Assembly: GCA_028869185.1 (NCBI GenBank)
Contig: JAGWTA010000003.1
Location: 124,001-188,000, forward strand
From: Hyphomicrobiales bacterium
GTDB lineage: Bacteria > Pseudomonadota > Alphaproteobacteria > Rhizobiales > Beijerinckiaceae
DNA length: 64,000 bases
Reading direction: 5' to 3'
Shown: piece after piece, positions 1 through 64,000 of the stretch
How the letters are laid out: each line of letters begins with the position of its first letter
Numbering within the stretch: the first letter of the stretch is position 1
Translations under genes and position numbers: made by a program
Notes under the pieces: generated by a model
The model's database searches: none
Told to the model about the DNA's origin: nothing
The model's input: only the letters and a program-made list of their open reading frames with translations

Positions 1-915
1 GCTCGCGTAACAGGCGGCCGCGATCAGCGTGGCGATTGCCGTCAGCACGCCGCGCGCCTGACGGCTCGGCGCCTTGTTCTGCATGAGACGTTGCGACCAC
101 CAGGCTGCGCCAAGGCCGAACACAAGGTTGACGGCGATGAACAGCGAGAACATGCGGCCCGATTCCAGCGGACCATAGCCGAGGCCCTTCTGGAGATAGA
201 CCGCCATCCACGTCAGCGTCAGCGCCAGCGACCAGTAGGACGCAAAATGCGCGAAGAAGCAGGTGAGGAGCGTCTTGTCGGACAGAAGCGTCTTGTAGCT
301 CGCGCGGCGCGCGCCGGTCTCGTCGGACGCCTCTTCAAGCGCGCCTTCCTTGCCGAACGGCAACCACAGCAGCAGCCAAGCCAGACCAACGAAGCCGAGC
401 ATTTCGAAGTTGGCGCGCCAGCCCCAGTGCGCCGTCACGGCCGGAATGACGAGGCCGGCGATGATCAGGCCGATGCCGGCGGCCTGACCCAGAACCGAGA
501 CCGGGAATGAACGCTTCTCATCGGGAAACCATTTGTAAAGAGAATGGACCGCCACGGGCCATGCCGGACCTTCGGCTATGCCGAGCAGAAAGCGGCTGGC
601 GATGATCGCGGCAAAGGACGCCGTATAGGCGATCGGGAACTGCAGCAGCGCCCACGATAACGCCATCAGCGCGAGGAAGGTTTTGGTCTTCGTGCGATCG
701 GCGATGAAGCCGCCGATGACGCCGGCGACCGCGAACAGCCAGAAGAAGCTGCCGCCGATGACGCCGAATTCCGTCGGCGAAAGTTTCAGTTCCGCCATCA
801 TCGGCACGGCGACAAGACCGACGACGATCTTGTCGACGAAGTTCAGCAACATGAAAAGGGCCAGGAGGAAGGTCATCCGCCAGGCCATTTTGGGTTGAAA
901 CGCAGTATCGGACAT
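1..915 (-). CDS. MFS transporter, anion:cation symporter-like (3' end outside window)
   Basis: Inner-membrane permease of the major facilitator superfamily. The first 305 codons are visible; the C-terminal half runs past position 1. The translation is a chain of hydrophobic helices with NFVDKIVVG in helix 1 (about residues 25-33), a motif-A-like loop GGFIADRTKTK after helix 2, and GIAEGPAWP in helix 4, a pattern typical of the phthalate/hexuronate (ACS) group. The ATG at 915 has a good ribosome site (GGGGAGAG). It lies 69 bp downstream of the GMC oxidoreductase gene in the same direction, so it probably imports the organic acid or alcohol handled by that operon. The substrate cannot be read from the sequence. 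Confidence 0.85.
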   Translation of the reverse strand, partial: MSDTAFQPKMAWRMTFLLALFMLLNFVDKIVVGLVAVPMMAELKLSPTEFGVIGGSFFWLFAVAGVIGGFIADRTKTKTFLALMALSWALLQFPIAYTASFAAIIASRFLLGIAEGPAWPVAVHSLYKWFPDEKRSFPVSVLGQAAGIGLIIAGLVIPAVTAHWGWRANFEMLGFVGLAWLLLWLPFGKEGALEEASDETGARRASYKTLLSDKTLLTCFFAHFASYWSLALTLTWMAVYLQKGLGYGPLESGRMFSLFIAVNLVFGLGAAWWSQRLMQNKAPSRQARGVLTAIATLIAAACYAS

Positions 916-984
916 TTCTCTCCCCTTTTTGATTATCAGGTGTTGGTCATTGAAAGGAACGCCGCCGTTGGGCGTTCCAGTGTT

Positions 985-2604
985 TCATTGCTGTCCAAGA
1001 ACGAGATCGGCGCCCTTCTCGCCGATCATGATCGAGGCGACGTTGGTGTTGGATGACGGCATCGTCGGCATGATCGAAGAATCGATCACGCGCAGGCGAT
1101 CGATCCCGCGCACTTTCAGATCGGGCGTCACGACAGCCTTGTCGTCGACGCCCATCTTGCAGGTTCCGATCGGATGCCAGGAGGTCTGGCCGGACGTCTT
1201 GATGTATTCGAGCAATCCGGCGTCGTCGGTCACGGCGGGGCCGGGCCGCGTCTCGCGATCCACATAGGGCTTGATCGCGTCCTGCGACATGACCTTGCGG
1301 ACCAGACGCAGCGCGGCGAGCATGTGCGACCGATCGGTTTCCTCGGCCAGATAATTCGGATTGATGATCGGATCTTTCGTCGGATCGGTGGAGGCGATGT
1401 GGATCGATCCGCGCGAGGCCGGCCGAAGCTGGAAGAAACCGATCGCAAATCCAGGGAACGGATCGAGGCCGAATCCCTTCGCGGTCGCGTAACGGTCGGC
1501 GCCGCTGAGGTGATGCACCTGGATCTTCACGCCTGCGCGGCCGGATTCCAGCGACGTCTGCACATTGGCGTGCGCCGTGGCCGCCGGCGTCGCCATGAAG
1601 CCTTTGCGCGTCAGTATGTAGCGAACGCCCATCGCCAGCGTGCGCGGCTTGCTCGCCAGAATGTCGTTGAGCGTGATTGCCTTGGTGCAGGCGTATGTGA
1701 TGCGCGACTGCAGGTGGTCGAGAAAGTTTTCGCCGACGCCGGGCAGATTGTGCACAACCGAAACGCCGAGTTTCTGCAGGGCTGCGGCGTCGCCGACGCC
1801 CGAAAGTTCGAGAAGCTGCGGCGAGCGGATGGGGCCTGCCGACAGGATCACTTCACGATCGGCCAGCGCGCGATGGGTTTCGCTGCCGCGCGTGTATTCG
1901 ACGCCGATGGCGCGCGTTCCCTCGAACAGGACGCGCGTGGTGCGCGCTTCCGTCAGCATTTCGAGATTGGGGCGGCGCAGCGGTCCGTCGAGATAGCCGA
2001 GCGCGGTCGAACAACGTCGGCCGTTGCGCGTCGACAATTGCAGATGGCCGACGCCTTCGTATTTCGCGCCATTGTAGTCGGGATTGCGCGCGATGCCGGC
2101 CTGCGTGCAGGCGCCGATGAAGGCTTCCGTCAATTCGTCGGAATTATCGGCGATCGACTGAACGGAGATCGGACCGTCATGGCCGCGAAATTTTGCATCG
2201 CCGAAGGCCGCGCTTTCGAGACGACGGAAATAGGGCAGCAGATCGTCGTAGCCCCAACCCGCACAACCCATCGTGCGCCAATTGTCGAATTCAGCCGGAT
2301 CGCCGCGCACGTAGATCATGCCGTTGACCGAGGACGAGCCGCCCGGCAGCTTGCCCATCGGCAAATAGATGTTCTGGCCTGTCAGCGTCGATTGCGCGAC
2401 GGTGTTGGACGGCCAGACATAGGTCGGATTCTGCAAGATCTTTGCGATGCCGACCGGCGTCTTGACCCAGAAGTCCTTGTCGCGCGGCGCGCCGGCTTCC
2501 AGCAGCAACACCTTGCCCGACGTGCGCGCGGCCAGCCGCGTCGCAAGCGCTGCGCCCGACGAGCCAGAGCCAACGATGACATATTCCGCCCGCGTATCAG
2601 CCAT
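985..2604 (-). CDS. GMC family FAD-dependent oxidoreductase (choline dehydrogenase-like)
   Basis: 539-residue flavoprotein that oxidises a primary alcohol or similar group. The N-terminal FAD fold shows GSGSSG at residues 12-17 and LLLEAG at the end of the second strand. The GMC signature region PGGSSSVNGMIYVRG follows near residue 88. The C-terminal catalytic block has SWHPIGTCKMG, with the active-site His, and then NTNVASIMIGEKGAD. Length fits the family (about 530-560). Its start overlaps the end of the upstream TPP-enzyme gene by 8 bp, so the two are translationally coupled. The aldehyde produced by the neighbouring decarboxylase, or the alcohol feeding it, is the likely metabolite, but the substrate is unknown. 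Confidence 0.9.
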   Translation of the reverse strand: MADTRAEYVIVGSGSSGAALATRLAARTSGKVLLLEAGAPRDKDFWVKTPVGIAKILQNPTYVWPSNTVAQSTLTGQNIYLPMGKLPGGSSSVNGMIYVRGDPAEFDNWRTMGCAGWGYDDLLPYFRRLESAAFGDAKFRGHDGPISVQSIADNSDELTEAFIGACTQAGIARNPDYNGAKYEGVGHLQLSTRNGRRCSTALGYLDGPLRRPNLEMLTEARTTRVLFEGTRAIGVEYTRGSETHRALADREVILSAGPIRSPQLLELSGVGDAAALQKLGVSVVHNLPGVGENFLDHLQSRITYACTKAITLNDILASKPRTLAMGVRYILTRKGFMATPAATAHANVQTSLESGRAGVKIQVHHLSGADRYATAKGFGLDPFPGFAIGFFQLRPASRGSIHIASTDPTKDPIINPNYLAEETDRSHMLAALRLVRKVMSQDAIKPYVDRETRPGPAVTDDAGLLEYIKTSGQTSWHPIGTCKMGVDDKAVVTPDLKVRGIDRLRVIDSSIMPTMPSSNTNVASIMIGEKGADLVLGQQ

Positions 2605-3196
2605 GGGGATGCTCCTTGAGCCAGGTCGACAGCGCGCGCGCTTCCGCGCCCATGCGATGAAATTGCAATTCGGGAATTTCCATCTTCAGCGGCGCGCCGG
2701 GGATCGGCGGCGGCGTGACAACGCGCAGCTCGACGAACGTCGGGCCGGCGGCGGCCAGCGTTTCGTCGATGTGCTCGGCGAACGCCGCCTCGTTGTCGAA
2801 ACGGTATGTGCGGCGATAGCCGGCGGCGGCGGCGAGGCCTGCGTAATCGACGCAGCTTTCCGCAGGCGTGGCGAGGTTTGCGACGCCCGTGAATTGCGCG
2901 CCGTTGCGCACGACGAAATGCACGAAATTGGCGGGCTGCCGGTCGGCAACGGTGGCGAGGCCGCCAAGCTGCATCAAAAGGCTCGCATCGCCGTCGACCA
3001 CGACGACCTTGCGCCGGGGCTCGGCGATCGCCAGGCCAAGGCCGAGGCTGGCCGCGCCGCCCATCAGCGGGACGGAGCTGATGCGGGGTTGGGCCGCCTT
3101 CAGCCCATCGAAAGCGAACATGGCGCCCATGGTCGCCACGAGAATGGAGTCCTTGCGGGCTTTTTCGATGATCGCGCAGGCTTGCAAAAGGTTCAT
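2597..3196 (-). CDS. TPP-dependent decarboxylase, beta (TPP-binding) subunit, ComE/phosphonopyruvate decarboxylase-like
   Basis: 199 residues, the size of the ComE subunit of sulfopyruvate decarboxylase or of the C-terminal half of phosphonopyruvate decarboxylase. The TPP-binding region is seen as VDGDASLLMQLGGLATVA followed about 20 residues later by RNGAQF; the usual GDG is GDA here and the usual NN is NG. The upstream MGGAASLGLGLAIA block also fits the family. It starts 10 bp after the stop of the alpha-subunit gene with a GAGGAGG ribosome site, so the two subunits are made together. A 2-oxo acid is presumably decarboxylated to an aldehyde. Which one (sulfopyruvate, phosphonopyruvate or another) is not decidable here. 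Confidence 0.8.
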   Translation of the reverse strand: MNLLQACAIIEKARKDSILVATMGAMFAFDGLKAAQPRISSVPLMGGAASLGLGLAIAEPRRKVVVVDGDASLLMQLGGLATVADRQPANFVHFVVRNGAQFTGVANLATPAESCVDYAGLAAAAGYRRTYRFDNEAAFAEHIDETLAAAGPTFVELRVVTPPPIPGAPLKMEIPELQFHRMGAEARALSTWLKEHPHG

Positions 3197-3206
3197 CGCG
3201 GCCTCC

Positions 3207-3737
3207 TCAGTTCCAGCCGGTCGGCGAGCCGACGATCAGCACAGCGGGACGGCTTTCCTTGTCCGCATAGGCGAAAGCCTCGTCGATGCGCGGAAGATCG
3301 TTCTCGTCCTCGAGGCGCCAGAATTTGACGCCGAGCGCGTTCAGCACGGGCTCGAGCAGTTTCACCGTGTTGCGGGCGGACTGCGAAGGATCGTGGCCGA
3401 AGTTGGAGAATTCGCGGCCGAACTGGCCGACGAGAAAGACGATCGGCATGGCGGCGTCGAGGCCGACAGCGCGGATCGTGTTGACACAGGCGTAAAGGCC
3501 CTGGTTCTGAACCACCGTCACGGGCCGCGCGCCGGCGATCCGCAGACCGGCGGAAACGCAGACAGCCTGATCCTCGTTGCAGCAACGCACGAGGTTCAGA
3601 CCCTCGACGCCCTGCTCCACGCGCACATGCAGGCCGAGCTGAACCCAATCGGGCACGGTGACGAAATAATCGACGCCGTTGCGCCGCAAGGCGTCGAGAT
3701 AACCCGACGCAGGAATATTGAAGACGCGATCGCTCAT
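3207..3737 (-). CDS. TPP-dependent decarboxylase, alpha (PYR) subunit, ComD-like
   Basis: 176 residues, first gene of the leftward operon. The start is the ATG at 3737 (MSDRVFNIP), preceded by GGGAGGT; the open frame continues upstream but only as antisense to chrA. The protein matches the small pyrimidine-binding subunit of sulfopyruvate decarboxylase: CNEDQAVCVSAGLRIAG holds the conserved Glu that activates TPP, and VVQNQGLYACVNTI follows as in ComD. It should form a heteromer with the downstream 199-residue subunit. Together with the GMC oxidoreductase and the MFS permease this makes a compact uptake and degradation unit. Family assignment is firm, substrate unknown. Confidence 0.8.
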   Translation of the reverse strand: MSDRVFNIPASGYLDALRRNGVDYFVTVPDWVQLGLHVRVEQGVEGLNLVRCCNEDQAVCVSAGLRIAGARPVTVVQNQGLYACVNTIRAVGLDAAMPIVFLVGQFGREFSNFGHDPSQSARNTVKLLEPVLNALGVKFWRLEDENDLPRIDEAFAYADKESRPAVLIVGSPTGWN

Positions 3738-3956
3738 CCCAGACGACCTCCCGTTTCGCGTGAGTGAGGCAGTGTTAGAAGCTGGGCGAAAGCGAATCTG
3801 TAAAAGTCCCGACAGAATCGAAAATCGGTTCGCGCAGGAACGCGTTGCGCCGGTTTTTCCCGCGGCGCAGAGCGTGTTAGGCAGTGCAGCATAACGACCG
3901 GGCCAATCAGCGTGACACCCTGCGGATCGAGCGAAGAACGCGGCCACGGCGTGGGC

Positions 3957-5294
3957 ATGGGCGAAGCCTTTCGCGTCTGGCTGCGCATCGCTGCGCTCAG
4001 CTTCGGCGGGCCCGCCGGGCAGATCGCGGTCATGCACAAGATCATCGTCGAGGAGAAACGCTGGATCTCCGACGAGCGCTTTCTGCACGCGCTCAATTTC
4101 TGCATGCTGCTGCCGGGCCCCGAGGCGCAGCAACTGGCGACCTATATCGGCTGGCTGATGCACAGAACGGCGGGCGGCGTTCTGGCCGGTGGGCTGTTCA
4201 TCCTGCCGGGCGTCGTCGCGATCATGGCGCTCAGCATCGTCTATGCGCTCTATGGCGGCGTCGGAATCGTGGCGGCGCTGTTCTTCGGGCTGAAGACGGC
4301 GGTGCTCGCCATTGTCGCGCAGGCGGTCCTGCGCGTTGGCGGGCGCGCCCTGAAGAACAATGTCATGCGCGCCTTCGCGGCCCTCGGCTTTGTCGGCATC
4401 TTTTTCTTCGCCCTGCCGTTTCCGCTGATCATCCTGATCGCGGGCGTCATCGGGTTCCTCGGCGGGCGCGCGGGCCATGCAGCGTTCGCCCGCGGACCGG
4501 CCGACGCCGGCGGCGGGGCGGGCGACAGCCTGCTCGGCGAGACGACGCCCGCCCATGCGCAGCCCTCGCTCACAGCCGCCGCCAAAGCCATCGCGGTCTG
4601 GCTGCCGGTCTGGCTCGCGCCCGTCGCCGCCCTGCTCGTCTGGTTCGGACCTGACCACATCTTCAGCCAGATTGCGGTGTTCTTCAGCAAAATGGCGGTC
4701 GTCACGTTCGGCGGCGCCTATGCCGCGCTCGCCTATGTCGCCCAGCAGGCCGTCGGGCGGTTTCATTGGCTGGGCGCGAAGGAGATGCTCGACGGGCTCG
4801 GCATGGCCGAGACGACGCCGGGCCCGCTCATCATGGTGCTGCAATTCGTAGGCTTCATCGCGGCCTACCGCGCGCCGGGCGCGTTCGCGCCGCTGACGGC
4901 GGGCGCGATGGGTGGGCTGATTGCGACATGGGCAACGTTTGCGCCCTGTTTTCTATGGATTTTCCTTGGCGCGCCGTTCAACGAACGGATGCGTGACAAC
5001 AAGGCGCTCGCCGGCGCGCTGTCGGCGATCGCTGCTGTCGTCGTGGGCGCGATCCTCAATGTCGCGCTGTGGTTTGCGATCCACACGCTATTCCGGCAGG
5101 TCGTTGCGGTGCACAGATTCGGGCTGACCTTCGATGCGCCTGCGCCCGCCAGCCTCGACCCCTGCGCGTTGACCCTTTCGGTCGGCGCCGCGCTGGCCAT
5201 TTTCCGATTCAGGGCGGGAATGCTGCAGACGCTGGCCGCCTGCTCCGCTGCGGGCGTCGGGCTTTTTCTGGCCGGAGCGCCCTGCGCGCTGTGA
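3957..5294 (+). CDS. chrA: Chromate transporter ChrA (CHR family)
   Basis: 445-residue inner-membrane protein, long form with two homologous halves. The N-terminal half has FGGPAGQIAVMH and NFCMLLPGPEAQQLATYIG; the C-terminal half repeats this as FGGAYAALAYVAQ and GMAETTPGPLIMVLQFVG. These FGG and PGP blocks are diagnostic of CHR proteins, which export chromate by proton-motive force. The ATG at 3957 was chosen because the family begins with the GEAFRVWLRIAALSFGGP segment; a GTG at 3912 would add 15 poorly conserved residues. It is divergent from the TPP/GMC/MFS operon and no ChrB regulator is next to it, so a role in chromate resistance is likely but unproven. Confidence 0.88.
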   Translation: MGEAFRVWLRIAALSFGGPAGQIAVMHKIIVEEKRWISDERFLHALNFCMLLPGPEAQQLATYIGWLMHRTAGGVLAGGLFILPGVVAIMALSIVYALYGGVGIVAALFFGLKTAVLAIVAQAVLRVGGRALKNNVMRAFAALGFVGIFFFALPFPLIILIAGVIGFLGGRAGHAAFARGPADAGGGAGDSLLGETTPAHAQPSLTAAAKAIAVWLPVWLAPVAALLVWFGPDHIFSQIAVFFSKMAVVTFGGAYAALAYVAQQAVGRFHWLGAKEMLDGLGMAETTPGPLIMVLQFVGFIAAYRAPGAFAPLTAGAMGGLIATWATFAPCFLWIFLGAPFNERMRDNKALAGALSAIAAVVVGAILNVALWFAIHTLFRQVVAVHRFGLTFDAPAPASLDPCALTLSVGAALAIFRFRAGMLQTLAACSAAGVGLFLAGAPCAL

Positions 5295-5329
5295 CGCGTG
5301 GGTATGAAGCGCCGCCATGAACCCGCCCA

Positions 5330-5357
5330 TTGACAAAATCTAGAACAAAACTAGAAC
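5330..5357 (+). promoter_or_regulatory. LexA-box promoter of the radical SAM/UdgX operon
   Basis: GAAC at 5343-5346 and GAAC at 5354-5357 are separated by 7 bases, the alphaproteobacterial SOS box (GTTCN7GTTC on the other strand). A perfect -35 TTGACA sits at 5330-5335 and a -10-like TAGAAC at 5352-5357 (16-bp spacer), so bound LexA would cover the -10. Transcription would begin at about 5363-5365, at the ATG itself. Confidence 0.75.
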
Positions 5358-5363
5358 AAAGAA

Positions 5364-6605
5364 ATGCCGAAACTCGAGACGATCGACAAGCTCGCGATCC
5401 TTGCGGACGCGGCCAAATACGACGCCTCCTGCGCCTCCTCGGGCGCCGGGGGCCGCACGTCGCGCGGGGGCAGGGGCGTCGGCGCTACCGATGGCGCTGG
5501 CATCTGTCACGCCTATACGCCGGACGGGCGCTGCGTGTCGCTTTTGAAAATCCTGATGACCAATTATTGCATGTTCGATTGCGCCTATTGCGTGAACCGC
5601 ATTTCGTCCAACGTCCGGCGCGCGCGGTTCACGGTCGAGGAGGTCGTCGCGCTGACGCTCGACTTCTACAAGCGCAATTACATCGAGGGGCTTTTTCTTT
5701 CGTCGGGCATCATTCGCTCGCCCGATTACACGATGGGCGAACTCGTGCGCATCGCGCAACGGCTGCGCTGCGACCATGACTTCCGCGGCTATATCCATTT
5801 GAAAACGATTCCGGACGCTGACCCCGCGTTGCTCGATGAAGCCGGACTCTACGCCGACCGCCTGTCGATCAACATCGAACTTGCGAACGCCGATGCGCTC
5901 TCGCAGCTCGCGCCGGAGAAGAGCCTGCCCGCCATCCGCAAGTCGATGGGGCGGCTGCGTCTCAAGATAGAGGATGCGAAAGGCGAGCGCGCGAAGAGCC
6001 GCAAGGCGCCGCGCTATGCGCCGTCGGGGCAATCGACGCAGATGATCGTCGGCGCCGACAGCGCGCGCGACATCGACATTGTCGGAACGAGCGCGCTGCT
6101 CTACGCCAATTACAGTCTGAAGCGCGTCTATTATTCCGCCTTCTCGCCGATTCCCGATTCTTCGGCCGCCTTGCCGCTGAAGGCGCCGCCGCTCATGCGC
6201 GAACATCGCCTGTATCAAGCCGACTGGTTGCTGCGCTATTACGGTTTCACGGTCGACGAGATTGCGACAGGCGCGCAGGGCGGCATGCTCGATCTGGCGC
6301 TCGATCCCAAGACGACCTGGGCGCTGGCCAATCGCGCGCTGTTTCCGGTCGACGTCAATCGCGCGCCTTATGAAATGCTGATTCGCATTCCCGGTCTTGG
6401 CGTGCGCGCCGCCCAGCGCATCGTCGCAACGCGGCGCTTTCACCGGCTGCGTCTTGCAGACCTCAGCCGCCTGACGACGTCGATCCGGAAAATGACGCCG
6501 TTTATTTGCGCCGCAGACTGGCGCCCCGGCGCGTTGACGGACGAAGCCGATCTGGCGGCGCGGCTGAAGCCGCCCGCGCGCCAGCTCGATCTGTTCGCGG
6601 TCTGA
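5364..6605 (+). CDS. Putative DNA modification/repair radical SAM protein
   Basis: 413 residues. Cys69-x3-Cys73-x2-Cys76 in TNYCMFDCAYC binds the 4Fe-4S cluster of radical SAM enzymes. The N-terminus (ILADAAKYDASCASSG) is typical of the family annotated as putative DNA modification/repair radical SAM protein. The C-terminal region holds a helix-hairpin-helix DNA-binding motif, IPGLGVRAAQRIVATRRF, near residues 345-365. The stop codon overlaps the start of the UdgX gene (TGATG), and the two families are known to travel together. Regulation by LexA is indicated by the SOS box directly upstream. There is no Shine-Dalgarno sequence before the ATG, so the mRNA may be leaderless. The reaction is unknown. 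Confidence 0.9.
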   Translation: MPKLETIDKLAILADAAKYDASCASSGAGGRTSRGGRGVGATDGAGICHAYTPDGRCVSLLKILMTNYCMFDCAYCVNRISSNVRRARFTVEEVVALTLDFYKRNYIEGLFLSSGIIRSPDYTMGELVRIAQRLRCDHDFRGYIHLKTIPDADPALLDEAGLYADRLSINIELANADALSQLAPEKSLPAIRKSMGRLRLKIEDAKGERAKSRKAPRYAPSGQSTQMIVGADSARDIDIVGTSALLYANYSLKRVYYSAFSPIPDSSAALPLKAPPLMREHRLYQADWLLRYYGFTVDEIATGAQGGMLDLALDPKTTWALANRALFPVDVNRAPYEMLIRIPGLGVRAAQRIVATRRFHRLRLADLSRLTTSIRKMTPFICAADWRPGALTDEADLAARLKPPARQLDLFAV

Positions 6606-8005
6606 TGCGCGCGATCACGCTGACAGGCGAAACCGATACGGCCGGATTTTACGCCGCCGCGGCCGCGCTCGCACAGCAAGACGTATCGGCGCGCGATGTG
6701 GAATGGCGGACCCTTGCGCGCGAGCGCGATCTGTTCGCAGCACAGGACGCGAGCCTAGCGCCTCAGCGCGCCGCCGATGCAGATCGCCCGCCGCGCGCAT
6801 TCATCGCAGCGACGCGCGTCATGCTGCTGCATCGCGATCCCGCCCGTTTCGCGCTGGCCTATCGTCTGCTGCATCGGCTGAAGCGCGAACCAAATCTCTT
6901 GCAGATCGCCAGCGATCCCGACGTCGCGCGTGCGGGCGCGATGGCGAAGGCGGTGCGGCGCGATGTGCACAAGATGAAAGCTTTCGTGCGGTTCCGCGCC
7001 TTGCGCTTTTCCGATGACACGGAATTTTTCGTCAGCTGGTTCGAGCCGGAGCATCATGTCGTGGCGGCCGTCGCGCCGCATTTTGTCGATCGTTTCGCCA
7101 ATATGCGCTGGTCGATCCTGACGCCGCGCGCCAGCGCGCATTGGGATGGCGCCGCGCTTCGCCTCGCCGGCGGCGCAACGCGCGCCGATGCGCCGGGCGA
7201 CGATGCGCTTGAAGCGTTATGGCGAACGTATTTCGCGCATATCTTCAATCCCGCGCGGCTCAACGTGAAGGCGATGCAATTGCAGATGCCGAAAAAATAC
7301 TGGGCGAACCTGCCCGAAGCAGCCATCATCGCGCCGCTTGTGGCGGGCGCGCCGGCAAGGGCGCGCGCCATGCTGGCGGCGGCGCCGCGCCTCGTCGCCG
7401 CGCGCCATGCGTGCGGCGATCCGGGCGATCGCACGGGCGGGGCGTTGCAGGGATGCCGCCGCTGTCCGCTCTGGCGCGACGCAACTCAGGCCGTCGCGGG
7501 CGAGGGGCCGCTGGACGCTGCGCTGATGATCGTCGGCGAACAGCCGGGCGACCGGGAGGATATCGCCGGCAAGCCTTTCGTGGGGCCAGCGGGCCGACTG
7601 CTCGACGAAGCGCTCGCGCGCGCGGGCGTCGAGCGCGCCAAAGCCTATGTCACCAATGCGGTCAAACATTTCAAATTCGAGCCGCGCGGCAAGCAGCGGC
7701 TGCACAAGACGCCGGCGGCGGCGGAAATCGACGCCTGCCGCCATTGGCTCGACGGCGAGCGTGCGTTGGTCAAACCCAAACTGATCCTCGCGCTCGGCGC
7801 CAGCGCGCTGCGCGGGCTGGGGCTCAGGTCGGCGTCCATCTCCAGCCTGCGCGGCTCAGCTCACGCCCTGCCCGATGCGACGTTGATCGCGACGGTCCAC
7901 CCCTCTTATCTGCTGCGCCTGCGCGACGAAGACGAAAAACGCGAACAATGGCGCGCGTTTCTCGCCGACCTGCGCAAGGCGCAAGAGGCGCTGCAGGAGT
8001 TATAG
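6605..8005 (+). CDS. udgX: DUF4130-UdgX fusion: uracil-DNA glycosylase superfamily cross-linking protein
   Basis: 466 residues with two parts. The N-terminal half (FRALRFSDDTEFFVSWFEPEHH) is the DUF4130 domain that accompanies the radical SAM partner. The C-terminal 200 residues are a family-4-like uracil-DNA glycosylase: GEQPGDRED near residue 310, FVGPAGRLLDEAL, YVTNAVKHFKF, and the C-terminal HPSYLLR. The UdgX signature loop KRRIH appears as KQRLH near residues 363-367, keeping the His that in UdgX bonds covalently to the abasic sugar after uracil removal. Start is the ATG at 6605, overlapping the previous stop. The expected role is damage sensing or repair of uracil in DNA under SOS control. 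Confidence 0.9.
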   Translation: MRAITLTGETDTAGFYAAAAALAQQDVSARDVEWRTLARERDLFAAQDASLAPQRAADADRPPRAFIAATRVMLLHRDPARFALAYRLLHRLKREPNLLQIASDPDVARAGAMAKAVRRDVHKMKAFVRFRALRFSDDTEFFVSWFEPEHHVVAAVAPHFVDRFANMRWSILTPRASAHWDGAALRLAGGATRADAPGDDALEALWRTYFAHIFNPARLNVKAMQLQMPKKYWANLPEAAIIAPLVAGAPARARAMLAAAPRLVAARHACGDPGDRTGGALQGCRRCPLWRDATQAVAGEGPLDAALMIVGEQPGDREDIAGKPFVGPAGRLLDEALARAGVERAKAYVTNAVKHFKFEPRGKQRLHKTPAAAEIDACRHWLDGERALVKPKLILALGASALRGLGLRSASISSLRGSAHALPDATLIATVHPSYLLRLRDEDEKREQWRAFLADLRKAQEALQEL

Positions 8006-8071
8006 CGTCGGCGCGGCCGCGCGTCGCATTGCATTTATCGTGTAAAATCAGGGATGTATTGTTCAGGCGGC

Positions 8072-8161
8072 TGGCGGAGAGGGAGGGATTCGAACCCCCG
8101 GTACCGTTGCCGGTACTCCGCATTTCGAGTGCGGCGCGATCGACCACTCTGCCACCTCTCC
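8072..8161 (-). tRNA. tRNA-Ser(CGA)
   Basis: Class II tRNA, 90 nt with the 3' CCA encoded. Acceptor stem GGAGAGG/CCTCTCC with G discriminator, D-arm GCAGAGTGGTC, anticodon stem CCGCA/TGCGG with loop CTCGAAA (anticodon CGA, plus-strand bases 8125-8127), a long variable arm GTACCGGCAACGGTAC that folds on itself, and the T-arm GGGTTCGAATCCC. It reads UCG serine codons. It stands alone between the UdgX gene and rplU. Confidence 0.96.
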
Positions 8162-8244
8162 GCGGCGCAGCCTTGCGGCGGCTGGTCGAGGCGCGCCAAT
8201 AGCATCGGCGCGGCCGCGGGACAAGCGATATTGCACGCTTTTCA

Positions 8245-8273
8245 TTGACAGCGCGCGGTCTTTGCCCTTACAA
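8245..8273 (+). promoter_or_regulatory. Sigma-70-type promoter of rplU-rpmA
   Basis: TTGACA at 8245-8250 and TTACAA at 8268-8273 are separated by 17 bp. Transcription would start near 8280, giving a leader of about 125 nt before rplU. No defined riboswitch was recognised in that leader. Confidence 0.6.
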
Positions 8274-8406
8274 ACCGCCCGCTGGCCATTTTGCGCGGGT
8301 TTCCGCGCTCTTTGGCTTGCTCCGGTCTCAACCATTCTTTCGGTCTCTAACTGCAAGAAGCCGGCCGACGGTCTCCGTCAGGCGCGGAATCGAACACGAG
8401 GACAAG

Positions 8407-8703
8407 ATGTTCGCAGTCATCAGAACCGGCGGGAAGCAATATCGCGTCGCCGCCGACGAAACCATCACCGTCATGGCCCTGCCCGGCAATCCCGGCGACA
8501 AGGTCACCTTCGAGGACGTCCTGTTCTCCGGCAAGGACGGCGCGCATGATTTCTCGCCCAAGGTGAAGGTCACCGGCGAGATCGTGGGCCACGAGCGCGG
8601 CCCGAAGGTCATCGCCTTCAAGAAGCGCCGCCGCCAGAATTCCAAGCGCAAGCGCGGCCACCGTCAGGACCTGACGCTCGTGCGCATCACCGGAATCGCC
8701 TGA
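8407..8703 (+). CDS. rplU: 50S ribosomal protein L21
   Basis: 98 residues, normal size. Begins [15 protein letters not shown], the L21 N-terminal signature, and contains the basic [16 protein letters not shown] tract that contacts 23S rRNA. The ATG at 8407 is preceded by GAGGACA. First gene of the rplU-rpmA pair with a sigma-70-type promoter at 8245. The order rplU-rpmA-GNAT-obgE is the usual alphaproteobacterial arrangement. Confidence 0.98.
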
Positions 8704-8768
8704 GGCGTTTCCAAGCAGCAATTTCGCCGGTCGCGGATCTCCCCCGGCGCCTTATTTGGAGCAATGAG

Positions 8769-9041
8769 ATGGCTCACAAGAAAGCAGGCGGCTCGTCACG
8801 CAACGGTCGCGATTCGGAAGGCCGGCGCCTCGGCGTCAAGAAATTCGGCGGCGAGGCTGCGCGCGCCGGCAACATCATCGTGCGTCAGCGCGGGACCAAG
8901 TGGCATCCCGGCGCCAATGTCGGCATGGGCGTCGATCATACGCTTTTCGCCATGTGCGACGGAGTCGTAACGTTCAAGACGGGCAAAACCCGTTCGACCG
9001 TATCGGTTGTTCCGGCCGCCAAAGCGACGGCCGCAGAGTAA
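8769..9041 (+). CDS. rpmA: 50S ribosomal protein L27
   Basis: 90 residues beginning [16 protein letters not shown], the L27 N-terminus that reaches toward the peptidyl transferase centre, followed by [21 protein letters not shown]. No N-terminal cleavage extension of the Firmicutes kind. It lies 65 bp after rplU in the same transcript, and a strong intrinsic terminator follows at 9151. Confidence 0.98.
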
Positions 9042-9150
9042 AAAGGCGGGGATCGTTTCAAACCTCCGCCGGCGCCGCCCCGGCGAGAGGTTTTCAGGAA
9101 ACGCAGGCCCGCAGGGCTTAGTCTGAAAACAGTCCGATCAGGATCTCGAA

Positions 9151-9180
9151 GGGGAAGCGGCGCTTCCCCTTTTTTCTTTT
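9151..9180 (+). terminator. Rho-independent terminator after rpmA
   Basis: GGGGAAGC and GCTTCCCC form an 8-bp perfect stem around a 3-nt loop, followed by TTTTTTCTTTT. Confidence 0.92.
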
Positions 9181-9223
9181 GGCGCGCATCCTGTTCCGCG
9201 CCGCTGTGGATCGGAGAAGTCGC

Positions 9224-9823
9224 ATGTTTCCGGATTACCTGCGCGACGATGTGTTCCGGCTCGAGACGGCGCGCTTGTGGCTGCGCTGGCCGACCGCTGG
9301 CGACGCCCCGTTCATCGAGCGGCTGGCCGGCGAGGGCGAGGTCGCCCATTGGACGGCCAATATTCCCCATCCCTATCCGGCGGGCGCCGCCGAAAAATTC
9401 GTGCTGAAGGCGCGCGCCTCCAACAGCGAGGGCAGCGGGCTGACGCTGACCATGGCGTTGAAGCAGAAGCCGCAGGCGCCCGTCGGTCTGATCGAGTTGC
9501 GCTGGCTGCCGGTTGGTCCGCAGCTCGGCTATTGGCTCGGCCGGCCCTATTGGGGTTCGGGGCTGATGGCTGAAGCCATCGCCGATCTTACCGCTTTCGT
9601 ATGGCTCGCCACCGATGTCGAGCGCATCGTCGCCGATGCGATGGTCGACAACGGCCGGTCGCGCCATGCGCTGGAGCGGGCCGGCTTCGTCCCGATGGGC
9701 GAGCGTCCGATGCTGGCGCCGGCGCGCGGCAAGACGGTCGCCGTCATGGGTTACGAATTGCGGCGGGAGGCGCATGTGGGCGCAGCGCCTGCCGGGCTCT
9801 CGCTGCAGGCGGCCCAACTTTGA
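9224..9823 (+). CDS. GNAT family N-acetyltransferase (RimJ/RimL type)
   Basis: 199 residues from the ATG at 9224 (MFPDYLRDDVFRLETARLWLRW); an ATG at 9179 in the terminator region would add 15 residues and is less likely. The acetyl-CoA site is seen in QLGYWLGRPYWGSGLMAEA, the Q/R-x-x-G-x-G/A loop, and the end VDNGRSRHALERAGF is typical of RimJ-like protein N-acetyltransferases. In alphaproteobacteria a GNAT gene is commonly placed between rpmA and obgE, as here, suggesting a ribosome-related substrate, but the target is not known. Confidence 0.85.
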   Translation: MFPDYLRDDVFRLETARLWLRWPTAGDAPFIERLAGEGEVAHWTANIPHPYPAGAAEKFVLKARASNSEGSGLTLTMALKQKPQAPVGLIELRWLPVGPQLGYWLGRPYWGSGLMAEAIADLTAFVWLATDVERIVADAMVDNGRSRHALERAGFVPMGERPMLAPARGKTVAVMGYELRREAHVGAAPAGLSLQAAQL

Positions 9824-9860
9824 GCGTTTGGCGCTTCCGTCCGCGCGCGCGCGCTTGTAG

Positions 9861-10982
<1,122 letters not shown>

Positions 10983-11182
10983 AGTGGTTCAGGATTAGAC
11001 GGAAGCGCGCCGCCATCCATTCGATTGGCGCGTACGATGCCAGGGCGCACAGTCAGCCCAGTCCTGGCTGCGCCGGCGATTCAAACGGATAATGAACCGC
11101 CTTGAGGCGTTTCGGCGCCGCCGCTCTCCCTCTCGAAACCACGGATTAAAATTTATCCATGTTTTCGATCGCTCTTGCAAAA

Positions 11183-11190
11183 GATATATC
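11183..11190. promoter_or_regulatory. Candidate PadR operator palindrome
   Basis: The perfect palindrome GATATATC lies 40 bp before the start of the DUF2852-type gene, within an AT-rich stretch flanked by TCGATCG at 11165-11171 and AGATCGG at 11199-11205. PadR proteins of the YqjI group bind short AT-rich palindromes, and a PadR gene is just downstream. Assignment is inference. Confidence 0.3.
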
Positions 11191-11230
11191 GTTTATTAGA
11201 TCGGTCAGCATTGGCACAATGGAGGTTCCA

Positions 11231-11653
11231 ATGTCTGATGCTTCTGCCGCTACCGCCGGTCCCGACCACGCTTCGCACGGCGGCCCACATGGGCCGCGCG
11301 ATCATGGCTGGCGGTCCGATTTCGGCGGGCCGTTCGGTCCGCCGCCGTTCCTGAAGGGGCTGGCGGTCGGCGCCGCGTTCATGCTCTGCCCGCCGCTCGG
11401 CCTTGCGGCGCTCGCGTATCTCGCGTTTCGCGGTCGCGGCCGCTGCGCGCACCGGTTCGAGGGCCGCGGGCCGCGCGGTTTTGCCGGAATGACCGGCAAT
11501 AGCGCCTTCGATCAGCGCTGGCGCGACACATTCGAGGAAATGCGCGCCGAACGGGCCGCCTTCGCCGACTTCGCGCGCCAGCAGCGCGAGGAACGCGACC
11601 GCGCCGACTACGAGCGTTTCGTGAAGGAGCGCGACGGCCACAAGGGCGCGTAA
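11231..11653 (+). CDS. DUF2852-like membrane protein with His/Gly-rich N-terminus
   Basis: 140 residues from the ATG at 11231, chosen because GGAGG lies 5 bases before it; an in-frame ATG at 11219 is also possible. Residues 1-40 are rich in His, Gly and Pro (HASHGGPHGPRDHG), which could bind metal ions. One hydrophobic helix follows (LAVGAAFMLCPPLGLAALAYLAF), then a charged C-terminal helix with FDQRWRDTFEEMRAERAAF and a second Arg/Glu-rich stretch, the pattern seen in DUF2852 proteins. It is followed by a terminator and then by a PadR regulator gene, which probably controls it. The function is unknown. Confidence 0.7.
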   Translation: MSDASAATAGPDHASHGGPHGPRDHGWRSDFGGPFGPPPFLKGLAVGAAFMLCPPLGLAALAYLAFRGRGRCAHRFEGRGPRGFAGMTGNSAFDQRWRDTFEEMRAERAAFADFARQQREERDRADYERFVKERDGHKGA

Positions 11654-11663
11654 CATCTCATGG

Positions 11664-11699
11664 AAAGTCGCGGCGCTCCGGCGTCGCGACTTTATTTTT
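11664..11699 (+). terminator. Rho-independent terminator after the DUF2852-like gene
   Basis: AAAGTCGCG (11664-11672) pairs with CGCGACTTT (11685-11693) over a 12-nt loop, and runs into TTTATTTTT. Confidence 0.88.
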
Positions 11700-11782
11700 A
11701 TGCAATCATGAATAAATTATCGGGACATGCGGCGTCGCGCGCCGGTTTTGCCACAGCGCGGCCCGGCGTTTATAGCTCTTGC

Positions 11783-12304
11783 ATGCGCCCGCCCTTCTGC
11801 TCACCCGGCGGCCCGTTCGGCCGGCATCGCGGCGGCCCTTTCGGGGGCCGGCGGGGATCGCGCATGTTCGATTCCGGCGCCTTGCGCCTTGTCGTTCTCG
11901 GCATGATCGCGCAGGGACCGCGCCACGGCTACGACATCATCAAGGAACTCAAGTTGCGTTTTCAGGGCGCCTACAGCCCGAGCCCCGGCGCCATCTATCC
12001 GATGCTGCACATGCTGGAGGAGGCGGGCCTCGCCGTCTCGCAATCCTGGGGTCCGAAGAAAAGGTTCGAAATAACGCAAGCCGGTCGCGACTGGCTCGAA
12101 GAGCATCGCGCCGAACTCGATACGATCAACGCCCAGCTCGATCAGGCCGCCGCCCCCATCGGCGAGGCGGCGCTGGGCGAATCCGTGCGCGCCTTGCGCG
12201 AGACGATTTTCGGGCGGATGCGCGCGGGCGCGCTCAACGCGGAACAGGCGCAAAAACTCGACGCGATCCTGAAGCGCGCGCGCGAGGACATCGAGAAGAT
12301 TTGA
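11783..12304 (+). CDS. PadR family transcriptional regulator (YqjI-like)
   Basis: 173 residues from the ATG at 11783. An ATG at 11660 is ruled out because it lies inside the preceding terminator hairpin; 11708 is an alternative. An N-terminal Gly/Arg/Pro/His-rich tail with a Cys (PFCSPGGPFGRHRGGPFGG) precedes the winged helix: LRLVVLGMIAQGPRHGYDIIKEL, then SPSPGAIYPMLHMLEEAGL, the PadR signature, and a C-terminal dimerising helix. The layout resembles the metal-responsive E. coli YqjI, which also has an N-terminal extension. It probably represses itself or the neighbouring DUF2852-type gene. Confidence 0.85.
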   Translation: MRPPFCSPGGPFGRHRGGPFGGRRGSRMFDSGALRLVVLGMIAQGPRHGYDIIKELKLRFQGAYSPSPGAIYPMLHMLEEAGLAVSQSWGPKKRFEITQAGRDWLEEHRAELDTINAQLDQAAAPIGEAALGESVRALRETIFGRMRAGALNAEQAQKLDAILKRAREDIEKI

Positions 12305-12419
12305 TTTTTGCATCTTCGTAAAAAATACGCGCCGCGCTTTATTTTGCTGTTTCGCATGAAATGGTTGCAACGCGGTTCTTAACCGCTCGTTCACCATCGC
12401 GCGCAAAAGGTCTGACGGC

Positions 12420-13223
12420 ATGAGTTATCTCGATCCACCGCCAATGCCCGCGCCGGTCGTCGTGACGAAGGACGTCGGCGGGCTTGTGCGCGCCTATCAG
12501 GACCGCACCGAACTTTACCGGATGCAAAACCGCGAGGTCCGGCTGCACGAATGCCGCTCGGCCTGCACGCTGGCCCTGTCGCTGCCCAATGTCTGCGTCT
12601 ATCCCAACTCCATTCTGAAGTTTCACCAGGCCTATAACGACGTGACCAAGGAGACCGACGCGGGCGTCACCTATCAGCTCTGGAGCGCTTACCCCGCGCC
12701 CGTGCGCGCAAGGCTTGGCGGGTTGACCCGCCAGTACAAGGTGCTGCGCGGCGCCGAACTCATCGCGCTCGGCTTTCGCAATTGCCGTGGACCCTCGCGC
12801 CAACAGCCGATCCTCGTCGCAAGGGCGCGGCCGCAGCCTGCCCCGGAAGGCGGAGATTTGCTGAAGACCGTATCCTCCTGGTTCGGCGGCGCGCCGTCGG
12901 CGACAAGGCCGGCGCTCGTTGCAACACGGGAAAGCCGCGCCGATGGCGCAATCGCGCCCCGCGCCGAGCCAGCGCCGGCGCGCGCCAGAGCGGATGCGAA
13001 CACGCCCCCTGTTGCGCCCGCCGCCTCGCCGCGCCCGTTGCCGCCCCCCGTTCAACCTGTCTTGCAGACGCCATTGCCGCCGCCGCGTCCCAAAGACATC
13101 GGCGTCGCGGACCTGCCGGCGCCGGTCGCGCAGCCCGCGCCGCGCGAGACGCCGGCCTTCCTGCGGCCGATCCCCGGTTCGGCGCCCATTCTCGAGGCCC
13201 GTTTCGTGGTCGCGCGACGCTAA
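12420..13223 (+). CDS. Uncharacterised Pro-rich protein with ClpP/crotonase-like (COG3904-type) core
   Basis: 267 residues, product not firmly recognised. The first 120 residues include VRLHECRSACTLALSLPNVCVYPNSILKFHQAY, which resembles the Ser-containing CxSACxLA turn and the following FHQA segment of COG3904-type periplasmic proteins with a ClpP-like fold. The remaining half is low-complexity, rich in Pro, Ala and Arg (PPVQPVLQTPLPPPRPKD). No signal peptide follows the ATG at 12420, and an in-frame stop 63 bases upstream excludes an earlier ATG. It lies alone between the PadR gene and proA. The fold assignment is weak. Confidence 0.55.
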   Translation: MSYLDPPPMPAPVVVTKDVGGLVRAYQDRTELYRMQNREVRLHECRSACTLALSLPNVCVYPNSILKFHQAYNDVTKETDAGVTYQLWSAYPAPVRARLGGLTRQYKVLRGAELIALGFRNCRGPSRQQPILVARARPQPAPEGGDLLKTVSSWFGGAPSATRPALVATRESRADGAIAPRAEPAPARARADANTPPVAPAASPRPLPPPVQPVLQTPLPPPRPKDIGVADLPAPVAQPAPRETPAFLRPIPGSAPILEARFVVARR

Positions 13224-13298
13224 ATTCGGGCGTCGGGTGTTGGGGCTGGCGGGCTTTGCGTATAGTTTGAGGGCTCGCTTCCAGACGAGTTCGGTTCG

Positions 13299-14585
13299 AT
13301 GAACAAGGTTTCGCCCACCATCGCTGAGGATGTTCCCGCCGTTATGGCCGCGCTCGGCCGCGGCGCGAAGGCGGCTGCGCGCGCTCTTGCGCTGAGCCCG
13401 CGCGAACAGCGCGATGCGGCGTTGCGGGCCGGGGCGCGGCATCTGCGCGCGTCCGCCGCCGCGATCCTGGCCGCCAACGCGCAGGACGTCGCCGCCGCAA
13501 AGGCGCGCGGCACGCAGGGCTCGTTCATCGACAGGCTGACGCTGGACGACAAACGGCTCGAGGCCGTGGCCCGTTCGCTCGACGAGATCGCCGATCTGCC
13601 CGACCCGCTGGCGCGCGTTCTGGCGCGCTACGAGCGGCCCAACGGCCTGCTCATCGAGCGCGTCGCGACGCCGCTCGGCGTCGTCGGCATCATTTTCGAA
13701 AGCCGGCCCAATGTCGCGGCGGACGCCGGCGGCCTGTGCCTCAAATCCGGCAACGCCGCCATTCTGCGCGGCGGCTCGGAGAGCTTTCATTCGGTGCGCG
13801 CGATCCACGCCTGCCTGACCGCGGGTCTGCGGGAAGCCGGCCTGCCGGAAGCGGCGATCTCGCTCGTGCCGACGACAGACCGCGCGGCGGTTGGCGAGAT
13901 GCTCGCAGGGCTCGACGGCGCCATCGACGTGATTGTGCCGCGCGGCGGCAAGAGCCTCGTGGCGCGCGTGCAGAGCGAAGCGCGCGTGCCGGTTTTCGCG
14001 CATCTGGAAGGCATCGTGCATGTCTTCGTCGAAAGGACCGCCGATCTCGAAAAGGCGAAAAAAATCGTGCTCAACGCGAAGATGCGCCGCACCGGCATTT
14101 GCGGGGCGGCCGAAACGCTGCTGGTCGACCGGGCCTGCGCGCAAACGCATCTCAAGCCGCTGGTTGCGATGCTGATCGAGGCCGGCTGCGAGGTGCGCGG
14201 CGATGGCGCGACGCAGGCGGCCGATGCGCGCGTCAAGCCCGCACGGGACGAGGACTGGCGCACCGAATATCTCGACGCGATCATTTCGGTCGGCGTCGTC
14301 GACGGGCTCGCCGCAGCGATCGATCATATCGAGCGCTATGGCTCGCATCACACCGATTGCATCGTGAGCGAGGACCGCGCTGCGGCGGAAAAATTTCTGA
14401 ACGAGGTCGATTCGGCCATCGTCCTGCACAATGCCTCGACGCAATTCGCCGATGGCGGCGAATTCGGCTTCGGCGCCGAAATCGGCATCGCCACCGGCCG
14501 CATGCATGCGCGCGGCCCGGTCGGCGTCGAGCAGCTCACCAGCTTCAAATATCGCGTGCGCGGCGACGGACAGACGCGCGCGTGA
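13299..14585 (+). CDS. proA: Gamma-glutamyl phosphate reductase
   Basis: 428 residues. Second step of proline synthesis: NADPH-dependent reduction of gamma-glutamyl phosphate to glutamate semialdehyde. Seen are [11 protein letters not shown] (substrate/cofactor region), [14 protein letters not shown], and the catalytic Cys in [14 protein letters not shown]. The C-terminal [20 protein letters not shown] is also diagnostic. The partner kinase gene proB, usually immediately upstream, is not in this window. The next gene is nadD, as in related genomes. Confidence 0.97.
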
Positions 14586-14599
14586 GCAGGGCATCCTCA

Positions 14600-14622
14600 C
14601 CCCTTGCCTCCTCCGCAAGGGG
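14600..14622. repeat. Small palindrome between proA and nadD
   Basis: CCCCTTGC and GCAAGGGG form a perfect 8-bp stem with a 7-nt pyrimidine loop, flanked by CCTC and GAGG that could extend it. No T-run follows, so it is not an intrinsic terminator. It looks like a short dispersed palindromic element, but a second copy was not found by eye in this window. Confidence 0.4.
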
Positions 14623-14643
14623 GGAGGGTTCGGCGCTCGTCCC

Positions 14644-15234
14644 GTGAACCCGCTCCCCCCCTTCGCGCCGGGTCTGCGGGTCGGTCTGTTCGGCGGATCG
14701 TTCAATCCGGCGCACGCCGGGCATCGGCTGGTGTGCGAGATCGCGCTGCGGCGGCTGGCGCTCGACCGCATCTGGCTGCTCGTGACGCCGGGCAATCCAT
14801 TGAAAAAAAACAATAATCTTGCACCATTTGCGGAGCGGATGGCGCGGGCGCGCGCGGCCATTCCCGATCCGCGGGTGATCGTGAGCGATCTCGAGGCCAA
14901 AATCGGCGTCCGCTACACGTTCGACACGATCGATTATGTCACGCGCCGGGCGCCGGGCGTGCGGTTTTGCTGGATCATGGGCGCAGACAATCTCGGGCAG
15001 TTCGACCGCTGGCAGAACTGGCGCGGCATCGCCGCCCGGCTGCCCATGGCGATCGTTGATCGCCCGCATGCCGACAAGGCGGCTTTTTCCAAGGCCGCTC
15101 AAGCGCTTGCCCGCTGGCGCACGCCGGAGGAAGACGCCCCGGGGCTGCTCTTGCGGCGCCCGCCAGCCTGGGTTTTCCTGCACGATCGGCAGCTTGACCT
15201 TTCGTCGACCGCGATCCGGGGCTCCCTTCGTTGA
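14644..15234 (+). CDS. nadD: Nicotinate-nucleotide adenylyltransferase
   Basis: 196 residues with a GTG start at 14644; the frame is open further upstream but only as shadow of proA. VGLFGGSFNPAHAGH is the nucleotidyltransferase motif with the (H/T)xGH box, WLLVTPGNPLKK binds the phosphates, and the C-terminal FLHDRQLDLSSTAIR holds the ISSTxIR-type motif. It makes deamido-NAD from nicotinate mononucleotide and ATP. The gene follows proA by 58 bp including a small palindrome. The rsfS and rlmH genes that often follow nadD are not here; secA comes next. Confidence 0.94.
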   Translation: MNPLPPFAPGLRVGLFGGSFNPAHAGHRLVCEIALRRLALDRIWLLVTPGNPLKKNNNLAPFAERMARARAAIPDPRVIVSDLEAKIGVRYTFDTIDYVTRRAPGVRFCWIMGADNLGQFDRWQNWRGIAARLPMAIVDRPHADKAAFSKAAQALARWRTPEEDAPGLLLRRPPAWVFLHDRQLDLSSTAIRGSLR

Positions 15235-15343
15235 CACTGCGGGGGGGCGCTCTTATCTCTCGCCCGTCATTTCCGGCGCTTTATGGGGCCTGCGCCTCCC
15301 GTCCCCGCGCCTGTGCGGCCCGCGCCCAAGGATTTAAATTCCC

Positions 15344-18154
15344 ATGATCGGCAATCTGGCGAAGAAGATTTTCGGTTCGGTCAACGACCGCCGCCTCAAG
15401 ACCTACGCCCCCAAGGTCAAGGCGATCAACGCGCTGGAGCCGGAAATCGCCAAGCTTACGGACGAACAATTGCGCGCCCGCACGCAGGAATTCCGCGATC
15501 AGCTGGCCGCCGGCAAAGCGCTGAACGACATTCTCGTGCCCGCTTTCGCCACGGTGCGCGAGGCCGCCAAGCGCGCGCTCGGCCAGCGCCACTTCGACGT
15601 GCAGATGATCGGCGGCATGGTGCTGAACGAAGGCGCCATCGCGGAAATGCGCACGGGCGAAGGCAAGACGCTTGTCGCCACGCTCGCCGTCTATCTCAAT
15701 GCGCTCGAAGGCAAGGGCGTGCATGTCGTCACGGTCAACGACTATCTGGCCAAGCGCGACTCGGAATGGATGGGCCGCGTCTACCGGTTCCTCGGCATGA
15801 GCGTCGGCGTGATCGTGCACGGGCTCGACGACGACGAGCGGCGCGCCGCCTACGCCTGCGACATCACCTACGGCACGAACAACGAATACGGTTTCGACTA
15901 TCTGCGCGACAACATGAAATACGAATTGTCGCAGATGGTGCAGCGCGGACACCGCTTCGCCATCGTCGACGAAGTCGATTCCATTCTCGTGGACGAAGCG
16001 CGCACGCCGCTCATCATTTCAGGCCCTTCGGAAGACCGCTCCGATCTCTACAATGCGATCGACGCGGTCATCCCGCTGCTGACGCCGGCCGATTACGAGG
16101 TCGACGAAAAGCAGCGCACCGTGGCGCTGACTGAAGACGGCAACGAGCACATCGAACAATTGCTGCGCGAGCGCGGCATTCTGACGGAAGGATCGCTCTA
16201 CGAAGCGGCCAACGTCACGATCGTTCATCACGTCAACCAGGCGCTGCGCGCCCATCGCATGTTCCAGCGCGACAAGGACTACATCGTTCGCAACGACGAA
16301 GTGGTCATCATCGACGAGTTCACCGGACGCATGATGCCGGGTCGGCGCTATTCGGAAGGTCTGCACCAGGCGCTCGAGGCCAAGGAGCACGTGCAGGTCC
16401 AGCCCGAGAACGTCACGCTCGCCTCGATCACCTTCCAGAATTATTTCCGTCTCTATGACAAGCTCGCCGGCATGACCGGAACGGCCGCGACGGAAGCGGA
16501 CGAGTTTGCCGAAATCTACAAGCTCGACGTGGTCGAGATTCCGACCAACCGTCCGATCCAGCGCAAGGACGAGGACGACGAGGTCTATCGCACCGAAACG
16601 GAAAAACTCGCCGCCATTGCGGGCGAGATCCAGCATGCGGCCGAAAGCATGCAGCCGGTTCTGGTCGGCACCACGTCGATCGAAAAATCCGAACAGCTCG
16701 CCGAGTTCCTGCAAAACAACGGATACAAGCAGATCGATTTCGCCGACCCCGACGCGCTCGATCAGCTCTACAATGCAGCGCGCGGCGGCAAGGCCTCGAA
16801 GCTTTTCGCCGTGCTCAATGCGCGCTTCCACGAACAGGAAGCCCATGTGGTGGCGCAGGCCGGCGTGCCTGGCGCGATCACCGTCGCCACCAATATGGCG
16901 GGACGCGGCACCGACATTCAACTTGGCGGCAACGCCGACATGCGCGTCGAGCATGAATGCGCGGGGCTCGAGGGCGCCGAACGCGAGGCGAGGGAAAAAC
17001 AGATCCGCGAGGAAATCGCGCGCTTCAAGGAACAGGCGCTGAAGGCGGGCGGTCTGTATATCGTGGGCACCGAACGCCACGAGAGCCGGCGCATCGACAA
17101 TCAGCTGCGCGGACGCGGCGGCCGGCAAGGCGATCCCGGCCGTTCGAAATTCTACCTGTCCCTGCAGGACGACCTCATGCGCATCTTCGGTTCGGAGCGC
17201 ATGGATTCGATGTTGCAGAAGCTCGGCCTCAAGGATGGCGAGGCCATCATCCATCCCTGGATCAACAAGGCGCTCGAAAAGGCGCAGCAGAAGGTCGAGG
17301 CGCGCAATTTCGACATTCGCAAGAACATCCTGAAATTCGACAACGTGATGAACGACCAGCGCAAGGTCGTGTTCGAGCGTCGCCGCGAGATCATGGCCGA
17401 GGATTCGGTCGAAGAGCAGGTCAAGGACATGCGCGAGGGCGTCGTCGCCGAAATGGTCGCGCGCCACATTCCCAAGGACGCTTACGCGGAAGCCTGGGAC
17501 GTGAAGGGCCTTTCGGAAAATTACGAGCATGTGCTCGGCCTGACGCCGCCGATCGCCGACTGGGCGAAGGAAGAGGGAATCGGCGAGGAAGAATTGACCG
17601 ACCGCCTCGTGAAGACGGCGGACGACGCCTATGCTGCGCGCGTCGAGCGCAACTCGCCGGAAGTCATGCGCTATGTCGAGAAGCAGATCGTGCTGCAGGT
17701 GCTCGATCATCTGTGGCGCGAGCATCTCGTCGTGCTCGACCATTTGCGCCAGGTGGTCGGCTGGCGCGGTTACGCGCAGCGCGACCCGCTGAACGAATAC
17801 AAGTCTGAGGCGCTCGAGCTGTTCAAGAACATGATGGACCGCTGGGACGAGATCGTGACCGCGCAGCTCATGCGCGTCGAGGTCTCGCAGGAGCCCGCGC
17901 CCAACGAGTTGCCGCCGATGCACGCCTCGCACATGGACCCTTTGACCGGCGAGGACGAAATGGCCATCGCCGAGATCAACCAGCGAATCGCCGCCGGCCA
18001 CCTCTCGCCCGCCGCGCTGCTGGACGGCGCTGCGCCCGAGGCTGTCGAGCGCGATCCGGCGCGCCCGGAAAGCTGGGGCCGGGTCGGACGCAACGAGGCC
18101 TGTCCGTGCGGATCGGGCAAGAAATACAAGCACTGCCACGGCGCGCTTGTGTGA
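15344..18154 (+). CDS. secA: Protein translocase ATPase SecA
   Basis: 936 residues. Preprotein-driving ATPase of the Sec channel at the inner membrane. [20 protein letters not shown] is the Walker A region, [20 protein letters not shown] contains Walker [16 protein letters not shown] and [13 protein letters not shown] are the second nucleotide-binding fold motifs. The C-terminus [17 protein letters not shown] is the zinc-binding tail that contacts SecB. Length is usual for alphaproteobacteria. It begins 109 bp after nadD and is transcribed alone or with it. Confidence 0.98.
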
Positions 18155-18198
18155 GGCGGCGCTGATTTCGGCGCCCGCCCCTGTGCACAACCCCGGCT

Positions 18199-18224
18199 CC
18201 CCGATGCACGGGGCTTGATTTTTT
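18199..18224 (+). terminator. Weak hairpin after secA
   Basis: CCCCG (18199-18203) and CGGGG (18209-18213) form a 5-bp stem, followed by CTTGATTTTTTG. Short stem and distant T-run make it a weak terminator candidate. Confidence 0.45.
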
Positions 18225-18283
18225 GCTTATCCTTCGCGCGCAGGCTCGGAAATTGCGTCCGGCCGCCCTGAAGGATCATGTCC

Positions 18284-18667
18284 ATGGATCACGCCGCAGC
18301 CGTAAAGAAATATGCGCCCAACGCCGATGAGGCCGCGATCGCCGCCATCATCAAGCATCTTGGCATTGCGCTTCGCAACCGCGATTCCTCTTTTGTCGCC
18401 TGTTCCGACCCGAGCGAACTGAAAACAGTGCGCGAGAACTGGGCCAAGAAAAAACTCGGCCTGTCGAACGACGCCGAAATCGACGCCGCGATCAAGTCGG
18501 TCTGCGAGACGATGAAGGGCGATCGCGACAAGTCGCGTGTGGCCTTCTATTACCTGCTCGCGCACAAGTGCGGGAAGATGGCGGAGGTGATGGCGCCGCG
18601 CAAACCGGCCGCGAAAAAGCCGGCTGCGCCGAAAGCGGCTGCAAAAGCGCCCGCCAAGAAGAAATAA
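18284..18667 (+). CDS. DUF2853 family protein
   Basis: 127 residues. The ATG at 18284 has AAGGA nine bases before it; the ATG at 18278 is too close to that site. Residues 1-100 match DUF2853, a small soluble helical protein of unknown function (KYAPNADEAAIAAIIKHLGIAL, CSDPSELKTVRENWAKKKL, AFYYLLAHKCGKM). The last 25 residues are a Lys/Ala/Pro-rich tail (KPAAKKPAAPKAAAKAPAKK) similar to histone H1-like tails and could contact nucleic acid. It stands between secA and priA with no obvious operon partner. Confidence 0.85.
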   Translation: MDHAAAVKKYAPNADEAAIAAIIKHLGIALRNRDSSFVACSDPSELKTVRENWAKKKLGLSNDAEIDAAIKSVCETMKGDRDKSRVAFYYLLAHKCGKMAEVMAPRKPAAKKPAAPKAAAKAPAKKK

Positions 18668-18775
18668 CGCGAAAATAATTCAAGCCTTGCTGTGCGCGGC
18701 GGCGCTATAATGGATCCATGAACCCATTGCAGCGCGCCGCGTGTTTCGCCTGGCCCTGCGCGAGAGCGCAGCACG

Positions 18776-20992
18776 ATGGCTGACGACATCGTCGTCGATC
18801 TTGTTGCGCCCGTTGCGGTGGATACGGCCTATTCCTACCGCGCGCCGCCGCATCTCGATTTGCAGCCGGGCGACATTGTCACAGCGCCGCTCGGTTCGCG
18901 CGAGACAACCGCGATCGTATGGTCGGTGCGCCGTTCGGCGTCGGCCGGCAATCTCAAGACCGTTTCGGCCGTTCACGATCTGCCGCGCCTCAAACCGCGC
19001 CTGATGGAATTTATCGACTGGGTGGCGCGCTATACGCTCGCGCCGCGCGGCATGGTGGCGCGTATGGCGATCCGCGCGGCCGAACATATCGGACCGGAGA
19101 CGCCGAAAATCGGCTACCGCGCCACCGGCGCTGCGCTCGAACGAACGACGCCTGCGCGTTTGCGCACGCTGGCGGCGGCGGGCGATTTTGCGCTGACGAA
19201 ATCTGCGCTGATGCAGGCGGCGGCTGTTTCGGGCGGGGTGATCGACGGGCTGGTCGATTGCGGCGCGCTGGAGGCGCTGACCCTGCCGCCTGCGGCGATC
19301 GCCGGCGTTCCGCTCCCCGATTTCGCGCCCGCGCAGTTGAACGACCTGCAAGCGGAAGCCGCGCAAGCGTTGCGCGATGCGGTCGACGCGCGCGCCTATC
19401 GCGCAAGTCTGCTGGAAGGCGTGACGGGTTCGGGCAAGACGGAGGTTTATTTCGAGGCGGTGGCGCAAGCCTTGCGGCAAGGCGGGCAGGCGTTGATCCT
19501 GATGCCCGAGATCGCGCTGACGGCGCAATTTCTCGAGCGATTTGCGGGCCGTTTCGGCGTGCGCCCCGCCGAATGGCATTCGGGGGTCGCCGCCCGCAAG
19601 CGCGCGCGCATCTGGCAGGCGGTCGCCAGCGGCGAGGTCAAAGTCGTCGCCGGCGCGCGTTCGGCGCTGTTCCTGCCGTTTGCGGATTTGCGTTGCATCG
19701 TCGTCGATGAGGAGCATGAGGCCGCCTACAAGCAGGACGACGGCGTTTCGTATCATGCGCGCGATATGGCGGTCGTGCGCGCGCGCATCGAAAAAGCGGC
19801 GATCGTGCTCGCATCTGCGACGCCGTCCATCGAGACGCGCGTCAACGCCGAACAGAAGCGTTACGACTGGCTGCGTCTGCCGCAACGCCACGGCGCGCGC
19901 GCTTTGCCAGATCTCGCGGCGATCGACCTGCGCAAGAGCGGCCCGTCGCGCGGCCAGTGGCTGTCGCCGGTCCTGCAGACCGCAGTTGCTGAAACGCTGT
20001 CGCGCGGAGAGCAGGCGCTGCTGTTTCTCAACAGGCGGGGCTATGCGCCCTTGACCTTGTGCCGCGCATGCGGGCACCGGTTTCAATGTCCCCATTGCAC
20101 GGCCTGGCTTGTCGAGCATCGCTTTCGGCGCGCGCTCGTCTGCCATCATTGCGGCCATGTCGAGCGACGCCCCAATGTCTGCCCGGAATGCGCGAGCGAA
20201 GATTCGCTGACGGCCTGCGGGCCCGGCGTCGAACGTCTTGCGGAAGAAGCGGCCGTTCTGTTTCCCGATGCGCGCACGCTCGTTCTGTCGTCGGATTTTC
20301 CGGGCGGCGCCGAACGCATGCGCGCACAATTGCAGGAGGTCGCCGATGGCGGCTGCGACATCGTCATCGGCACGCAGCTTGTCGCCAAGGGGCATAATTT
20401 TCCGCTGATGACGCTCGTGGGCGCCGTCGACGCCGATGTCGGGTTGACGAGCGGCGACCCGCGCGCGGCCGAGCGCACCTTCCAGCTTTTGCAACAGGCG
20501 ACTGGACGGGCCGGGCGCGGCGAAAAGCCCGGGCGCGGGCTTGTGCAGACATGGCAGCCCGATCATCCGGTCATGCGCGCGCTGGTCTCGGGCGATCAGG
20601 AAAAATTCTACGCCGAAGAAATATCAGCGCGGCGCAACGCCTTCCTGCCGCCGTTCTCGCGTCTGGCGGCGTTGATCATCTCGGCCAATGATCGCGCGAG
20701 CGCGGAGGCGCATGCGCGCGCTCTGGCGCGCATTGCCGGACAGCTGCCATCGGCGCCGGGCTATGCGGTCGCGCCGGCGGATGCGATCGCAGACGAAAAC
20801 GAAATCACGGTGCTGGGGCCGGCCGAGGCGCCGATTGCCGTCGTGCGCGGGCGACATCGTTTTCGCATTCTGGCGCGCGCGCCGCGCGGCGCCGATCTAC
20901 AGGCGTTCCTGCGCGCCCTTTTTCGCGAAGGCCCCAAGGAGCGCGGCGGCGTGCGCGTCTCCATCGACGTCGATCCCGTCAGCTTTCTTTAA
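18776..20992 (+). CDS. priA: Primosomal replication protein N' (helicase PriA)
   Basis: 738 residues. Superfamily 2 helicase that reloads the replisome at stalled forks. EGVTGSGKTEVYFEAV is Walker A, VDEEHEAAYKQDDG is the DEEH box, ASATPSIET is motif III. The zinc-binding insert is complete: CRACGHRFQCPHC and then CHHCGHVERRPNVCPEC, eight cysteines. IGTQLVAKGHNFPLMTLVG and QQATGRAGRGEKPG are motifs V and VI. The start at 18776 gives the usual N-terminal DNA-binding domain (VVDLVAPVAVDTAYSYR). Confidence 0.97.
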   Translation: MADDIVVDLVAPVAVDTAYSYRAPPHLDLQPGDIVTAPLGSRETTAIVWSVRRSASAGNLKTVSAVHDLPRLKPRLMEFIDWVARYTLAPRGMVARMAIRAAEHIGPETPKIGYRATGAALERTTPARLRTLAAAGDFALTKSALMQAAAVSGGVIDGLVDCGALEALTLPPAAIAGVPLPDFAPAQLNDLQAEAAQALRDAVDARAYRASLLEGVTGSGKTEVYFEAVAQALRQGGQALILMPEIALTAQFLERFAGRFGVRPAEWHSGVAARKRARIWQAVASGEVKVVAGARSALFLPFADLRCIVVDEEHEAAYKQDDGVSYHARDMAVVRARIEKAAIVLASATPSIETRVNAEQKRYDWLRLPQRHGARALPDLAAIDLRKSGPSRGQWLSPVLQTAVAETLSRGEQALLFLNRRGYAPLTLCRACGHRFQCPHCTAWLVEHRFRRALVCHHCGHVERRPNVCPECASEDSLTACGPGVERLAEEAAVLFPDARTLVLSSDFPGGAERMRAQLQEVADGGCDIVIGTQLVAKGHNFPLMTLVGAVDADVGLTSGDPRAAERTFQLLQQATGRAGRGEKPGRGLVQTWQPDHPVMRALVSGDQEKFYAEEISARRNAFLPPFSRLAALIISANDRASAEAHARALARIAGQLPSAPGYAVAPADAIADENEITVLGPAEAPIAVVRGRHRFRILARAPRGADLQAFLRALFREGPKERGGVRVSIDVDPVSFL

Positions 20993-21000
20993 CGCCGCGC

Positions 21001-22281
21001 TCAGTTTTCGGCGGGCGTCACGCGCAGCAGCGACAGACGATTGCGCGTCTTGCGCAAGATGGCGAAACGGAAGCCGTGAAAATTGAACGTCTGACCGGGT
21101 TCGGGAATCATCTGCGCTTCGTGAATGACAAGTCCGGCGATCGTCGTTGCCTCGTCGTCGGGCAGGCGCCAGTCCATCATGCGGTTGAGGTCGCGAATCG
21201 GAACCGCGCCATCGACGATCACCCCGCCATCGCCAGCCGGGCGCACGCCCTGCACCGACACGTCGTGTTCGTCGGAAATTTCGCCGACGATTTCTTCCAG
21301 AATGTCCTCGAGCGTCACCAGCCCGAGCACGACGCCATATTCATCGACGACGAGCGCAAAATGCGTCTTGCGGCGCCGGAAAGCCTGCAACTGGTCGCCC
21401 AGCGCGGTCGTGGCCGGAACGAACCACGGCTTCAGCAGCATGGCGTCGATGTCGAGCCGGGCGACGCCGCCCGAAGCTTTCAGCGCGCGCAGCAAGTCCT
21501 TGGCGTGCAGAACGCCGATGATGTTTTCAGGCTCGCCGCGCCACACGGGAAGGCGCGTGTAGGGCGAGGCGAGCGCTGCATCGACAATTTTTTCCGCAGG
21601 CTCGTCGGCGTCGAGCGCCGCCATCTTCGTGCGATGAACCATGACGTCCGAAACGGTCAGATCCTTCAGGTCGAGCAGCCCGCCCACCATGTCGCGGTCG
21701 TCGCGGGCGACGCCGCCTTCCTTGTGCATGAGATCGACGGCGTTCTTCAGATCGTCGGCTGTCGCCTGATGCGAGGGCTCGCCGATCCGCACGCCGATCG
21801 CGCGCAGAACGCCGCGCACAACCGCTTCCACCGCCACGAGAACAGGCGAGAAGATCGCAACGAAAAACCGCGCCACCGGCGCGACGATCAGCGACATGCG
21901 GTCGGGATAATTTATCGCGAGCGTCTTGGGCAGCACTTCGGCGAAAATCAGCAGCACCGCTGTCATCATCAAGGTCGCATAAATGGCGCCGCGTTCGCCA
22001 AATATCGCCACGAGCAGGCTGGTGGCGACGGCGGACGAGGCGATGTTGACTAGGGTGTTGCCGAGCAGCATCGCGCCGATGAAACGGTCGCGCATGGCGA
22101 TGAGACGATTGGCGATCATCGCGCGCTTGTCGCCGGCCTGTTCGGCCGCGTGCAGTCGCGCGCGCGAGGCGGCGGTCATCGCCGTTTCCGATCCGGCGAA
22201 AAAAGCCGACAGCATGATGCAGATGACGATGATCGCGCCGGCGAACCACGGATCGACGGATATGGAAGGGCCTTCGTGCAT
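21001..22281 (-). CDS. HlyC/CorC family CNNM-CBS membrane protein
   Basis: 426 residues. Order of domains: CNNM/DUF21 membrane domain with four helices (about residues 10-190, including [19 protein letters not shown] and AEVLPKTLAINYPDR), a CBS pair (about 210-340, MVHRTKMAALDADEPAEKIVD to VDEYGVVLGLVTLEDILEEI), and the C-terminal CorC_HlyC domain (about 350-425). Such proteins are linked to magnesium efflux or resistance. It lies 42 bp downstream of aroKB in the same direction, the common aroB-hlyC order of Rhizobiales. The name hemolysin for this family is historical. Confidence 0.92.
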   Translation of the reverse strand: MHEGPSISVDPWFAGAIIVICIMLSAFFAGSETAMTAASRARLHAAEQAGDKRAMIANRLIAMRDRFIGAMLLGNTLVNIASSAVATSLLVAIFGERGAIYATLMMTAVLLIFAEVLPKTLAINYPDRMSLIVAPVARFFVAIFSPVLVAVEAVVRGVLRAIGVRIGEPSHQATADDLKNAVDLMHKEGGVARDDRDMVGGLLDLKDLTVSDVMVHRTKMAALDADEPAEKIVDAALASPYTRLPVWRGEPENIIGVLHAKDLLRALKASGGVARLDIDAMLLKPWFVPATTALGDQLQAFRRRKTHFALVVDEYGVVLGLVTLEDILEEIVGEISDEHDVSVQGVRPAGDGGVIVDGAVPIRDLNRMMDWRLPDDEATTIAGLVIHEAQMIPEPGQTFNFHGFRFAILRKTRNRLSLLRVTPAEN

Positions 22282-22323
22282 CTCAGGCGACGCCTCCTGC
22301 CGGGCGTTCGTGCGCCGGCTGGC

Positions 22324-24027
22324 TCATCGCAATTCGTCCTGCAGGAAGGCGCGCACTTTTTCCGGCGGAACGCCCTTGGCGATGAAGCTCTGTCCGACGC
22401 CGCGCGCCAGAATGAACGTCAGCGCGCCGCTTTGCACTTTCTTGTCCTGATACATGGCGTCGAGAATTGCATCGGCATCGGCGTTGAGGCCGCGCACATC
22501 CTGCAGGCGCGTCGGCAATCCGGTTGCGCCGAGATGGGCGGCGACGCGCGCAGCATCGTCAGCGCCGCAATAGCCGAGCGCTGCCGAAAAGCGGAATGCC
22601 TGCGCCATGCCGATGGCGACGCCTTCGCCATGAACGAGGCGGGCGCTGTCGTAATGGGCGAGCCGCTCGTAGGCATGGCCGAACGTGTGGCCGAGGTTGA
22701 GCAGCGCGCGGTCGCCCTGCTCGGTTTCATCGCGGGCGACGACGGCCGCCTTGGCCGCGCAGCTTTTGGCGATCGCCTCGTCGCGCTCGGGCCCGCCTGC
22801 GAAAACCGCGCGCCAGTTGTTTTCGAGCCAGGCGAAGAATGCGGCGTCGTCGATCAGGCCGTATTTGGCGACTTCGGCATAGCCTGCGCGAAAATCGCGC
22901 TCGGGCAATGTCTGAAGCGCGCCCGAGTCGGCGAGCACCAGCGCGGGCTGATAAAATGCGCCGACGAGATTTTTGCCAAGGCTGGAATTGATGCCCGTCT
23001 TGCCGCCGACCGAGGAATCGACCTGCGCCAGCAGCGTCGTTGGAATCTGCACGAAGCGCACGCCGCGCCGCACGCTGGCGGCGGCGAAGCCCGCAAGGTC
23101 GCCGATGACGCCGCCACCGAGCGCTACGACAAAATCGTTGCGCTCGATGCGCGCCTCGATGATGGCGTCGCAAACGCGCTCGAATTCGGCGTAGCGTTTG
23201 GTCGCCTCGCCCGGCGGCAGAATCAGCTTTCGATGGCGCAGACCCGCCACGTCCAGAGCGCGCTCGAGCGGCGCCAGCCAATGGGCTGCGACATTCTCGT
23301 CGGTCACGATGAAGCAGGCGCGTTCGGGCGACAGTCTGGCGATTTCGGCGCCTGCCGTTTCGATCAGCTTTTCGCCAATCAGAATGTCGTAGGCCCGGCC
23401 GGCGAGATCGACGCGCACCGTGCGGCGCGCGCCGCTGGTCAGATGGGCTTCAAGCGCGGTCAAAACATCCTCCACGATAATGTCGTGCTGCAGATCGCGC
23501 GTGCGCACCTTAACGTCGGCCAGCGCATAGACGGGCGCGCGTTCGGCCAGAAGGCGTCGCATCGCGCCGTCAGGGTCTGGCGTTTGCAGCAGCGGGCGCG
23601 TTGGCTTCTTGCGCACGCGGCGCATCAGCACGTCGAATTCGGCGTCGAGCCAGACTGAGACGCCAGCCTCGGCAATCGCGCTGCGCGTCTGGTCGTTCAT
23701 GAAGGCGCCGCCGCCGGTGGCGATCACGCCGCCTTCTTCTTTCAGCAGGCGCGCCATCACGCGCCGCTCGCCCTCGCGAAAATAGGCTTCGCCATATTCG
23801 GCGAAAATTTCCGTGATCGCGCGATTGTGCGCGGCTTCTATTGCAGCGTCGGCGTCGTGAAAGGGCAGGCCGAGCCGCGCTGCGAGGCGCTTGCCGATCG
23901 AGGTCTTGCCCGAGCCCATCATGCCGACCATGACGATGGCGCGTCCGCCCAACGCTTGGCGCAAGGCGCGTTCGCGCGGTCCGGGCGCAGGCGCAGTCTG
24001 GGGCGGGCAGGCGGGTTGCGGGTTCAT
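22324..24027 (-). CDS. aroKB: Bifunctional shikimate kinase / 3-dehydroquinate synthase
   Basis: 567 residues, a fusion of two shikimate pathway enzymes. Residues about 28-190 are shikimate kinase: VMVGMMGSGKTSIGKRLAARL (Walker A), DADAAIE, and GGGAFM with the substrate-binding glycines. Residues about 195-567 are 3-dehydroquinate synthase: VVALGGGVIGDLAGFAAA (NAD-binding), DSSVGGKTGIN, GYAEVAKYG, and NLGHTFGHAYE plus HGEGVAIGM with the zinc-binding His residues. There is no stop or frameshift between them. In most relatives the two are separate adjacent genes. Fused AroKB is known from some Rhizobiales. All catalytic motifs appear intact in both halves. Confidence 0.95.
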   Translation of the reverse strand: MNPQPACPPQTAPAPGPRERALRQALGGRAIVMVGMMGSGKTSIGKRLAARLGLPFHDADAAIEAAHNRAITEIFAEYGEAYFREGERRVMARLLKEEGGVIATGGGAFMNDQTRSAIAEAGVSVWLDAEFDVLMRRVRKKPTRPLLQTPDPDGAMRRLLAERAPVYALADVKVRTRDLQHDIIVEDVLTALEAHLTSGARRTVRVDLAGRAYDILIGEKLIETAGAEIARLSPERACFIVTDENVAAHWLAPLERALDVAGLRHRKLILPPGEATKRYAEFERVCDAIIEARIERNDFVVALGGGVIGDLAGFAAASVRRGVRFVQIPTTLLAQVDSSVGGKTGINSSLGKNLVGAFYQPALVLADSGALQTLPERDFRAGYAEVAKYGLIDDAAFFAWLENNWRAVFAGGPERDEAIAKSCAAKAAVVARDETEQGDRALLNLGHTFGHAYERLAHYDSARLVHGEGVAIGMAQAFRFSAALGYCGADDAARVAAHLGATGLPTRLQDVRGLNADADAILDAMYQDKKVQSGALTFILARGVGQSFIAKGVPPEKVRAFLQDELR

Positions 24028-24126
24028 GTCAGGCTGGTCCTAGCATGAGCGGGCGCGGCGCGGGAGCCTTGCAGCGCGCGCCCGGCGACGGCATATCCAG
24101 AGGGAACGTCGGATTTTCAGCGAATC

Positions 24127-24273
24127 ATGCCTACGCTTTTTCGGTTTCTCATCGTGGTGGGGCTCATCGGCGGCGCGATCTATGGCGCGATGTGGGCGCT
24201 GGCGACCTTTGTCGAGCCGCAACCGCGCGAAATGACGCAGACCGTGCCGCCGGCCAAGCTTTCGGGCAAATGA
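24127..24273 (+). CDS. 48-residue single-pass membrane protein upstream of xerD
   Basis: A 48-codon gene beginning at the ATG at 24127 with MPTLFRFLIVVGLIGGAIYG, continuing through one hydrophobic helix (residues 4-28) to a short polar tail (PQPREMTQTVPPAKLSGK). Its TGA at 24271 overlaps the ATG of xerD (ATGA), so the two are translationally coupled. A small protein of this shape is commonly found before xerD in Rhizobiales, which I take as support that it is real. No function is known. It is too short for many gene finders. Confidence 0.75.
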   Translation: MPTLFRFLIVVGLIGGAIYGAMWALATFVEPQPREMTQTVPPAKLSGK

Positions 24274-25208
24274 GCGCGCCGGGCGCCGATCTCGTTGCGC
24301 GCTTTCTCGAAATGCTGTCGGCCGAGCGCGGCGCGGCCAAAAACACGCTCGAGGCCTACCGGCGCGACCTGTCCGATTATCTTGGCGAAATTGCAAAAAA
24401 AGGCGCGGACGCGCTGACCGTGCAGCCGGACGGCGTGCGGGATTTCCTGGGCGGGCTCGAGAAGCGCGGCTTCAGCGCCGCGTCGCAGGCGCGCAAATTG
24501 TCGGCGATCCGGCAGTTTCACAAATTTCTGGCGCAGGAAGGGCTCAATGGGCGCGATCCGGCCGCCAATCTCGAAGGGCCGCGGCGGGGGCGGCGCCTGC
24601 CGAAAATCCTGTCCGTGGCCGAGGTCGACGCGTTGCTCGATGCGGCGCGGCAGGCCCGCGCGGTCGAAGGCGCGAGCCCGGCGGCGCGCGTGCGGGCGGC
24701 GCGGCTCTATGCGCTGATCGAGTTGCTCTATGCGACGGGCTTGCGCGTATCGGAACTCGTTTCGCTGCCGCGCAGCGCCGCGCGCGCCCGCGAGGCGTTT
24801 ATCAGCGTGCGCGGCAAGGGCGGGCGCGAACGGCTGACGCCGCTGACCGAGGCCGCCAAGGGGGCGGTCGCCGATTTCCGTGCGGAGCTTTCCGCCGCCT
24901 TTCCGAAACAGGCCGAAAGCAAATGGCTGTTTCCGGCCGACAGCGAAAGCGGACATCTCACCCGTCAGGCATTCGCGCGCGAATTGAAAGCGGTTGCCGC
25001 CAGCGTCGGCGTCGAGGAAGCGCGCATCAGCCCACATGTGCTGCGGCACGCATTCGCCAGCCATCTTCTACAGAACGGCGCCGACCTGCGCATCGTGCAG
25101 GAATTGCTGGGGCATGCCGATATTTCGACGACGCAAATCTATACGCATGTGCTGGACGAGCGCATGAAAAGTATGGTGCGCGACCTGCATCCGCTGGGCG
25201 ACGGGTGA
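24270..25208 (+). CDS. xerD: Tyrosine recombinase XerD
   Basis: 312 residues. Site-specific recombinase that resolves chromosome dimers at dif together with XerC. Catalytic residues are visible: Arg in YATGLRVSELVSL, Lys in RGKGGRERLTPL, the HxxR of SPHVLRHAFASHLL, His in GHADISTTQIYTHV and the Tyr nucleophile there. The N-terminal SAM-like domain (LEMLSAERGAAKNTLEAYRRDL) is complete. The start overlaps the preceding small membrane protein gene. XerC is encoded about 7 kb downstream at 32402. Confidence 0.95.
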   Translation: MSAPGADLVARFLEMLSAERGAAKNTLEAYRRDLSDYLGEIAKKGADALTVQPDGVRDFLGGLEKRGFSAASQARKLSAIRQFHKFLAQEGLNGRDPAANLEGPRRGRRLPKILSVAEVDALLDAARQARAVEGASPAARVRAARLYALIELLYATGLRVSELVSLPRSAARAREAFISVRGKGGRERLTPLTEAAKGAVADFRAELSAAFPKQAESKWLFPADSESGHLTRQAFARELKAVAASVGVEEARISPHVLRHAFASHLLQNGADLRIVQELLGHADISTTQIYTHVLDERMKSMVRDLHPLGDG

Positions 25209-25236
25209 TGTTTCGGCCGCAACTGTCGCCGCGCGC

Positions 25237-26430
25237 TCAGGCGGCGGCGATCTGTTCCGAAGCGATTTTCTTCGCCAGCGCGGGCTCAAGCGCAGGCTCA
25301 AGGATGTGTCGCGCGATATGGCTGACGACCGGCGCGCAAACGCCGTCGCCGCACACGCGATAGGCGTCGTTATAGCGCGCGGGCAGTTTGTACTGATCGG
25401 GCAGACCCATGAGACGGGCCGCCTCGCGCGGCGACAACAGACGCGATCGCGCGGACTTTCCATCGACGACGAGAATCGTTTGACGGGACGAACCGCCTGC
25501 AGGCGTGCGCAGACAGCCGGCGACATCGTCAAAGCGAACTTCCGCGCGCTGAACCTTGGCGCCGCTCTCATCAAAGCGCGTGCGCTTGTAAACCGCGCCC
25601 ACCATGAGGGCGCCGGCCTTGCGCGCCTGCGCAACCTTGGCGCGGTTGATCGGCGACATCATGTCCAGCAGCGCTTTTGTTTCTGCAGGCGTGCGCCATG
25701 CGACGCCGGCGGGATCCTGTTCGATGATATCGGCAAGGCGCGAATTGCGCAGCGCCGGGCGCGGCAGGCGCCACCAGATCCAGTTGCTCTTTTCCCGCTC
25801 GCGCAGCCTGGCGTTAGCTTCGACAAGCGTTGCAGGATGCAGTCTGTCGCAGGGCCCGTCCGAAACAACGGCGTCGGGCAAAGACGCGTCGGCGCGCGCA
25901 GCGATGAAAAAAACACGCGGGCGCGATTGCGGCACGAAGTCGGCGGCGTCGAGAACGATCGCGCCGAAGCGGTATTTTTCTTGCGACAGCGCGGCCGCAA
26001 TCGCCGCGAAATCTTCGCCATTGCGCGAGGTCAAAACGCCATAGACGTTCTCCAGCACGACGAGATGCGGCGCACGACCATCGGCGATGAGCGCGCGCAT
26101 GAGCTTCCAGAACGGCCAGAAGGTTCCCGAGCGCGTTGGCGCGTCGTCGCGCTCGCCGCCGAGGCCGCGATAGTCTCCCGCCAGCGATAAATCCTGGCAG
26201 GGAAACGACGCCCACACGAGATCGGGCGCGAAAGCGGGGAGATCGGCAAGCGTCAATTGCGCGACGTCCGCGCGCGTGATGTCGCCGGCCCCGAAATTTT
26301 CGACATAGGTCGCGACTTTCATCGCATCGACGTCGTTGGCGAAGCCGCAGCGCCATGCGTCGCCAAGACCGACGCGCGCCATGCCGCCGCCGGCGAAAAA
26401 TTCGAAAAAGGTGTGCGCGGTTCGAATCAT
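25237..26430 (-). CDS. Orphan DNA (cytosine-5-)-methyltransferase
   Basis: 397 residues. Motif I FFEFFAGGGMARVGLG binds SAM, motif IV SFPCQDLSLAG holds the catalytic Cys, motif VI is VLENVYG, motif VIII is PQSRPRVFF, and motifs IX-X end the protein (SPREAARLMGLP, AYRVCGDGVCAPV). The variable target-recognition region is about residues 215-300; the target sequence cannot be predicted by eye. No restriction endonuclease gene is adjacent, so it is an orphan. It interrupts the xerD-accA neighbourhood common in Rhizobiales and points against both, which suggests an insertion. It could be an epigenetic regulator or the remains of a restriction system. Confidence 0.92.
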   Translation of the reverse strand: MIRTAHTFFEFFAGGGMARVGLGDAWRCGFANDVDAMKVATYVENFGAGDITRADVAQLTLADLPAFAPDLVWASFPCQDLSLAGDYRGLGGERDDAPTRSGTFWPFWKLMRALIADGRAPHLVVLENVYGVLTSRNGEDFAAIAAALSQEKYRFGAIVLDAADFVPQSRPRVFFIAARADASLPDAVVSDGPCDRLHPATLVEANARLREREKSNWIWWRLPRPALRNSRLADIIEQDPAGVAWRTPAETKALLDMMSPINRAKVAQARKAGALMVGAVYKRTRFDESGAKVQRAEVRFDDVAGCLRTPAGGSSRQTILVVDGKSARSRLLSPREAARLMGLPDQYKLPARYNDAYRVCGDGVCAPVVSHIARHILEPALEPALAKKIASEQIAAA

Positions 26431-26498
26431 GTCGCCGGCAGATTTGCACGTTTTGCGGGGAATTTTCTTCCACGCACGGGCGCAGGGCGGTGTTTTCA

Positions 26499-26513
26499 GA
26501 ACAAAACCGGAAT
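26499..26513. promoter_or_regulatory. LexA-box-like sequence near the methyltransferase start
   Basis: GAAC at 26499-26502, 7 bases, then GAAT at 26510-26513: one mismatch to the alphaproteobacterial SOS box. It lies 69 bp upstream of the methyltransferase start and 106 bp before accA. Chance occurrence is quite possible. Confidence 0.25.
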
Positions 26514-26618
26514 AAAGAAAAGGCCGCCGCCAGCGTTTTGGATTTGACTTCCTGCCTGCCTGCAGCCAGTTTCCGCCGCGCTCGCGGCCGGCTTGTCCCG
26601 CCGCTTTTCTGAGGCCTC

Positions 26619-27569
26619 ATGAAATCCTATCTCGATTTCGAAAAGCCGGTCGCCGAACTCGAGGCCAAGGTCGAGGAGCTGAAGGCGCTGGCCGCCCGCA
26701 ACGGCGCGCCGATCGGCGAGGAGCTGACGCGGCTGGAGGCCAAGGCCGCCAAAGCGCTGGCCGACATCTACAAGGAATTGACGCCCTGGCAGAAGACGCT
26801 GGTGGCGCGCCATCCCCAGCGCCCGCGTTTTCTCGACTACATCAAGGCGATGATCGCCGAATTCACGCCGCTGGCGGGCGACCGCAAATTCGCCGAGGAC
26901 GGCGCGATCATCGGCGGCTTCGGCCGGTTTCGCGGCCAGCCGATCTGCGTGATCGGGCAGGAAAAGGGCTCCGATACGCAATCGCGCCTCAAGCATAATT
27001 TCGGCATGGCGCGGCCGGAGGGCTATCGCAAGGCCGTGCGGCTGATGGAGCTGGCCGACCGGTTCGACACGCCGGTGCTCAGCCTTGTCGATACGGCTGG
27101 CGCCTTTCCGGGCGTCGACGCAGAGGAACGCGGGCAGGCCGAGGCGATCGCCCGCTCGACCGACGCCTGCCTTTCGCTCGGCGCGCCGAATGTCGCGGTC
27201 GTCGTGGGGGAAGGCGGTTCGGGCGGCGCCATTGCGATTGCGGCCTGCAACCGCGTGCTGATGCTGCAGCATTCCATCTATACGGTCGCCTCGCCCGAGG
27301 CCTCGGCCTCGATCCTGTGGCGCGACTCGACCAAGGCGCAGGATGCGGCGACCTCGATGAAGATCACGGCGCAGGACCTGAAGAAATTCGGCATTATCGA
27401 TACGATCATCCCCGAGCCCATGGGTGGGGCGCATCGCGATCCGGACGCGCTGATGGCCTCCGCCGAGGCGGCTATCGCGGGCGCTTTCGAGAGTCTTGCC
27501 GGGCTTTCGCGCGAGGCGGTGCGGGCGCAGCGGGCCGAAAAGTTTCTCGCGATGGGTCGGAAGGTCTGA
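26619..27569 (+). CDS. accA: Acetyl-CoA carboxylase carboxyltransferase subunit alpha
   Basis: 316 residues, usual length. Forms the carboxyltransferase with AccD and makes malonyl-CoA for fatty acid synthesis. Conserved segments: VSLVDTAGAFPGVDAEERGQAEAIA, VVVGEGGSGGAIAIAACNRVLM and ILWRDSTKAQDAA. Starts with MKSYLDFEKPVAELE as in other alphaproteobacteria. It lies downstream of xerD, separated by the inserted methyltransferase gene, and is followed by an L,D-transpeptidase gene. Confidence 0.97.
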   Translation: MKSYLDFEKPVAELEAKVEELKALAARNGAPIGEELTRLEAKAAKALADIYKELTPWQKTLVARHPQRPRFLDYIKAMIAEFTPLAGDRKFAEDGAIIGGFGRFRGQPICVIGQEKGSDTQSRLKHNFGMARPEGYRKAVRLMELADRFDTPVLSLVDTAGAFPGVDAEERGQAEAIARSTDACLSLGAPNVAVVVGEGGSGGAIAIAACNRVLMLQHSIYTVASPEASASILWRDSTKAQDAATSMKITAQDLKKFGIIDTIIPEPMGGAHRDPDALMASAEAAIAGAFESLAGLSREAVRAQRAEKFLAMGRKV

Positions 27570-27723
27570 TTTTCGCCTCATTAGCAAGGCGTTAACCACA
27601 CCTGACAAATGGAGCGCCTGCCGGTAAACATTGGGTAAGCATAACGGCGTTAAACCATTCTGGCCGGGCGGCGTGCGTGTCCGGCCGCCAGCCTTGTCTT
27701 CAACGGCGGCGAACGGGGAAGAG

Positions 27724-29022
27724 TTGAGCGTGACAGGCTTGCCGAAATTCGCTGCATGGGCCGCAACCGCGGCGTTGACCGGGGCTCTGGCCGGTTGCGG
27801 GGACGGGCTCGACCATTCGAGCCAGCGCGCCTATCAACCGCTTTCCTCCGAAATGCAGGCGCTGATGACCGAGAAGGGCGCGCAGCCTTCCTCGCCGATC
27901 CTCATCCGCGCCTACAAGAAGGAAGCAGAGCTCGAAATCTGGAAGATGCGCAGCGACGGGCAATATACGCTGCTCAAGACCTATCCGATGTGCCGCTGGT
28001 CGGGTCAGCTCGGCCCCAAGACGCGCGAGGGCGATCGGCAGGTGCCCGAAGGCTTCTACAATATCACGCCGGGCCAGATGAACCCGCAGTCGGCCTATTA
28101 CCTGTCCTTCAATGTCGGCTATCCCAATGCGCTCGACCGCGCGCTCGGCCACAAGGGCGGGTCGATCATGGTGCACGGCGCCTGTTCCTCGGCCGGCTGT
28201 TTCTCGATGACCGACAAGCAGATCGCCGAAATCTACACCATCGCGCGCGAGGCGTTCGGCGGCGGGCAGCGCGCCATCCAGATGCAATCCTTCCCCTTCC
28301 GCATGACGGCGCAGAATCTGGCCAAGCACCGGCTGGACCCCAATATGGCCTTCTGGAAAAACCTGAAGGAAGGCTCCGATTATTTCGAGGTGACGAAGCA
28401 GGAGCCGCGCGTCGCCGCATGCGGCCGCCATTATGTGTTCGACGCGCAGGCGCCTGAGGGCCAGACGCTCGACGCCGCCGCGCCCTGCCCGGTTCTGAAG
28501 GAAGACGGCGACGTGAAGGCGCGCGTCGCCGAAAAAGAGCAGATCGACGCGCGTCGCGTGGCGGAATTGTCCAAGACGATCAAGCCGGTGCGCGTGCTTT
28601 ACGCGGACGGCGGGCAAAATCCGCATTTCGCCTCGCAGCGCGGCGAGGATGTCAGCCGCCCCGATGCGCTCGTGCAGGCGCCGACTGAAATCGCGCTGGA
28701 CGAGCCAGTCGCGTCAAAACCTGCGCCGGCCGCGCATCCCGCTTCGCCCAAGGCGATGATGGCGAAGCTGCCTCATCCCAAGCCCGCGCCGTTCAATGTG
28801 GCGCATGCCAAGGCGGCCGGCCAATCGGTCGCCGCCAGGGCTGTCGAGCCAGCTGCGGCGCCGGTTTCCTCGACCGTGGCGGCGCTTGCGCCCATTCCCG
28901 AGCCGACGCCGCCGACCTCGTCGATCGGCAGGCTGCTGTCGAAACTCGACCCGCGCAGCAAGCCAGCCCCGGCGCCGATGCAGCTTGCGCCGACGGCGCC
29001 CGCGCCGGCTGCAGAGGAATAG
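27724..29022 (+). CDS. YkuD-type L,D-transpeptidase lipoprotein
   Basis: About 432 residues. A TTG at 27724 or GTG at 27730 behind GGGGAAGAG is the likely start, because it places a lipoprotein signal correctly: hydrophobic AAWAATAALTGALAGC with the lipobox L-A-G-C. The catalytic YkuD core follows at about residues 50-215, with MVHGACSSAGCFSMTD carrying the active-site His and Cys. After residue 300 the chain becomes Ala/Pro/Lys-rich low-complexity sequence (KPAPAAHPASPKAMMAKLPHP). It resembles YafK-type murein transpeptidases or hydrolases that act on peptidoglycan in the periplasm. It follows accA, a conserved pairing. Confidence 0.87.
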   Translation: MSVTGLPKFAAWAATAALTGALAGCGDGLDHSSQRAYQPLSSEMQALMTEKGAQPSSPILIRAYKKEAELEIWKMRSDGQYTLLKTYPMCRWSGQLGPKTREGDRQVPEGFYNITPGQMNPQSAYYLSFNVGYPNALDRALGHKGGSIMVHGACSSAGCFSMTDKQIAEIYTIAREAFGGGQRAIQMQSFPFRMTAQNLAKHRLDPNMAFWKNLKEGSDYFEVTKQEPRVAACGRHYVFDAQAPEGQTLDAAAPCPVLKEDGDVKARVAEKEQIDARRVAELSKTIKPVRVLYADGGQNPHFASQRGEDVSRPDALVQAPTEIALDEPVASKPAPAAHPASPKAMMAKLPHPKPAPFNVAHAKAAGQSVAARAVEPAAAPVSSTVAALAPIPEPTPPTSSIGRLLSKLDPRSKPAPAPMQLAPTAPAPAAEE

Positions 29023-29061
29023 TTTTTTGACCGGGCGGGCCGGGCGGCTTAAACGCAGGTC

Positions 29062-29898
29062 ATGTCCGCTCCGCTGATTTTCGACCGGGGGCTCATCCGC
29101 CAACGCCGACAGCGCGCGTTGCGACAGGGCGCAGCGCCCTTCCTGCTCGAACGGGCAAGCGAGGAGCTGCTCGGACGCCTTTCCGCCGTGCAGCGCGAAT
29201 TCACGCATGTTCTCGATCTCGGCACGCCGACGCCCGCGTTGGCGCAATCGCTGGGCCCTCGCGCGTTGCGCGCCGCCGCAGACCTCCCCGCCGATGTGAT
29301 CTGCGACGAGGAGTTGCTGCCCTTCGCCCCGCAATCCTTCGATTGCGTGGCGAGCGCGCTGGCGCTGCAATTCGTCAACGATCTGCCCGGCGCGCTGGCG
29401 CAGATCCGGCGGGCGCTGCGGCCCGACGGATTGTTTCTGGCCTGTCTCATCGGCGGCGAGAGCCTGCATGAATTGCGCGCCGCCTTCACGCAGGCCGAGA
29501 GCGAGACAAGCGGCGGCGCCAGTCCCCGCGTCGCGCCTTTTGCCGATGTGCGCGACATGGGCGGGCTGTTGCAACGGGCCGGTTTCGCGCTGCCGGTGGC
29601 CGATGTCGAGCGCGTGACTGTGCGCTATGGGCATGTGTTTCGTCTCATGGCGGATCTGCGCGCCATGGGCGCGACCAATGCGCTTGTGGCGCGCGCGCGC
29701 GCGCCGCTTGGCCGCGCCTGCGCCATGCGCGTGGCGGAAATCTACGCCGAACGTTTCGCCGATCCCGACGGGCGCGTGCGCGCGACATTCGACATTGTCT
29801 GGCTGTCGGGATGGGCGCCGCACGAATCGCAGCAAAAGCCGCTCAAGCCGGGATCGGCGCAGGCGCGGCTGGCCGATGCGCTAAAAACGAAGGGGTGA
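29062..29898 (+). CDS. NDUFAF5-like SAM-dependent methyltransferase
   Basis: 278 residues. Class I methyltransferase related to BioC and closest in layout to mitochondrial NDUFAF5, which acts on the complex I subunit NDUFS7. N-terminal IFDRGLIRQRRQRAL and the C-terminal YGHVFRLMADLRAMGATNAL are typical of that subgroup. The SAM motif I reads VLDLGTPTPALA, lacking the usual GxGxG, which is a known weak form in this subgroup. Motifs ALALQFVNDLPGALAQIRRAL and LRPDGLFLACLIGGESL are normal. The target in this bacterium is inferred, not shown. Confidence 0.8.
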   Translation: MSAPLIFDRGLIRQRRQRALRQGAAPFLLERASEELLGRLSAVQREFTHVLDLGTPTPALAQSLGPRALRAAADLPADVICDEELLPFAPQSFDCVASALALQFVNDLPGALAQIRRALRPDGLFLACLIGGESLHELRAAFTQAESETSGGASPRVAPFADVRDMGGLLQRAGFALPVADVERVTVRYGHVFRLMADLRAMGATNALVARARAPLGRACAMRVAEIYAERFADPDGRVRATFDIVWLSGWAPHESQQKPLKPGSAQARLADALKTKG

Positions 29899-30017
29899 GC
29901 CGCGTCCTGCGCGGGTTTTCATGCGCGCGCCGCAATGACATTGTAAGGCGAACCCCTGCACAACGCGCGCCGCGCCAGCGGCAAGCCGCCAGTTTCGACC
30001 GAAGGATCGTCCGCTCG

Positions 30018-32354
30018 ATGAATCATCCCGTATCGCCGTCCGAATTCGCCGTTGGCCAGCCCGTTCGCCGCGTCGAGGACGCGAGCCTCGTACAGGGCAA
30101 GGGCCATTATTCCGACGACGACAACAACAGCGCGCAGGCGCACGCCACCGTGCTGCGCAGCACGATCGCTCACGGATTCATTCGCGCAATCGACACACAG
30201 GCCGCGCGCGCCATGCCCGGCGTTCTGGCGATCTACACCGGGGCCGATCTCCAGCAATACAAGGGGCAGAAATCGCCCTTCACGTTCAAGAGCGTCGACG
30301 GAACGCCGCTGCGGGCGGACGGCGCGCAACATTTCGCGCACGAGAAGGTGCGCTATGTCGGCGATCCGCTCGCGCTCGTCGTCGCCGAAACCGAAATGCA
30401 GGCGCGCGACGCCGCCGAGGCGATCATGGTCGACATCGACGCGCTGCCCGCGGTCACCGATGCGCGCGCGGCGGTTGCGCCCGGCGCGCCGCAGATTTAT
30501 GCGGATGCGCCCCACAATATCGCGCTCGATTCCGCCGATGGCGATGAAGCCAAAATCGACGCGGCCTTTGCACGCGCAGCGCATGTGACGAAGATGCGCA
30601 TCCGCTCCAATCGCGTCGTCGTCAGCGCCATGGAGCCGCGCGCCGTGCTGGCCGACTATGACGCGCAGAACGAGCGTTTCGTCATGCGGATGCAATCGCA
30701 GGGCGTCTATGCCATGCGCAACGCGCTGGCGACGGCGATGGGCGTTGCGCGCGACAAGATGCATGTCATCACCAATCAGGTCGGCGGGTCGTTCGGCATG
30801 AAGGGCGTCGTCTTTCCCGAATATATCGGGCTGATGCACGCGGCGCGCGCGTTGGGGCGGCCGATCAAGTGGACGGAGACGCGCTCCGATTCCTTTGTCT
30901 CCGATCATCAGGGGCGCGATCACGACATCGACGTTTCGCTTGCGCTCGACGCACAAGGCCATTTCCTCGCGCTGCGCTTCGACGGCTACGGCAACATCGG
31001 CGCCTATCCGACGCCCTTCGGACCGATGATCACGGCGCTCAACATTCACCGCAACGCGCAGAGCGTCTATCGAACGCCGCTCATCGGGCATCGCATGCGT
31101 TCGGTCTTCACCAACACGCCGCCGATCGGCGCCTATCGCGGCGCGGGCCGGCCCGAAGGCAATTACATCATGGAGCGCATGATAGAAACGGCGGCGCGCG
31201 AAATGAACATCGATGCGCTGGAATTGCGCCGGCGCAATCACATCGCGGTTGCGCAATTGCCCTTCGCCACATCGGTCGGCACCACGTACGATTCCGGCGA
31301 TTTTGCGGGCATGCTCGAAGAAACGTTGCAACGGGCCGACTGGGACGGGTTTGCCGCGCGCAAGGCCGAGAGCGAGAAACGCGGCCTGCTGCGCGGGCGC
31401 GGCGTCGGACAATATCTCGAAATCACCGCGCCGCCGATGAATGAAATGGCGGAGCTGCGCTTCGAGGAGAACGGCGATCTCACCATCGTCACCGGCACGC
31501 TGGATTTCGGCCAGGGACACGCGACGACGTTCGCGCAGGTTCTGGCGACGAAACTCGGCGCGCCTTACGAACGCATCAGGCTCGTGCAGGGCGACAGCGA
31601 TGTGGTGACGCAGGGCGGCGGCACGGGCGGATCCAAATCGATCATGACCTCCGGCGCGGCCATTCTTGCTGCGAGCGATGAAGTCATCGCGCGCGGGCGG
31701 CGCGCGGCCTCGCATTTTCTGGAAGCGGCGGAAGGCGACATCGAATTCGACGCCGGCCGCTTCGTCGTTGCGGGAACCGATCGCGGCGTCGAACTGATGG
31801 AGCTGGCGCGCCGGCTGCGTCTTGCCGAACGCCTGCCTGAAGGCTGCCCGGAATCGCTCGACGCCCGCTACATTCTCAAGTCGCTGCCCTCGGCCTATCC
31901 CAACGGCTGTCATGTCGCGGAAGTCGAGATCGATCCGCAGACAGGGGTCGTCACGATCGCCCGTTACACGATGGGCGGCGATTTCGGCACGATCGTCAAT
32001 CCGATGATCGTCGCCGGGCAGGCGCATGGCGGCGTGATGCAGGGCGTCGGGCAGGCGCTGCTCGAACATTGCGTGTTCGACGAAGACGGACAGTTTCTGA
32101 CCGGCTCCTACATGGATTACGCAATGCCGCGCGCGGCCGAGGCGCCCGATTTCGAATTGTTCTGGCGTCCGACGCCTGCGACGACCAATCCGCTTGGCGC
32201 CAAAGGGTGCGGGGAGGCGGGGTGCGCAGGCTCGCTGCCGAGCGTCATGAATGCGCTTGTCGATGCGCTGGCGCCGTTCGGCGTCACGCATATCGACATG
32301 CCGGCGACGCCGGAAAAAATCTGGCGGATCGTCAACGGGCGCGCGGCGGCGTAA
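30018..32354 (+). CDS. Xanthine dehydrogenase-family molybdopterin-binding subunit (form II CoxL-like), orphan
   Basis: 778 residues, the size of a molybdenum hydroxylase large subunit. [18 protein letters not shown] starts the ald/xan domain, VGGSFGMKG is a pterin-binding loop, and [12 protein letters not shown] is the AYRGAGR active-site motif of the form II group, not the AYRCSFR of true CO dehydrogenase. The C-terminal [17 protein letters not shown] carries the catalytic Glu. Start is the ATG at 30018. The FAD (medium) and 2Fe-2S (small) subunits normally encoded beside it are not in this window. It may pair with subunits encoded elsewhere or act on another acceptor. The substrate, an aldehyde or N-heterocycle, is unknown. 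Confidence 0.9.
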
Positions 32355-32401
32355 GGCGCGCGTCCATCCCGCGATAACCTTTGTCGCGCTATCCTGGCGC
32401 G

Positions 32402-33427
32402 ATGGACGACGCCGATTCGCTTCTGCCCCGCGCCTGGGGCGATTTTCGCGCCGCTGCGCCCGATGTCGCGGGGCTGGCTGCGGCCTGGCTGTCGCATATG
32501 GCCGGCGAGCGGCGGATGGCGGCGCTGACGCTGGAAGCCTATGCGCGCGACCTGCGGCAGTTTCTCAATCATCTGAAGGAAATCTCCGGCGAGCCGGTCG
32601 ATGTTGGCGCGCTCGTCGCGCTGACCGCCGCCGATGTGCGCGCCTTCATGGCGGCGCGGCGCGAGGCGGGCGTCGGCAGCCGGGCGCTGTTGCGCGGGCT
32701 TGCGGGCCTGCGCTCCTTTGCGCGGTTTCTGGCGCGGCGCGGCTATGGCGAGATCGCCGCCTTTTCCGCCGTGCGCAGCCCCAAGGCGCCGCGCCGTCTG
32801 CCCAAGGCGCTGAATGTCGCCGACGCGCGCGATCTCGCCGACGTGGAAACGCGCGCCGGGGAGGCGCGCGCGCCCTGGATCCTCGCCCGCGACGCCGCCG
32901 TCATTGCGCTGCTTTATGGCGCGGGCCTGCGCATTTCGGAGGCGCTCGGCGTCACACGCGCAGAGGCGCCGGTCGGCAAACGCGATTTTCTCACAGTGCT
33001 CGGCAAGGGCGGCAAGATGCGCACGGCGCCGATCATCGCGCCGGTGCGCGCATCGGTCGAAGCCTATCTGGCGCTGTGCCCCTACACGCTGAGCGCGGAT
33101 GGGCCGCTGTTCGTCGGCGCGCGGGGCGGGCCGCTCTCGCCGCGCATCATCCAGCTGGCGGTCGAGCGCATGCGCGGCGCGCTGGGATTGCCCGACACGG
33201 CGACGCCGCATGCGCTGCGCCATTCCTTCGCCACGCATCTGCTGGGGCGGGGCGGCGATCTGCGCGCCATTCAGGAATTGCTCGGCCACGCCTCGCTCTC
33301 GACCACGCAGATCTACACGGCGGTCGATGCGGCGCGCCTCCTGCAGGCCTATCGCGGGGCCCATCCGCGGGCGGGCGCTGTCCCCGCTTCCCCTGCGCCT
33401 CCCGCAAAGCGCCGCAATCGCGGATGA
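32402..33427 (+). CDS. xerC: Tyrosine recombinase XerC
   Basis: 341 residues. Partner of XerD in resolving chromosome dimers. Catalytic residues: Arg in [13 protein letters not shown], Lys in [12 protein letters not shown], HxxR in [14 protein letters not shown], His in [14 protein letters not shown] and its Tyr. A 20-residue Pro/Ala-rich C-terminal extension follows ([14 protein letters not shown]), making it slightly longer than E. coli XerC (298). The ATG at 32402 gives an N-terminus with one short extension before the SAM-like domain. The following DUF4175 gene starts 51 bp downstream. Confidence 0.93.
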
Positions 33428-33478
33428 GTGTCGCCTTGACGGCGCCTAGTGTAGACTGGGGCGCGACGAGGACAATTT

Positions 33479-36079
33479 TTGACACAGGCCGACAACGACC
33501 GGACAAAACCGCAGCCGGCGATTTCCGGCGGCGCGCCGCTGGCGCGGCTGCTGGCGCGCGCGCGGGCCGCGCTCGCCTTTGAAGGGCTCTGGCGCGCCGG
33601 CTCGGCCGCGGCGGCGGTGCTGGCGCTGTTTCTGGCCGTGTCCTGGCTCGATGTCTGGCGTTTCGTTCCGCCGGCGCTGCGTCCTTTCGGCGTGCTGGCC
33701 TTTGTCGCCGCCGCCGGCGTTCTGGTCTGGCGCGAGCGGGGCGCGCTGACGCCTTCGCGGCAAGCGGCTTTGTCGCGCATCGACGCTGATCCGGCGGCCG
33801 CCGGCGCCGCGCAGGCTCTGGCGGATGCGCCCGCCAATGGCGGCGATCCGCAAACCGAGGCCCTGTGGCGCGCCCATCAGGCGCGCATGGCGCAGCGCCT
33901 GTCGCGCGTTTCCGCGCCCACGCCCTCGCCGCGCATGGACCGGCGCGACCGCTATGCGTTGCGCGCGGCGGCGCTGCTGGCGGCGCTTGTCGCCGGCGTT
34001 TACGCCGGCGCCGATCGCACCGCGCGGCTCGCCAACGCCTTTTACTGGAAGGGCGGCTTTGCGCTTGGCGCGGCGCCCGGCGCGCGGCTCGACGCCTGGA
34101 TCGATCCCCCGCCGTACACGGGCCGGGCGCCCATCGTTCTGACGCAGACCGAACTGACGAAAGAAATCGCCGCCCCGGTCAATTCTCTCGTCGTCGTGCG
34201 CTCCTCGCGGCCGGGCGCGATCGACGCGCAGATTTCCGGCGCGCTGGTCGAGGACGAGAAGAAAGACCCCGCGCAGAAAGACAATGTTCGCCGCTTTGCG
34301 CTGAAAGGCGATGCGAGCCTCACGCTGCCGCAGGGCGCCGTCGCGATCCACGCCATTCCCGATCTGCCGCCGCGCATCGAACTGACCGAACAGCCCCATC
34401 GCAATGCGCGCGGCACGCTCAATCTTCGGCATCGCACGAGCGACGACTATGGCGTCGCCAGCGCGGAGGCGCGCTTTGCCGATCCGCAACTCGATCGCGC
34501 TGGCCCGCAATCGACGCATATTCTGGGCGAGCCGCCGCGCGTTGCGCTGACGTTGCCGGCCGCGCCCGGCGGCGCGGGCGAGGGCAAGAGCGTCATCGAT
34601 CTGACCGAACATCCCTGGGCGGGCGCACGCGCGCAGCTCACGCTGGCGGCGCGCGACGAGGCCGGGCAGGAAGGCCTGAGCAAGCCGATCGAAATCTATA
34701 TTCCGATGCGCCCGTTCAAGAAGCCGCTTGCGCGCGCGCTTGTCGAGCAGCGCCGCAATCTCGTGCTCGATCCCGACCATCGCGAGCGGGTGACGCAGGC
34801 GCTCGACGCCCTGATGGTCGAGCCGGAATTGTTCGGCCTCTCCAGCGGAGTCTATGTCGGCATGCGCGCCGCGCGCGCGCGCATCATGCTGGCGCGCGAC
34901 GACGCAGGCCTGATGGACGCCGCCGATTTTCTCTGGGCGATGGCGCTGCAGATCGAGGACGGCGACCTCTCCGTCGCCGAGCGCGATTTGCGCGCGGCCG
35001 AAAAGGCGCTGCGCGACGCCCTGCAGCGCGGCGCATCCGAAGAGGAGATCGCCAAGCTCACGCAGGAATTGCGCGCGGCGATGGACAAGTTTCTCGCCGA
35101 AATGGAACGGCAGGCCCCGAAGAATCCGCAAAGCGCAGAGAACCAGCGCAATGGCCGCAGCGTGACGCCGGACCAGTTGCGCAACATGCTCAAGCAGATG
35201 GAAGACGCCGCGCGCAGCGGCGATGCGGAGACGGCGCAGCGTCTGCTCGACCAGTTGCAATCGACGCTGGAAAACCTGCGCAACGCACGGCGCAGCCAGG
35301 GCAAAAGCCAGGCGCAGAAAGACATGGAGCGAGCGCTCGACGATTTGCAGCAACTGGCCGAAGAAGAGCAGCAATTGCGCGACGACACCTTCCGCCAGCA
35401 GCAGGAGCGCGACGAGGCCGAACAGAAAGACGGCCAGCGCGGCGGCGAGCAGGCGCAGAACGAGGGCGAGGAGCAGGACGGCGCGCAGCCGGGCGGCGAT
35501 CAGGGACGGCCGGGCGAGCAGCGCGGCAAACAGCAGAGCGCGCCGGGCAAGGGCGCCGGCGGCCAGTCGCAACCGGGCGGCGCGCCCGGCCAGTCGCTGG
35601 AACGGCGGCAGAAGCAATTGCGCGACAAGCTCGATGCGCTCCAGCGCAAACTCGATCAATACGGCCAGAAGCCCGATGCGCTCGGCAAGGCTGGCGATGC
35701 GATGAAGGACGCGCAGGGCGCACTCGGCCGCGGCCAGGGCGACAAGGCGGTGGAAGCCGAAGGCAAGGCGCTCGAAAGCCTGCGCGAGGGCGCGCGCAAG
35801 CTTGCCGACAAAATGGCGCAGGGCGAGGCGGGCGAGGGCGACGAAGACGGCGAGGGCCAGGCGCAGGCCGGCGCAGGCGAAGGCGGCGGCAAGGACCCCC
35901 TCGGGCGCGAGTCAAACAGCGGCCGGCGCAATAATCCCAATGCGCGCTACGACGCCAACGGCGCGAGCCCGGCCCTGCGCGCCCAACGGGTTCTGGAAGA
36001 ATTGCGCCGACGCCTTGCAGACCCCGAACGCCCGCGCGAAGAACTCGATTATCTCGAACGCCTGATGCGGCGCTATTGA
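33479..36079 (+). CDS. DUF4175 (TIGR02302) large membrane/coiled-coil protein
   Basis: 866 residues, starting with TTG at 33479 behind a GAGGA ribosome site. Two hydrophobic helices near residues 43-82 and one near 158-175 are followed by a periplasmic-type beta region (residues 190-410, DAWIDPPPYTGRAP, IRVxxx repeats absent). From about residue 480 on it becomes long charged helices rich in Gln, Glu, Arg and Ala, with a glycine/glutamine-rich segment at about 640-710 (GGDQGRPGEQRGKQQSAPGK). Such DUF4175 proteins are conserved in Rhizobiales, with no established function; a cell-envelope role is guessed. It is likely cotranscribed with xerC. Confidence 0.85.
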   Translation: MTQADNDRTKPQPAISGGAPLARLLARARAALAFEGLWRAGSAAAAVLALFLAVSWLDVWRFVPPALRPFGVLAFVAAAGVLVWRERGALTPSRQAALSRIDADPAAAGAAQALADAPANGGDPQTEALWRAHQARMAQRLSRVSAPTPSPRMDRRDRYALRAAALLAALVAGVYAGADRTARLANAFYWKGGFALGAAPGARLDAWIDPPPYTGRAPIVLTQTELTKEIAAPVNSLVVVRSSRPGAIDAQISGALVEDEKKDPAQKDNVRRFALKGDASLTLPQGAVAIHAIPDLPPRIELTEQPHRNARGTLNLRHRTSDDYGVASAEARFADPQLDRAGPQSTHILGEPPRVALTLPAAPGGAGEGKSVIDLTEHPWAGARAQLTLAARDEAGQEGLSKPIEIYIPMRPFKKPLARALVEQRRNLVLDPDHRERVTQALDALMVEPELFGLSSGVYVGMRAARARIMLARDDAGLMDAADFLWAMALQIEDGDLSVAERDLRAAEKALRDALQRGASEEEIAKLTQELRAAMDKFLAEMERQAPKNPQSAENQRNGRSVTPDQLRNMLKQMEDAARSGDAETAQRLLDQLQSTLENLRNARRSQGKSQAQKDMERALDDLQQLAEEEQQLRDDTFRQQQERDEAEQKDGQRGGEQAQNEGEEQDGAQPGGDQGRPGEQRGKQQSAPGKGAGGQSQPGGAPGQSLERRQKQLRDKLDALQRKLDQYGQKPDALGKAGDAMKDAQGALGRGQGDKAVEAEGKALESLREGARKLADKMAQGEAGEGDEDGEGQAQAGAGEGGGKDPLGRESNSGRRNNPNARYDANGASPALRAQRVLEELRRRLADPERPREELDYLERLMRRY

Positions 36080-36182
36080 GCGCGCCGGGCTTGCGTCATC
36101 GCGTCGCGAGGGGTTCGAAAGGATTGCGTCGCGCGCGCGCGTTCCGCAATGATGGGAACAGAATTTCCAGACAGGCGACGTC

Positions 36183-36371
36183 ATGAATCTTTCGGGCAAT
36201 CTTCTCATCTCCTTCGCGCTGGCGGCGGTTGCGCTCGTTCTGCTGCTCGGGCTCATCAACATGGCGCGCGGCGGCAGCCCCAATCTTTCGCAGAAGCTGA
36301 TGCGCTGGCGCGTCGGTCTGCAGTTTGTCGCGGTGTTGATCGTGATGACGATCCTTTGGTTGCGGAGCTGA
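36183..36371 (+). CDS. HIG1-domain twin transmembrane protein
   Basis: 62 residues with two hydrophobic helices (about 7-27 and 45-61). The loop between them contains QKLMRWRVGLQ, an exact match to the Q-x3-R-x-R-x3-Q signature of the HIG1 domain family (hypoxia-induced gene 1), whose mitochondrial members bind cytochrome c oxidase and the bc1 complex. The next gene (cobalamin adenosyltransferase) starts 3 bp after its stop, so they form an operon. A respiratory supercomplex role is inferred from the family. The usual annotation is just 'twin transmembrane protein'. Confidence 0.82.
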   Translation: MNLSGNLLISFALAAVALVLLLGLINMARGGSPNLSQKLMRWRVGLQFVAVLIVMTILWLRS

Positions 36372-36374
36372 AGC

Positions 36375-36941
36375 ATGGTCAAGCTCAACAAGATCTACAC
36401 GCGCACGGGCGATGACGGCGCGACAGGGCTCGTCGACGGCTCGCGCCGGCGCAAGGACGATCCGCGCGTCGAAGCCTATGGCGTCGTGGACGAGACGAAT
36501 TCCTTCATCGGCCTGGCGCGTCTGTCGACGAAAGACGACGCTGCGCTGGACGCGATGCTGGCGCGCATCCAGAACGACCTGTTCGATCTTGGCGCCGATC
36601 TCGCAACGCCGCCGGGCCCGCGCATGGAGGGCGCGTTGCGCGTGCATCCCCATCAGGTCGAGCGCCTCGAGCGCGAGATCGACGCGATGAACGCCGATAT
36701 TGCGCCGCTCAAATCCTTCGTGCTGCCGGGCGGCTCGGCGGCCGCCGCCGCGCTGCATGTGGCGCGCGCGACATGCCGGCGCGCAGAGCGCATCATGGCG
36801 CATCTTGCAGCGCTCGAGCCGGTTGAGCCGGCGGCGCTGCATTACATCAATCGCCTGTCGGATCATCTTTTCGTCGCCGCGCGGCGCGCCAATGGCAATG
36901 GCGCGGGCGACGTCTTGTGGGTTCCCGGTCAGAACAGGTGA
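36375..36941 (+). CDS. Cob(I)yrinic acid a,c-diamide / cob(I)alamin adenosyltransferase, PduO type
   Basis: 188 residues. KLNKIYTRTGDDGATGLVDGSRRRKDDPRV is split here into its parts: YTRTGDDGATGL is the ATP-binding N-terminus and GSRRRKDDPRVEAYG the family signature; VVDETNSFIGLARL and ATCRRAERIMA follow. It adenosylates cob(I)alamin to coenzyme B12. It converges with ecm only 16 bp away, and Ecm needs adenosylcobalamin, so it probably supplies that enzyme. GGAG seven bases before the ATG is the ribosome site. Confidence 0.94.
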   Translation: MVKLNKIYTRTGDDGATGLVDGSRRRKDDPRVEAYGVVDETNSFIGLARLSTKDDAALDAMLARIQNDLFDLGADLATPPGPRMEGALRVHPHQVERLEREIDAMNADIAPLKSFVLPGGSAAAAALHVARATCRRAERIMAHLAALEPVEPAALHYINRLSDHLFVAARRANGNGAGDVLWVPGQNR

Positions 36942-36957
36942 TGCGCCGGGCGGGCCA

Positions 36958-38934
36958 TCACGCCGCCTTGCTTGCGCTCGCCTCCACGATGCGGACGATG
37001 TCCGACATGATCGCGTTGAGGTCGAAATCCTTCGGCGTATAGACCGCCGCCACGCCAGCGCCCTTCAGAACCTTCTCGTCTTCGGGCGGAATGATGCCGC
37101 CGACGATGACAGGAATGTGCGAGAGCCCTTCGGCGCGCATGCGTTCCATCGTCTCTCGCACGAGCGGGACATGCGAGCCCGACAGAATCGACAGACCGAC
37201 GCAATGCACGCCTTCCTCCAGCGCGGCGTTGACGATTTCGGCCGGCGTCAGGCGAATGCCTTCGTAGACGACTTCCATGCCGCTGTCGCGCGCGCGCACG
37301 GCGATCTGTTCGGCGCCGTTCGAATGGCCGTCGAGGCCCGGCTTGCCGACGAGGAACTTGATGCGACGGCCGAGTTTCTGCGAAACGCGCTCGACCTCGC
37401 CGCGCACCGCGCCGATGTCGCCGCTCGTCTGGCGCGCGGCCCTGCCGACGCCGGTCGGCGCGCGATATTCGCCGAAGATTTCGCGCAAGGTCGCGCCCCA
37501 TTCGCCGGTTGTGACGCCTGCTTTGGCGGCGGCGATGGAAGGCTCCATCACCGAGCGGCCTTCGCTGGCGGCGGCGCGCAGGTCGGCCAGCGCCTTCTTC
37601 ACCGCGCCTGCGTCGCGCTGCGCGCGCCAGGCTTGCAGGCGCTCGATCTGCTGGGCCTCGACATGTTCGGGCACCACCATGATCGCGCCATCGCCCGTTG
37701 TGAGCGGGGAGGGCTCGGTTTCCTTGAAGCGATTGACGCCGACAACGGTCTGTTCGCCGCTTTCGATCCCTTCGAGACGGCGCGTATTGCTCTCGACCAG
37801 TTTCGATTTCATGTAACCGGAATCGATGGCGGCGACGGCGCCGCCCATCGCGTCGATGGCTTGCAGTTCCTCGCGCGCGGCGGCTTTCAGTTCCTCGACC
37901 TTTTTCGTGATCGCGGGGTTGCCGTCGAACAGATCGCCATATTCGAGCAGATCTGTTTCGTAAGCGAGAATCTGCTGCATGCGCAGCGACCATTGCTGAT
38001 CGAAGGGGCGCGGCAGGCCGAGCGCCTCGTTCCAGGCGGGCAATTGCACGGCGCGCGCGCGCGCATTTTTCGACAGAACCACCGCGAGCGTTTCGATGAG
38101 AATTCGATAAACGTTGTTTTCAGGTTGCTGTTCGGTAAGGCCCAGCGAATTGACCTGCACGCCATAGCGGAAACGGCGCATCTTCTCGTTCTTCACGCCG
38201 TAGCGTTCGCGCGTGATCTCTTCCCACAGTTCGGTGAAGGCGCGCATCTTGCACAATTCGGTGACGAAGCGCATGCCCGCATTGACGAAGAAGGAAATGC
38301 GGCCGACGACATCCTCGAACGCCGCCTCGCTGACGCCTGCCGCCTTCACGGTGTCGAGCACGGCGACGGCGGTTGCGAGCGCGTAGGAGAGTTCCTGCAC
38401 CGGCGTCGCGCCGGCTTCCTGCAGATGATAGGAGCAGACGTTCATCGGATTCCATTTCGGAACTTCCGATGTCGTGAACAAAATCATGTCGCGCGTCAGG
38501 CGCAGCGAGGGCGCAGGCGGAAACACGTAGGTGCCGCGCGAGAGATATTCCTTGATGATGTCGTTCTGCGTCGTGCCCTGCAAAACCTTGCGCGGGGCGC
38601 CTTGCTCGTCGGCGGCGGCGATATAAAGGGCCATCAGCCAGGGCGCCGTGGCGTTGATGGTCATCGATGTATTCATTTCCGCGATCGGAATGCCATCGAA
38701 CAGGGTGCGCATGTCGCCCAGATTGGCGATGGGAACGCCGACCTTGCCGACCTCGCCGCGCGCCAGCTGATGGTCGGAATCATAGCCGGTCTGGGTCGGC
38801 AGATCGAAGGCGATGGAAAGGCCCGTCTGCCCCTTGGCGAGGTTCTTCTTGTAGAGCTTGTTGGATTCGGCCGCCGTCGAATGGCCGGCGTAGGTGCGGA
38901 AAATCCAGGGCTTGTCCTTGTGGGGCGCGGTCAT
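36958..38934 (-). CDS. ecm: Ethylmalonyl-CoA mutase (AdoCbl-dependent)
   Basis: 658 residues from the ATG at 38934 (MTAPHKDKPWIFRTYAGHS). The long N-terminal mutase barrel has AFDLPTQTGYDSDHQLARGEVG and EMNTSMTINATAPW; the C-terminal B12-binding domain has GKPGLDGHSNGAEQIAVRA with the DxHxxG motif whose His (about residue 537) coordinates cobalt. Size, single-chain form and the PWIFRTYAGHS start match the ethylmalonyl-CoA mutase (MeaA) clade rather than methylmalonyl-CoA mutase. It converts ethylmalonyl-CoA to methylsuccinyl-CoA. It is divergent from ccr, whose product makes its precursor, and convergent with the adenosyltransferase gene. Confidence 0.93.
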   Translation of the reverse strand: MTAPHKDKPWIFRTYAGHSTAAESNKLYKKNLAKGQTGLSIAFDLPTQTGYDSDHQLARGEVGKVGVPIANLGDMRTLFDGIPIAEMNTSMTINATAPWLMALYIAAADEQGAPRKVLQGTTQNDIIKEYLSRGTYVFPPAPSLRLTRDMILFTTSEVPKWNPMNVCSYHLQEAGATPVQELSYALATAVAVLDTVKAAGVSEAAFEDVVGRISFFVNAGMRFVTELCKMRAFTELWEEITRERYGVKNEKMRRFRYGVQVNSLGLTEQQPENNVYRILIETLAVVLSKNARARAVQLPAWNEALGLPRPFDQQWSLRMQQILAYETDLLEYGDLFDGNPAITKKVEELKAAAREELQAIDAMGGAVAAIDSGYMKSKLVESNTRRLEGIESGEQTVVGVNRFKETEPSPLTTGDGAIMVVPEHVEAQQIERLQAWRAQRDAGAVKKALADLRAAASEGRSVMEPSIAAAKAGVTTGEWGATLREIFGEYRAPTGVGRAARQTSGDIGAVRGEVERVSQKLGRRIKFLVGKPGLDGHSNGAEQIAVRARDSGMEVVYEGIRLTPAEIVNAALEEGVHCVGLSILSGSHVPLVRETMERMRAEGLSHIPVIVGGIIPPEDEKVLKGAGVAAVYTPKDFDLNAIMSDIVRIVEASASKAA

Positions 38935-39073
38935 GTGGTTTCGCCTCGGCCTTTGGGTGTTCGCAGGCGCAATAACACGGAGCGGAAACGCGCGGAAGCG
39001 GGCCTGCGGCCAAGCGGCGCAGCGCGGCCCCCATCCGAAGGAAGACTTGCGTCCGGCGCCCAGCAATGGCTAT

Positions 39074-39124
39074 TTGCCGCATCGCAAAGAAACGGCTATA
39101 GTTCTTATATGAACTAAATCGTTC
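39074..39124 (+). promoter_or_regulatory. ccr promoter with phased GTTC/GAAC operator
   Basis: -35 TTGCCG at 39074-39079, 17-bp spacer, -10 TATAGT at 39097-39102. Over the start point lie GTTC (39101-39104), GAAC (39111-39114) and GTTC (39121-39124), exactly 10 bp apart, which makes two overlapping inverted repeats on one face of the helix. The last one touches the GGAGGA ribosome site. This suggests a dimeric regulator, probably a repressor. Confidence 0.55.
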
Positions 39125-39134
39125 GGAGGATGGC

Positions 39135-40388
39135 GTGAGCGAGAAGAAAGATCTGTATGACCTCGGCGAAATCCCGCCGCTCGGCCATGTGCCGAAGAAC
39201 ATGCACGCCTGGGTGATCCGCAAGGAACGCCACGGGCCGCCGGAAACGGCGATGCAGCTTGAGGTGGTGCCGACCTGGCAGCTCGACAGCCACGACGTTC
39301 TGGTCCTCGTGATGGCGGCCGGCGTCAACTACAACGGCGTCTGGGCGGCTCTCGGCGAGCCGATCTCGACGCTCGACGGCCACAAGCAACCCTATCATAT
39401 CGCCGGTTCGGACGCCTCGGGCATTGTCTGGGCGGTTGGTTCCAAGGTGAAGCGCTGGAAAGTCGGCGACGAGGTCGTCATCCATTGCAACCAGGACGAC
39501 GGCGACGACGAGGAATGCAACGGCGGCGACCCGATGTTCTCGTCCTCCCAGCGCATCTGGGGCTACGAGACGCCCGACGGCTCCTTCGCCCAGTTCTGCC
39601 GCGTGCAGGACCGCCAGCTCATGGAGCGGCCCAAGCATCTGACCTGGGAAGAGGCGGCCTGCTACACGCTGACGCTGGCGACCGCCTATCGCATGTTGTT
39701 CGGCCACGAGCCGCACCGCCTGAAGCCGGGCGACAACGTGCTGATCTGGGGCGCCTCGGGCGGTCTGGGCGTGTTCGGCGTGCAGCTGTGCGCGGCGGCC
39801 GGCGCCAACGCCATCGGAATCATTTCGGATGAAACCAAGCGCGATTACGTGATGAGCCTCGGCGCCAAGGGCGTCATCAATCGCAAGGACTTCGAGGGCT
39901 GCTGGGGCCAGCTGCCCAAGGTGAATTCGCCCGAATTCAACGCCTGGACGAAAGCGGCGCGCGCTTTCGGCAAGGCGATCTGGGACATCACCGGCAAGAA
40001 AGACGTGGACACGGTGTTCGAACATCCGGGCGAACAGACATTCCCGTTGTCCTGTCTCGTCGTGAAGCGCGGCGGCATGGTCGTGTTCTGCGCCGGCACC
40101 ACCGGCTTCAACCTGACCTTCGACGCCCGTTATGTGTGGATGCGCCAGAAGCGCATTCAGGGTTCGCATTTCGCGCATCTGAAACAGGCGAGCGCGGCGA
40201 ATAAATTCGTCGTCGACCGCCGCGTCGATCCCTGCATGTCGGAAGTGTTCCCGTGGGACAAGATCCCGCAGGCGCACACCAAGATGTGGAAAAACCAGCA
40301 TGCGCCCGGCAACATGGCCGTTCTTGTGAATTCGCCGAAAGCCGGGTTGCGCACGCTCGAAGACGTGATCGAGGCGCGCAAGGCCTGA
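39135..40388 (+). CDS. ccr: Crotonyl-CoA carboxylase/reductase
   Basis: 417 residues, GTG start at 39135 behind GGAGGA (the ATG at 39130 runs into a stop at once). Reductive carboxylation of crotonyl-CoA to ethylmalonyl-CoA with NADPH and CO2, the key step of the ethylmalonyl-CoA pathway. Medium-chain dehydrogenase fold: VMAAGVNYNGVWAALGEP, the nucleotide-binding LIWGASGGLGVFGVQL near residues 202-217, the Ccr-specific insert GCWGQLPKVNSPEFNAW, and ending IPQAHTKMWKNQHAPGNMAVLV. A strong terminator follows. Its neighbour ecm uses its product after epimerisation. Confidence 0.97.
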   Translation: MSEKKDLYDLGEIPPLGHVPKNMHAWVIRKERHGPPETAMQLEVVPTWQLDSHDVLVLVMAAGVNYNGVWAALGEPISTLDGHKQPYHIAGSDASGIVWAVGSKVKRWKVGDEVVIHCNQDDGDDEECNGGDPMFSSSQRIWGYETPDGSFAQFCRVQDRQLMERPKHLTWEEAACYTLTLATAYRMLFGHEPHRLKPGDNVLIWGASGGLGVFGVQLCAAAGANAIGIISDETKRDYVMSLGAKGVINRKDFEGCWGQLPKVNSPEFNAWTKAARAFGKAIWDITGKKDVDTVFEHPGEQTFPLSCLVVKRGGMVVFCAGTTGFNLTFDARYVWMRQKRIQGSHFAHLKQASAANKFVVDRRVDPCMSEVFPWDKIPQAHTKMWKNQHAPGNMAVLVNSPKAGLRTLEDVIEARKA

Positions 40389-40425
40389 TCGCGCATGCAG
40401 GCCGCGACCTGCTGCAGACAACCGA

Positions 40426-40453
40426 AAAGAGCGCCGCGCGGCGCTCTTTTTTT
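40426..40453. terminator. Bidirectional terminator between ccr and the BrkB-family gene
   Basis: AAAAGAGCGCC and GGCGCTCTTTT form an 11-bp stem with a 4-nt loop; the T-run follows on the plus strand and an A-run precedes it, so it can stop both convergent transcripts. Confidence 0.9.
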
Positions 40454-41405
40454 ATGCCTGATTGTTGGGCGCGGGCGTGCGGCGCGCAGCGATCGCTGCG
40501 TTGATTTCCGCGCCGAAAATAAAAATAGCGCCGAGCATGTAGAGAAACACGATGGCGATCATGGCGGACGACAGGCCGGCGTAAGTCGAAATGTAATTCT
40601 GCGCGAAATTCTGCAGATAGACGCCGAAACCTTCGCCAAAAAGCAGCCAGAGCGCGATGGTGACGAGCACGCCGGGCATGATCTCGCGAAATGAACGATC
40701 GCCGTCGACCAGAAATTTATGCGCGATGACGAGCGTGCCGAACAGGATCGCCGAAATGAGCGCGACGCGCGTGATGAAAACAAGTTCGGAGAGGCCCGCA
40801 AGGTGGGGCGCATATTGCACCACGCGATTCCAGATCAGCGGCGCAAACACGACGAGAAACGCAAAGGCGATCAACGCAACCGAGCCGACGAGAACATAGA
40901 GGATGCTCTCCAGCCGCAGAACCCACCAGGCGCGCCGGTCGCGAACGTTGTAGGCGCGGTTGAGGCCGATGCGCAGCGCCTCGACGCCGCTCGATGCGAA
41001 ATAAATCGCGAGCAGAGCGCTCACCGCCGCCACGCCCTTGCGCGGCTCGTTGAGCACATTCATCACCTCGGCCGCGATGGGGGCGGCGACCTGCGCCGGC
41101 CAGGCGTCGAACAGAAGTTTGGTGGCGCTGGCCGCAAGCGTCGGCGAGCCAAACAGACCGGCGAGCGCGCCGACGAAACTGAGAAAGGGAAACAGCGACG
41201 TGAGCGTGGACAGCGCGATATGGCTCGCGATCGCCCAGCCGTCGTCTTCGGAAAAGCGGTTGAAGGCGTCCCAGCCGATCGAAAAAATGCGCGGGGGTTT
41301 TGGCACGGGCGGAGCGGAGCCTTTTCTTCGGACCAAGTCAAGCAAGCCGGCGAAGCGGTCTTCGGCGTCGCTCAGGCGCGGCGCATTGCCGGCGCGTGCG
41401 CGCAC
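40452..41405 (-). CDS. YihY/BrkB family inner-membrane protein
   Basis: 317 residues with a GTG start. Six to seven hydrophobic helices. The BrkB/YihY core is recognisable from DDGWAIASHIALSTLTSLFPFLSFVG (given here in part as ALSTLTSLFPFLSF), the YFASSGVEALRIGLNRAYNV segment, and SREIMPGV-type sequence FREIMPGVLVTIALW. The first 40 residues are a cytoplasmic tail. The family was once misnamed RNase BN; a transport role is suspected but its function is unknown. It converges with ccr and is divergent from the EamA transporter gene 17 bp away. Confidence 0.88.
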   Translation of the reverse strand: MRARAGNAPRLSDAEDRFAGLLDLVRRKGSAPPVPKPPRIFSIGWDAFNRFSEDDGWAIASHIALSTLTSLFPFLSFVGALAGLFGSPTLAASATKLLFDAWPAQVAAPIAAEVMNVLNEPRKGVAAVSALLAIYFASSGVEALRIGLNRAYNVRDRRAWWVLRLESILYVLVGSVALIAFAFLVVFAPLIWNRVVQYAPHLAGLSELVFITRVALISAILFGTLVIAHKFLVDGDRSFREIMPGVLVTIALWLLFGEGFGVYLQNFAQNYISTYAGLSSAMIAIVFLYMLGAIFIFGAEINAAIAARRTPAPNNQA

Positions 41406-41422
41406 AGGCTAGTTTGACGGCG

Positions 41423-42295
41423 ATGCTCGTTCGCCTTGCGCCGATTCTGTTTCCGTTGATCTGGTCGACAGGCTGGATCGTCGCCCGCTTCAGCGTCGAT
41501 TTCTCCGATCCGCTGGCGTTTTTGTGCGTGCGCTATATTTGCGCGGGCGGCGCGCTCGGCGTTTTCGCGCTTGTCTCGCGCGCACAATGGCCGCAAAGCG
41601 CCGCCGGCTGGTTTCACGGCATCGTATCCGGCGTTTTGCTGCACGCGATCTATCTCGGCGGCGTGTGGTGGGCGATCGAACATGGCGTGCCGGCATCGAT
41701 CTCCGCGCTGATTGCGGCGACGCAGCCGATCATGACCGCCCTGCTTGCGCCCGCGCTCGCAGGCGAGCGCATCGGCGCGGCGCGCTGGGCGGGCGTCGCG
41801 CTCGGTTTCGTGGGCATCTGTCTTGTGCTTGCGCCCAAGTTCGGCGGGCTGGATTCCAGCCAATTGCACGCGGCGCTGACGCCGATCGGCGTCAATCTCG
41901 TCGCCATGATCGGCGTCACGGCGGGCACGTTCTACCAGAAGCGTTTCATTCAATCGGGCGATCTGCGCACGGTTGCGACGGTGCAATATATCGGCGCGCT
42001 GATCGCTGGCGTTCCGATGGCGCTGCTGGCGGGCGAGACGCATATGACATGGCCCCCGATCGCCTTTGCGGTGCTCGGCTGGTCGGTGTTCGGTCTGTCG
42101 ATCGGCGCCATCGCCCTGCTGCTGCTGCTCATCCGCAAGGGCGAAGTCTCGCGCTCGGCGCAACTGATTTTTCTCGTGCCGCCGCTTTCGGCGATCCAGG
42201 CGCATTTCTTCTTTGGCGAGACTCTGACCGGCGTGCAGATCGCCGGCATGGCGCTGACCGCCTGCGGCGTCGCCATCGCGGCGCGCGCGCGCTGA
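41423..42295 (+). CDS. EamA/DMT family transporter
   Basis: 290 residues with ten hydrophobic helices and an internal duplication of two EamA domains (about 5-135 and 150-288). Typical segments are LIWSTGWIVARFSVD in helix 1, SALIAATQPIMTALLAPALAGERI at the end of the first repeat, and FLVPPLSAIQAHFFFGETLT in the second. The ATG at 41423 was chosen because the frame upstream is only antisense to the BrkB gene. DMT carriers export metabolites or drugs; the substrate is unknown. Confidence 0.9.
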   Translation: MLVRLAPILFPLIWSTGWIVARFSVDFSDPLAFLCVRYICAGGALGVFALVSRAQWPQSAAGWFHGIVSGVLLHAIYLGGVWWAIEHGVPASISALIAATQPIMTALLAPALAGERIGAARWAGVALGFVGICLVLAPKFGGLDSSQLHAALTPIGVNLVAMIGVTAGTFYQKRFIQSGDLRTVATVQYIGALIAGVPMALLAGETHMTWPPIAFAVLGWSVFGLSIGAIALLLLLIRKGEVSRSAQLIFLVPPLSAIQAHFFFGETLTGVQIAGMALTACGVAIAARAR

Positions 42296-42302
42296 CGGTG
42301 GA

Positions 42303-42851
42303 TCAGCGCTTTTCGTAGGCTCTGGCGCGCATGGCGGCGATGCGGGCCGCGCGCGGCGAACCTGCCGGCAGCAAGGCGGCGACCCGCGCGCGCAAAAGCG
42401 CGACGCGCTGGCGCAGCGCTGCGCGATAGGGCGCGACCTGCTCATGCGCCCAGTCGCGCCAGGACAGAACGCGCTGATAAAGGCGCACGAACCAGTCCAT
42501 TTCCATCAACCGGTCGTGGCAGACGTCGAAAATAAAGGCGGTGACGCCAAGGCCCAGCGTCTTGGCGGTGATGAAGACGGCGCCCCCGAGCACAAGCCGG
42601 CCCGAAGCGATCAAGGCGACGCCGACGAGCTTGAAAGGCAGGACGACCAGCACCGGCACAGCGAAAAAACCGAGCGCGACGAGGGGCGGCGTTCTGGCGA
42701 CGATGGCGCGCAGGATCTTGCGGAGCGCCTCGATCGGCAGCGCGGCGACAAGGCGCGCGATGGCGCCGCCGACGAAGTCCCACAGCCACGCTTCGATCAG
42801 GAAGATCGCAGCAAGGGCAGTCCAGCTGAATTTGGCGAGAAACCGGCGCAT
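42303..42851 (-). CDS. Uncharacterised membrane protein
   Basis: 182 residues from the ATG at 42851; a TTG at 42893 would add 14 residues. Three hydrophobic stretches: FSWTALAAIFLIEAWLWDFV, LVALGFFAVPVLVVLPFKLV and a third near residues 85-105 (GGAVFITAKTLGLGVTAFI). The C-terminal 70 residues are Arg/Ala-rich and helical (LYQRVLSWRDWAHEQV, RVALLRARVAALL). I do not recognise a named family. It converges with the EamA transporter and lies downstream of argH in the same direction, with 75 bp between. Confidence 0.7.
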   Translation of the reverse strand: MRRFLAKFSWTALAAIFLIEAWLWDFVGGAIARLVAALPIEALRKILRAIVARTPPLVALGFFAVPVLVVLPFKLVGVALIASGRLVLGGAVFITAKTLGLGVTAFIFDVCHDRLMEMDWFVRLYQRVLSWRDWAHEQVAPYRAALRQRVALLRARVAALLPAGSPRAARIAAMRARAYEKR

Positions 42852-42926
42852 CGCAGCTATATCGACAGTGAAAGCGAAAAAGTTTCGGCGCAAAAGCGGT
42901 TTAAAAGCGTCCGGCGGCCGATTTTT

Positions 42927-44330
<1,404 letters not shown>

Positions 44331-44345
44331 TGGAATCGCTTTCTC

Positions 44346-44975
44346 ATGCCGGCGCTGTCTTCCCGAACTGGTCTTTTCGTCGCTGGGCTCGCGCTCGCCG
44401 CGCTCGGGGCCGTCCTATACGTGAGAACGCCGCACAGCGGCAAGGAAGCGGGCGCCTGTCAGGCCTCGCAGGCCGCGCTCGCCAGGGTCAAGCCGCATGA
44501 AACCGGCGCGGTGGCGGCGGCCGCCTCGCCCGCCCGCGCCGCGCCCGTCGTTTTGTCCTTCGCAGGGCCCGATGGCGCGCCCCGCAGCATCGCCAGCTTT
44601 GCGGGCAAGACCATCCTCCTGAACGTCTGGGCCACATGGTGCGTGCCCTGCCGCGAAGAAATGCCGACGCTGGCCAAGGCGCAGGCGACGCTGGGCGCCC
44701 CGAATTTCGAGGTCGTGACCGTCAATGTCGACGCCGAGCGGCTCGAGAAAAAGGCGCGGGCGTTTTTCGGCGAAGTGGGCGCCGGCAATATGACGTTCTA
44801 TCACGATGCAAAGGGCGAGGTTCTGCCGGCGCTGAAACAGGCCGGACGCCTGTCGGGTCTGCCGACGACCTATCTGATCGGGCCGGACGGCTGCGAGATT
44901 GCGACGCTGGCGGGGCCGGCCGACTGGTCCTCCGCCGATGCGGCCGCGCTCATCAAGGCGGGCGTCGGGCCCTGA
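44346..44975 (+). CDS. tlpA: TlpA-like thiol:disulfide reductase (thioredoxin fold)
   Basis: 209 residues. An N-terminal membrane anchor ([19 protein letters not shown]) is followed by a periplasmic thioredoxin-fold domain with the redox motif WCVPC in [20 protein letters not shown] and the cis-Pro loop [12 protein letters not shown]. In Bradyrhizobium, TlpA keeps the copper-site cysteines of cytochrome oxidase subunit II and its chaperone reduced; the same role is likely here. The ATG at 44346 places the anchor at the N-terminus. The 15-bp gap to argH means the two promoters must lie inside the opposite genes. Confidence 0.88.
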
Positions 44976-45084
44976 GCGGGCGCTGCTTGGTTACCAATTT
45001 CTTTATTTCGAATTGCGAAAGCGGGGGGCTTGTGGAATCTATGTCCGCGCGGCGTGTTTAATTTATTCTGCGTGGAGCGTACCC

Positions 45085-45891
45085 GTGCGCAAGTCCCTGT
45101 TCGCCGTGCTGGCGGCTGTTGTCGCCTCTTTCGTCATTGCGCATCAACCGGCCCAGGCTGCCGGCCTGCTCGAAATGCTGTTTGGCGGCGGCCGCCCCGT
45201 CTATCGCTACGCGCCCGCCTATGAGCCCCGCGTCTATTTCCCGCCGACCGTCGAGCGACGCGCCCGCGCCCCCCGCCAGCGCCGCCATGCCGCCGCTTAC
45301 AGCGGACGCGCCTCGGTGTTTCATCGTTCGGCCGAGCGTCGCCGCGCGGCGCAGGCGGTTCGCGCCCTGCCGGGCCGCAAGGCGGCGCGCGGCGTCAAGG
45401 TCGCCTCGCTCACGCCGGTGAAATATTACCCCGCCGACCTGCGGGTGACGCCGCTGCAGACGCCGCTTTGCTGCAAGAATGGCGAGAATGCGCAATCGCT
45501 GATCCATCAGGACCGCACCCTGCGCGTCGGCGACGCCTTCATGACGCCGCAGGGCCTGCGGGTCTATAACGGCGGCGACCGTTTCATCGATTACCGGAAG
45601 GCGGGCGCGGCGCGCTTCGCCTCAGTGACGACGACGCGCAGGCCGCATGTCGTCAAAGGCGCAGCGCTCGCCGCGCAGGTCAAAAACGCGACCAAGGCAA
45701 AGGCGGAGCCTGCGCCCCGGCCCCAGCAGGCGGTTGCCGAACGAACCGGCCATGATGCGCAGGGTCGCGTCATCCGGGTGATCGGCCCCTACGTGCATTT
45801 CACGGACGGTCCGCAGGCGGCCCCGAAGGAAGCCGCTGCGAACGTTCCGGCGACGCCGGCCGCTCAACCGGCGTTCAAACCGCAGCTTTGA
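45085..45891 (+). CDS. Exported basic protein of unknown function
   Basis: 268 residues with a GTG start at 45085. A signal peptide is clear: MRKSLFAVLAAVVASFVIAH with cleavage expected after PAQA. The mature part is strongly basic (Arg/Ala-rich, residues 60-110: RRARAPRQRRHAAAYSGR), then has a conserved-looking block with a Cys pair, RVTPLQTPLCCKNGENAQSL, and ends with Ala/Pro-rich sequence. DUF-type proteins with signal peptide and CC motif occur in Rhizobiales, but I cannot name the family. It ends at 45891, next to the convergent grxD stop. Confidence 0.7.
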   Translation: MRKSLFAVLAAVVASFVIAHQPAQAAGLLEMLFGGGRPVYRYAPAYEPRVYFPPTVERRARAPRQRRHAAAYSGRASVFHRSAERRRAAQAVRALPGRKAARGVKVASLTPVKYYPADLRVTPLQTPLCCKNGENAQSLIHQDRTLRVGDAFMTPQGLRVYNGGDRFIDYRKAGAARFASVTTTRRPHVVKGAALAAQVKNATKAKAEPAPRPQQAVAERTGHDAQGRVIRVIGPYVHFTDGPQAAPKEAAANVPATPAAQPAFKPQL

Positions 45892-46233
45892 TCAGGCGCG
45901 GGCGGGCATCGTGACGGGAACGCCCGCCTGTTTCAGGTGATCGGCCAGCTCGCCCGACTGGAACATTTCGCGCACGATGTCGCAGCCGCCGACGAATTCG
46001 CCCTTCACGTAGAGCTGCGGGATGGTCGGCCAGTTGGTGTAGGCCTTGATGCCCTCGCGCAATTCGCCGTCGGCGAGCACGTTCACGCCCTTGAAGGGGA
46101 CCTGCATGTAGTTGAGGATCTGCACGACCTGGCCGGAAAAACCGCATTGCGGCGCCTGCGGCGTACCCTTCATGAACAGCACGACTTCGTTGTTCGAGAC
46201 CATGTTTTTGATCTCGTCGTGAATATTGGACAT
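45892..46233 (-). CDS. grxD: Monothiol glutaredoxin Grx4
   Basis: 113 residues. [24 protein letters not shown] carries the CGFS active site; [20 protein letters not shown] is the glutathione-binding part. Such proteins hold a 2Fe-2S cluster shared with BolA and deliver Fe-S clusters. The bolA gene lies just upstream (69 bp), so the partners are encoded together, in the order purL-bolA-grxD that is common in alphaproteobacteria. Confidence 0.96.
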
Positions 46234-46302
46234 GGATGTTCCTTTCGCGCGGAGTTCAAGGTTCCGCGATAGGGGGAATATAGGGTGCGCGGGGCGTTCC
46301 GA

Positions 46303-46536
46303 TCAATGCGGAACGTTGGTGGTGAGCGCCAGAGCATGCAGCGCCCCGCCCATGTTTCCCTGCAGGGCCGCATAGACCATCTGATGCTGCTGCACGCGGC
46401 TCTTGCCGCGAAAGGCCTCGGAAATCACGGTCGCCGCATAATGGTCGCCGTCGCCGGCCAGATCGGAAATCTCGACCTTCGCGTCGGGAAAGGCGGCTTT
46501 GATCAGGCGTTCGATTTCGGCGGATTCCATGGCCAT
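46303..46536 (-). CDS. bolA: BolA family protein
   Basis: 77 residues from the ATG at 46536 (MAMESAEIERLIKAAFPDA); the ATG at 46530 is possible. The class I/II BolA fold is visible with DGDHYAATVISEAFRGKSRVQQHQMVYAALQ in two parts, including the loop SxAFxGKSRVQQHQ-type and the C-terminal conserved His. With the adjacent monothiol glutaredoxin it should form the BolA-Grx4 2Fe-2S complex, which in bacteria takes part in iron and Fe-S regulation. It follows purL by 14 bp in one operon. Confidence 0.94.
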   Translation of the reverse strand: MAMESAEIERLIKAAFPDAKVEISDLAGDGDHYAATVISEAFRGKSRVQQHQMVYAALQGNMGGALHALALTTNVPH

Positions 46537-46550
46537 GGGTTGGTCACCTT

Positions 46551-48764
46551 TCAGGAAAAATCGTGCTTTCCAGCCATATAGGCGGGCAAGGCGCTTTCGA
46601 AAACGGCCTTGAGTTCGTCGACCGGCAGCGGGTTCTCGCCCGGCAGCGCGAGCGCTGCGCCGCCCGTCGTGCCGATGCGCAGGGCGGGAACGCCGGCAGC
46701 CTTGGCGGCGGCCAGAATCGCGCCGGCGCCCGCTGCGGGGCAGGCTGCGAGATAGCGGGCCTGATCCTCGCCGAACAGGACCGCGTGGGCGGGGCCTTCG
46801 GGCAAAGCGTAGATTTCCGCGCCGATGCCCCCGGCCATGCACATTTCCGCCAGAGCGACGGCGAGGCCGCCCTCGGACAGATCATGCGCGGCGCGAATTT
46901 CGCCGCGATGGATCGCCGCCCGCAGGAAATCGCCGTTGCGCCTCTCGGCGGCGAGATCGACCGGCGGGGGCGCGCCCTCCTCGCGGCCGCAGATCGTCGC
47001 CAGCCAGGCAGACTGGCCGAGCCAGCCGCGCGTCTCGCCGATCAGCACGATGGCGTCGCCCGCAGCGCTGAAGCCGATGCGCGTCGCCTCGTTCACATCG
47101 TCGACGAGGCCTACGCCGCCGATGGCGGGCGTTGGCAGAATGCCCTGTCCCTGCGTCTCGTTGTAGAGCGAGACGTTGCCCGAAACGATCGGGAAATCCA
47201 GCGCGCGGCAGGCTTCGCCGATGCCTTCGAGACAGCCGACGAACTGGCCCATGTATTCGGGCCGCTCGGGATTGCCGAAATTGAGATTGTCGGTGACAGC
47301 GAGCGGCTTGCCGCCGACTGCGGTGATGTTGCGCCAGGCCTCCGCCACCGCCTGTTTGCCGCCCTCTTTCGGGTCGGCCGCGCAATAGCGGGCGTTGACG
47401 TCGGTCGTCATCGCCAGACCCTTCGGCCCGTTTTCGATCCGCACGACCGCGGCATCGCCGCCGGGGGCGACGACGGTGTTGCCGAGGATGAGATGGTCAT
47501 ATTGCTCCCAGACCCAGCGCTTCGAGCATAGTTCGGCAGAGCCGAGCAGCTTTTTAAGCGCCTGCGCATTGGGGACCGGCGCGGGCGTCAGCGTCGCGTC
47601 GACGATCGGCTTGCGGGGCGTTGGAACATGCGGGCGGTCGTAGAGCGGCGCCTCGTCGCCCAGTTCCTTGATCGGGAGATCCGCCTTCACCTCGCCGCCG
47701 TGCTTGATGACGAAGCGCAGCGTGTCGGTGGTTTTGCCGATGACGGCGAAGTCCAGACCCCACTTGCGGAAGATCGCTTCCGCCTGCGCCTCCTTTTCGG
47801 GCGTCAGCACCATGAGCATGCGCTCCTGGCTTTCCGAAAGCATCATTTCATAGGCGCTCATGCCCTCTTCGCGGCAGGGCACCTTGTCGAGATCCAGCTC
47901 GATGCCGAGGTCGCCCTTGGCTCCCATTTCGACGGCCGAGGAGGTCAGGCCCGCCGCGCCCATGTCCTGAATGGCGATAACGGCGCCCGACTGCATCAGT
48001 TCGAGGCATGCCTCCAGCAACAGCTTCTCGGAGAAAGGGTCGCCGACCTGCACGGTCGGGCGTTTTTCCTCCGCGTCGGCTTCGAACGACGCCGAAGCCA
48101 TTGTCGCGCCGTGAATGCCGTCGCGGCCGGTCTTGGAGCCGAGATAGACGATCGGATTGCCGACGCCTGTCGCCTTTGCATAAAAAATCTCGTCGGTGCG
48201 GGCGAGGCCGACCGCCATGGCGTTGACGAGAATGTTGCCGTCATAGGCCTTGTGAAAGGCGGTCGAGCCGCCGACTGTCGGCACGCCGAAGGAATTGCCG
48301 TAACCGCCGATGCCCGCCACGACGCCGCCCACCAGATGGCGCGTGCGCGGGTGCGAGGGCTGGCCGAAGCGCAGCAGGTTGAGGCAGGCGATGGGCCGCG
48401 CGCCCATCGTGAAGACGTCGCGCAGAATGCCGCCCACGCCGGTCGCCGCCCCCTGATAGGGCTCGATGAACGAGGGATGGTTATGGCTCTCCATCTTGAA
48501 AACGCAGGCCTGCCCGTCGCCAATGTCGATGACGCCGGCATTCTCGCCCGGCCCCTGAATGACCCAGGGCGCCTTCGTGGGCAGCTTGCGCAGATGGATG
48601 CGCGAGGATTTGTACGAGCAATGCTCGTTCCACATCGCTGAGAAAATGCCGAGTTCGGTGAAGGTCGGCGTGCGGCCGATCAGCGTGAGAATCCGTTCGT
48701 ATTCGTCCGGCTTCAGGCCGTGGGATGCGGCGAGTTCTGGCGTGACGGCGGGTTCTTTGTGCAC
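46551..48764 (-). CDS. purL: Phosphoribosylformylglycinamidine synthase subunit PurL
   Basis: 737 residues, the small PurL form that works with PurS and PurQ. It uses ATP and glutamine-derived ammonia to turn FGAR into FGAM in purine synthesis. Seen are [20 protein letters not shown], the [24 protein letters not shown] block (here [18 protein letters not shown]), and [13 protein letters not shown]. The ATP-binding and [10 protein letters not shown] segments are also present. Its partners purS and purQ lie about 13 kb away at 61575-62646. Confidence 0.97.
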
Positions 48765-49014
48765 GGCGATGATCCTGCTGGATTCGCGCCCGGCTTAAAG
48801 CGCCGCGCCGGTTAACGCAATATTCGGCGCCGTGAAGGAATTGTTGCAAAAATGTCTCTGGTTGCGGCAAAAGCCGCCCGCTCGTCGGGCGAGCGCACAG
48901 AACAGGGCGGGTGGACATTGACGATTTTTTGAATGTTTCGCAATTTGCCTGCGTAGAATCGGGTCAACCGATCAATCGGGCATGCCGATCTTTCCGTTTC
49001 AGGGGAACCCTTAC

Positions 49015-49845
49015 ATGAAGAAGTTTTTCGCCGGCGCGCTCGCTGCTGTCGTCACGACCTTTTCGGCCAGCGCCGCCGACCTGCCCTCGCGCAAGGAAGC
49101 CGCCTACGCGCCCGCGCCGATGATGGTCGATTCCTTCCAGCCCTTCCAGGTTCGCCTGAAGGCGACGGCGGTGATCCCGGACGGCAATTCCACGCTTTAC
49201 GACCGTTTCGGCGTTCTGCGCGGCCTCGGCAGCTACGGCGCCGGTTTCCCGCTTTTCGGCACTGGCCTGAAGGTCTCGACCGCGGTGATCCCGGAAATCG
49301 ATCTGGCCTATTATTTCAACCGCAACTTCTCGGTTGAGACGATCTGCTGCATCACCCGTCACGACATCAAGGGCACGGGCTTCATCTCCGGCACGAACAT
49401 CGGCTCGAGCTGGGCGCTGCCCGCGACGCTGCTGTTCCAGTATCACTTCACCAATTTCGGCGCCTTCCAGCCCTACGTCGGCGTTGGCCCGCATTACACG
49501 ATCTTCCTTGGCGAGAAGGCGGGCAGCACGCTGTCGCCGGCCTATCTCCCGGTCGCGGGCCTGATGGCGCCGGGCGGCGTCGCCAACATCAACCTCAAGA
49601 TCAAGAACACGTTCGGCGTCGCCGCGCAGGTCGGCTTCGACTACATGATCAACGAGCACTGGGGCTTCAACGTCGACCTCAAGCGCTATCTGATGCGTCC
49701 GACGGCCTATGCGGTCGCCTGGAACCCGCTGGTCGGCGCGATCCCGATCCGCGCCAACGTCCATATCGACCCGTGGGTCGCCTCGGCTGGTCTGACATAC
49801 CGCTTCGGCGGCGGCTCGACCGGCGGCGTCGTCGCCAAGTACTGA
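49015..49845 (+). CDS. OmpW family outer membrane protein (copy 1)
   Basis: 276 residues from the ATG at 49015. The signal peptide KKFFAGALAAVVTTFSASA is cleaved before ADLPSR, a common start of Rhizobiales outer membrane proteins. The mature chain alternates beta strands and ends in Tyr (VVAKY) with an aromatic C-terminal residue, as Bam substrates do. OmpW blocks: QVRLKATAVIPD, EIDLAYYFNRNFSVETI, GAFQPYVGVGPHYTIF, and YMINEHWGFNVDLKRYLM. An adjacent Cys pair in ETICCITRHDI is unusual for a porin. OmpW is an 8-strand barrel for small hydrophobic molecules. A near copy follows at 50110. Confidence 0.92.
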   Translation: MKKFFAGALAAVVTTFSASAADLPSRKEAAYAPAPMMVDSFQPFQVRLKATAVIPDGNSTLYDRFGVLRGLGSYGAGFPLFGTGLKVSTAVIPEIDLAYYFNRNFSVETICCITRHDIKGTGFISGTNIGSSWALPATLLFQYHFTNFGAFQPYVGVGPHYTIFLGEKAGSTLSPAYLPVAGLMAPGGVANINLKIKNTFGVAAQVGFDYMINEHWGFNVDLKRYLMRPTAYAVAWNPLVGAIPIRANVHIDPWVASAGLTYRFGGGSTGGVVAKY

Positions 49846-49892
49846 GCGGGCGGCGCAGCGTAACTGCTGACCAAATCCCCCAAAGGAAATCG

Positions 49893-49919
49893 AAAAACCC
49901 GGCGCGAGCCGGGTTTTTT
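49893..49919 (+). terminator. Rho-independent terminator after OmpW copy 1
   Basis: AAAACCCGGC pairs with GCCGGGTTTT around GCGA, followed by more T. Confidence 0.92.
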
Positions 49920-50109
49920 GTTGATGAAATCTTAATAGGAAGCGCTTTGCCGGCGGCAACATTGTTGCGCCAATGTGACGAACAGGCAGTAACATAGCGG
50001 TCTCGGGCGCTTTGTTGATTCAGCTCATATTGTGATCGCCGCAATTCTTGTCATGGTCCGCCGCGATGCGAAACGCGACTGTGCGGACGCCATACAAGAG
50101 GTTCATAAA

Positions 50110-50949
50110 ATGAAGAAAATCGTGACGGGCGTAGTTTCCGCCCTGTTCGCCGGCTCCATGAGCGCGGCCGCGCTCGCCGCCGATCTCCCGTCGCGCCGCG
50201 CCCCGGCCGCCGCCGAACCGGCGCCGATGTTTGTCGATTCCTACCAGCCCTTCCAGATTCGCCTGAAGGCGACGGCGGTCATTCCCGACGGCAAGAGCGC
50301 GATGTACGATCGCCTCGGCGTGCTGAACGGCCTTGCGAGCTTCGGCCCCGGCAGCCAGCTCGTCGGCTATGGCGCCAAGCCCTCGATCTCGGTCATTCCG
50401 GAAGTCGATCTGGCCTATTATTTCAACCGCAACTTCGCGGTCGAGACGATCTGCTGCATCAGCCATCACGACATCAAGGGCTCGGGCTTTCTGTCCGGGG
50501 CGAATATCGGTTCTGCCTGGGTGATCCCGGCGACGGTCCTGTTCCAGTATCACTTCACCAATTTCGGCGCCTTCCAGCCCTATGTCGGCGTTGGCCCGAA
50601 CTTCAACCTCTGGCTCGGCGAAAAGGGCGGCAACACGCTCAACGCCGCCTACCTGCCGCTCGCCGGCATCATGGCGCCGGGCGGCGTTGCGGTCACCGAT
50701 CTCAAGATCAAGAACAATTTCGGCATCGCCGGCCAGATCGGCTTCGATTACATGATCAATCAGAACTGGGGCATCAACGTCGATCTCAAGCGCTATCTGA
50801 TGCGCCCGACGGCCTACGCCACGGTGTGGAGCCCGGCTGTCGGCTTCATCCCGGTCCGCGCCAAGGTCAATGTCGATCCCTGGCTGGTTTCGGCGGGTCT
50901 GACCTACCGCTTCGGCGGCGCCTCGGGCGGCGTCGTCGCGAAATACTGA
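50110..50949 (+). CDS. OmpW family outer membrane protein (copy 2)
   Basis: 279 residues, tandem paralogue of the gene at 49015, with most of the barrel nearly identical. Signal peptide KKIVTGVVSALFAGSMSAAALA, then ADLPSR. Conserved blocks: QIRLKATAVIPD, EVDLAYYFNRNFAVETICCI (same Cys pair), GAFQPYVGVGPNFNLW, YMINQNWGINVDLKRYLM, and terminal VVAKY. The differences cluster in the extracellular loops (residues 70-95 and around 170-200), as expected if the two have diverged in loop specificity. It has its own terminator, so the copies are separately transcribed. Confidence 0.92.
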   Translation: MKKIVTGVVSALFAGSMSAAALAADLPSRRAPAAAEPAPMFVDSYQPFQIRLKATAVIPDGKSAMYDRLGVLNGLASFGPGSQLVGYGAKPSISVIPEVDLAYYFNRNFAVETICCISHHDIKGSGFLSGANIGSAWVIPATVLFQYHFTNFGAFQPYVGVGPNFNLWLGEKGGNTLNAAYLPLAGIMAPGGVAVTDLKIKNNFGIAGQIGFDYMINQNWGINVDLKRYLMRPTAYATVWSPAVGFIPVRAKVNVDPWLVSAGLTYRFGGASGGVVAKY

Positions 50950-50975
50950 TCGAACAGATCGCCTTTCGGCAAATG

Positions 50976-51004
50976 AAAAGCCCGGCCTCGCGCCGGGCTT
51001 TTTT
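50976..51004 (+). terminator. Rho-independent terminator after OmpW copy 2
   Basis: AAAAGCCCGGC pairs with GCCGGGCTTTT around a 5-nt loop, then TTTTTT. Confidence 0.92.
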
Positions 51005-51019
51005 GTCGCGCAAGCGGCA

Positions 51020-52420
51020 TCAAGAAGCGCGCTTTTCAGGGCGCTTGTCCTTGCGCCCCGCCTTTTTCGCCGGCGCTTTCACACCCTTGGCGGCGGCGAG
51101 CGCGGCATGGTCCTTCGTGGTTTGCGCGGCGTATTTCATCGCGAACGAGGCCAGCGAATCGTCGAAAAGCTCGCTCTTGCCCATGTAGCCCGCCAGAACG
51201 GCGGGGTCGCTCGAGCGGGCGTGCGCGCGCGCCAGGGTGCGCCCGCACAGGCGCGCATAGGGGAACAGCGCCTCGCCCTCGAGAAGATCGCTGATCGCGC
51301 CAAGGCTGCGGTTCTTGAGGTGGCGCACGTAAAAGTGGCGGCTTGCATCGCTTGACCAGCCCAGAAAGACATCGCTGGCCGCCTGCAGGATCTGCTGGCC
51401 CTCGACGACGCGGCGGCCCTGTTCGGGCGGCGTTGGCGCAGCCAGCGGCGCCAGCACCGATGCCTGCGCCTCCTTGATCTGCAGAAAGAGCGGTTCGTTG
51501 TCGGCGGTCGTGAACAGGCCGATGGCGCAGAAGGTGCCGACCGAGCCGACGCCCACAACCTTGAAGGCGAAATCAGCCAGGCGATAGCGCGCCAGCAGCA
51601 GGGCGCGCTCGGGCGGCAGCGTCGCAAGATAGCCGTCGAAAGCCTTGGCCGCATCGAGATTGGGCCCGGCCGCGTCGCCGGGGTCGAGATGAAAGACGAG
51701 CTTGTCGCGATCGGCGATCCGCGCGCCCTGCGCGGTCACGGTGACGAGATGGGCGAAATTGTCGTCGCCGTCGCTGCGGTCGGCGCGCATCAGGAGATTG
51801 CGCAGGCGCTGCGACAGGCGCGGATCGGAAAAGGATGCGATCTGTTGCGGCAGGTCGATGCGGCTGCGCCAGATTTCGAGCGGCGAAAGCAAGGCGAGAT
51901 CCAGCATGTGGCGCCGATAGGCGTTGGCCACGATTTTGGCGGCGAGCCGCGCGCGCTTGTCGGACAGTCCGACCGCTTGCGCTGCGACGGCGGCGCTCGC
52001 GCAAAGGCGCTTGAGATCGACCGTGAAATCGACGCCCGGGGCGGTTTCGTCGAAATCGTTGATGTCGAAAAGGATGTTGTTTTCGGGCGAGGCGAAGGCG
52101 CCGAAATTCATCAGATGGCAATCGCCGCAGGCCTGCGTCTTTGCGCCGGCCATCGGCGCGCCCGCAAGATCGACGGCCATTACGGCGGCTGCGCCGCGCA
52201 GAAAGGCGAAGGGCGATTCGGTCATGCGCTCGTAACGCAGCGGCAGAAGCGCTGCGATGCGATGGGCGTCCTGCGCAGCCAGAATGGCGACGCAATCGCG
52301 CTCGGGCGCAGCAAAATCGGCGTGCGCCTCGCGGGGCGTCGCCTTGCGCAGCGCCTTGCCGCGCGCATAGCGCTCGCGACGTTCCCCGCTGTGATCCGGC
52401 GTTTCAAATGCAACGGCCAT
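51020..52420 (-). CDS. DUF2252 family protein
   Basis: 466 residues. DUF2252 proteins have a kinase-like fold of unknown substrate. The family blocks are visible: RYERMTESPFAFLRGAA, the metal or phosphate site CGDCHLMNFGAFASPENN, FDINDFDETAPG and FTVDLKRLCAS. The C-terminal LCGRTLARAHARSSDPAVL resembles the family's His-Ala-Arg block. A Lys/Arg/Ala-rich tail (KAPAKKAGRKDKRPEKRAS) ends it. It is convergent with OmpW copy 2, which has its own terminator, and follows the alcohol dehydrogenase gene by 63 bp. Confidence 0.9.
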   Translation of the reverse strand: MAVAFETPDHSGERRERYARGKALRKATPREAHADFAAPERDCVAILAAQDAHRIAALLPLRYERMTESPFAFLRGAAAVMAVDLAGAPMAGAKTQACGDCHLMNFGAFASPENNILFDINDFDETAPGVDFTVDLKRLCASAAVAAQAVGLSDKRARLAAKIVANAYRRHMLDLALLSPLEIWRSRIDLPQQIASFSDPRLSQRLRNLLMRADRSDGDDNFAHLVTVTAQGARIADRDKLVFHLDPGDAAGPNLDAAKAFDGYLATLPPERALLLARYRLADFAFKVVGVGSVGTFCAIGLFTTADNEPLFLQIKEAQASVLAPLAAPTPPEQGRRVVEGQQILQAASDVFLGWSSDASRHFYVRHLKNRSLGAISDLLEGEALFPYARLCGRTLARAHARSSDPAVLAGYMGKSELFDDSLASFAMKYAAQTTKDHAALAAAKGVKAPAKKAGRKDKRPEKRAS

Positions 52421-52483
52421 GTTTCAAGATTCCGAAAATTCGACGCCGCCCGATTGGAGGCCGTCGTTGTTGCAATGTCTGGT

Positions 52484-53575
52484 TCAATCGAAAACGACGA
52501 CGCCGCGGGCGGCGGCGCCGGCGCGCAACGCAGCAAATCCCTCGTTGATTTCTTCCAGCCGATAGGTGCGCGCGACCAGCGAATCGAGATCGATGCGCTT
52601 GTCCATGTAGAGATCGGCGATCATCGGAAAATCGCGGTCGGGCTGGATCGAGCCGTAATAGGAGCCAGACAGCGTCTTTTCCTGCCAGACCATTGTTGCC
52701 GGCGGCACCGGCGCGCGCGTCTGCACCGAGGGGATGCCGACCATGACCGCGCGTCCGCCCGCGCCTACGCAATCGACGATCTGCGCGACGGTCGCCTCTG
52801 CGCCAATGGCGTCGAAAGCGTAATCAGCGCCGCCGCCAGTCAGCTTGCGAACCTCTTTGGCGACCTGGGCCGTCTTGCCGTTGACGACATGGGTTGCGCC
52901 GAATTTGCGCGCCCATTCGAGCTTCTCGTCCAGCAGATCGACGCCGATGATCTTGCTCGCGCCGGCAAGGCGCGCGCCCTGGATGATGTTCAGCCCGACG
53001 CCGCCGCAGCCGATCACCACCACGCTCGATCCGGCAGCGACCCTGGCGTGGCGCACCACAGCGCCGATGCCGGTGGCGACCGAACAGCCGATCAGCGCGG
53101 CGATCGGGAAGGGCAGATCCTTGCGCACGGGGACGAGATTTTCGGTCGAGCAGACGACTTCCTCGCAGAATGTGCCGATGCGCGCCATCTGGCCGACCGG
53201 CTCGCCGTTCAGCGACAGGGCGGTCGAGCCGTCCGGCAGCAATTGCGGGCTCGCCGTGTGGCCGTTGCACATGATCGACCGGCCGGCGTTGCAAAAGCGG
53301 CAATGGCCGCAATGAGACGAGAACGAGAAGATGACATGGTCGCCGGGCGCGACCAGGGAAGGCCCGGGGCCGACTTCTGTCACGATCCCGGCAGCCTCGT
53401 GGCCCAGCACCAGCGGGGGTTTGGAGGGCCAGTCGCCCGCGATCATGTGCCAGTCGCTCATGCAGACGCCCGCAGCCTTCACGCTCACCCGCGCCTCGCC
53501 GGCGCGCGGGGCGCGCAGCGTCAGGTCGAGAATCTGCAGCGGCTGGTTGATTTCGGTGAGAACGGCGGCTTTCAT
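52484..53575 (-). CDS. Zn-dependent alcohol dehydrogenase (class III / MDR family)
   Basis: 363 residues from the ATG at 53575. Medium-chain dehydrogenase with both zinc sites: catalytic Cys in AAGVCMSDWHM, GHEAAGIV, and the structural site C-x2-C-x2-C-x7-C in HCGHCRFCNAGRSIMC. VVVIGCGGVGLNIIQGA is the NAD-binding loop and GVDLLDEKLEWA carries the Asp that selects NAD. The nearest named groups are class III alcohol dehydrogenases that act on S-hydroxymethyl thiols and aryl-alcohol dehydrogenases; the substrate is not decidable here. The ATG lies about 90 bp left of the tRNA-Thr gene. Confidence 0.9.
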   Translation of the reverse strand: MKAAVLTEINQPLQILDLTLRAPRAGEARVSVKAAGVCMSDWHMIAGDWPSKPPLVLGHEAAGIVTEVGPGPSLVAPGDHVIFSFSSHCGHCRFCNAGRSIMCNGHTASPQLLPDGSTALSLNGEPVGQMARIGTFCEEVVCSTENLVPVRKDLPFPIAALIGCSVATGIGAVVRHARVAAGSSVVVIGCGGVGLNIIQGARLAGASKIIGVDLLDEKLEWARKFGATHVVNGKTAQVAKEVRKLTGGGADYAFDAIGAEATVAQIVDCVGAGGRAVMVGIPSVQTRAPVPPATMVWQEKTLSGSYYGSIQPDRDFPMIADLYMDKRIDLDSLVARTYRLEEINEGFAALRAGAAARGVVVFD

Positions 53576-53668
53576 CGGGGCAGACTCGCGAGGGCTGAAA
53601 AACCGTGAGATTGCGGGCGCGCCGCAACTTGTCAAATCGCCGCGTCGGCTTTATGAACCGCGGTCGTC

Positions 53669-53744
53669 GCCGCAATAGCTCAGCTGGTAGAGCACCTCAT
53701 TCGTAATGAGGGGGTCGGGGGTTCGAATCCCTCTTGCGGCACCA
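53669..53744 (+). tRNA. tRNA-Thr(CGT)
   Basis: 76 nt with CCA encoded. Acceptor stem GCCGCAA/TTGCGGC, D-arm GCTCAGCTGGTAGAGC, anticodon stem CCTCA/TGAGG with loop TTCGTAA (anticodon CGT), T-arm GGGGGTTCGAATCCC. It reads ACG. The 3' part from 53696 on is repeated exactly at 55979-56027, showing that this gene is the attachment site of the island that follows. Confidence 0.97.
53696..53744. repeat. Island attachment site, left copy (attL, inside tRNA-Thr)
   Basis: 49 bp from the 5' side of the anticodon stem (CTCATTCGTAAT...) to the CCA end. Identical to 55979-56027; the bases on either side differ (C/T here, G/G there), so the repeat ends are sharp. The intact tRNA gene is on this side. Confidence 0.95.
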
Positions 53745-54017
53745 TCAAACCGGTGAAATTGGTCGGAATTGTCCCAAGCGCCGGGCCGCGCTTTAGCCTG
53801 CGAGATCATTGTACGCGAATTCGACGGATACCTCTGTGGCGTCTCCATCAAGGCTGTTCCACAGCAGCTCGGCAAGGGCAGGCACTGGCTTTGCTTTGGG
53901 TCGCCGCGCCACGAAATCATCTCTTACCGCGACCGATACGTGTTCCTCGCCCGCCATTTATCCTCCCGTGCCTTACTGTGGCTAGTTCTCCATCCCGACC
54001 GCGCCGAGTGGCATAGA
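53745..54017. other. Island left flank without a confident gene
   Basis: 273 bp between tRNA-Thr and the HEPN-type gene. Short open frames exist on both strands (for example plus-strand 53753-54016), but none has a ribosome site or a recognisable motif. One minus-strand frame here is just antisense to the tRNA. It may be eroded cargo or integrase remnant. Confidence 0.4.
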
Positions 54018-54971
54018 TCAGGGTTCGTTGTTGTCTTCCTCATATCTGGAATAATCGTCTTCCGGCGCATAATATTCGGCAGCGTCGTAGACTTGCGTTT
54101 TCTTGTAGCGGTCGCTCAAGCCAATCACCGCGAGACGTGAGAGGCCGTTTATCTTCATCCCGCATGCGACGCACTCGAAACGGTTCGGCAGGAATTCCTG
54201 GGATTCGGTGATCGCGCCGTCGCTCAACCTTTGCTGTGCTGCCGAGACCGGCTCGCCCCAAACCAGTGCCTGAGAGGTGCAGGCGGGACAGTCAACGCGG
54301 TGGCCGGCCTGCCGCGTGGCCCAGACCGAAGCTTGTGTAATCAGTGTTTTGCGATCATTGTTCGGTTTGGAGAACCAGACCTTTTTGTGGGCATCGACCT
54401 CGCCCTTCACCGACTTCGCGCTTTCGTCGGCTGCGGCAGTGATTAATTTCCTCGCGACCTTCGCCTCATCCTGACCGAGGAAATCCTCGAGCGTCACACC
54501 CATCGAAGTGAGGAGGACCTCGCAGGTTTGATAGAAGCGCGGCTGCCAGGACGATCCCTTGACTCCATCGAAGGCAAGCTCGCCGGAATGAAGCTCGGCG
54601 TTGCGGCGCCCGGTGTGCTGGACACCGAAGCTTTCATGCTCTTTGGCGAAAGCTGGGAAGATGGCGGTAAGCCGCTTGAAAACCTCGTTCACAGTAATGG
54701 ATTTTGGCGCGAACCGCTCCTCAGTGGGCGTGAAACCAAGCGCGTGATAAAGACTTGACCAGCTCTTGTCGGTGTCCGCGATCAGGGCGGGGCTGACATT
54801 AGCGAGCGCGGCTCGGGCGAGAAACTCCAGCGCGAGACTTGACCATAGGGCGTATTGCCAAGCGTCGCTATCGAATTCACCCATTTGCTGGATATAGCGC
54901 TCTGCCTTGAGATAGAGCGCCTCCGGATCGTACGAGGCCGGAGTATTACCCGGTGAAATCGACTTCTTCAA
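54018..54971 (-). CDS. HEPN-like protein with R-x4-H motif and C-terminal zinc ribbon
   Basis: 317 residues, TTG start at 54971 with AGAGG seven bases before it; the TTG overlaps the stop of the dioxygenase gene (TTGA), so translation is coupled. No family is recognised outright. Residues about 35-180 are helical with LWSSLALEFLARAALANVSP near the start and GRRNAELHSGE at 121-131; R123-x4-H128 with the preceding Arg and following Ser-Gly matches the catalytic R-x4-6-H of HEPN ribonucleases. The C-terminal third has a zinc ribbon, Cys228-x2-Cys231 and Cys267-x2-Cys270 (DCPAC, FECVACG), then an acidic tail (YAPEDDYSRYEEDNNE). Plausible role: RNA-cutting effector. This is inference. Confidence 0.6.
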   Translation of the reverse strand: MKKSISPGNTPASYDPEALYLKAERYIQQMGEFDSDAWQYALWSSLALEFLARAALANVSPALIADTDKSWSSLYHALGFTPTEERFAPKSITVNEVFKRLTAIFPAFAKEHESFGVQHTGRRNAELHSGELAFDGVKGSSWQPRFYQTCEVLLTSMGVTLEDFLGQDEAKVARKLITAAADESAKSVKGEVDAHKKVWFSKPNNDRKTLITQASVWATRQAGHRVDCPACTSQALVWGEPVSAAQQRLSDGAITESQEFLPNRFECVACGMKINGLSRLAVIGLSDRYKKTQVYDAAEYYAPEDDYSRYEEDNNEP

Positions 54972-55735
54972 TGCAGTGCCTCTAGATAGACGCGCTCGAT
55001 CGCCCGGGTCTCGCGCCCCGGAAGGATTGCGGAGCGTGCATGAAGCATCCGCCAATTGTCGATCAAGAGTGTGTCGTGCGTTTCCGCCAATGAAATTGCA
55101 GTTGGTTTGCATGCCGAAAGCCATTCGCGAACACGCAGGTTCGCGATTTCGCCGATCCTGCTCGCAGGTTTCAGAAACACTTCGTCCCAGCGAACTCGCA
55201 TGATGTCTTCGACAGGTTGGCAAAGGCGTAAGAGCGAGACACTCCCGTCACGTGGTCTTCGCGGTTTGAAGATTGCGCGCGCCAGAATGTCGAGGGTGAC
55301 GGCATCAATAAGGTTGTGGCCGTCGATCATCAGCGTCGGCACATCGGCAAAGCCGACAATGCAACGCAGAAGGAGATAGCGCGGCGGCGTGCGCCAGTGG
55401 GCAAGGTCCGAATGAAATGGGAAATCATTGAGGCCGTAAATACCGCTATAGCTGTTGGGCGTAGCCTCGGCGCGCGGCACGAGCGTTTGGACGAGTCCAC
55501 TTTCCCATGGAACCAAAGTTTTTCCGAGATGCTCTGCGATCTCTATGATGCTGGCGTTCGACTGATACTTGCGGAAAAATATGTAGCCACTTTTGCAGAT
55601 CACATCTCTTATATTTAATGACATTTGCGCGCGCGCCTTTTGGTTGGCCTTGAACAGCGTCTTTTTGCTTACAACTCTCGAAAAGTGTACAGCGCTCAAG
55701 TGTAAGTTCAACGGCTGATTTAGACAGAAGCTCAT
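54968..55735 (-). CDS. TauD/TfdA-like Fe(II)/2-oxoglutarate dioxygenase
   Basis: 255 residues from the ATG at 55735; the ATG at 55624 (218 residues) is also possible and still covers the fold. The iron triad is seen: H108-x-D110 in PFHSDLAHW and H232 in DNWRMLHARSAIL, with R244 and R248 in GRETRAIERVY for binding 2-oxoglutarate. The N-terminal IRDVICKSGYIFFRKY and the LIDAVTLDILARAIF linker suit the TauD/clavaminate synthase superfamily. It hydroxylates or desaturates some amino acid, metabolite or macromolecule; the substrate is unknown. First gene of the two-gene island operon, its stop overlapping the start of the HEPN-type gene. Confidence 0.75.
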   Translation of the reverse strand: MSFCLNQPLNLHLSAVHFSRVVSKKTLFKANQKARAQMSLNIRDVICKSGYIFFRKYQSNASIIEIAEHLGKTLVPWESGLVQTLVPRAEATPNSYSGIYGLNDFPFHSDLAHWRTPPRYLLLRCIVGFADVPTLMIDGHNLIDAVTLDILARAIFKPRRPRDGSVSLLRLCQPVEDIMRVRWDEVFLKPASRIGEIANLRVREWLSACKPTAISLAETHDTLLIDNWRMLHARSAILPGRETRAIERVYLEALH

Positions 55736-55978
55736 TTCGCCAAAAATGGGATATCGGGTAGGTTATTGAACAATAGCTTGTTGAGCACTGTCGCCATAAC
55801 CTGCCGGTTCGGTGCTGGCCTCATTCTTGTCGCCTATCCAAATTAGTATGGGATTAGTAGTGGACAGGTTGGAATCGGATGCAATACCCCGAGCGCGGGC
55901 GATCAAGCTAACTCACTGGCATGCATTCATTTTGTCTAATTTGAGCGCCAACGAGCGCGTACGCTATTGATCTAAAAG
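55736..55978. other. Island right flank, probable promoter region of the dioxygenase operon
   Basis: 243 bp of relatively A+T-rich sequence between the dioxygenase start and the right repeat. No convincing gene. A short inverted repeat AACAATAGCTTGTT lies at 55769-55782, about 35 bp upstream of the dioxygenase ATG, and may be an operator. A clear -35/-10 pair was not identified. Confidence 0.35.
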
Positions 55979-56027
55979 CTCATTCGTAATGAGGGGGTCG
56001 GGGGTTCGAATCCCTCTTGCGGCACCA
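55979..56027. repeat. Island attachment site, right copy (attR)
   Basis: Exact 49-bp copy of tRNA-Thr positions 53696-53744, with no 5' half and so not a functional tRNA. Host sequence resumes at GCGTTTTTCCCCC and leads into ppc. Confidence 0.95.
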
Positions 56028-56158
56028 GCGTTTTTCCCCCGCCGTCGGCCTTGTTCAGCGCCCCCGCCCCGTGCGGCGTTGCGTCGGCTGTTGCGGCGCA
56101 GGCTCTGGCGTATATCGTCGGGGATGCGGGAAGGATGGTTTGTCATGGCGCGGGCGAG

Positions 56159-58918
56159 ATGATGGCGGCTCCCGAGGCTCTGCGCGACAAGGACGTGCCC
56201 CTGCGCGAGGACATTCGCCTGCTCGGGCGCATTCTCGGCGACACGGTGCGCGATCAGGAGGGCGAGGCGTCCTTCGAGGTGGTCGAGCGCATCCGGCGTC
56301 TGTCGATCGCCTTTCGCAGGAGCGACGACGCCGCCATCCGGGGCGAGCTGGTCGAAACGCTCAACGCCCTTTCGCCCGAGCGCGCGGTGCATCTCATCCG
56401 CGCCTATTCGTTCTTCTCCCATCTGGCCAATCTGGCGGAGGACCGGCACCACGTGCGGCGCACGCGCGCGCATGCCCGCGCGCCGTCTGCGCCGCGCAAG
56501 AGCACCATGGCCTATGCGCTGGCGCGCGCCAGCGCAGCCGGGCTCGACGGAGCGCGGCTGCAATCCTTCTTCGACACCGCGCGCATCGCGCCCGTTTTGA
56601 CCGCCCATCCCACAGAGGTGCGCCGCAAGAGCACGATCGATCGCGAGATGGAAATTTCCAACCTGCTCGTGGCGCGCGACAGCGCCGACACAACGCTCGC
56701 AGAGGCGAGCGCAAACGAGGAGGCGCTGCGTCGCGCCGTGCTCACCTTGTGGAACACCAACCTGCTGCGCGGCGAGCGGCTGGCGGTGCTCGACGAGGTG
56801 CGCAACGGGCTGGCGTTTTACGATTACACTTTTTTCCGGGAGCTTCCTGCGCTCTATGCGGCGATCGAGGACATGCTCGCGGCGCCGCCCTTTGCGCGCG
56901 AGGGCGAGTTGGCCTCTTTCCTGCGCATGGGAACGTGGATCGGCGGGGATCGCGACGGCAATCCTTTCGTGACCGCCGATGTGCTGACCGAGACGCTGCG
57001 GCTGCAAAGCGATCATGCGTTGAAATTCTATCTGACGGAAATTCACGAACTGGGCGCGGAACTGTCGCTCGACCAGCGCCTGTCCGGCGCTTCGGAGGCT
57101 TTGCTCGAACTCGCCAATCGCGCGACAGACGCATCGGCGCATCGCAGGCACGAGCCCTATCGGCGCGCGCTGATCGGCGTGCATGCGCGTTTGCGCGCGA
57201 CGGCGGCGCTTGGCCTCGCTCCGGCGCCGGGAGCCGCCGCCGGCGATGTGCAGCCCTATCGTTCGGCGGAAGAATTGCGCGCCGATCTCGATACGATCGC
57301 GCGCTCGCTGGAGGCCAACGGCCTCACGCGTCTGACGCGCGGGCGCCTGCGCCAGTTGCGGCGCGCGGTCGATGTGTTCGGCTTTCATCTCGCCGGCGCC
57401 GACATGCGCCAGAATTCCGACGTGCACGAGCGCACCGTCGCCGCGCTGTTTGCGGGCGCTGCGCCCGGTTTCGATTATCTCGCGCTGGACGAACCGGCGC
57501 GCGTCGCGCTGCTGCTCGACGAACTTGCGACGGCGCGGCCGCTCGCGTCGCGCTTCATCGATTACGGCGCGGAGGCCAAATCGGAGCTGGCCATTCTCGC
57601 CGCCGCGGCGCAGGCGCGCGAGCGCTATGGCGCGGCCGCCGTTCCCCATTACGTGATTTCGAAATCCGACAGCGTTTCGGACGTGCTGGAAACGGCGCTG
57701 CTGCTGAAGGAGGCGGGTTTGCTGCGCCCGCAGGAGGGCAAGCTCGACGTCGACATCGCGCCGCTGTTCGAAACCATCGGCGACCTGCGCGCGAGCGGGG
57801 CGGTTATGGACGCGCTGTTCAGCCTGCCCGGCTATCAGAAGCTGCTCGACAGCCGCGACCGCTCGCAGGAAGTCATGCTCGGCTATTCCGACAGCAACAA
57901 GGACGGCGGCTATCTGACTTCCGGCTGGGAGCTTTACAAGGCGGAAGTCGCGCTCGTCGAAGTGTGCCGCAAACACAAGGTGCGGCTGCGGCTGTTTCAC
58001 GGCCGCGGCGGCAGCGTGGGGCGGGGCGGCGGCCCGGCCTACGAAGCGATCCTCGCACAGCCGGTCGGGGCGGTGCAGGGCGCCATCCGCATCACCGAGC
58101 AGGGCGAGGTCATCGCGTCGAAATATTCCAACCCGGAGGTTGGCCGGCGCAATCTCGAAACGCTGGCGGCCGCGACGCTGGAGGCGACGCTGCTGCAGCC
58201 CGAACAGGGCGCGCCGCCTGATCATTATCTGTCCGCGATGGAATTTTTGTCCGAGCAGGCGTTTCGCGCCTATCGCAGCCTCGTCTACCAAACGCCGGGC
58301 TTTGAGGATTATTTCTGGGAATCGACGGTCATCAGCGAGATCGCCAAGCTCAACATCGGCAGTCGCCCGGCCTCGCGCAAACCGTCGCGCCGCATCGAGG
58401 ATTTGCGCGCCATTCCCTGGGTGTTCAGCTGGGCGCAATGCCGGCTAATGCTGCCGGGCTGGTACGGGTTCGCCTCGGCCGTGTCGGCCTTTCTCGAGAC
58501 CCGCCCGCTGGATGGCATGGCGTTGCTGCAGGACATGTATCGCGACTGGCCTTTTTTCACGACGCTTCTGTCGAACATGGACATGGTGCTGGCCAAGAGC
58601 GACATCGGCATCGCCTCGCGCTACGCCGATCTCGTCGCCGACCGGGCGCTCCGCGACGCCGTGTTCGGGCGGGTGCGCGCCGAATGGTCGCAGACGATCC
58701 GCTTGCTGAACGAAATCATGGGGCAGGCGGATTTGCTGGAGAAGAACCCGCTTCTGGCGCGCTCGATCCGGCATCGCTTTCCCTATCTCGATCCGCTCAA
58801 TCACATGCAGCTCGAACTGCTGCGGCGCTATCGGCAGGGCGACGACGAGGATCTCATCGTGCAGGGGCTGCATCTGACCATCAACGGCATTGCGGCGGGT
58901 CTGCGCAACAGCGGCTGA
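56159..58918 (+). CDS. ppc: Phosphoenolpyruvate carboxylase
   Basis: 919 residues if begun at the ATG at 56159; ATGs at 56135 and 56162 are alternatives and the ribosome site is not decisive. Carboxylates PEP to oxaloacetate, refilling the TCA cycle and, in methylotrophs, serving the serine cycle. Catalytic segments: [13 protein letters not shown] (active-site His, about residue 149), [36 protein letters not shown], and the C-terminal RNSG, which replaces the usual RNTG/QNTG. Domain order and length are normal. The island's right boundary lies 131 bp upstream, so its promoter may have been affected by the insertion. Confidence 0.96.
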
Positions 58919-59002
58919 GAGGACCATTTTTTCACGCCTCCCGCCCGAAAACCGGGCGGCAGGGGTGTTGCGCGAAACGGCCGAGGGCGCCTACGATGGG
59001 GT

Positions 59003-59515
59003 ATGGTTGAAGTTCTTCAGTCCATCCGTGCGGCGCGCGTCGGCGACGCCGACGCCGTGGCCGCGGTCCATGACGCGGCCTGGCGCGAGGCCTATCGCGG
59101 CATCATTCCGGGCGCTGCGCTCGAGGCGATGGTGGCGCGGCGCGGCCCTGTTTGGTGGCGCTCGGCCATCCGGCGCGGTTCGCGCCTCCTGGTGCTTGAA
59201 TTCGACCGCACGATCGCCGGCTATGTCAGCCACGGCCGCAACCGCGTTTCGAGCGTTCCCTACGCGGGCGAGATTTTCGAGCTTTATCTGTCGCCCGCGT
59301 TTCAGGGCCTGGGCTTCGGACGCCGCCTTTTCGAGGCGGCGCGCGAGGATCTGGCGGGCGCAGGCTACCTCTCCTTCGTCGTGTGGGCGCTGGCCGACAA
59401 TGATCGGGCGACCGGCTTCTACCGGTCGATGGGCGGGCGCGAGGTGCGCCGCGCGCCCGAGCGTTTCGGCCAGGAAAGCCGCCCGCGCGTCGCCTTCGGT
59501 TTCGCGCAGGACTGA
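59003..59515 (+). CDS. GNAT family N-acetyltransferase
   Basis: 170 residues. The acetyl-CoA loop is FQGLGFGRRLFEAAREDL, the Q/R-x-x-G-x-G/A motif of GNAT enzymes. Before it lie EIFELYLSPAF (strand beta-4) and after it FVVWALADNDRATGFYRSMGG, as in RimI/PhnO-like members. The N-terminal RAARVGDADAVAAVHDAAWREAYRG is a common start for bacterial acetyltransferases. The ATG at 59003 lies 84 bp downstream of ppc. Substrate unknown. Confidence 0.85.
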   Translation: MVEVLQSIRAARVGDADAVAAVHDAAWREAYRGIIPGAALEAMVARRGPVWWRSAIRRGSRLLVLEFDRTIAGYVSHGRNRVSSVPYAGEIFELYLSPAFQGLGFGRRLFEAAREDLAGAGYLSFVVWALADNDRATGFYRSMGGREVRRAPERFGQESRPRVAFGFAQD

Positions 59516-59605
59516 GCGCCTTATCCCTTTGTCGTAGGGACGGCCCGGCCTAAACAGTTTTTTATCCAGACAGCTTTAGACACGTCTTCCCACTCAGGAG
59601 AATTC

Positions 59606-60145
59606 ATGCGCCTCGACGCCATTTCCATCGGCTCAAATCCGCCCGAAGACATCAATGTCGTCATCGAGGTGCAGATCGGCGGCGAGCCGATCAAATATGA
59701 AATGGACAAGGCCGCCGGCACGCTCGTCGTCGACCGGTTCCTCTATACGCCCATGCGTTATCCCGGCAATTACGGCTTCATCCCGCATACTTTGTCCGAA
59801 GACGGCGATCCGGCCGACGTTCTGGTGGCCAACACCCGTCCCATCGTGCCGGGCGCGGTTATTTCGGTCCGCCCGATCGGCGTCCTGAAAATGCGCGACG
59901 AGGCCGGCGGCGACGAAAAGATCGTCGCGGTGCCCTCGCACAAGCTGACCAAGCGCTACGACCGCATCAAGAATTACACGGACCTCCCGGAAATCTCGAT
60001 CAAGCAGATCGAGCATTTTTTCAGCCATTACAAGGACTTGGAACCCGGAAAATGGGTCGAGTTCACCGGCTGGGGCGATGCGGAGGAGGCCAAGCGCCTC
60101 ATTATCGAATCGATTGAGCGCGCCAAGGCTGCGCACAAGGCCTGA
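59606..60145 (+). CDS. ppa: Inorganic pyrophosphatase (family I)
   Basis: 179 residues. Hydrolyses pyrophosphate, pulling biosynthetic reactions forward. Family I signatures: [42 protein letters not shown] with the DxDPxD metal-binding aspartates (DGDPADV), and [15 protein letters not shown] precedes the ATG. A strong terminator ends it. Single-gene transcript. Confidence 0.97.
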
Positions 60146-60177
60146 ACAGCTTCTGCAAAAGAAGCATCGCAACGCCG

Positions 60178-60206
60178 CAAAAAGCCCCGCCGGAGCGGGG
60201 CTTTTT
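60178..60206 (+). terminator. Rho-independent terminator after ppa
   Basis: AAAGCCCCGC (60181-60190) pairs with GCGGGGCTTT around CGGA, then more T. Confidence 0.93.
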
Positions 60207-60245
60207 CATTAGAGATTCTCTTTTGTATCAAGCGATTGGCCGCGT

Positions 60246-60566
60246 TCAGCGGCCCGCCTTCACGTCGGCGACGGCCTGCGCCATCTGCTCGTTCATTTCG
60301 CGTTCGATCTGGTGTTCGGACACCTGAACGCCGTGGCGTATGAAATCGCCCATCAGCTTGCGCACCACATCGGCGTCGCCGGCTTCCTCGAGATCGGCCG
60401 CCATCAATTCCTTGAAATAGGCGTCGGCCTGCTCAGGCTTGCCCCACTTTTCGCAGGCCCAGGCGGCCAGCCGCTTGTTGCGCTTGGCTGTCGCTTTGAA
60501 CTGCAATTCTTCGTCGTGGGCGAATTTCTTTTCGAAGCTTTCTTCCCGCTTGTCGAACCCGCTCAT
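60246..60566 (-). CDS. F1F0-ATPase zeta inhibitor subunit (DUF1476)
   Basis: 106 residues from the ATG at 60566 behind AGGAGAGG. MSGFDKREESFEKKFAHDEE is the inhibitory N-terminal helix of the alphaproteobacterial zeta subunit, known from Paracoccus to block F1-ATPase rotation, and the rest (KRNKRLAAWACEKWG, DVVRKLMGDF, EREMNEQMAQAVADV) is the four-helix body. It binds at the catalytic interface of F1 when energy is low. The gene is divergent from purC, with about 215 bp between the starts. Confidence 0.93.
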   Translation of the reverse strand: MSGFDKREESFEKKFAHDEELQFKATAKRNKRLAAWACEKWGKPEQADAYFKELMAADLEEAGDADVVRKLMGDFIRHGVQVSEHQIEREMNEQMAQAVADVKAGR

Positions 60567-60783
60567 TCGCCTCTCCTGTTCCGCGAATCCCATTGGCCGG
60601 GTGTATAGGACGGGGCAAGGGCCATGCCTAGACGCAATTGCAGCAAAATGGCGCCGCAAAAGTCGAAGGCGCCGGGAGGCGTCGGGTTGTTTCGCCCGGC
60701 TGGCTGCGCTACCACGGCCATGCACCCGCCGGCCCAGCCGGCGCAGCGCGGGGCGCCCCCCAGAGAGAGCCACGAGCTGATTT

Positions 60784-61575
60784 ATGGATTTCCTCAAGCC
60801 ACGGTTGATCCCCATGAACCGCCGCCGCCGCATCTACGAAGGCAAGGCCAAGGTTTTGTACGAAGGCCCCGAGCCCGGCACGCTGATCCAGCATTTCAAG
60901 GACGACGCCACCGCCTTCAACGCCAAAAAGCATGAAGTGATCGACGGCAAGGGCGTCCTGAACAACCGCATCTCGGAATATATTTTCCAGCACCTCAACA
61001 ACATCGGCGTGCCGACGCATTTCATCCGCCGGATGAACATGCGCGAGCAGCTGATCCGCGAGGTGGAGATCGTGCCGCTGGAAGTCGTGGTGCGCAATGT
61101 GGCGGCAGGCTCGCTGTCGCAGCGCCTCGGCATCGAGGAGGGCACGCAGCTGCCGCGCTCGATCATCGAGTTCTATTACAAGAACGATGCGCTCAACGAT
61201 CCGATGGTGTCGGAAGAACACATCACGGCGTTCGGTTGGGCCAATCCGCAGGAGATCGACGACATCATGGCCCTGGCCATTCGCGTCAACGATTTCCTGA
61301 CGGGCCTGTTTCTGGGCGTCGGCATCCGTCTCGTCGATTTCAAGATGGAATGCGGGCGCCTTTGGGAAGGCGACATGATGCGCATCGTGGTTGCCGATGA
61401 AATCTCCCCCGACTCCTGCCGGCTGTGGGACATGAAGTCGAACGACAAGCTCGACAAGGATCGTTTCCGCCGCGACATGGGCGGCCTCGTCGAGGCCTAT
61501 ACCGAAGTCGCGCGCCGTCTCGGCATCATGCAGCCCGAAGACGCCCCGCGTGGCGGACCGAAGCTGGTGCAATGA
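60784..61575 (+). CDS. purC: Phosphoribosylaminoimidazole-succinocarboxamide synthase
   Basis: 263 residues. Joins aspartate to CAIR in purine synthesis. [19 protein letters not shown] is the ATP-binding start, [18 protein letters not shown] the core, and [15 protein letters not shown] and [14 protein letters not shown] the conserved active-site blocks. The ATG at 60784 adds a short N-terminal extension; ATG 60814 is an alternative. Its stop overlaps the first start of purS (ATGATG), giving a purC-purS-purQ operon. Confidence 0.96.
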
Positions 61576-61814
61576 TGAAAGCGCGCGTCGTCGTCACTCT
61601 CAAAAACGGCGTTCTCGATCCGCAGGGCAAGGCGATCGAGGGCGCGCTGAAGGCTCTCGACGTCTCGGGCGTCGCCAGCGTGCGGCAGGGCAAGGTGTTC
61701 GACATCGAGCTTGCCGGCGCCGACCGCAGCGCGGCCGAAACAAGCCTGAAAGCGGCGTGCGAAAAGCTGCTCGCCAATACCGTGATCGAGAATTACAAGA
61801 TCGAGATTGCATAA
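61575..61814 (+). CDS. purS: Phosphoribosylformylglycinamidine synthase subunit PurS
   Basis: 79 residues. [20 protein letters not shown] is the standard PurS beginning, and IENYKIEIA its end. It is the small structural link between PurL and PurQ in FGAM synthetase. The ATG at 61572 is equally possible and overlaps the purC stop as ATGA. A palindromic repeat separates it from purQ. Confidence 0.95.
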   Translation: MKARVVVTLKNGVLDPQGKAIEGALKALDVSGVASVRQGKVFDIELAGADRSAAETSLKAACEKLLANTVIENYKIEIA

Positions 61815-61820
61815 CCGCCC

Positions 61821-61923
61821 CGTCATTGCGAGGAGCGACGCGACAAAGCAATCCATCCAGCGGGCCTGAGCGCAAGCGCGGCCCGCTTCCCGTCCATCTG
61901 GATGGGTTGCCTTGCTCGCAACG
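61821..61923. repeat. Large palindromic dispersed-type repeat between purS and purQ
   Basis: CGTCATTGCGAGGAGCGACG on the left and GGATGGGTTGCCTTGCTCGC on the right are near reverse complements, with CCATCCAG/CTGGATGG exact; an inner stem GCGGGCC/GGCCCGC forms the tip. The 'CGTCATTGCGAGGAGCG...AAGCAATCCA' unit is a familiar dispersed palindrome of alphaproteobacterial genomes. No second copy was seen in this window. Confidence 0.8.
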
Positions 61924-61947
61924 CCCGAGCCGCCTTTCGGAGAAACC

Positions 61948-62646
61948 ATGCGCGCCGCCGTCGTTCTTTTTCCCGGGTCGAACCGCGAGGGCGACGTTGC
62001 GCGCGCGCTCGAACAGGCGACCGGCCACAAGCCCGCCATCGTCTGGCACGGCGATCACGATCTGCCGGCCGGCGTCGATCTGGCTGTTTTGCCGGGCGGC
62101 TTTTCCTATGGCGATTACCTGCGTTGCGGCGCGATCGCCGGGCGCTCCCCGATCATGGATGCGGTGCGCAAGCACGCCGAACGCGGCGGTCTGGTGCTGG
62201 GCATCTGCAACGGCTTCCAGATCCTGTGCGAGAGCGGCCTGCTGCCGGGCGTGCTGATGCGCAACGCCAATCTGCATTTCGTGTGCAAGATGCAGCATCT
62301 CAAGGTCGAGCGGGCCGCCGCGCCCTTCACCGGCGCCTACAAGGCGGGCCAGGTCATCAAGGTCTGCATCGCGCATGGCGAGGGCAATTACGAAGCCGAC
62401 GACGCCACGATCGAGACGATCGAGAAGGACGGCCGCGTGGCGTTCCGTTATTGCGATGAACAGGGCCGCGTCGGGGGAAGCGCCAATCCGAACGGTTCGC
62501 GCAACGACATCGCCGGCATCTATTCGGAGAAATTCAACGTGCTCGGCATGATGCCGCATCCGGAAAACCTCATCGATCCGCTGGTGGGCGGCGTCGACGG
62601 GCGCGGGCTTTTCAATTCGCTCGCCGCCTTCAGGCAGGCGGCCTGA
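61948..62646 (+). CDS. purQ: Phosphoribosylformylglycinamidine synthase subunit PurQ
   Basis: 232 residues from the ATG at 61948 behind CGGAGA. Class I glutamine amidotransferase that feeds ammonia to PurL. VVLFPGSNREGDVARAL is the N-terminus, GGLVLGICNGFQILCESGLLPG holds the nucleophile Cys, and GMMPHPENLIDPLVGG has the His of the triad, with the Glu near it. Complete. Confidence 0.96.
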   Translation: MRAAVVLFPGSNREGDVARALEQATGHKPAIVWHGDHDLPAGVDLAVLPGGFSYGDYLRCGAIAGRSPIMDAVRKHAERGGLVLGICNGFQILCESGLLPGVLMRNANLHFVCKMQHLKVERAAAPFTGAYKAGQVIKVCIAHGEGNYEADDATIETIEKDGRVAFRYCDEQGRVGGSANPNGSRNDIAGIYSEKFNVLGMMPHPENLIDPLVGGVDGRGLFNSLAAFRQAA

Positions 62647-62652
62647 TCGCGC

Positions 62653-64000
62653 ATGTATTTCCTGCGCCTTTACGGCCGCGTTCTCGCGCAGCTTGCGCCG
62701 GTCAAGGGCGTGGCGATTGCGCTGGTTTTCGCAAATCTTCTGGTCGCAGCGGCGCAATTTGCCGAACCCATGCTGTTCGGCCATATCGTCGACAAGCTGA
62801 CGGGCGCCGAAGCGCGGCGCGAGACGCTGCAGATGGTCGACCTCGCCCCGCAACTGGGCGCCTGGGTCGGGTTCGGCATTTTCTCCATCATCGGCTCGGT
62901 GCTCGTCGCGCTTTACGCTGACCGGCTCGCCCATCGCCGGCGCCTCGCCATGATGGCGAATTATTTCGATCACGTGCTCAATCTGTCGCTGAGCTTTCAC
63001 TCGTCCGTGCACTCGGGCCGCCTGCTGAAAGTCATGCTCGACGGGGCGCAATCCCTGTTTTCGTTGTGGCTGTCGTTCTTCCGTGAGAATTGCGCTTCGG
63101 CCATGGCGCTGTTCATACTTCTGCCGATGACGCTGTTTCTGAACTGGCGTCTGGGCGCCATCTTGATCACGCTCGTCGTCATTTTCGGCCTGCTCACGTC
63201 CTTCGTGCTCAAGCGCACGCATGCGTTGCAGGGCGCGGTCGAGCGTTATTCGGCCGATCTTGCCGAACGCGCTTCCGACGCGCTCGGCAATGTGCCGGTC
63301 ATCCAGAGCTTCACGCGCATCGAAAGCGAATCGCAGGCGATGCGGCGCACGATCGATGCGTTGCTGACTGCGCAATTGCCGGTGCTCTCATGGTGGGCGA
63401 TGGCGACGGTGGCGACGCGCGCCTCGGCGACGCTGTCGATCCTCGCGATCTTCGTGCTCGGCGTCTGGCTGCATCTGCAAAATCTCGCGACCATCGGCGA
63501 AATCGTCACCTTCATGAATTTCGCGACGATGCTGATCGGCCGGCTCGAACAGATGGTCGGCTTCATCAACAGCCTGTTCATGGTCGCCCCGCGCGTCGCC
63601 GATTTCTTCGGCGTGCTCGATACGGCCTCGACGGTCGCCGACCGGCCGGATGCGATCGACGCCGGCCGTCTGACCGGCCGCGTCGTGTTCGACCATGTTT
63701 CGTTTTCCTACGATGGCAAACGTGTCGCCGTGCAGGATGTTTCCTTCGATGTGCAGCCCGGCGAGACCGTGGCGCTGGTCGGCGCGACGGGATCGGGTAA
63801 ATCGACGACGCTCGGCCTGCTGCATCGCGTGTTCGATCCGGCCGAAGGACGCGTTGTGATCGACGGCGTCGACATCAGGGACATGACGCTCGTTTCGCTT
63901 CGCCGCAACATCGGCGTGGTGTTTCAGGAGCCGATGCTGTTTGCGCGCACCATCGAGGACAATCTGCGCATCGGCAAGGCCGACGCATCCCATGACGAGA
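62653..64000 (+). CDS. ndvA: NdvA/ChvA-type cyclic beta-glucan ABC exporter (3' end outside window)
   Basis: Starts with ATG at 62653, 6 bp after purQ; 449 codons are visible and the frame is open at the right edge. A six-helix ABC exporter membrane domain (VKGVAIALVFANLLVAAAQF to about residue 320) is followed by the ATPase domain with Walker A GATGSGKST at about residues 377-385, VFQEPMLFARTIEDNLRIG being the Q-loop region. DRLAHRRR and SLFSLWLSFFREN match NdvA/ChvA of Rhizobium and Agrobacterium, which export cyclic beta-1,2-glucan to the periplasm for osmotic adaptation and host contact. The signature and Walker B lie outside. Other heterologous lipid or glycan exporters cannot be excluded. 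Confidence 0.85.
   Translation, partial: MYFLRLYGRVLAQLAPVKGVAIALVFANLLVAAAQFAEPMLFGHIVDKLTGAEARRETLQMVDLAPQLGAWVGFGIFSIIGSVLVALYADRLAHRRRLAMMANYFDHVLNLSLSFHSSVHSGRLLKVMLDGAQSLFSLWLSFFRENCASAMALFILLPMTLFLNWRLGAILITLVVIFGLLTSFVLKRTHALQGAVERYSADLAERASDALGNVPVIQSFTRIESESQAMRRTIDALLTAQLPVLSWWAMATVATRASATLSILAIFVLGVWLHLQNLATIGEIVTFMNFATMLIGRLEQMVGFINSLFMVAPRVADFFGVLDTASTVADRPDAIDAGRLTGRVVFDHVSFSYDGKRVAVQDVSFDVQPGETVALVGATGSGKSTTLGLLHRVFDPAEGRVVIDGVDIRDMTLVSLRRNIGVVFQEPMLFARTIEDNLRIGKADASHDE

Follow-up and report, generated by a model that had tools for sequence, protein, structure and literature searches.

Organization of the radical SAM/UdgX operon

The window, i.e. the whole 64 kb stretch of DNA that was analysed, carries a two-gene operon with a LexA-type repeat just upstream of its first start codon. 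The features are as follows.

5330..5335, + strand: −35 element TTGACA, read directly; half of the top-scoring promoter pair (score 12.7)
5343..5357, + strand: LexA (SOS) box GAACAAAACTAGAAC, an exact GAACN7GAAC / GTTCN7GTTC direct repeat
5352..5357, + strand: −10 element TAGAAC, overlapping the second half-site of the box, after a 16-nt spacer and 6 nt before the ATG
5364..5366, + strand: start codon ATG, with the predicted transcription start on its A (sequence reading and promoter scan)
5364..6605, + strand: radical SAM protein TIGR03916 (rSAM_link_UDG), 413 aa, 555.7 bits against a cut-off of 343.5
6605..8005, + strand: TIGR03915/DUF4130-UdgX fusion protein, 466 aa, 212.3 and 283.8 bits, both over the cut-off

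It can be seen that the predicted −10 element contains the second half-site of the box, i.e. the box overlaps the promoter, as is looked for in members of a LexA regulon. The start of the radical SAM gene (ORF1) is fixed at 5364 by the stop codon inside the box together with the TIGR03916 profile match, which begins at protein residue 8 (profile position 3). A more upstream start codon in the window was considered and is excluded, because the in-frame TAG at 5352-5354, within the box, is followed by the non-start codons AAC AAA GAA. With an ATG start, no earlier in-frame start and no Shine-Dalgarno sequence (duplex energy +0.2), ORF1 has the sequence characters expected of a leaderless gene. 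A generic sigma-70 scan of positions 4900-8300 called no promoter, because the −10 of the window, TAGAAC, lacks the final T. ACTAGAAC nevertheless fits the Caulobacter −10 form GCTANAWC apart from its first base. These readings agree with the earlier note on this DNA, which had described a perfect GAACN7GAAC box at 5343-5357 covering the −10 of a promoter with TTGACA, a predicted start point coinciding with the ATG at 5364, and the lack of a Shine-Dalgarno sequence. Upstream on the same strand, a chromate transporter gene (PF02417; 3912-5294 (+)) ends 69 bp before the operon, and no terminator-like site was found between the two.

The ATG of the second gene (ORF2) overlaps the stop codon of ORF1 in TGATG (6603-6607), and an ORF2 homologue follows ORF1 in the same orientation in 99 of the 103 loci with enough flank. 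The CX3CX2C cysteines of the TIGR03916 protein (C69, C73 and C76) are invariant in 29 sequences. Outside this motif C23, C48 and C57 are also invariant in these 29 sequences; they could be ligands of an additional iron-sulfur cluster, and they lie in a stretch where the structure model is uncertain (residues 21-38 and 44-63 have a pLDDT below 50; mean 76.9). The model matches radical SAM folds only generally (TM at most 0.56 among the 50 matches listed), and the protein has a helix-hairpin-helix region. In ORF2, the UdgX (TIGR03914) profile scores 283.8 bits against a cut-off of 189.95; motif A (GEQPG) is found at 311-315 together with the loop KQRLH, and residues E312, Q313, R365 and H367, which align with solved UdgX, are invariant in 31 sequences. 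The best 50 of the 68 structure matches of the ORF2 model were nearly all uracil-DNA glycosylases, and nothing informative on the DUF4130 part was found among these 50. Relatives of ORF1 occur in 158 of 72,556 plasmid records.

LexA boxes in the window and in its genome

The bare box pattern was found twice in the 64 kb window against 1.73 expected, which is not significant, and 68 times in the whole genome against 49 for the reversed pattern. The weight of the box at the operon therefore comes from its position and conservation, not from the bare pattern. The second GAACN7GAAC of the window, GAACGCGAAATGAAC, at 60291-60305 (-), lies inside a same-strand reading frame (60246-60833) and looks like a chance match.

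The genome encodes both LexA (190.8 bits) and RecA (485.3 bits), and its lexA gene has a box 98 nt before the start. Neighbourhoods were read in 20 stretches around selected, mostly AT-rich, boxes out of the 68. Nine of the 68 boxes begin GAACAA. Seven of these nine adjoin the radical SAM/UdgX operon, recA (L118), ssb (L116), rmuC (L110), a DNA polymerase III alpha gene (L122) and, as a pair, a PA0069-family radical SAM gene (L117); no repair gene could be tied to the remaining two, at C1:32944 (L108) and in L114. The two LexA boxes upstream of the PA0069-family gene (L117:200-1506) are 3 nt apart.

Conservation of the box in orthologous operons

The earlier note had set as a check that the box be sought upstream of orthologous operons. 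A search of genome contigs found 590 relatives, from which the best 80 loci were taken. Further loci came from a sample of relatives (match in 17 of 60 genomes, 13 over the cut-off; L021, L023, L024 and L025 were left out as partial or weak matches), from a sample spread evenly over the class (22 of 289 over the cut-off; 12 matches below it, L148-L155 and four without a locus, were dropped) and from a phylum sample (103 of 397; the alphaproteobacterial matches read were L157-L181 and 20 more, not every one). Some genomes were assigned to the Alphaproteobacteria by kinship, and L027, L079 and L094, MAGs titled only Proteobacteria/Pseudomonadota, were counted there. The in-frame ATG, GTG or TTG nearest the homology start was taken as the start codon; in L030 and L038 the true start may instead be an in-frame ATG that follows the box immediately. 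Removal of 12 near-identical start regions from the combined alphaproteobacterial set of 156 loci left 144; in a smaller earlier set, 8 of 112 had been removed.

Among the 80 best-scoring loci, the exact repeat in either orientation lies within 100 bp upstream in 77, against 1 for the reversed pattern. For each other spacer length between 3 and 12, GAAC repeats occur in at most 1 of the 80, and the rest of the same loci holds 15 box matches in 545,566 bases. The three loci without the box are L062 (one mismatch), L077 (Stenotrophomonas) and L080, whose start is cut off and which lay outside the promoter scan, yet is counted among the 80. In the class sample the box was found in 19 of 20 new loci and was absent in L131. 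When all 144 non-redundant alphaproteobacterial orthologues were considered, the exact repeat lay within 120 bp of the start in 140, against 2 in the reversed control (L012, L062, L131 and L158 are without it), and the outcome of the check is thus positive.

Outside the Alphaproteobacteria, 35 genomes had a match and 21 were read (20 chosen to spread over families and genera, plus L156), with L077 as the 22nd locus. A LexA box of another type, CTGTN8ACAG, lies near the start in 18 of these 22 orthologues, the exceptions being L156, L195, L200 and L077. Since two unrelated LexA operator types appear to serve the same gene, this argues for selection on the SOS link itself. Boxes in 140 of 144 alphaproteobacterial and 18 of 22 other loci would place the UdgX operon within the damage response. 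In L191, L192 and L193, the last base of the CTGTN8ACAG box is the first base of the GTG start codon.

Spacing between the box, the promoter and the start codon

In 69 of the 144 alphaproteobacterial orthologues the box ends exactly 2 nt before the start codon. The first set of such loci, 44 in number, has T at −35 in 41, G at −33 in 39 and C at −31 in 32, and both T at −12 and A at −11 in all 44. Across the 69 loci, TTGnC-like 5-mers start at −35 in 46 and at any other position in at most 5; the −35 score averages +2.97 at −35 itself, whereas its mean is below zero at all of the 21 further positions tested. With the −35 element exactly at −35 in this class, the predicted start point is therefore the A of the ATG.

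In 70 of 144 loci the −10 of the best −35/−10 pair ends exactly 6 nt ahead of the start codon, against 2% at random positions; because 30% still read 6 nt after shuffling of the left flank of the box alone, this count is partly built in by the box, and it is the −35 tests that carry the weight. A phase of 5-7 nt was read in 56 of 69 loci with the 2-nt gap, 6 of 23 with a gap of 3-6 nt, 10 of 21 with a gap of 12-18 nt, 6 of 14 with a reverse box, 1 of 13 in the remaining arrangements and 1 of 4 without a box. In the 3-6 nt class the phase is 8-10 nt in 11 of 23 loci, which corresponds to leaders only a few nucleotides long. In the 12-18 nt class (e.g. L047, L048 and L059) the box lies between the −35 and a separate −10, and the latter keeps the phase. 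On a FastTree phylogeny of 143 alphaproteobacterial proteins, at least 31 changes are required for the 5-7 nt phase and 14 for the 2-nt gap, so that the phase must be either labile or noisy in the form in which the scan reads it.

The window itself has a 6-nt gap and a predicted phase of 6 nt, which fits a leaderless start, with the second half-site as the −10. By eye this layout recurs in L022, of the same family, where the scan preferred another promoter pair. L016/L026, of the same genus as the window, have a 25-nt gap and L027 has a 26-nt gap, both with predicted leaders. Near the window, therefore, LexA boxes are kept but the leaderless phase is not fixed.

A strong Shine-Dalgarno sequence was found in 5 of 80 loci with the 5-7 nt phase versus 17 of 64 others (p 0.001, ignoring relatedness), and an ATG start in 79 of 80 versus 57 of 64 (p 0.02, likewise ignoring relatedness). 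The 2-nt class and the other loci do not differ in Shine-Dalgarno strength (8/69 versus 14/75, p 0.26); for ATG use the same comparison gives p 0.06, again with relatedness ignored. Of the 69 loci of the 2-nt class, 19 offer another possible in-frame start codon no more than 60 nt upstream, with no stop in between, and 50 do not. Strong Shine-Dalgarno sequences are present in L030, L038, L142 and L146, three of which have a TTG or GTG start as assigned. Given such orthologues, the same SOS operon would exist both with a leader and in a seemingly leaderless form.

Specificity of the fused motif

The motif GAACRTANNNNGAACNNATG gave 24 matches in 20 whole genomes, hand-picked for the 2-nt layout, and its reversed form gave 0. 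Nineteen matches are the radical SAM/UdgX operon and two are a FlgC-like gene; no long reading frame starts at the other three. Only G596 gave no match; there the 2-nt gap is combined with a different spacer. Within the 20 genomes searched, the fused unit is almost confined to the radical SAM/UdgX operon.

The FlgC-like flagellar rod gene (L234, L243; 1114-1503 (-)) carries this motif of LexA box, 2 nt and ATG in two related alphaproteobacterial genomes, which hints that a flagellar operon may be under SOS control.

Proposed mechanism and alternative readings

We propose that the operon is probably repressed by LexA and, on SOS induction, gives a leaderless mRNA from the ATG at 5364. LexA bound to 5343-5357 would cover the −10 and block RNA polymerase. 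Upon DNA damage, RecA-driven cleavage of LexA would free the promoter, and RNA polymerase at TTGACA-N16-TAGAAC would start on the A of the ATG and make a leaderless mRNA, on which translation would begin directly at the 5' AUG; ORF2 would be reached through the TGATG stop-start overlap by a presumed coupling. The radical SAM enzyme and the DUF4130-UdgX fusion would then be damage-induced DNA repair proteins, UdgX probably excising uracil and capping the abasic site covalently and the radical SAM enzyme probably acting on a damaged base. Judged from sequence, the parts of this proposal differ in strength. Control of the operon by LexA seems nearly certain. A leaderless start is predicted with considerable confidence for the 2-nt class; for the window it is still favoured, with less assurance, because a same-genus relative has a longer predicted leader. 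The gradings of LexA control and of the leaderless start are judgements, not computed values.

The chief alternative retains LexA control and denies the leaderless mRNA: the transcript would have a leader, anything from a few to some tens of nucleotides long, or would be a read-through product of the chromate transporter gene that ends 69 bp upstream, and its translation would not use a Shine-Dalgarno sequence, as often happens in this class of bacteria. We regard this as rather unlikely, though it deserves serious weight. Translation of this kind has a precedent, as Caulobacter translates mRNAs not led by a Shine-Dalgarno sequence as efficiently as led ones, according to the available text of PMC4117421. 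The close relatives L016/L026 and L027 do have predicted leaders, yet L022, of the same family, shares the layout of the window by eye. The 3-6 nt class reads 8-10 nt in 11 of 23 loci, but in the 2-nt class the −35 element stands at a constant −35 relative to the start codon, and the phase is also kept in 10 of the 21 loci with the box 12-18 nt upstream. That no terminator-like site was found before the operon suits the read-through version. Another alternative, that the box matches by chance and LexA does not control the operon, is very improbable: the counts in the window (2 against 1.73) and the genome (68 against 49 reversed) do not by themselves speak against it, but it is rejected by conservation in 140 of 144 orthologues, with other spacers practically absent and non-alphaproteobacterial orthologues carrying their own LexA box type.

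Starting from the preferred LexA-repressed leaderless operon, a wider and more tentative reading, to which we give somewhat less than even weight, is that a unit of less than 40 bp fusing the LexA operator, the −10 and the AUG may be under selection, with a leaderless SOS mRNA that would require no Shine-Dalgarno sequence and would be translated directly by 70S ribosomes; as part of it, the SOS link would have been kept across Proteobacteria while the operator type changed. If true, this would be a natural system in which, during DNA damage, transcriptional derepression is coupled to a distinct way of initiating translation. The fixed operator-to-AUG phase would offer a clean test of why an SOS gene is translated without a leader.

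Comparison with known systems

We take COG4277 to be the same family as TIGR03916. In its available part, PMC8565304 predicts that in Bacteroidetes an operon of a uracil-DNA glycosylase and a radical SAM gene (COG1573-COG4277) is under SOS control, and cites the same control for Verrucomicrobia and Alphaproteobacteria (da Rocha 2008, Erill 2016). The two gene families and the LexA-type control are the same as here, whereas the Bacteroidetes boxes differ from the window box, and the available part of that paper has nothing on box position relative to the start codon or on leaderless mRNA. The earlier note had tied the radical SAM and UdgX proteins to DNA damage; the tie itself is supported by the box in 140 of 144 orthologues, but it is not new, being already in print in the accessible portion of PMC8565304. 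The SOS link of this operon type is thus known in kind and the layout seems new: no description of the box-to-start layout was found in the literature searched, subscription papers lying outside its scope.

In Caulobacter crescentus 375 leaderless mRNAs were mapped (PMC4117421, available text). Those were mapped by experiment, whereas the one described here is predicted and joined to a LexA operator; the text at hand nowhere mentions LexA or SOS.

The precise physiological role of UdgX is called largely unknown in the part of PMC10359453 that was available. UdgX of Mycobacterium smegmatis (PDB 6iod and others) aligns with the present protein at 167.8 bits, and the Glu, Gln, Arg and His of the cross-linking site are present here. 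Unlike the mycobacterial protein, the present one is fused to DUF4130/TIGR03915 and has the loop KQRLH instead of KRRIH.

SplB-like radical SAM repair proteins (COG1533) are described as under SOS control in several species (PMC8565304, part available). The PA0069-family radical SAM gene that adjoins two boxes in the genome of the window (L117) resembles this case; TIGR03916, in contrast to the SplB-like proteins, is a separate family with a helix-hairpin-helix region. DUF4130 has been linked with both SplB-like radical SAM proteins and uracil-DNA glycosylases (PMC3765255, in the section available).
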